A DNA stretch of 23,114 bases from a virus. The position numbers were made by a program, and so were the translations under genes. The stretch is taken from the IMG/VR virus record IMGVR_UViG_3300042542_000112, positions 1 to 23,114 of that record. One strand, written 5' to 3'. Positions 1 to 23,114 of the stretch are shown here, one piece after another. The notes beneath the pieces were generated by a model. That model was not told where the DNA came from. It was given only the letters and a program-made list of their open reading frames with translations, and did not search any database. How positions within the stretch are numbered: position 1 is the first letter of the stretch; every line of letters starts with the position of its first letter.

Positions 1-1225
1 ATGCGTTCTTATCCCAATCCTTTTGCTTATCAAGAAGTTTGGCTGTGACGTATCTATCTAAATTAGCAGCGCGTTCAGCCGCCCGAGCCGTAGCCCGTGT
101 CGCATCACCAAGCTCTTGGATGCGGGTACGCGCTGTTGCTGCACCCTCGGAGAACCGCAGACGCTCCATAGCCAACTCGTTCTCGCCCAGCGTCTTAGCC
201 AGAACACTAACTTCGCCACGAGCCTGATTAGCCAGAGCACGGGCTTCCTTGTCGTACCCAGCCTGACGCAGTTCTTCAGCCTGCTGGAGGTCCAACATCC
301 GGTCTTCGTAACGCTGACGTAACTCACGCTCACGCTGCTGAAGCTCCATCATGGCCGGAATGCCACGGGCAAACCCAGCACCAATCGAACCCAATCCTGT
401 TGCACCGGGACGCGAAGCAGCCTCCATAATCTGGGCACCGATCTGAGCCAACGCCAAACCACGTGTCCGCTTACTCTCAGGCTCAATCTCTTCAGCCCGT
501 TTCTGCAACCGCTCACGCATGGCCTGAGCCGCTTTGCCTTCCCCTCTAGCCTCTGCCTCGGCACGAAGTTGAGCGGAGTATCCTGCAATCGGACGATTCG
601 CACGTTCTAGCGCGGTTTCGTATTGCTTCGATATGGGAATGATCTGGTCATTCGAACGTTTGCCAGTTTCTTCACGGACTGTCGGACCTTCTGCCCGTCG
701 TGTCTTAGCCTGCTTAATCTGAGGATCGAGGTAGCGACGCACGGCGTTCTGTTGATCGGGCGACATCGTTTCAAATTCAGGTACAAACTGCTTGATGATG
801 TCCAGTTCTTCCGCATTACCCAACAGATCGCCATTAGCCAACGCGACCACGCCACCACCCGCAAACTTCGGGTACTCCATACGGCCAGCATCAATCGCAC
901 CAAGCCCACGATCCATCGGCTGCGGAGCCGGGGGCGGAGCCTGCATACCCGCGATACCACCCTGCTGAGCCTGCATCTGCTGCTGTTGCTCAGCCATATT
1001 CAACTGATCTTTGATCGTCGGCGGCGTCTGCGGGGGTTGAACCTGTTGCTGCTTCAGTCGCTGGAACTGATTCATCATGGCGTACAGATCCGTCAGCGGA
1101 GCCACGCCCTGCGTAGCCATACTCTTGACGTACTGAATAGCCTGATCAGGCGGCATACCCTTGGACATGGCCTGCTGAAGCGAAGCCATCATTGCACGAC
1201 CCGTGCCGCTAACTGGACCGATCAT
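1..1225 (-). CDS. Putative internal virion / DNA-ejection protein (partial, C-terminus off window)
   Basis: An open frame begins with ATG at 1225-1223 and runs without a stop to base 2, giving 408 residues before the window edge. The start lies 3 nt after the TAA of the 548-residue gene and has a GGGGAAA purine run upstream. The first ~75 residues are Q- and M-rich (IKDQLNMAEQQQQMQAQQ), followed by a proline-rich stretch and the motif KFAGGGVVALANGD. Around residue 250 comes a small Gly/Ala hydrophobic segment (LAQIGAQIMEAASRP), then a long charged, coiled-coil-like C-terminal part rich in E, R, Q and A. I recognise no catalytic motif in the visible part. Third in a row of large Q/A/G-rich proteins at the end of the tail module, it resembles by position and composition the ejected internal proteins of podoviruses. 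That role is inference; the existence of the gene is firm. Confidence 0.8.
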   Translation of the reverse strand, partial: MIGPVSGTGRAMMASLQQAMSKGMPPDQAIQYVKSMATQGVAPLTDLYAMMNQFQRLKQQQVQPPQTPPTIKDQLNMAEQQQQMQAQQGGIAGMQAPPPAPQPMDRGLGAIDAGRMEYPKFAGGGVVALANGDLLGNAEELDIIKQFVPEFETMSPDQQNAVRRYLDPQIKQAKTRRAEGPTVREETGKRSNDQIIPISKQYETALERANRPIAGYSAQLRAEAEARGEGKAAQAMRERLQKRAEEIEPESKRTRGLALAQIGAQIMEAASRPGATGLGSIGAGFARGIPAMMELQQRERELRQRYEDRMLDLQQAEELRQAGYDKEARALANQARGEVSVLAKTLGENELAMERLRFSEGAATARTRIQELGDATRATARAAERAANLDRYVTAKLLDKQKDWDKNA

Positions 1226-1228
1226 TGT

Positions 1229-2875
1229 TTATTTCCCCGTGGTTGAGCCAAGACCACCAAACAGGCCGCCCAAGCCTAATCCAGCGCCGACAATCTGACC
1301 GAACATACTACCCGGTGCTTGATACATCGTCTGCGTCTGACCCGTCGCCGGGAGACCACGCAGGATACCCGACATGAACTCCAACTGCTGATACGGCAGA
1401 CGCTGCTGATTGAGAAAGTCCTGATACTGCGTATTGAGCAGTTCCTGACCAAAGGCTTGCTGCTGACCACCAGCACCCAACTGAGCCGCGTTAATACCCA
1501 TTTGTTGCTGGTATTCCTGCTGACCCAAATTACCCAACATACCGGCAGCGGCCAACTGCTGTTGAAGTCCCTGCATACCCAATCCAGCACCGAACTGACG
1601 GGACTGTTCCGCAAGGTTCGCACCAGCCAGACCGTACTGAGCACGCTGCATGGCATTCTGTTGACTGAACTGATTGGCTGCTGCCAACTGAGCCAGAGCC
1701 TGTTGCTGAGCCTGAAGCTGTGCTTGTTGATTTAACTGTTGAGCCTGCAAGCCCTGACCCGCACCAAACTGTTGTTGGTTGATCATTGCCTGAAGGTTAG
1801 TCTGACCCGTCTGCTGCTGAGCCGCTTGATTGGCAAGCTGAGCCTGAAGGTTCTGACCGGCACCAAGTCCTTGAGTCTGGAGCAACGCAGCCAAGTTTTG
1901 TTGGCCCGTCGTGAGACCTGCTTGCTGATTAGCCAACGCAGCCTGAAGCCCCGCTTGAGTTCCCAACTGCTGAACGCCCAACAACGCAGCGAGGTTCTGT
2001 TGCCCCGTGGTCAAACCAGCGGCTTGGTTAGCCTGTTGCGCCTGAAGCATACGAGCACGGTCGGCGTTGTACTGAGCCTGTGCCTGCTGGAACGCGCTTT
2101 GACTACCCTGCGCCTGAATGTCGCCCAACTGAGTGGCAAGGTTACGACGGGCTTCAGATTCCAGAATGGCTTCACGGGTACCACCCGAAGCACCAGCACG
2201 AACACCGGCTGCTTTTAGCCCCGGCAACTGACGAGCGTAATCACGAACAGCCGCTTGTTTCTGACGGTCAACAACTTCCTGCATGTACGGTGACATGTAC
2301 TGAGAAGCCGCGCCAAGTCCAAATTGATCCGCATATACACGCTCAGCCGGACCCATCTGATACTGCTGCAACGCGCCGATGCCGACCCGCTCCGGACCAG
2401 CCATTTGAAAACGTTCAAGTTGCGGTGCCTGTACGTCCCTCGGCCCCTGCATCTGATACGAGGTACCCGGCGCAGCTTGAACGCGCTCAAAAGTAGTCCC
2501 CATTCGTTCAAATTGAGGAGCTTCGTAAAACTGACGTTCGGCTGCTGGGGTATATTGAGCAAGTCTGGCAGCATCGACACCAGCCAAACCAGCAAGGCCC
2601 GTGGCTTGTCTAAGTTGGTCCGCAGTCTGCATTCCAGCAATGTTTTGAAATGCTTGCTTTTGAAGCGGACTAAAGTCTTCTAAACGCTGGAGGGCTTCCA
2701 TAACCGGACGGCCTTGCGCGTCCAGCACAGGATTACCTTTAGCATCTAGCTTCGGCCTAGCATAGGGCTGATAACCCTGTTGAGACAGAACGTCTGCCTG
2801 ACCGATCAATTTTAGGATCGGATCTTTGAGCCAACTAGGAATGTTGGTTTGAATTTGTTCAGTAGGAGTAGCCAT
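1229..2875 (-). CDS. Q/A-rich putative internal virion (DNA-ejection) protein with 33-residue repeats
   Basis: This 548-residue protein starts at ATG 2875 with GGGAG 7 nt upstream, 12 nt after the preceding stop. The N-terminal ~75 residues are ordinary (PSWLKDPILKLIGQADVLS). Residues ~120-185 carry spaced copies of an ER(V/F/M)/QM-type segment. Residues ~200-250 hold the charged stretch QEVVDRQKQAAVRDYARQ. Residues ~255-450 are extremely rich in Q, A, L and G. Three perfect-length 33-residue tandem units lie at residues 282-380 (ANQxAGLTTGQQNLAALL type). The C-terminus is a Gly-rich hydrophobic tail (GQIVGAGLGLGGLFGGLG) that could insert in a membrane. Long helical Q/A repeats plus a membrane-active tail fit an ejected channel-forming protein such as those of T7 or P22, but no homology to those is visible to me. 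Confidence 0.85.
   Translation of the reverse strand: MATPTEQIQTNIPSWLKDPILKLIGQADVLSQQGYQPYARPKLDAKGNPVLDAQGRPVMEALQRLEDFSPLQKQAFQNIAGMQTADQLRQATGLAGLAGVDAARLAQYTPAAERQFYEAPQFERMGTTFERVQAAPGTSYQMQGPRDVQAPQLERFQMAGPERVGIGALQQYQMGPAERVYADQFGLGAASQYMSPYMQEVVDRQKQAAVRDYARQLPGLKAAGVRAGASGGTREAILESEARRNLATQLGDIQAQGSQSAFQQAQAQYNADRARMLQAQQANQAAGLTTGQQNLAALLGVQQLGTQAGLQAALANQQAGLTTGQQNLAALLQTQGLGAGQNLQAQLANQAAQQQTGQTNLQAMINQQQFGAGQGLQAQQLNQQAQLQAQQQALAQLAAANQFSQQNAMQRAQYGLAGANLAEQSRQFGAGLGMQGLQQQLAAAGMLGNLGQQEYQQQMGINAAQLGAGGQQQAFGQELLNTQYQDFLNQQRLPYQQLEFMSGILRGLPATGQTQTMYQAPGSMFGQIVGAGLGLGGLFGGLGSTTGK
1736..2032 (-). repeat. Three 99-bp tandem coding repeats
   Basis: Residues 282-314, 315-347 and 348-380 of the 548-residue protein align without gaps as 33-residue units. 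The first two share AGLTTGQQNLAALL exactly; the third is degenerate (QQQTGQTNLQAMI). A shorter, decayed continuation follows. The 33-residue period, about nine helical turns, fits a long regular helical or coiled-coil rod. Confidence 0.85.
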
Positions 2876-2887
2876 TATCGCTCCCGA

Positions 2888-5554
2888 TTAAGCAGGCAGA
2901 TATTTGTCGGACTTCACGGCGGGGGCTTGCTTGGTTTTGCCCGTACGTGCTTTCCGAATCTGCGCCATCATTTGATACAGTTTTTTGGCCCCTGCCTTGG
3001 TGGAGCCATTACCGAGATGCGATACCACATCAGCCGGGATGACGAACTCGCCATCAGCCAACGCAGCACGTTGTACACCCTTACCACGAATCACAGCCGG
3101 GATATCGTCGGACATCCCATCACCGGGGCCGTCTAGCAGTTTGCCGCCAGCCTTGTATTCAGGAAGGCTACCAAGACCACCAGCAGCAAAGCCAAAGTTG
3201 TAATCCTCGCCCACGGCAGCACCGTACGGGTTAGGCGCAGTCATACCACCGGCTTGCATGGCGCGGATATGCCCACCTTTACGTGCAGGCAGTACGTCTT
3301 CTTCAATCGTGATGACGCCTTTACGTCCGCCACCACCGCCACCGAATCCGCCACCGCCACCGGCTCCGCCGCCTACTCCAGCACCGCCACGGCCTTCGCC
3401 GCCACGGTTTTCTCTGCGAGAGGTTCGCCCTTCGTTTTCCTTGTCCTTTGCATTTTTCTCTTGCTTGGCCTTTTCTTCCTCAAGTTGAGCGCGAACAGCC
3501 TCTTCAATTTCAAGTTGCTGCGCTTCAGTCAAACCTTCAGGTGTCGCAAAGAACTTTTTAATGTTTGGAGTTAGTTTGTCCCACGCCCAAGTACCGAGCA
3601 TACCGGCACCGGTAAGACCAATAGCTGTACCGACAAGCCCGTACGGATCACGGAAGCGTCTATCAAACCAATCCATGAACTTGCCTTTAGCCTTATCAAG
3701 AAGGTTGTCATCGTCTTCCTTCTCGGCGTCTTCAACGTCGTCCTGATTCTCATCAGCATCGCCTTCATCTTTGCCCGTGCCCGGAGGACCGTCACTCTTT
3801 TTGGGTCCTGTTCCAGTACCTGTGCCTGTGCCTGTGCCCGTACCCGTGCCAGTGCCGCCCGTACCCGTACCGCCAGTAATACCACCGCCACCACCGCCAG
3901 AGCCGCCCGTGCCCGTACCGGCACCGCCACGACCACCACCGGGTTCATTCTTGTCGCCCTTGTCGCCTTTATCTTCACCACCGCCAGTACCGCCCCCAGT
4001 GCCGCCGCCTGTAACAGGAAAACCCCCCGGCGGGAACACCATGAACTGCGGATTTCTGGCTCGACGGCTAAGTTCGTCCAAGTAATCCATCGTCGGTTTG
4101 GTATCAACCGGCGCTTTTGGTGGTGCGTTAACCATGTCCATATACCGCTGCCGCTGCTGGGCAAACGGGTTCGGAGGACCATCCGGAGGGAGTACAACCG
4201 GAGGTGGTACAGAAGGTTCTGGACCGGGCGGTGGGCTAGTTACCGGTACGCCGGGTTGAGCAAACGGATTAGACGAGGGCGGTGCAACGCCTACCGGCGG
4301 ATAGTCTTCTTCGTCCTCTACCGGACCACCGTCAGCAAACCGCTCTTCACCCGTAAACGGGTCAACCTTCGTGTCGTAACCAGACAACACCTCGCGGGGC
4401 TGCGGTACGTTCGATAGATACTGGGGCGAGTAGTTGGCCTTGACTACCGTGGAAAGCGGGTAGTTCTGGTTCGGATGCGGATACGGCATCGGCAGGTTCA
4501 TGTCCTGACCAGATGATTGCACCTGACCACCCATCGCATATCCCGGTGCCATTGCATACGGGTTGTACGGCACAAGACCTTTTTTGGTTCTCTTGTAGTA
4601 CGTTCCCGGCAAGAAATAACCGTGTTCTCTACCGTACCCGTACATTGGGTTGAATTTGCCCGGTATGTACAGGGTGTCGTCACCTGCATCCCCAGAAGGT
4701 ATTTCGTACTCTGGCGTGAAGGCGTCAGAAACGCCCATTAAAGTCGCGTACCGCGCTGCGTTCTTTCCAAATCCAGATTCAAACCCACCGCCAAGGCGGT
4801 CGATGAATGTGCTACGAGCCTGCGGAGTTGTTACAAGATTTTTTGCGCCTTGAAACAACCCACTAAGCCCAGCAGGGGCAGCGGGAGCGGCCTGAGCAGC
4901 AAGTTGTGCCATTGGAAGCGCGGCTGTTGACGCCACAGAAGACGGGGTATTAAACCCAATCGTAGGACGGCCAAGGCCTAGTTTACTCGGGTCGGCAGTT
5001 GCCAAATCGATGGTTGGATTAACCACAGGCGTGGCACCTACCGTCTGCTTGGCGGCTTCAATAGCCTCGCTAGTTTTGGCAATTTCTTCAGCAGAAGCAC
5101 TTGGAGCAGCCTCCGCCAAGGACGCGCCTTGCAGGGCTTGGGCAATGTTGGCACCACTGTACGCCCCGATACCGGCCATCAGACCTTTTTTCAGGTCGCC
5201 CTCAATCAGGCCGGTAACACCGCCAACCAACAAGCCAGTACCCACCGTGCTAGCGGCTGCACCCGACAACCCAAGGAACCCACCAATCGAAGACCCCAAA
5301 CCCGGTGCTACCGTATTGAGCACGGCTCCAGCCAGCATGGGCAGGAGTTTTTTGAGGAATGAAGCTTCGTATAAACCTGTTTCTGGGTTAATCGTCAGGC
5401 TGCCACCATGCGCCATCGCAAGGGCCTGAAGTCCTTTGACCTCTTGGGGAGCCATATGCACAAGCACAGAATCCCCATTCCGACCACGTGAGGCCAGAAG
5501 GGAGGCAAGCCCAGCCTCGGGGGGATTAGTGTATCTTGGGTCGTTGTTGTACAT
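2888..5554 (-). CDS. Large low-complexity putative internal virion / ejection protein
   Basis: This protein has 888 residues from ATG 5554; an in-frame GTG at 5560 would add two. I prefer the ATG because GGGG lies 5 nt upstream. Residues ~60-135 are Gly/Ala hydrophobic (MLAGAVLNTVAPGLGSSIG, VGTGLLVGGVTGLIEG). The middle is rich in P, G and acidic residues, with a run of GT dipeptides and poly-Gly. Then come WFDRRFRDPYGLVGTAIGLT, with a hydrophobic segment, and a highly charged Glu/Lys helix (AVRAQLEEEKAKQEKNAKDK). The C-terminal ~83 residues carry DGPGDGMSDDIPAV and LADGEFVIPADVVSHLGNGS. This resembles the GPG-x-SDxIPA...GEfVI motif I know from phage tail and tape-measure-like proteins, and it ends in KYLPA. 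Its function is not established. It is the first of three large proteins that I read as the ejection set. Confidence 0.82.
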   Translation of the reverse strand: MYNNDPRYTNPPEAGLASLLASRGRNGDSVLVHMAPQEVKGLQALAMAHGGSLTINPETGLYEASFLKKLLPMLAGAVLNTVAPGLGSSIGGFLGLSGAAASTVGTGLLVGGVTGLIEGDLKKGLMAGIGAYSGANIAQALQGASLAEAAPSASAEEIAKTSEAIEAAKQTVGATPVVNPTIDLATADPSKLGLGRPTIGFNTPSSVASTAALPMAQLAAQAAPAAPAGLSGLFQGAKNLVTTPQARSTFIDRLGGGFESGFGKNAARYATLMGVSDAFTPEYEIPSGDAGDDTLYIPGKFNPMYGYGREHGYFLPGTYYKRTKKGLVPYNPYAMAPGYAMGGQVQSSGQDMNLPMPYPHPNQNYPLSTVVKANYSPQYLSNVPQPREVLSGYDTKVDPFTGEERFADGGPVEDEEDYPPVGVAPPSSNPFAQPGVPVTSPPPGPEPSVPPPVVLPPDGPPNPFAQQRQRYMDMVNAPPKAPVDTKPTMDYLDELSRRARNPQFMVFPPGGFPVTGGGTGGGTGGGEDKGDKGDKNEPGGGRGGAGTGTGGSGGGGGGITGGTGTGGTGTGTGTGTGTGTGTGPKKSDGPPGTGKDEGDADENQDDVEDAEKEDDDNLLDKAKGKFMDWFDRRFRDPYGLVGTAIGLTGAGMLGTWAWDKLTPNIKKFFATPEGLTEAQQLEIEEAVRAQLEEEKAKQEKNAKDKENEGRTSRRENRGGEGRGGAGVGGGAGGGGGFGGGGGGRKGVITIEEDVLPARKGGHIRAMQAGGMTAPNPYGAAVGEDYNFGFAAGGLGSLPEYKAGGKLLDGPGDGMSDDIPAVIRGKGVQRAALADGEFVIPADVVSHLGNGSTKAGAKKLYQMMAQIRKARTGKTKQAPAVKSDKYLPA
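3807..3874 (-). repeat. 6-bp microsatellite encoding (Gly-Thr)n
   Basis: Imperfect tandem hexamers (CCTGTG / CCCGTA on the plus strand) encode an alternating Gly-Thr run of about nine dipeptides inside the 888-residue protein, flanked by poly-Gly and GTGG segments. Such a tract is prone to slippage in units of two residues, which would change linker length without breaking the frame. Confidence 0.8.
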
Positions 5555-5593
5555 ACTCACCCCACCGGGTCAATTTGGGCTGATATTAACACT

Positions 5594-6196
5594 TCACACC
5601 GACACATTGGACACCCACGTGACGGTTATGATAACGGACGGGATCTCGGGGACATTACCCGAAGCAGGCTCTTCTGCCAGAAACACGTTGGTATCTGACG
5701 ACTGCCAAGCAAGTTCAAAGTAGTCGTTCTCGGCCAGAGGCAGCACAAAATTCCATGCGGCCACGATCTCAGAGTTTGGTCCGTCGATAGTAACTTTAGT
5801 TGCGCTGTTTGCAACGTTCTGACCATTAAGCCTGAGCCAGATATATACGGCAGACGCACTACCACCAGACTTGTCTAGCTGAGCAGAGAATTGAATGTTG
5901 TAGATAGCTTCTTCAGCTACGTACACACGAGAGTTGATAGCGCCGATACTGACGTTAAAAAAATCAACCGTCTGGTTATACGTCATCAAATTAACAGCAT
6001 TGGCAACAGGATTAGTCTGATCGACGTTGCTGTAAAAAGATCCGTATGGTCGTGGTGCGTTGACGGCGTTACTGACTTGGTTCAAATACAGACGCATGAC
6101 GTTGCTGTACTGATCCTGATACCGCTGCTCATAGCTCACCGGAGCTACCGGCAAGCTTGGGTTTACGATGTTTCGTCTTTTGCTAGTTATAGACAC
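5594..6196 (-). CDS. Putative virion protein, jelly-roll-like C-terminus
   Basis: This 200-residue protein starts with GTG at 6196, overlapping the previous TAG by one base (TAGTG); no better ATG exists near the start. Residues ~20-75 contain YEQRYQDQYSNVMRLYLNQV and PYGSFYSNVDQTNPVANAVN. The rest is beta-rich, with patterned hydrophobic strands (VYVAEEAIYNIQFSAQLDKS, VYIWLRLNGQNVANS, YFELAWQSSDTNVFLA). The second half has the look of a C1q/TNF-like trimeric jelly roll, as in many phage tail and capsid surface proteins. I recall similar proteins in marine phage contigs next to the preceding gene type. Its function beyond virion structure is unknown. Confidence 0.8.
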   Translation of the reverse strand: MSITSKRRNIVNPSLPVAPVSYEQRYQDQYSNVMRLYLNQVSNAVNAPRPYGSFYSNVDQTNPVANAVNLMTYNQTVDFFNVSIGAINSRVYVAEEAIYNIQFSAQLDKSGGSASAVYIWLRLNGQNVANSATKVTIDGPNSEIVAAWNFVLPLAENDYFELAWQSSDTNVFLAEEPASGNVPEIPSVIITVTWVSNVSV

Positions 6197-8493
6197 TAGC
6201 GACGACCGTCCGGCTTCACATCAATACGCATGGCACCCATCTGCCACGCCACGCCCTTGTCTACCGAGTCCAACCGGAACGCCATCTGACGACCACGCAC
6301 TCGCGTGTAGACCTGACCCGTAAACTGTTGGATCGGGATAGTAGAAGTGCGAACAACAGTCGGACTATCAGCAGCCGTGTAGTTGCTGCCCGAGTTCTGT
6401 CGGGGCTTGACCGTCAAAGTCACAGTCGGGCTACTGGCGTTAGACCCTGCAAAGGTAAGGTCGGGCAACATACGCCAGACGTAACCAAAGTTCTCACCAT
6501 CCGAGATATCAAAGTCGGACGACTCGATGTATGCCTCAATCGGCAGTGAAGGGCTTTGAGATACGTCGTCGTTACCAAACTCATGCAGCATCACTTGGTT
6601 AGGTACTTTAAACCCGACCGCGCTGTATTGAATATGGCTTGCAGCAGTAGTGCCATTAACCCCGCGAACACAACCAGTGAGAGTATTACCAGTTTTACCG
6701 GTATAGGTAATCTGTTCCGAGTCAATCGTGATCGTGCCTTCATTGGGATATGACGACGCATCCACTAGCGATATGGTGGTGATAGACGAGTTGATAGCCG
6801 TATCCAGATACGAACTCTGAAGGCTAAACACGCCAAGCGGGTACGTACGCAGACCCGGCGAGTCAAGCCAAGCGGTGCGATCAATCGTGCCGTAATACCA
6901 AATACGTTCCAGATGGTTGTAGATGACGTATCGGTTATTCACGAGGCTATCGGCAGACGGGTAGAACCACCAGATCTCGTTATAACCTTCGTTCGTACCG
7001 CACACGATCTGACCGTACTGGCTCGTGTTGATGTCGGTATAAACATACTGACGCAGAGTGCAGGGCAGCGTCTCGACGCGACCGGAGTACATGTAGAACT
7101 TGTCCACACCCATCCAGTACGTGACGTTGTTGACTGTGATTGCCGCGTTCGGGGAAATGATGGAGATATTGTCCATCATCAAGTTGATGCCCCACACGTA
7201 CGGAGGTCCGAGGTACTGCATCGAGAAGAGCGCAGCATCCGTCCAGATCAAGATTTCCTGCCGGGTATCGACCGCGCACTGAATAAACGAACCGTGCGAG
7301 AGAAGTTGTTCACCTGACTGGTTAGTGGCGCTTGGCACCCAGTCGTAGGCATTGTCGGCGTCTGACCAGCGCACCAACATCGGGTCAAAGTCCGACGTAA
7401 ACGTAGCGGGACTGTACGGGTTTGAACCAAAACAGATCGTGAAGTTACTGACGCTTGAGGTCAAAACTTGGTTTGTCTGCTCAGGGATATGCCGACCAGC
7501 GTAGCTAATCGTGATGGTCGAGATCGTAAACGAACCAGTCGTGGTAGCCGACAACGGCACCGAGAACCCGCCGTCATAAGCAGTCGTGACGTATGTGCCA
7601 GCAGCGATACCATTACCCGTAATGACTGCGCCAGATTCAATTCCAGTCGGGTCCGCTACCGTAATTGTCGTGACCGAAGCCGACACTAGAGCCGTCGTGG
7701 TAGCACGGATAGTCTCGTTAGCAATGTCCGAGAGCAATCTGGCACGGTCATAGTTCGCCAGATCCAACGCCCAGTAATAGATCGGACCACGGCGGTAGTT
7801 AAAGATTAGGTCATCGTTGAAGTTATCTTGCGACCACAAACGCAAGTCCGTGCCTGCGGCCACGGCAGAACCCCAACCTCCCTGTCCCCAAGGCGGCTTA
7901 CCCCAGCCAACACCACCCGAGTATGTAGACAGACCTGCTGGTACCTGTAACTGCGAGACAACCAGCGAACCACCGCCAGACCCAGTAGCCGTGGCTACGT
8001 TCGGGGCAACGATCTGATAGGAGTTAGAAGTGGGTACAGCAACAATCTCAAACTCACCGTCAAAGTTGATGCCGTTAATAACGCCGCTGTTGGCTACGCC
8101 AGAAAACGTCACGTATGAGCCAATCGTCGAACCATGCCCAGACTGCGTGACCGTAACAAGCAAACTACCATCCGTAGTCGTGAACGGATTGGCAGCAATC
8201 ACACCCGAAGAGAAGATCGGGGTTACGTCGTAATACGTACCGCCATTCTCGATGTAGTACTTGGAGTTTGTGCCGAAGCCCAGCAGGTTGCTACCGCCGA
8301 ACGTGACCCAGTTCCATAGAGTGTGGCAGATACCAAGAAAGGTATTGCTGGACTGGTTGACCCAGCCGCCCAGCTTTTCAGCGTAGCCCGAACGGAACCG
8401 CACCTTGTCACAAGCAAAGTAACCACCTTCGTTGGCGTAGCTCGTAGACTCTTTGTTGATGCCCGGACGGAATTCAAGTTTTGTAAGGGGCAT
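6196..8493 (-). CDS. Large tail structural protein, possible tail-nozzle (tubular protein B-like)
   Basis: This 765-residue protein starts at ATG 8493, overlapping the endolysin stop by one base (TAATG). The N-terminus holds LEFRPGINKESTSYANEGG then KVRFRSGYAEKLGGW, a signature I recognise from large structural proteins of aquatic podovirus-like phages. The body is beta-rich with aromatic repeats (WNWVTFGGSNLLGFGTNSKY, IWWFYPSADSLVNNRYVIYN). At least three inserted modules can be seen: residues ~110-175 (VTFSGVANSGVINGINFDG), ~265-330 (TTALVSASVTTITVADPTG) and ~570-625 (EQITYTGKTGNTLTGCVRG). A repetitive beta architecture after adaptor genes would suit the nozzle (T7 gp12-like, beta-propeller), but I see no direct sequence match. 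The structural role is likely; the specific assignment is tentative. Confidence 0.82.
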   Translation of the reverse strand: MPLTKLEFRPGINKESTSYANEGGYFACDKVRFRSGYAEKLGGWVNQSSNTFLGICHTLWNWVTFGGSNLLGFGTNSKYYIENGGTYYDVTPIFSSGVIAANPFTTTDGSLLVTVTQSGHGSTIGSYVTFSGVANSGVINGINFDGEFEIVAVPTSNSYQIVAPNVATATGSGGGSLVVSQLQVPAGLSTYSGGVGWGKPPWGQGGWGSAVAAGTDLRLWSQDNFNDDLIFNYRRGPIYYWALDLANYDRARLLSDIANETIRATTTALVSASVTTITVADPTGIESGAVITGNGIAAGTYVTTAYDGGFSVPLSATTTGSFTISTITISYAGRHIPEQTNQVLTSSVSNFTICFGSNPYSPATFTSDFDPMLVRWSDADNAYDWVPSATNQSGEQLLSHGSFIQCAVDTRQEILIWTDAALFSMQYLGPPYVWGINLMMDNISIISPNAAITVNNVTYWMGVDKFYMYSGRVETLPCTLRQYVYTDINTSQYGQIVCGTNEGYNEIWWFYPSADSLVNNRYVIYNHLERIWYYGTIDRTAWLDSPGLRTYPLGVFSLQSSYLDTAINSSITTISLVDASSYPNEGTITIDSEQITYTGKTGNTLTGCVRGVNGTTAASHIQYSAVGFKVPNQVMLHEFGNDDVSQSPSLPIEAYIESSDFDISDGENFGYVWRMLPDLTFAGSNASSPTVTLTVKPRQNSGSNYTAADSPTVVRTSTIPIQQFTGQVYTRVRGRQMAFRLDSVDKGVAWQMGAMRIDVKPDGRR

Positions 8494-8981
8494 TACGCTA
8501 CTCCCGAGAGGAACAACGCACGTTCGTCGTTGCGCCGTTTGACTAATCCCGGCAGAACTCTACCACCTGCCTTCGTCCATTTCAGAAACTCGTCAGCGGC
8601 TTCTTCCAGTTCACCACGGTTGGTCTTCATCCGAAGGGAAGAGCGTTGGAGATTGCCGAGGCCCACGTTGAAGGCAAAAGATACGAGAGCATCAAAGACT
8701 CCCTGACGGCCAACAGCAGCAGGGCAAAGTCGAACCACACCACGCTCAAACCGGCCAAGGTCTTGAGCAAGTATTCGGTCCACCTCGTCCATCGTGAGAA
8801 TGCGATCCCACCCTGCGGGTATCGGTAGATCTTTGCGTTCATTAAATGGGATAGCGGTGTGTTTTGGGTCAATCACATGGCCGACACCGACAGTCCACAA
8901 GAGGGCAGGGCAGCGGTAAGGCTTCGTCCGTACCCCCTCGTGATGTTTGATCATGTCAATGGCAGCCTTGGAGACTTTCAC
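8493..8981 (-). CDS. Endolysin, GH24 (T4-type) lysozyme
   Basis: The endolysin is a muramidase that cuts the MurNAc-GlcNAc backbone of peptidoglycan at the end of infection. It has 162 residues from GTG 8981, which overlaps the holin stop by four bases (GTGA); the frame remains open upstream to a TTG at 9011, an unlikely start. The triad matches the lambdoid GH24 pattern E-8aa-(D/C)-5aa-T exactly: E15 in HHEG, C24 in PYRCPALL, T30 in WTVGVGH. Other family marks are ALVSFAFNVGLGNLQRSSL and the C-terminal GLVKRRNDERALFLSG. The length is normal for the family. There is no N-terminal signal-arrest-release membrane segment, so release should depend on the adjacent holin. Cys replaces Asp at the second catalytic position. 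Confidence 0.93.
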   Translation of the reverse strand: MKVSKAAIDMIKHHEGVRTKPYRCPALLWTVGVGHVIDPKHTAIPFNERKDLPIPAGWDRILTMDEVDRILAQDLGRFERGVVRLCPAAVGRQGVFDALVSFAFNVGLGNLQRSSLRMKTNRGELEEAADEFLKWTKAGGRVLPGLVKRRNDERALFLSGVA

Positions 8982-9463
8982 TTCTTGCCAAAAGCCTGCG
9001 TACCAAACCAAAAGGCGATGATCGAAGACAGAATCAACATCTCGTCATCCGAGAATACTTCGGCCATCGCAGCAGCAAACGGCACACCCGTGTTGTAGGC
9101 GTACCAAACACCGGCAATGTTAATGGCAACAAGTTCCAGCACGAAGATGTACGTCACGACTGGACGCACCGATGCGCGGAGATTGATCATCCACTGACTC
9201 GCACCTTTGCCAATCTCCATGTCGTGCTGGTACAGGGCTTGGCGTTCTTCACCTGCCGTCTGAGTTTGGATCTGTTCCAACTTGATCTCTTCGACCCGTG
9301 CCTGAGCAATGAAGCCGCGTTCAGCCAAAGCCAACTCGCGCTCCTTCTGAGCAGCAACCAAGGCCAACTCATGCTTTTTGTCCTGCCGGTCTTGGAAGAT
9401 CTGAAGGATCTTGGGTAGTCCACCCGCGAGGAATGACAGGAACGTACTGACCATCGTCATCAT
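8978..9463 (-). CDS. Holin-like membrane protein (coiled coil plus two or three TM segments)
   Basis: This 161-residue protein starts at ATG 9463 with AGGAG upstream, 3 nt after the previous TAA. An N-terminal amphipathic or weakly hydrophobic segment (residues 4-22, VSTFLSFLAGGLPKILQIF) is followed by a charged coiled-coil region (~25-85, ELALVAAQKERELALAERG). Two clear membrane helices follow: ~100-122 (RPVVTYIFVLELVAINIAGV) and ~142-158 (LILSSIIAFWFGTQAF). This arrangement, with RPVVTY before the first helix and a FWFG near the end, resembles the 3TM holins of gene-transfer-agent and phage clusters. The endolysin overlaps its stop, which supports a lysis role. It would permeabilise the inner membrane to release the endolysin. 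Confidence 0.8.
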   Translation of the reverse strand: MMTMVSTFLSFLAGGLPKILQIFQDRQDKKHELALVAAQKERELALAERGFIAQARVEEIKLEQIQTQTAGEERQALYQHDMEIGKGASQWMINLRASVRPVVTYIFVLELVAINIAGVWYAYNTGVPFAAAMAEVFSDDEMLILSSIIAFWFGTQAFGKK

Positions 9464-9466
9464 GGC

Positions 9467-9634
9467 TTAGCTCCTGCTAGGCGGATAGAACTGCCCGTCT
9501 TGATAAAACCAACCTAGCAAATCGCTCCGAAGACGATCTGTTTGAATCATTTTCGGATTAACAATTTGTGAGTACGTTTGAAGTACCGCTTTTACGATAC
9601 TGCTGTCATTTAATTCAGCGTAGTAATAAACCAT
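9467..9634 (-). CDS. Small tail-fibre-associated protein (55 aa)
   Basis: An ATG at 9634 overlaps the TAA of the preceding gene by one base and opens a 55-residue frame: MVYYYAELNDSSIVKAVLQT at the start, FYQDGQFYPPSRS at the end. A YYA(E/Q)LN start and a C-terminal 'G-W-x-Y-x-DGQF-x-P' pattern are typical of small proteins that follow phage fibre genes, some resembling tail-fibre assembly proteins. The holin's AGGAG ribosome-binding site lies within its last codons. The gene fills an otherwise empty 170-bp gap, and the overlap on one side and tight spacing on the other support it. Its function is unknown; fibre accessory or chaperone is a guess. Confidence 0.8.
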   Translation of the reverse strand: MVYYYAELNDSSIVKAVLQTYSQIVNPKMIQTDRLRSDLLGWFYQDGQFYPPSRS

Positions 9635-9918
9635 TAATAGAACTCCACTACTTCGTACGACACGATTGTTCCGTTAGCATTTCCAGATCTGATTGCAGCA
9701 ACTTGAGTACTGCTATCAAATTCCATTCGGCACAGAATGTCAGCGGCTGCCGATACGCCGCCGGGGTTGGCGGAACCTAAATAATTTATGTATGCCTTGG
9801 ACAAATTTACGGCTGAAATTGTTGCCGTGTTGAAGTAACTACTTGTAGCAATAGTAATCAATCCGCGCTGAACAGACTTGATACCGGTTTGCGGCAAAAA
9901 CTGCGTCAAAGTACTCAT
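9634..9918 (-). CDS. Small putative tail/fibre protein (94 aa)
   Basis: I chose ATG 9918, which overlaps the previous TGA as ATGA; an upstream in-frame ATG at 9930 would add four residues. The product is 94 residues, beta-rich, with the N-terminal stretch TGIKSVQRGLITIATSSYFN, a KAYINYLGS segment and the C-terminal TIVSYEVVEFY. Proteins with 'SVQRG.ITI...Y.VVEF' are familiar small companions of phage fibre genes. It has no signal peptide or membrane helix. It probably decorates or caps the fibre made by the gene just upstream; that is inferred from position only. Confidence 0.82.
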   Translation of the reverse strand: MSTLTQFLPQTGIKSVQRGLITIATSSYFNTATISAVNLSKAYINYLGSANPGGVSAAADILCRMEFDSSTQVAAIRSGNANGTIVSYEVVEFY

Positions 9919-11225
9919 GTGAAAACCCATCCTCTAGTGGCGTCGGCATATCGCAGTTGGATGCCTGCGTATGCAGCGTTGATCGTCATATCTTCAGCAA
10001 TACTGTTGATGTTTTGTCCGTTACGGGCAACGACGTTATCGGTTCTGCCATTTGCAACCGTAATCCAGACCACGCTACCCGCAGAGGGTGAAGTTGGCAA
10101 AGTAACTGTAGTTGCCGAGGCGTTTGTCAAAACGTAGTGATTGCTCGCTACCGCCGTTTGAGTCGTACCCGACACGATGTTCATCGTGGGCAGACCTGCC
10201 GAAGCAAGCGTGATGCTGCCAGCATTATTCGTAATGGTCATGCCGGTACCGGCAGTCAGGGTCGATAGAGCAAACCCAGATCCGTTACCAATCAGCAACT
10301 GACCGTTGGTCGGGGTCGAATCTACACCGGTTCCGCCTTCTGCAACACGAAGCGCGTTGGTCAACGTCAGGCTAGTGGCAGAAAAATTCGTACCCGTCAG
10401 GGTCGTGATGTTGGCCGATGTCGCGCTGAACTGCGCTCCGCTTGCCAGAACAACTGCGCCTGTACCCGTGCTAGATCCGATGCTAATCGTGATTGACTGT
10501 GTACCAGTTGATTGAAGCGGTGCAGTCGCGTTGACAGCCGCAATGAATCCGGTGCCCGTTGCCGTGATCGTGATTGACCCAGCAGCGTTAGTGATACCGA
10601 CACCCGGACCACCATTCAACGTGTTGAGGGTAAAGCCTGTGCCGTTACCAACCAGAAGTTGTCCAGCAGACGGAGCAGCGGCACTACCCGTACCGCCCTG
10701 AGCCACACCCAGCGGGTTGGACAACGTGAGGCTTGTAATGACTGCACTAGTTGCACGGAGATTGGTGATCGTGGCTGAGCCAACCGTCAGCGTCGTGATA
10801 TTCGCGCTAGTCCCGTTGATGTAGGAGGTTGCGTCCACAACGTCCGTGCCGTTGCAAACCAGAATCATCTTGATGCCGTTAGGCACCGAAACGCCGGTCT
10901 GACCCGCCACTTTGACCGTAACTTGTCCGGACGAAGTGTTGTTGTAGATGAAGTACAGCTTCTTGTTGGCAGGGACGATCAGGTTGGTGTTCGTTCCACC
11001 CGTGCCGGTCAACTCGATAAACATGTTACGAGCCACGCCCGAAGCACCGTTCGGGATGGTGATACTTACGTCTGTACCCGTAGCAACTGCCTGAGTGACG
11101 TAGCCCGAGATGGCCTGTTCAATCAGCGTACCGAGGTTAGTGTTAGTGGTGTTACCCCACGCACCGGCTTGGTCTCCAGTACCAATAAGCTCGATGGCAA
11201 GGTTAGTTGAATATGTACTAGCCAT
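9915..11225 (-). CDS. Tail fibre protein (436 aa)
   Basis: The start is ATG 11225 with a GAGG ribosome-binding site. The N-terminal ~130 residues (STNLAIELIGTGDQAGAWGN, LYFIYNNTSSGQVTVKVAGQ) are a conserved attachment-type domain known from many phage fibres. The middle has two copies of a GGTG...P..GQLL(I/V)GNG.GF.L.TL module, near residues 175-220 and 315-355, separated by SANITTL / TSLTL beta repeats. The C-terminal ~90 residues (LPTMNIVSGTTQTAVASNHY to GIQLRYADATRGWVF) form a compact beta tip similar to those that end many fibres. There is no S74 chaperone domain. The GGTG module is shared with the 1050-residue fibre. It probably binds the host surface. Confidence 0.9.
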   Translation of the reverse strand: MASTYSTNLAIELIGTGDQAGAWGNTTNTNLGTLIEQAISGYVTQAVATGTDVSITIPNGASGVARNMFIELTGTGGTNTNLIVPANKKLYFIYNNTSSGQVTVKVAGQTGVSVPNGIKMILVCNGTDVVDATSYINGTSANITTLTVGSATITNLRATSAVITSLTLSNPLGVAQGGTGSAAAPSAGQLLVGNGTGFTLNTLNGGPGVGITNAAGSITITATGTGFIAAVNATAPLQSTGTQSITISIGSSTGTGAVVLASGAQFSATSANITTLTGTNFSATSLTLTNALRVAEGGTGVDSTPTNGQLLIGNGSGFALSTLTAGTGMTITNNAGSITLASAGLPTMNIVSGTTQTAVASNHYVLTNASATTVTLPTSPSAGSVVWITVANGRTDNVVARNGQNINSIAEDMTINAAYAGIQLRYADATRGWVFT

Positions 11226-11233
11226 TTAAAACC

Positions 11234-12091
11234 TCACGCCGCAATTACTGTCCAGTTAGGCGTTTGTGAATCATTAACCGGGGTCCACGGACCAGTCGGT
11301 ACCGGAACAATCTTACCCCAAACAAGGACTTGACCCACAGCCCCCGTTGCGCTAACGCCGGTTGGGAAGACCACAGCACCGCCCGTGACAGATACCGTCC
11401 CGACTGCGCCCGACGCAGATACCCCCGTGACCGGGGCGGTAGCCGATGCTGCTGCCGTAGCCGTACCAAGTTGGCCTGTACCTTCAACGCCCGTGACGGC
11501 AAGAACTTGATCGGTAATAACAGTGACATTTCTTACGCTTGCAAAGCCTATAACTGGGAACAGTTCAACCCCAGCACTAGCTACAACCGTGACATCACCA
11601 ACTTGGCCTGTGGTCTCGACACCTGTGACAGGGACATCGACGACAATCGCAACTGCAACCGTACCAACTTCGCCGGTAGCCTCGACGCCTGTGACAACCA
11701 AAACCTGATCGGTGACAACGAAGACCGTACCCAGTTGTCCGTTGGCTTCAACCCCAGACGGAAATGCGACCGCTTCTGCTACAACCGTAACATTGCCAAG
11801 TTCGCCAGTAGCTTCGACCCCCGTGACATTGACCGGCGCATCCGCAGCAACAGCAACATCGCCAACGAAGCCGGTAGCTTCGACTCCTGTGACTTCAGCC
11901 GCAGTGGTGATGAAGATCTCAACGTTGCCAAGCTGCGCTGTGCTTTGCACCCCATTTGGGAATATGTCTGCTTGGGCTATAACAAGGACATCACCAAGCT
12001 GACCGGTGGCACTTACCCCAGTTACGGATACAAAAGCGTTACCGTCCGTAGCAGCAAACGGCGCGGCAGCAAATGGGGTAAAGCCAAGCAT
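11234..12091 (-). CDS. Repeat-built beta-type virion protein (11 x ~22 aa)
   Basis: This 285-residue protein starts at ATG 12091, 3 nt after the sulfotransferase stop. After a short N-terminus (MLGFTPFAAAPFAATDGNAF), eleven units of 21-23 residues begin at residues 23, 44, 67, 89, 110, 133, 155, 178, 199, 221 and 242. Their consensus is (V/F)(T/P)GVEATGxxGxVxV. Every second or third unit starts FP instead of VT, and unit 8 is decayed (FPVIGFASVRNVTV). The C-terminus (TGPWTPVNDSQTPNWTVIAA) is a Trp-rich cap I have seen ending other phage structural proteins. Regular short beta repeats suggest a stacked beta rod or solenoid, probably a fibre or spike component. No enzymatic motif is visible. 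Confidence 0.85.
   Translation of the reverse strand: MLGFTPFAAAPFAATDGNAFVSVTGVSATGQLGDVLVIAQADIFPNGVQSTAQLGNVEIFITTAAEVTGVEATGFVGDVAVAADAPVNVTGVEATGELGNVTVVAEAVAFPSGVEANGQLGTVFVVTDQVLVVTGVEATGEVGTVAVAIVVDVPVTGVETTGQVGDVTVVASAGVELFPVIGFASVRNVTVITDQVLAVTGVEGTGQLGTATAAASATAPVTGVSASGAVGTVSVTGGAVVFPTGVSATGAVGQVLVWGKIVPVPTGPWTPVNDSQTPNWTVIAA
11318..12025 (-). repeat. Eleven degenerate ~66-bp coding repeats
   Basis: These are tandem units encoding the VTGVEATG-type 21-23-residue repeat of the 285-residue protein. At the DNA level they share short blocks read on the plus strand as 'cctgtgac' and 'ccagtagcttcgac'-like sequence. The repeats leave a long antisense frame open on the plus strand. Confidence 0.8.
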
Positions 12092-12094
12092 TCG

Positions 12095-12637
12095 CTAGTA
12101 TTCCTTACCTAGTGCGTTCTTCGCAAACGCGTAGTCGGCGGCGTAGTAATCACGAACAAACTGCTTGATGTCGTCTGTTACCTCTACCACCATACTTGAA
12201 ACGTTCAATTTAGGCACGGGTATGTCTGAACGCCCGTACCGTTCACCAAGTGCTTTTACCTCTTCATTAAATCTTTCAAAGTTCAAAACCGTCATGTTTG
12301 GATAGTCAAGCCAATCAATTTGTTTTGCTAGAAGAACGCCGACATTTAAATCTAAAAATTCATTTGGAGTAATTGTTTTACCAAGTCTTTTAAGCATTTT
12401 TATTATGCTTACATATCTATCCAATGGATTTCTAAAAAATCCATACATTTTGTAATTTGCAAGATTTGAATGTATAGCAATTAAATTTTTTGGAAACGGG
12501 TGTCCTATGTTACTCACACTAAAATCTTTGTCCGGCACAAACTTGAAATCTAGCTTCCGCAAATACAAAACAAGACTGGTTGTGCCAGTCTTGGGGGGCA
12601 ACACAAAAGCTACTTTTGTAGGCTTGTGAAACAACAT
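12095..12637 (-). CDS. Sulfotransferase-like protein (PAPS-dependent family)
   Basis: The product has 180 residues; ATG 12637 overlaps the preceding TAA by one base. The 5'-phosphosulfate-binding loop is clear at residues 15-22 (PKTGTTSL, after the strand VAFVLP). The 3'-phosphate site is clear at 69-80 (RNPLDRYVSIIK). His46 and His56 between them are possible catalytic or structural residues. The C-terminal helix (FVRDYYAADYAFAKN) matches the usual end of the family-2 sulfotransferase fold. At 180 residues it is shorter than typical cellular members but has both cofactor sites. Its base composition is strikingly AT-rich: 31 of 120 bases in 12361-12480 are G or C, against 59 of 120 in 11461-11580. 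This suggests recent acquisition. It lies inside the fibre cassette, so a fibre, capsid sugar or host surface polymer is the plausible acceptor; the substrate is unknown. Confidence 0.87.
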   Translation of the reverse strand: MLFHKPTKVAFVLPPKTGTTSLVLYLRKLDFKFVPDKDFSVSNIGHPFPKNLIAIHSNLANYKMYGFFRNPLDRYVSIIKMLKRLGKTITPNEFLDLNVGVLLAKQIDWLDYPNMTVLNFERFNEEVKALGERYGRSDIPVPKLNVSSMVVEVTDDIKQFVRDYYAADYAFAKNALGKEY

Positions 12638-13179
12638 TACGGTAGGTCCATTATCTCATCCGCAGACGGTGCCGGTATCCAGCGCAGATTCTCCTCATCC
12701 CATTTGTAGTGTTTTGGTCCGAACGGAACGCCGTCATCTGGATACGGCACGGGCGCAACCCATCTGGAGGGAAGCGGATAAAGTTGCAATATCCATGATG
12801 GATATGGGGGCTTGGGTACTTCAATCCATGAAACTGTTGGTTCGTTCCAAGTATATGCCCCGTCAGTTGGCATCGGGATAGGTGGCTCCCATTCAACCGT
12901 CTGTGTGTTCAATACCCACGAAGGGTTGCTAACGGGTTTTGGCGGAACGAATGCGTCAAGCTCTACACTATATGTGTAGCCAATACCTGCAAAATGTTTT
13001 CTAAAACTACTGTTGTAGCTAGTCTGTTTCCAAACTGTATCTTGCCCATACAGCGACTGGCAAAAAACTACACCAATAGGTTCTGATTCTGGGAATGGTA
13101 AATTATCAATAGCTCCATTAGCGACTACGATGACATCGACCACTAAATTCTGAGCATCAATTTTTGCAAAGTGCGCCAT
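12637..13179 (-). CDS. Trp/Pro-repeat virion-associated protein (180 aa)
   Basis: I start it at ATG 13179 (MAHFAKIDAQNLVVDVIVVA), 2 nt after the stop of the Gly-rich protein; the in-frame GTG at 13194 lies within that gene and is less likely. Residues 1-80 form a domain with QTSYNSSFRKHFAGIGYTY, a well-known pattern in cyanophage- and pelagiphage-type structural proteins. Two diverged copies of a W/P unit follow, residues ~87-119 (PSWVLNTQTVEWEPPIPMP) and ~127-170 (PSWILQLYPLPSRWVAPVPY). Each ends in an acidic, Trp-containing YxWxE segment. It overlaps the sulfotransferase start, so the two are probably co-translated. Its function is unknown. Confidence 0.83.
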   Translation of the reverse strand: MAHFAKIDAQNLVVDVIVVANGAIDNLPFPESEPIGVVFCQSLYGQDTVWKQTSYNSSFRKHFAGIGYTYSVELDAFVPPKPVSNPSWVLNTQTVEWEPPIPMPTDGAYTWNEPTVSWIEVPKPPYPSWILQLYPLPSRWVAPVPYPDDGVPFGPKHYKWDEENLRWIPAPSADEIMDLP

Positions 13180-13181
13180 GG

Positions 13182-14192
13182 CTACGAATTCCACACGACT
13201 GAGCCGGAGCCGTTAAACACGTAAATCTTGTACCCGCCACTTGTTGTAACAGAGGGGGAGCCAGTTGTTGTGCCGGTAGAGTAAGTATCTGAATGGCGGA
13301 ATATCACAACTCCTGAACCGCCGGTACCAGCAGTAGTGTTGTAACCGGGGCCAGCGCCACCGCCGCCGCCAGTATTTGCAGTTCCATTTAGAGTACCGAA
13401 GTAATTACCACCGCCGCCGGTACCGCCTCCCGCATCCGCTCCATATGCACCAGCACCGCCACCGCCACGAGTGACAGAAGAACCTGTAATGGACGATGCG
13501 GTACCATCACCGCCGCCACTCAAGCCATCTGTTCCACCGGCCTCTCCAGCGCCGCCACCGCCGCCACCGCCGCCACTACCATAGTTTGCAAATTGACCGG
13601 CGTTACCTTGTCCAGAAGTTCCGCCACCAGCAGCACTAGCACTTTGTGAATATACGTTGTATTGGAATATATATTGTGAGTTGGAGTTTCCTCCGCCAGA
13701 CCCACCTGTTGCGCCGTTCGTAATAACCGAAAGTGGTTGTGCCGATCCACCACCGCCACCGCCAGTAGAAGTAACACTGAACGCAGATGAATTGCTACCG
13801 TTTCCGGCTGTTTGGCTACCAACAGAAGCCCCAGCGCCACCGCCGCCGACAGTAATTGTGTACGTGGTGCTTTGACTGATTGACGCGCTTCCGGTTCTAT
13901 ATCCGCCAGCACCCGCACCGCCAGCATTACCGCCACCGTATTCAGATGGCCCGTAATACACGCCGTAGCTCCAGCCGCCACCACCACCACCGGCAATAAT
14001 CAAGTATTCAACTTGTGGAGGCCCGTTGTACGCGGATTTGCCCCACAGGTCACTCATTGAAATTTGACCAGAGGCTTTACCTGCGAGCGTACGCACGTTC
14101 GCTTGGTTCAACGAGATTTGAGTAGTAGCGGCTAAGCTAAGCTCAACGTTTACTTGCGAAAGCGATATTGATCCTGATGCCGGAAGTGGCAT
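13182..14192 (-). CDS. Glycine-rich tail fibre / adhesin
   Basis: This 336-residue protein starts at ATG 14192, 3 nt after the large fibre's stop. Residues 1-55 (SISLSQVNVELSLAATTQIS, SGQISMSDLWGKSA) are a short N-terminal module common in phage fibres, probably for virion attachment. After VEYLIIAGGGGGG, residues ~68-300 are a long Gly-rich domain with loops such as AGAGGYRTGS, GGGGAGASVG and SVTRGGGGAGAY. The C-terminus (GGSGVVIFRHS, then GYKIYVFNGSGSVVWNS) closes the domain. Polyglycine-helix sandwiches of this type form receptor-binding tips, for example in some T-even-like adhesins. The exact fold here is inferred. The site is probably hypervariable among relatives. Confidence 0.88.
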   Translation of the reverse strand: MPLPASGSISLSQVNVELSLAATTQISLNQANVRTLAGKASGQISMSDLWGKSAYNGPPQVEYLIIAGGGGGGWSYGVYYGPSEYGGGNAGGAGAGGYRTGSASISQSTTYTITVGGGGAGASVGSQTAGNGSNSSAFSVTSTGGGGGGSAQPLSVITNGATGGSGGGNSNSQYIFQYNVYSQSASAAGGGTSGQGNAGQFANYGSGGGGGGGGAGEAGGTDGLSGGGDGTASSITGSSVTRGGGGAGAYGADAGGGTGGGGNYFGTLNGTANTGGGGGAGPGYNTTAGTGGSGVVIFRHSDTYSTGTTTGSPSVTTSGGYKIYVFNGSGSVVWNS

Positions 14193-14195
14193 GGC

Positions 14196-17348
<3,153 letters not shown>

Positions 17349-17360
17349 GTAACCCTCCTA

Positions 17361-17816
17361 TTAAGCGATACGCAGAATAGCAGTCGAAGCCGCAGCAGCC
17401 GGGAACTGGATGGTGAAGTTACCCGCCGTCGAGGTCTTGTCACCACCAAACGCCAGCACCGCCACAGCCTTGTTACCCTGAGTCGAGTTATAGATCAAAG
17501 CACCGTTGGCCGTGATCGTTGCGCTTGGGAAGGTCAAATCATCGAAGTCGATGAAAGCCGTCGTGCTGCTAGAAGTCGGCACCTGCGAGATCGTCAGCGT
17601 CAGCCCACCCGCCGTGTAGTTCGTACCAGACGAGGAGACTTCATCAGCCGAAGAGTAAGCCGTGGTAGCGGCACTCAACGTAGCCGACGAAGTATAAAGG
17701 GCCAGCTTGAACACATCCGCAGCCGTCGAAGCGCGGATCACGCCGGTACCAAAGTTGTGGATGCCGTCAAGGATCTCAACCTTGAACGACGTTGCCATTG
17801 CTTGAGTAATAGCCAT
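17361..17816 (-). CDS. Putative virion structural protein (151 aa)
   Basis: ATG 17816 overlaps the previous TAA by one base. The product begins MAITQAMATSFKVEILDGIH and is rich in Ser, Thr and Ala. It has the segments VFKLALYTSSATLSAATTAY, NYTAGGLTLTI, ALIYNSTQGNKAVAVLAFGG and a C-terminal AGNFTIQFPAAAASTAILRI. This is a conserved family that I recognise from many aquatic phage contigs, usually beside fibre or connector genes and labelled only as structural. It has no signal peptide or membrane helix. Its position between connectors and fibres suggests a tail or decoration subunit, but the precise role is unknown. Confidence 0.85.
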   Translation of the reverse strand: MAITQAMATSFKVEILDGIHNFGTGVIRASTAADVFKLALYTSSATLSAATTAYSSADEVSSSGTNYTAGGLTLTISQVPTSSSTTAFIDFDDLTFPSATITANGALIYNSTQGNKAVAVLAFGGDKTSTAGNFTIQFPAAAASTAILRIA

Positions 17817-18064
17817 TAGAGGTCTCCAATTAAATGTGCGATTTCCGCATAGCCTTGTTGATCTAGTTTCTTACATATCATCTTGCGCTCGGCTGCTTGA
17901 GCCTCGCTCAGATACTTCACCAGCCAATAATGCAGTGCTTCCTTTGAGTCGGCACTGAGTATGCGGTTAGCCGCACGTTCTGCAATTTCTTCAACAGTGT
18001 GCTCACGGTTATCCGTGGTCTGTACAAACACACTGCCAATCTCTGATCCGCCTACGAAACTCAT
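17816..18064 (-). CDS. Small conserved phage protein (82 aa), unknown function
   Basis: ATG 18064 overlaps the adaptor gene stop by four bases (ATGA). The N-terminus (MSFVGGSEIGSVFVQTTDNR, then EHTVEEIAERAANRIL) is followed by two helical segments (SKEALHYWLVKYLSEAQAAE; ICKKLDQQGYAEIAHLIGDL). It is predicted to be soluble and alpha-helical. The tight overlaps on both sides tie it to the adaptor and the 151-residue virion protein. I recall similar small helical proteins in this position in related phages. A head-completion or assembly role is only a guess. Confidence 0.82.
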   Translation of the reverse strand: MSFVGGSEIGSVFVQTTDNREHTVEEIAERAANRILSADSKEALHYWLVKYLSEAQAAERKMICKKLDQQGYAEIAHLIGDL

Positions 18065-18699
18065 GTCACAGGAATCCTAGCTTGTCCAGAACGGTACGCA
18101 TCCTGACGATCCAAGCCGTCACCGAGGCGCTTCAACTGACCAAGGGCTTCTTGGTACTTGTTCTCGTAGTACGCCATCATGTCCTCAGCACCCTTCAAGT
18201 AGGTGTATGCCTCACGGAGTGAACCGTACAGCAGCACAGACTCAAAGTTGTTACCGAGCCACGACGTACCCGCATCGACAATCGACGTTGGGTAGTAATA
18301 GTAATGCAGTTCGATTGTGTAGGCTGCATCTGGGGTCGGCCCCAGCAACATCGTCGTGTTGTCAAAGATGGAGTAATACGCAGGTTTGCCCGTGCTGGTC
18401 GGAGGCGGATACGCTGCTCGGATGTAGTTCACATCTTTGTTGAGCAGATACTCGTAGTCCTGAGTCACAGGATCAATCACCGCCATCGAGAACGTCGAGA
18501 GCCAATCAGACGGCAGGGACAGATATTGGTTGCCGTTGCTCGTCGTGCCCGTCACGTTTTTACGGATGGCCGGGATCTGAACCGTGTTGTAGATCCGCTC
18601 CTCAGCCAACTGCACGAACGTAGGAATGTTCGCCACGAAGCTCTGCTCCGTAGACTCACAATAGTCCTGAATCAGTGTAGTTAGCTGAGAGTAGTTCAT
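18061..18699 (-). CDS. Phage adaptor / head-tail connector-like protein (gp6-like)
   Basis: I start at ATG 18699 (MNYSQLTTLIQDYCESTEQS), which overlaps the preceding TAA; an upstream TTG would add three residues. The 212-residue product has the pattern of phage adaptor proteins: an N-terminal helical pair ending in FVQLAEERIYNTVQIPAIRK, a beta insertion with YLSLPSDWLSTFSMAVIDP and KPAYYSIFDNTTMLLGPTPD, a YTIELHYYYYP strand, and C-terminal helices (YGSLREAYTYLKGAEDMMAY). Such proteins form the ring below the portal that joins head and tail in podoviruses and siphoviruses. This is the better-supported of the two adaptor-like proteins here. Confidence 0.85.
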   Translation of the reverse strand: MNYSQLTTLIQDYCESTEQSFVANIPTFVQLAEERIYNTVQIPAIRKNVTGTTSNGNQYLSLPSDWLSTFSMAVIDPVTQDYEYLLNKDVNYIRAAYPPPTSTGKPAYYSIFDNTTMLLGPTPDAAYTIELHYYYYPTSIVDAGTSWLGNNFESVLLYGSLREAYTYLKGAEDMMAYYENKYQEALGQLKRLGDGLDRQDAYRSGQARIPVT

Positions 18700-18893
18700 T
18701 AGCTCCAACCCGCTCGAACTTTGCCGTTGTACTGCAAATTGATCTGCGAGACGAACTTCTTACCCTTGGTGGCAGCGCCAGCACCCTTCATGTCCATGTG
18801 GGTGACGCCCTTGTTGACATCCTTTTCAGGATAGCCATTCTCACCAGTCGAGTCAGTGTTCGGCCTGATCTTGCCGGGATTCAACTCTTTCAT
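18699..18893 (-). CDS. Small basic protein (64 aa), unknown function
   Basis: ATG 18893 has a GAGG ribosome-binding site 10 nt upstream, inside the end of the preceding gene. The product is 64 residues: MKELNPGKIRPNTDSTGENG, then the segment KGVTHMDMKGAGAATKGKKF and NLQYNGKVRAGWS. It is Lys/Gly-rich and probably unstructured, with no Cys or membrane helix. The 'THMDMKGAGAATKGKxF' segment looks conserved among aquatic phages as far as I recall. It is one of a group of basic miniproteins between capsid and connector genes. Confidence 0.8.
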   Translation of the reverse strand: MKELNPGKIRPNTDSTGENGYPEKDVNKGVTHMDMKGAGAATKGKKFVSQINLQYNGKVRAGWS

Positions 18894-18898
18894 GGCAC

Positions 18899-19084
18899 TT
18901 ACCTCGGGCCAGAAGAGCCACGCATCGGGCTGCGCTGGTTTATCACCTTCGCCATACCACGACCGTACTTCTTCATCTCGCTGTTGGTCTTGCCACCAGC
19001 CCGCATGCCTTTGACGCCTTTGTGCATACGGCTCTCGTGAGCCTTGACCTCTTCTCGCGCAACTTTACGCATACCATTCTTCAT
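18899..19084 (-). CDS. Small basic protein (61 aa), unknown function
   Basis: ATG 19084 has AGGAG 7 nt upstream; the ribosome-binding site overlaps the TAG of the zinc-ribbon gene. The sequence (MKNGMRKVAREEVKAHESRM, then MRAGGKTNSEMKKYGRGMAK) is strongly basic. One amphipathic helix comes first, followed by a Gly-rich, Lys-rich tail with MRGSS. I recognise similar 'MKNGMRKVAKEEVK' miniproteins from phage contigs but know of no function. It is coupled to the next gene by a 5-nt gap. Confidence 0.8.
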   Translation of the reverse strand: MKNGMRKVAREEVKAHESRMHKGVKGMRAGGKTNSEMKKYGRGMAKVINQRSPMRGSSGPR

Positions 19085-19093
19085 CTCAATCTC

Positions 19094-19471
19094 CTAGGTC
19101 GTAACGACCGTCACCGTTCCAACTTCGCCAGCCGGAGCCAGCGTGTTTGGAGTTAGTTCTGCATCAAAGGATCTTGATCCTCCGACTGGGTTCCAACCCC
19201 ATTGTATCTGACGGCTACCATTGGCACCGTCATTACCGACCGCAAAATAACTCGTGTCCGGTCTCGGGTTCCGTAGAGCCTGCGGATCGTCCACAGGGTA
19301 CAGGCCAAGAGACAACTGGGGTTGGTCAGGCTCCCAGCACTCCGGACAGACCAAGATATTCACGTTCTTGGTCTTCACCACAATCGACTTCAACTGTTTC
19401 AGTTTGTACTGAAACCCGCATCGGTCGCACATGGCGATTGCATTCTTACCACTTGCAAACCTGTTTGGCAT
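19094..19471 (-). CDS. Zinc-ribbon protein in the connector module (125 aa)
   Basis: ATG 19471 overlaps the preceding TAA by one base. The product has a four-Cys zinc ribbon: C15-x2-C18 (MCDRCGFQYKLKQLK) and C42-x2-C45 (LVCPECWEPDQPQ). A conserved GLYPVDDPQALRNPRPDTSY stretch follows, then a Gly/Trp-rich tail. The last residues (APAGEVGTVTVVTT) match the repeat unit of the 285-residue beta-repeat protein (ATGEVGTVAV). The family is common in aquatic phages beside adaptor genes, which argues for a virion or assembly role rather than transcription control. That is inference. Confidence 0.87.
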   Translation of the reverse strand: MPNRFASGKNAIAMCDRCGFQYKLKQLKSIVVKTKNVNILVCPECWEPDQPQLSLGLYPVDDPQALRNPRPDTSYFAVGNDGANGSRQIQWGWNPVGGSRSFDAELTPNTLAPAGEVGTVTVVTT

Positions 19472-20196
19472 TAGTAGCCACCCAAGAAGCTCTCACGTGG
19501 GACGAACCGCACCGCCGCCTTTTCTCGGTCCTCACCCGCCGCGAGATCCCACGCTTCGTCGTACTGGGCCTTCAATACTTGCGTACGAGCATCAGCACCG
19601 GGGATCTTCATCGACAGCATATAAGCCAAGCCTGCAACCATACAGGGCAGGAACCGGAACGGGATATCTTGCCCATTCACGCCTGTACCGGGGTCAAACA
19701 TCCGCCGCAACCGCGTGTAGTACAACGTCCACGTTGTTGAGTTGTCAGGCTTCGGCCAAACCGTGAACTGCGGCTTGACGACCTGTCCAGCCGAGTCTGT
19801 AGCACCCGTACGCCGATTGATCCAAATCTGGATCGGACGCCCCGTCGCATTCTTGTTGGGAATGGACACGTAGGTACTGGATGAAATGCGCGAGATGTTG
19901 ATGTCCTGCTGGTTTGTGCCAGACCCAGTGCGGATCACATGGTCAAGCAGGTCAACGGTGTCAGGCTCAAGGTCGTACGTACCGACGTTGTAGGTCAGCG
20001 TCTTGGTGCCTTCTTCCAGCGTCCAGAGGTTGATGCCTCGGTTCGACCAGTCCATCAGGAGCAGGGCAAGACTACGCTTAGCGGTACGGAAGTCATAACC
20101 CGTACGCAGTTCAGCACCGCAACGCTCGAACGCCTCTTCGATAATCGTGTTGAGGTCGAGGTTGAAGTCTGTCGTAGCTGTAGTCTTGTAGGCCAT
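19471..20196 (-). CDS. Putative tail adaptor/tubular structural protein (241 aa)
   Basis: ATG 20196 overlaps the previous TAA and has a GAGG site 7 nt upstream. The N-terminal part (LDLNTIIEEAFERCGAELRT, then YDFRTAKRSLALLLMDWSNR) is helical. It leads to WTLEEGTKTLTYNVGTYDLE, a beta segment with PNKNATGRPIQIWINRR and FTVWPKPDNSTTWTLYYTRL, and C-terminal helices (RFLPCMVAGLAYMLSMKIPG, QVLKAQYDEAWDLAAGEDRE). This helix-beta-helix layout is the one seen in connector/adaptor proteins of the T7 gp11 or gp6 type, and it parallels the 212-residue protein downstream. The virion-structural role is likely; the exact position in the tail is not known. Confidence 0.83.
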   Translation of the reverse strand: MAYKTTATTDFNLDLNTIIEEAFERCGAELRTGYDFRTAKRSLALLLMDWSNRGINLWTLEEGTKTLTYNVGTYDLEPDTVDLLDHVIRTGSGTNQQDINISRISSSTYVSIPNKNATGRPIQIWINRRTGATDSAGQVVKPQFTVWPKPDNSTTWTLYYTRLRRMFDPGTGVNGQDIPFRFLPCMVAGLAYMLSMKIPGADARTQVLKAQYDEAWDLAAGEDREKAAVRFVPRESFLGGY

Positions 20197-20447
20197 TACT
20201 TGCCTCGTTCTTCGATCAACTTGACCCGCATTTGCAGGTCATAGATTTTATCCAGCAGTTCTTCTTTCTGCCTCTGCCGATTAGCAGCACTAATCGGGCT
20301 ATCGGTCGGGACGCCTTCCGGCGTAATCAACGCAGGCATCTTGCCTTCAATAGCGATCAAGCGATTGTTGAACGATGTGATCTCCGACAACAGCCAGCCA
20401 ACGGCGGCCAGCAGCACCGGAAACAACATATCCACAATCTTCTGCAT
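20196..20447 (-). CDS. Small membrane-anchored coiled-coil protein (83 aa)
   Basis: The start is ATG 20447 or an in-frame GTG at 20453; neither has a convincing ribosome-binding site. One membrane helix near the N-terminus (MLFPVLLAAVGWLLSEI) is followed by FNNRLIAIEGKMPAL, a TPEGVPTDSP linker and a charged coiled coil (RQRQKEELLDKIYDLQMRVK). The single helix plus cytoplasmic or periplasmic coiled coil could suit a class II-type holin, a spanin-like partner or a virion assembly anchor. Its place among structural genes, far from the lysis pair, argues against a simple lysis role. Function unknown. Confidence 0.8.
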   Translation of the reverse strand: MQKIVDMLFPVLLAAVGWLLSEITSFNNRLIAIEGKMPALITPEGVPTDSPISAANRQRQKEELLDKIYDLQMRVKLIEERGK

Positions 20448-20456
20448 GTTCACTTC

Positions 20457-20702
20457 TTACTTACCCCTTTGGCGATACGCACGGGTTTTCTGCGAGATGC
20501 CTTTGGGTTGGGCGACGAACTGCTTGCCTTGGGCTTTGCCTTTACGCTTGGCTGCGGTGGTTCGGGCATATTCTCCGGGGGAAAGAGCTTTAATTGCAGC
20601 TTCCGGAAGATACCTTTCACCTGTGTCAGAAGATCGTTTACCACTCTTCGTCCTCCACTTCTGGGCAGTCCATGCCTTTAATGACTGCTGCGGAGCCTTC
20701 AT
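20457..20702 (-). CDS. Conserved basic phage protein (81 aa), unknown function
   Basis: ATG 20702 overlaps the previous TGA by four bases (ATGA). The sequence MKAPQQSLKAWTAQKWRTKS, then GERYLPEAAIKALSPGEYAR and KAQGKQFVAQPKGISQKTRA, belongs to a family I recognise as widespread in phage genomes (KWRT-x-G-K, RYLP-x-AA-x-ALSP, QFVAQPK). It is strongly basic and helical, with no Cys. It may bind nucleic acid, but there is no evidence for this in the sequence beyond charge. It lies between two other small basic genes in one coupled run. Confidence 0.85.
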   Translation of the reverse strand: MKAPQQSLKAWTAQKWRTKSGKRSSDTGERYLPEAAIKALSPGEYARTTAAKRKGKAQGKQFVAQPKGISQKTRAYRQRGK

Positions 20703-20995
20703 GACTTGTACCCGCCGCCCTTTTCCTTGTACCGCTTCGCCAGCAACTGCGCCTTACGCGCCGACCATTGCCCTGCGGCAGTACCCTGAACCGCACTATT
20801 TTTAATACTATTGAACAAAGCTTTACGCATACCCGGCTTCGTATAGTTACCGGCTTCGTTGACCTTGCTCTCACCGCCCTTCTTGAAGGTACGGATGGGT
20901 TTGCCCGTCCCGATCACAGGCTTATCGTCCCCGCGCCGTTTGGCACGAGGAACCTTTTTGGGGTTGATATCACCCATGCCTCGGGAGGGCATCAT
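20699..20995 (-). CDS. Conserved basic phage protein with GQWSARKAQLLAKRY motif (98 aa)
   Basis: The start is ATG 20995 or the adjacent ATG 20992 (MPSRGMGDINP); no strong ribosome-binding site is seen and the gap from the previous stop is 2 nt. The N-terminal half is basic and proline-containing (INPKKVPRAKRRGDDKPVIG). The C-terminal half holds NEAGNYTKPGMRKALFNSIK and GQWSARKAQLLAKRYKEKGG. The second half is a known small phage-borne domain ('Y-x-KP-x-(M/L)R ... GxWSARKAQLLAxxY-x-GGGY') of unknown function; I think it has a DUF entry but cannot confirm which. It is a clear real gene by conservation of this motif. Confidence 0.87.
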   Translation of the reverse strand: MMPSRGMGDINPKKVPRAKRRGDDKPVIGTGKPIRTFKKGGESKVNEAGNYTKPGMRKALFNSIKNSAVQGTAAGQWSARKAQLLAKRYKEKGGGYKS

Positions 20996-20997
20996 AG

Positions 20998-21216
20998 TTA
21001 CACCATCTTGCAGCGGGTCTTGCCCTTCTTGGCAATGCCATCAGCACGACGAGAAACAGAAGAGGCCATACCACCCTTCTTCATTCCCTTCGGCTTTGCA
21101 CCCTTCGGCGCATCTTGCATATCAAGGCTCATACCCGGAGCAGCCATCGAACGGCTGTGGATACCACGAGGGCTAGTCGGGCCGTAGGACCCGCGAGTTT
21201 TTGGACCGCTGCTCAT
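20998..21216 (-). CDS. Small basic protein with shared ADGIAKKGKT tail (72 aa)
   Basis: I start at ATG 21216 because GGAGG lies 9 nt upstream and the ATG overlaps the previous TAA (TAATG); a TTG two codons earlier is open too. The N-terminal half is Ser/Pro/Gly-rich (MSSGPKTRGSYGPTSPRGIH). The C-terminal 30 residues read MKKGGMASSVSRRADGIAKK then GKTRCKMV. This tail is nearly the same as that of the gene just upstream (MKKGGMAGSYRKAADGIAKK), so the two are partial paralogues. I know the 'ADGIA(K/Q)(K/R)GKT(R/K)GK' ending from many phage miniproteins. Function unknown. Confidence 0.82.
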   Translation of the reverse strand: MSSGPKTRGSYGPTSPRGIHSRSMAAPGMSLDMQDAPKGAKPKGMKKGGMASSVSRRADGIAKKGKTRCKMV

Positions 21217-21419
21217 TAGCAATAACCTCCGCTACGCATTTTGACTTCCTTACCCTTGGTCTTGCCCTTCTTGGCAATGCCATCAGCGGCCTTGCGGTAC
21301 GAACCAGCCATGCCGCCTTTCTTCATGCCGTACTCAGCCTTCTCATGCTTGATCATGGACTTCGGAGCGCCCTTCTTCTTCATGAAGGCAAGCTCTTTCT
21401 TAGCCATTGCGTTTTTCAC
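21216..21419 (-). CDS. Small Lys-rich protein with shared ADGIAKKGKT tail (67 aa)
   Basis: The start is GTG 21419, overlapping the previous TGA as GTGA, with GAGG 11 nt upstream. An ATG at 21407 is the alternative but is too far from that site. The protein begins VKNAMAKKELAFMKKKGAPK. It ends with the tail MKKGGMAGSYRKAADGIAKK followed by GKTKGKEVKMRSGGYC. About a third of its residues are Lys or Arg. It is the upstream member of a pair sharing this C-terminal module. Function unknown; charge and size would permit DNA or capsid binding, but nothing proves it. Confidence 0.8.
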   Translation of the reverse strand: MKNAMAKKELAFMKKKGAPKSMIKHEKAEYGMKKGGMAGSYRKAADGIAKKGKTKGKEVKMRSGGYC

Positions 21420-21565
21420 TTGGATTTCCTCGTAAATTTACGACCCTTGTCAGCCTTCATGAATTCCTTCCCAACCTTCTGGGGGACTCCAAGACGTTTG
21501 GCTGCTTTCGGGTCATTAGCAACCAAAGCCATCAAGCGATGTTGTTTGCCGGATTTACTTGGCAT
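21416..21565 (-). CDS. 49-residue conserved basic phage protein
   Basis: An ATG at 21565, overlapping the end of the previous gene by 11 nt, opens a 49-codon frame ending in TGA at 21418-21416. The product begins MPSKSGKQHRLMALVANDPK and continues AAKRLGVPQKVGKEFMKADK. The pattern 'MP-x-KS-x-x-Q-x-x-(F/L)M-x-x-VAN-x-P-x-x-AK-x-x-GVPQ-x-VG-x-(D/E)F-x-KADKG' is one I recognise from many phages, which makes this short frame convincing. It is basic and helical. It is coupled by a 4-nt overlap to the next gene. Function unknown. Confidence 0.85.
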   Translation of the reverse strand: MPSKSGKQHRLMALVANDPKAAKRLGVPQKVGKEFMKADKGRKFTRKSK

Positions 21566-21791
21566 TTTCTACCAACCTATCAATCTTCTGTTCCAACCGG
21601 TCAAGGCGGGACATCAGTTGTTCGTTATCGGCTCGTACTTCTGCACGGGTTACGTGGTCTCGGGCTACTTCTTCGCGTGTCCTGTTGAGCAGGATGCCGA
21701 GTCGTTTGAGTTCTTCAAACTTCTCTTTCACGACAAAGCCCAAAATAGCCACGATTCCCGTGAGAACCATGTTCCAAACAACCATTTCCAT
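21555..21791 (-). CDS. Small membrane-anchored coiled-coil protein (78 aa)
   Basis: ATG 21791 follows the previous TGA by one base (TGATATG). Residues 3-21 form a membrane helix (MVVWNMVLTGIVAILGFVVK). Residues ~22-76 are a charged coiled coil with regular leucines (KFEELKRLGILLNRTREEVA; NEQLMSRLDRLEQKIDRLVE). This is the same architecture as the 83-residue protein at 20447-20196, though the sequences are not obviously related. Candidates are a holin-like or spanin-like accessory, or a membrane tether for assembly. No lipobox is present. Confidence 0.82.
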   Translation of the reverse strand: MEMVVWNMVLTGIVAILGFVVKEKFEELKRLGILLNRTREEVARDHVTRAEVRADNEQLMSRLDRLEQKIDRLVENAK

Positions 21792-21792
21792 A

Positions 21793-22047
21793 TCAGCAGT
21801 TCCATGCTCTCAGGGACTTGTTGATACGACTGTTTGGATCATTGGCCGTCTTCGCGCTGGTCAGCTTTTTCTTCATGCCCTTCATGCGAGCACAGAAAGA
21901 ATCTCGTCGGGCACCACCTTCAGGCTGAGGCCGTTTCAACCCCGGCTTACCGGGATTGGCTGCGTTATACGACGCACGGCCTTTGGCATTGAGTCCGCCT
22001 TTTGGGTTTTTCCCTTCTTTGCGTTGCCAAGCCGGAGACTTAGCCAT
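21793..22047 (-). CDS. Conserved basic phage protein 'KSPAWQRKEGKNPKGGLNAKGR' type (84 aa)
   Basis: ATG 22047 overlaps the end of the preceding gene by 8 nt. The N-terminus (MAKSPAWQRKEGKNPKGGLN, then AKGRASYNAANPGKPGLKRP) is a signature of a widespread small protein family in phages. After it come GGARRDSFCARMKGMKKKL and a C-terminal NDPNSRINKSLRAWNC, where the 'R-x-SF-x-ARM-x-GM' and 'SLRAW' pieces are also typical. I believe it has a domain-of-unknown-function entry but cannot verify the number. It is very basic, with two Cys near positions 52 and 84. Function unknown. Confidence 0.86.
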   Translation of the reverse strand: MAKSPAWQRKEGKNPKGGLNAKGRASYNAANPGKPGLKRPQPEGGARRDSFCARMKGMKKKLTSAKTANDPNSRINKSLRAWNC

Positions 22048-22345
22048 AGATCACCATCGTCGAGATTACGGTTGACGGGACGATATAAATACTGGTCTGG
22101 AAAAGCAGACCTTCGCCCGGCATAAGAACATAGTCGGGGCTGGTCGAAGAAGCCAGCGTATTTACGACGATCTTGACTGGGCCAGAAGCCCCGCCATCCC
22201 GAAAAGTCACTGCGCCTGCGCCTGTATCAGGGACGATATAAATCGCTTTTACGCGAGAACGTCCAATAACAAGGCTATTTTGATCCAGCAGGTCGCCAGC
22301 AGCAACGGCGACCTTACTAGCTAAGACATCTGTTTGCATTGCCAT
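22040..22345 (-). CDS. Putative virion-associated protein (101 aa)
   Basis: The gene starts at ATG 22345 with a strong GGAGAGG ribosome-binding site; it is the first gene after the hairpin at 22385-22366. The product is beta-rich (KVAVAAGDLLDQNSLVIGRS, VKAIYIVPDTGAGAVTFRDG, DYVLMPGEGLLFQTSIYIVP) and ends STMVIYG. The strand pattern 'R-x-KAIY ... G-x-VTFRDGG ... MPGEG-LF' is one I recall from capsid-adjacent genes of aquatic phages. It lacks membrane helices. A head-decoration or head-completion role fits its place and fold but is not proven. Confidence 0.82.
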   Translation of the reverse strand: MAMQTDVLASKVAVAAGDLLDQNSLVIGRSRVKAIYIVPDTGAGAVTFRDGGASGPVKIVVNTLASSTSPDYVLMPGEGLLFQTSIYIVPSTVISTMVIYG

Positions 22346-22365
22346 CTTCCTCTCCTGTAATGGGT

Positions 22366-22385
22366 AAAGGGGGCTAACGCCCCCC
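22366..22385 (-). terminator. Hairpin terminator after the 77-aa gene
   Basis: On the minus strand the transcript reads GGGGGC-GTTA-GCCCCC followed by TTT. It is a six-pair, all-GC stem with a four-base loop, starting 11 nt after the stop of the 77-residue gene. The T tract is short (three), so termination may be partial and let some transcripts continue into the small-gene run. Confidence 0.65.
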
Positions 22386-22395
22386 TACGAAATCC

Positions 22396-22629
22396 TTACG
22401 GGACGAGACTGGCGTACAGACCAATGTAAAGCGTGGTGCTGCCGATGACAACCGGGATGCGACCTGCCTGAACCGAGACCGTACCCGACACCGAACCCGT
22501 GGTCAGCTTAGTGCTGCCAATCGTGAGCGTGGTGCAAAGCAGGTTGGTGATGACGGCGGAATCGCCAGCAATAGGACCCTCGAAGCCATTGTCAGACTTA
22601 ACCGGGCCGGAGAAAGTTGTACGTGCCAT
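22396..22629 (-). CDS. Small putative virion protein (77 aa)
   Basis: ATG 22629 has GAGG upstream; hairpins flank the gene on both sides, so it may form its own transcription unit after the capsid gene. The product begins MARTTFSGPVKSDNGFEGPI and continues with beta segments (LLCTTLTIGSTKLTTGSVSG; GRIPVVIGSTTLYIGLYASL). It is Thr/Ser/Gly-rich. The N-terminal 'ARTTFSGPVKS-x-x-GF' is a pattern I know from phage capsid neighbourhoods. A head decoration or fibre-like role is plausible by place; nothing more can be said. Confidence 0.82.
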   Translation of the reverse strand: MARTTFSGPVKSDNGFEGPIAGDSAVITNLLCTTLTIGSTKLTTGSVSGTVSVQAGRIPVVIGSTTLYIGLYASLVP

Positions 22630-22654
22630 TTCAAATCCTCACATGCGAGTAAGT

Positions 22655-22697
22655 GTTTACCAGTCTGCATGTCGTCAGTCGGGGCTGTCTGGTAAAC
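22655..22697. repeat. Inverted repeat GTTTACCAG / CTGGTAAAC
   Basis: These are perfect 9-bp arms at 22655-22663 and 22689-22697 with a 25-bp centre. They lie in the only sizeable non-coding gap of the window (22630-22795), upstream of the 77-residue gene. The repeat could be an operator, a leader stem-loop in the mRNA, or an mRNA-processing site. No clear promoter was found next to it. Confidence 0.6.
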
Positions 22698-22729
22698 AAA
22701 ATTTTTCCCGATAACGACTGTATATCACT

Positions 22730-22769
22730 AAAAAAGAGGGGCTACAAGCATCGCTACTTGTAACCCCTC
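22730..22769 (-). terminator. Strong intrinsic terminator after the major capsid gene
   Basis: On the minus strand the sequence folds as a 13-pair stem (GAGGGGTTACAAG with CTTGTAGCCCCTC, one G-T wobble) and an 8-base loop, followed by six T within the run TTTTTTA-like tract (plus-strand A run 22730-22735). It starts 27 nt after the capsid stop codon. This is a textbook Rho-independent terminator. It probably isolates high-level capsid expression from the tail genes. Confidence 0.9.
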
Positions 22770-22795
22770 GGACTAGCCCTCTAGGGAGAAAGCTA

Positions 22796-23114
22796 TTAGG
22801 ACGCGCCCGGCGAACCGAACATGCCCAGCGGGTCCGACCAGCCGAAGCTATAACGCTCGCGGCTCTTGTACCGGACGTTGCCGGTGTCGAAATCGCCGTC
22901 CATGCTGTTTTGCAGCGGGGTACGAACGAAGTGCTTCATGCCGTTCGGAACGTCGGTCGTCAAGAACCAAGCGTTCGTGTCGGTCAAGAAGTGGTTCACG
23001 GTGTAACCGCCCGGAATCGAACCCATCGCCTTGAGAGCGTTGATGTCGTTGTCAGCGGTCGCAACACGGAGTTCCGTGTCGAGGAGGCGCTTGGCAGTGA
23101 ACATCAAAGCCGGG
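22796..23114 (-). CDS. Major capsid protein, C-terminal part (partial)
   Basis: The frame is open to the right edge and shows the last 105 residues. They include PALMFTAKRLLDTELRVATA, HFLTDTNAWFLTTDVPNGMK, the stretch MDGDFDTGNVRYKSRERYSF and the end GWSDPLGMFGSPGAS. The combination 'D-x-x-AWF-x-x-(T/D)-x-PNG-x-KHF-x-R ... GDF-x-TGN-x-R-x-K-x-RERYSFGW' with a terminal GSPGA is one I associate with HK97-fold major capsid proteins of aquatic phages. It would line the capsid shell as the main subunit. A strong terminator directly after it fits a highly expressed gene. The N-terminus and true start lie outside the window. Confidence 0.78.
   Translation of the reverse strand, partial: PALMFTAKRLLDTELRVATADNDINALKAMGSIPGGYTVNHFLTDTNAWFLTTDVPNGMKHFVRTPLQNSMDGDFDTGNVRYKSRERYSFGWSDPLGMFGSPGAS

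Follow-up and report, generated by a model that had tools for sequence, protein, structure and literature searches.

The window analysed here, which comprises all 23,114 bases of an IMG/VR virus record, very probably encodes a PAPS-dependent sulfotransferase, and in nearly every relative whose upstream side can be read, the gene lies within a glycine-rich adhesin operon. The relatives are encoded in about 50 IMG/VR contigs, all metagenomic. The features of the locus are collected in Table 1; the open reading frame, its length, its two motifs and its one-base overlap with the preceding gene were all reproduced as originally predicted.

Table 1. Features at and around the sulfotransferase gene (positions in the window)
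Feature	Position	Strand	Evidence or remark
TGV-repeat protein, downstream of the sulfotransferase	11234..12091	-	Not a fixed neighbour; in the window, L003, L029, L045, L051 and L056
Putative sulfotransferase gene	12095..12637	-	ATG start, 180 aa; profile, model and fold matches
Putative 3'-phosphate-binding motif, residues 69-80, RNPLDRYVSIIK	12398..12433	-	R69, P71 and S77 in 34/34
His46, candidate catalytic base	12500..12502	-	Invariant, 34/34; role proposed from its position
Putative 5'-phosphosulfate-binding loop, residues 15-22, PKTGTTSL	12572..12595	-	Conservation and model
CCGTAATG, junction; sulfotransferase ATG overlapping the terminal Pro and stop codons of the gene before it	12635..12642	-	
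phrog_7759 protein, 180-185 aa, putative chaperone-like partner of the adhesin	12637..13194	-	E 1.7e-45; ATG start at 13179
Glycine-rich adhesin, 336 aa	13182..14192	-	Gly_rich_2 PF21722, E 2.3e-9
Tail fibre with Peptidase_S74 intramolecular chaperone	14196..17348	-	PF13884, E 6.1e-11; PHROG tail fibre families

Fold, cofactor-binding residues and selection

The original prediction of a sulfotransferase was confirmed by fold search after structure prediction. The AlphaFold2 model of the window protein, built from 13 sequences, has a pLDDT of 90 and a pTM of 0.85, and its top Foldseek matches in the PDB are sulfotransferases (3rnl, E 1.1e-3; 3-OST; NDST1). All 50 matches listed by VIA-align 2 are also sulfotransferases, with residues 5-180 of the window protein aligned to NDST1 (Z 10.3, rmsd 3.6, 175 aligned), 3rnl (Z 10.0, rmsd 3.7, 169 aligned) and the heparan sulfate 2-O-sulfotransferase 4ndz (Z 9.4, rmsd 4.0, 166 aligned); tyrosylprotein sulfotransferase is absent among these 50. 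In BFVD, most of the best matches are phage proteins that already carry a sulfotransferase annotation.

The profile search, proposed as a check, was positive in part. The window protein scores 14.7 bits against Pfam PF03567 (Sulfotransfer_2), below the gathering cut-off of 22, while another family member matches at E 1.9e-8. Residues 7-83 of the window protein match PHROG 3347 (E 4.5e-4), which is also matched by 16 of 23 family members at E <=0.01 (best 2.9e-10) and by all seven of the relatives found first. PF06990 (Galactose-3-O-sulfotransferase) matches only one of the 23, weakly (E 0.063), and the window protein is not among its matches. Neither phmmer nor a profile search of PDB sequences returned a sulfotransferase, because the protein is too divergent by sequence, and tblastn with four family members found nothing in 50,697 annotated phage records. 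The sole NCBIfam match, VapC, is at chance level and was rejected as an identity.

Sulfotransferases are recognized by cofactor-binding and catalytic signatures, namely a 5'-phosphosulfate-binding loop, a His about 22 residues before the 3'-phosphate-binding Arg, and an R-x7-S motif. That both PAPS-binding signatures are present, as had been claimed from the window alone, is borne out by 34 distinct proteins from the contigs examined, including the window member (28 clusters at 80% identity), in all of which the key contact residues are kept at fixed spacing. In the loop, position 16 is Lys in 28 and Arg in 6 of the 34, Gly18 is found in 32/34 and Thr or Ser occupies position 19 in 34/34, with Thr20 and Ser21 varying; in the model, this region forms a strand (9-12), a loop and a helix (19-28). 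The distance from His46 to Arg69 is 23 residues in 32/34, and the Arg-x7-Ser spacing of the second motif is 8 in every protein. Low dN/dS within the family (0.06-0.19, eight computable pairs) and the invariance of these residues indicate purifying selection that has preserved the predicted active site.

The composition of the gene had been read as a sign of acquisition from another source. On recount, the local G+C figures match exactly (31/120 at 12361-12480, 59/120 at 11461-11580), and the gene, at 37.8% G+C in a window of 53.4%, occupies the lowest-G+C 543-base stretch, making it the most AT-rich stretch of gene length. The figures stand, but the interpretation does not. Relatives with 28-64% identity, which almost all occupy this operon position, are also AT-rich (0.37-0.49 against 0.52-0.56 for the locus), and a single patterned scan across the genomes of 84,980 bacterial and archaeal species returned no relative. 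Because divergent relatives in the same position share an AT-rich gene, we regard it as a long-standing resident; recent horizontal acquisition of a host gene into this genome is largely refuted and very improbable.

Adhesin operon and stop-start junction

The gene was originally described as lying beside fibre and adhesin genes, within a tail-fibre cassette. A Peptidase_S74 fibre and a Gly_rich_2 protein are indeed nearby, and the survey of relatives agrees; what the description understated is that the gene usually follows directly after a phrog_7759 gene. In all 25 loci of the commonest type (type A), a glycine-rich gene comes first, then the phrog_7759 gene and then the sulfotransferase. 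In L098 and L104, a 2OG-Fe(II) oxygenase (called by profile in L098 and by resemblance in L104) stands between the glycine-rich and phrog_7759 genes, and in L010 and L062 the glycine-rich gene is followed by the sulfotransferase, a small gene, the 2OG oxygenase and phrog_7759. Oxygenase and sulfotransferase are thereby found together in glycine-rich operons at L010:1734-5076, L062:116-2717, L098:1151-4597 and L104:1105-4588. L061 and L113 have a different gene of 148-171 aa between the glycine-rich gene and the sulfotransferase. The adhesin arrangement was not seen in the available sequence of L064, the most distant member. A few loci (e.g., L114, L109) were read only as far back as the chaperone-like gene, and contigs beginning at the sulfotransferase gene were left out.

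The upstream side of the sulfotransferase is fixed and the downstream gene is not, as it may encode a TGV-repeat protein, a phrog_6637 protein, a DUF7936-like protein or others. The TGV-repeat protein of the window is built of repeats of about 20 residues (VTGVxATGQxGxV); since its relatives vary in length (e.g., 231, 285 and 363 aa), the repeat copy number seems to change between them. In L056 there are two glycine-rich/phrog_7759 pairs (1926-3900 and 5893-7163), only one of which is followed by a sulfotransferase, providing a natural internal comparison.

Base 12637 is shared between the start of the sulfotransferase reading frame and its upstream gene. The usual junction in the relatives is of the Pro-stop/start form CC[G/A]TAATG. 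A last codon for Pro (CCG or CCA) was found in all 25 distinct one-base overlaps before a sulfotransferase, compared with 8 of 50 other such overlaps in the same contigs (Fisher p about 3e-13, with lineages that are not independent). The C-terminus of the phrog_7759 protein varies freely except for this last Pro, and phrog_7759 genes with no sulfotransferase after them mostly have other ends. The one-base overlap is missing in L010, L051, L062 and L113, and the start codon in L104 is GTG. The sequence CCGTAATG is not unique to the sulfotransferase gene: L062 has it at two further junctions, and two more copies lie on the opposite strand of the window; at L062:4395-4402 it joins two structural genes with no sulfotransferase. 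The two genes may be translated by stop-start coupling, perhaps aided by slow termination at Pro.

The model of the phrog_7759 protein (pLDDT 92) suggests a function for this partner. Its residues 1-83 resemble chain a of 7YPX at a modest Z of 5.7 (rmsd 1.9, 58 aligned, 22% identity); this chain has 162 residues, the same length as gp25, which is described as a chaperone embracing the glycine-rich tip of the Pam3 fibre (PMC9608196). Resemblance of the N-domain to chain B of 5YVQ, the Mu tail fibre-chaperone complex, is weak (Z 3.2, rmsd 2.9, 54 aligned). The helical C-terminal trimerisation domain of the gp25 type was not found in the model, which has beta-strands and no long helix there. Because the Z values are modest and this helical domain is absent, the model supports calling the protein chaperone-like and not a member of the Tfa/gp25 group. 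A glycine-rich gene is also paired with phrog_7759 in 20 of 27 cases with no sulfotransferase, and such widespread pairing fits a chaperone-like role.

Elsewhere in the window, a stabilisation-protein homologue at 6196-8493, with its best match in DSL-LC04, suggests that the phage is podovirus-like. A 161-aa phrog_6637 protein (8978-9463, minus strand) adjoins the endolysin and is possibly a holin; its identity is 92-100% in most of the relatives that share only 30-50% identity in the sulfotransferase, which is unusually high conservation for the neighbourhood. Two neighbouring small basic reading frames on the minus strand (20998-21222 and 21216-21419) share the motif ADGIAKKGKT and are perhaps a duplicated small virion protein. 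No RNA families or tRNAs were found in the window.

Candidate acceptors of the sulfate group

From the computed fold, cofactor motifs, selection, operon position and junction, we infer an activity, a timing, a coupling, an acceptor and a benefit. A cytosolic PAPS-dependent sulfotransferase would act as part of an operon of glycine-rich adhesin, chaperone-like protein and enzyme in a podovirus-like tailed phage. It would be made late, translated through stop-start coupling from the chaperone-like gene, and use host-made PAPS as sulfate donor. Before assembly, the most likely acceptors would be hydroxyl groups in the adhesin module, carried by Tyr, Ser or Thr or by a hydroxylated residue, and the added negative charge would alter or diversify binding to the host surface. 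As a whole, we propose this tentatively, as a serious possibility that still falls short of being probable. PAPS is cytosolic, and no signal peptide is evident by eye in the sulfotransferase. Neither APS kinase nor PAPS reductase was found in ten related contigs, which are possibly incomplete, so the PAPS would come from the host. The Tyr content of glycine-rich adhesins linked to type-A sulfotransferases is 5.0% compared with 2.9% in others, a difference confounded by lineage, and raised Tyr is absent in the adhesins of L010, L062, L098 and L104; this gives a weak hint that Tyr might be the acceptor residue. Some points speak against an adhesin acceptor. The nearest structural matches mostly act on glycans or small molecules, which does not favour a protein as acceptor; genes that lie side by side need not have a substrate in common; and the distant relative L064 lacks the operon in its available sequence.

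The main rival places the sulfate on a glycan of the host envelope, such as O-antigen or capsule, or on the precursor of that glycan in the cytosol, so that a changed receptor keeps released phages from being lost on infected cells and debris, or blocks competitors. The nearest solved folds are heparan-sulfate sulfotransferases and the PHROG is named Galactose-3-O-sulfotransferase; the gene also moves together with the receptor-binding module and so could be suited to the receptor. However, the position in the structural cluster and the chaperone-like coupling suggest late expression, which is late for receptor masking, and polysaccharides are not the typical substrate of the 2OG-Fe(II) oxygenases in the shared slot. 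We consider host-glycan sulfation rather unlikely, although it deserves attention.

The operon position also bears on whether the gene is cargo in a fibre-region hot spot, unrelated to adhesion, whose product would have a small molecule, a lipid or a nucleotide as substrate. PHROG places the family in the moron/AMG category, many phage sulfotransferases are listed among auxiliary metabolic genes (PMC8290583), and nucleotide or protein modification has been suggested (PMC10829341). Cargo would not be expected to keep a single upstream partner and a single junction alongside a variable downstream gene, which makes this quite unlikely. Alternatively, the fold could have lost catalysis and have a structural or assembly role in the adhesin complex, as the protein is small (180 aa compared with roughly 250 in solved relatives), Lys16 is replaced by Arg in 6/34, and positions 20 and 21 vary. 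H46, R69 and S77 are all invariant in 34/34 at fixed spacing. A pure scaffold has no need for the full set, and we find such a loss of catalysis improbable.

In several of these modules, a 2OG-Fe(II) oxygenase accompanies the sulfotransferase or takes its place. An oxygenase of this kind, from PHROG 81, adjoins phrog_7759 in other phages (DSL-LC04, ctNMl277, L017, L020 and L022), and many phrog_7759 genes adjoin neither of the two enzymes. Because two enzyme types flank the same adhesin/chaperone pair, we suggest a slot for modification enzymes around it. One can imagine a maturation cassette in which the chaperone-like protein hands the adhesin to an exchangeable oxygenase for hydroxylation and/or to a sulfotransferase for sulfation; we think this doubtful, but if true it would represent chemical post-translational modification of a phage receptor-binding protein.

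Relation to known systems

The gene had been put forward as the best candidate for a new phage function. This did not hold, as phage sulfotransferases are already catalogued (PHROG 3347; BFVD entries; PMC10580990) and known from metagenomes and cyanophages, with unclear function (PMC10580990; PMC8290583; PMC12285232). The function class is known, and what seems new is its tie to an adhesin/chaperone-like operon, of which we found no description in the open-access literature. The likeness to PHROG 3347 is a profile match, weak and short for the window member, and the putative galactose-3-O specificity of that family comes from annotation only. The sulfotransferases of Prochlorococcus phage P-SSM7 (E3SP23) and Synechococcus phage ACG-2014f have the same fold, a similar size and a phage origin, but are only 16-17% identical. 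With the Sulfotransfer_2 enzymes (PF03567; heparan sulfate 2-O-sulfotransferase) the protein shares the 5'-phosphosulfate-binding loop, a His 22-23 residues before the Arg, and R-x7-S; unlike them, it has no membrane anchor and is much smaller. The Pam3 gp24/gp25 pair is comparable in having, after a glycine-rich receptor-binding protein, a chaperone whose N-terminal domain resembles that of the phrog_7759 protein at a modest Z. It differs in its C-terminal helical trimerisation domain, which phrog_7759 lacks, and the consulted parts of the Pam3 report describe no sulfotransferase (PMC9608196).

A distant relative in a cultured phage is gp5.1 of Roseobacter phage SIO1 (NC_002519, 188 aa), which aligns over 167 columns in hhalign (P 5.9e-7), is also matched by fold in BFVD, and has the PKT loop, the His and the RNP...S motif in common with the window protein; its gene is near a tail fibre gene. 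In contrast to the family described here, gp5.1 is annotated without function and has no Pfam or PHROG match, no phrog_7759 operon was seen, and the two proteins are 19% identical.

In aquatic phages, both sulfotransferases and 2OG-Fe(II) oxygenases turn up repeatedly, and they are usually classed as auxiliary metabolism. The fixed place of the sulfotransferase in adhesin operons, coupled to a chaperone-like gene, leads to the testable idea that phages modify their own attachment proteins, and the SIO1 relative may permit a test in a cultured phage. Collectively, our results suggest that some phages may sulfate their own attachment proteins.
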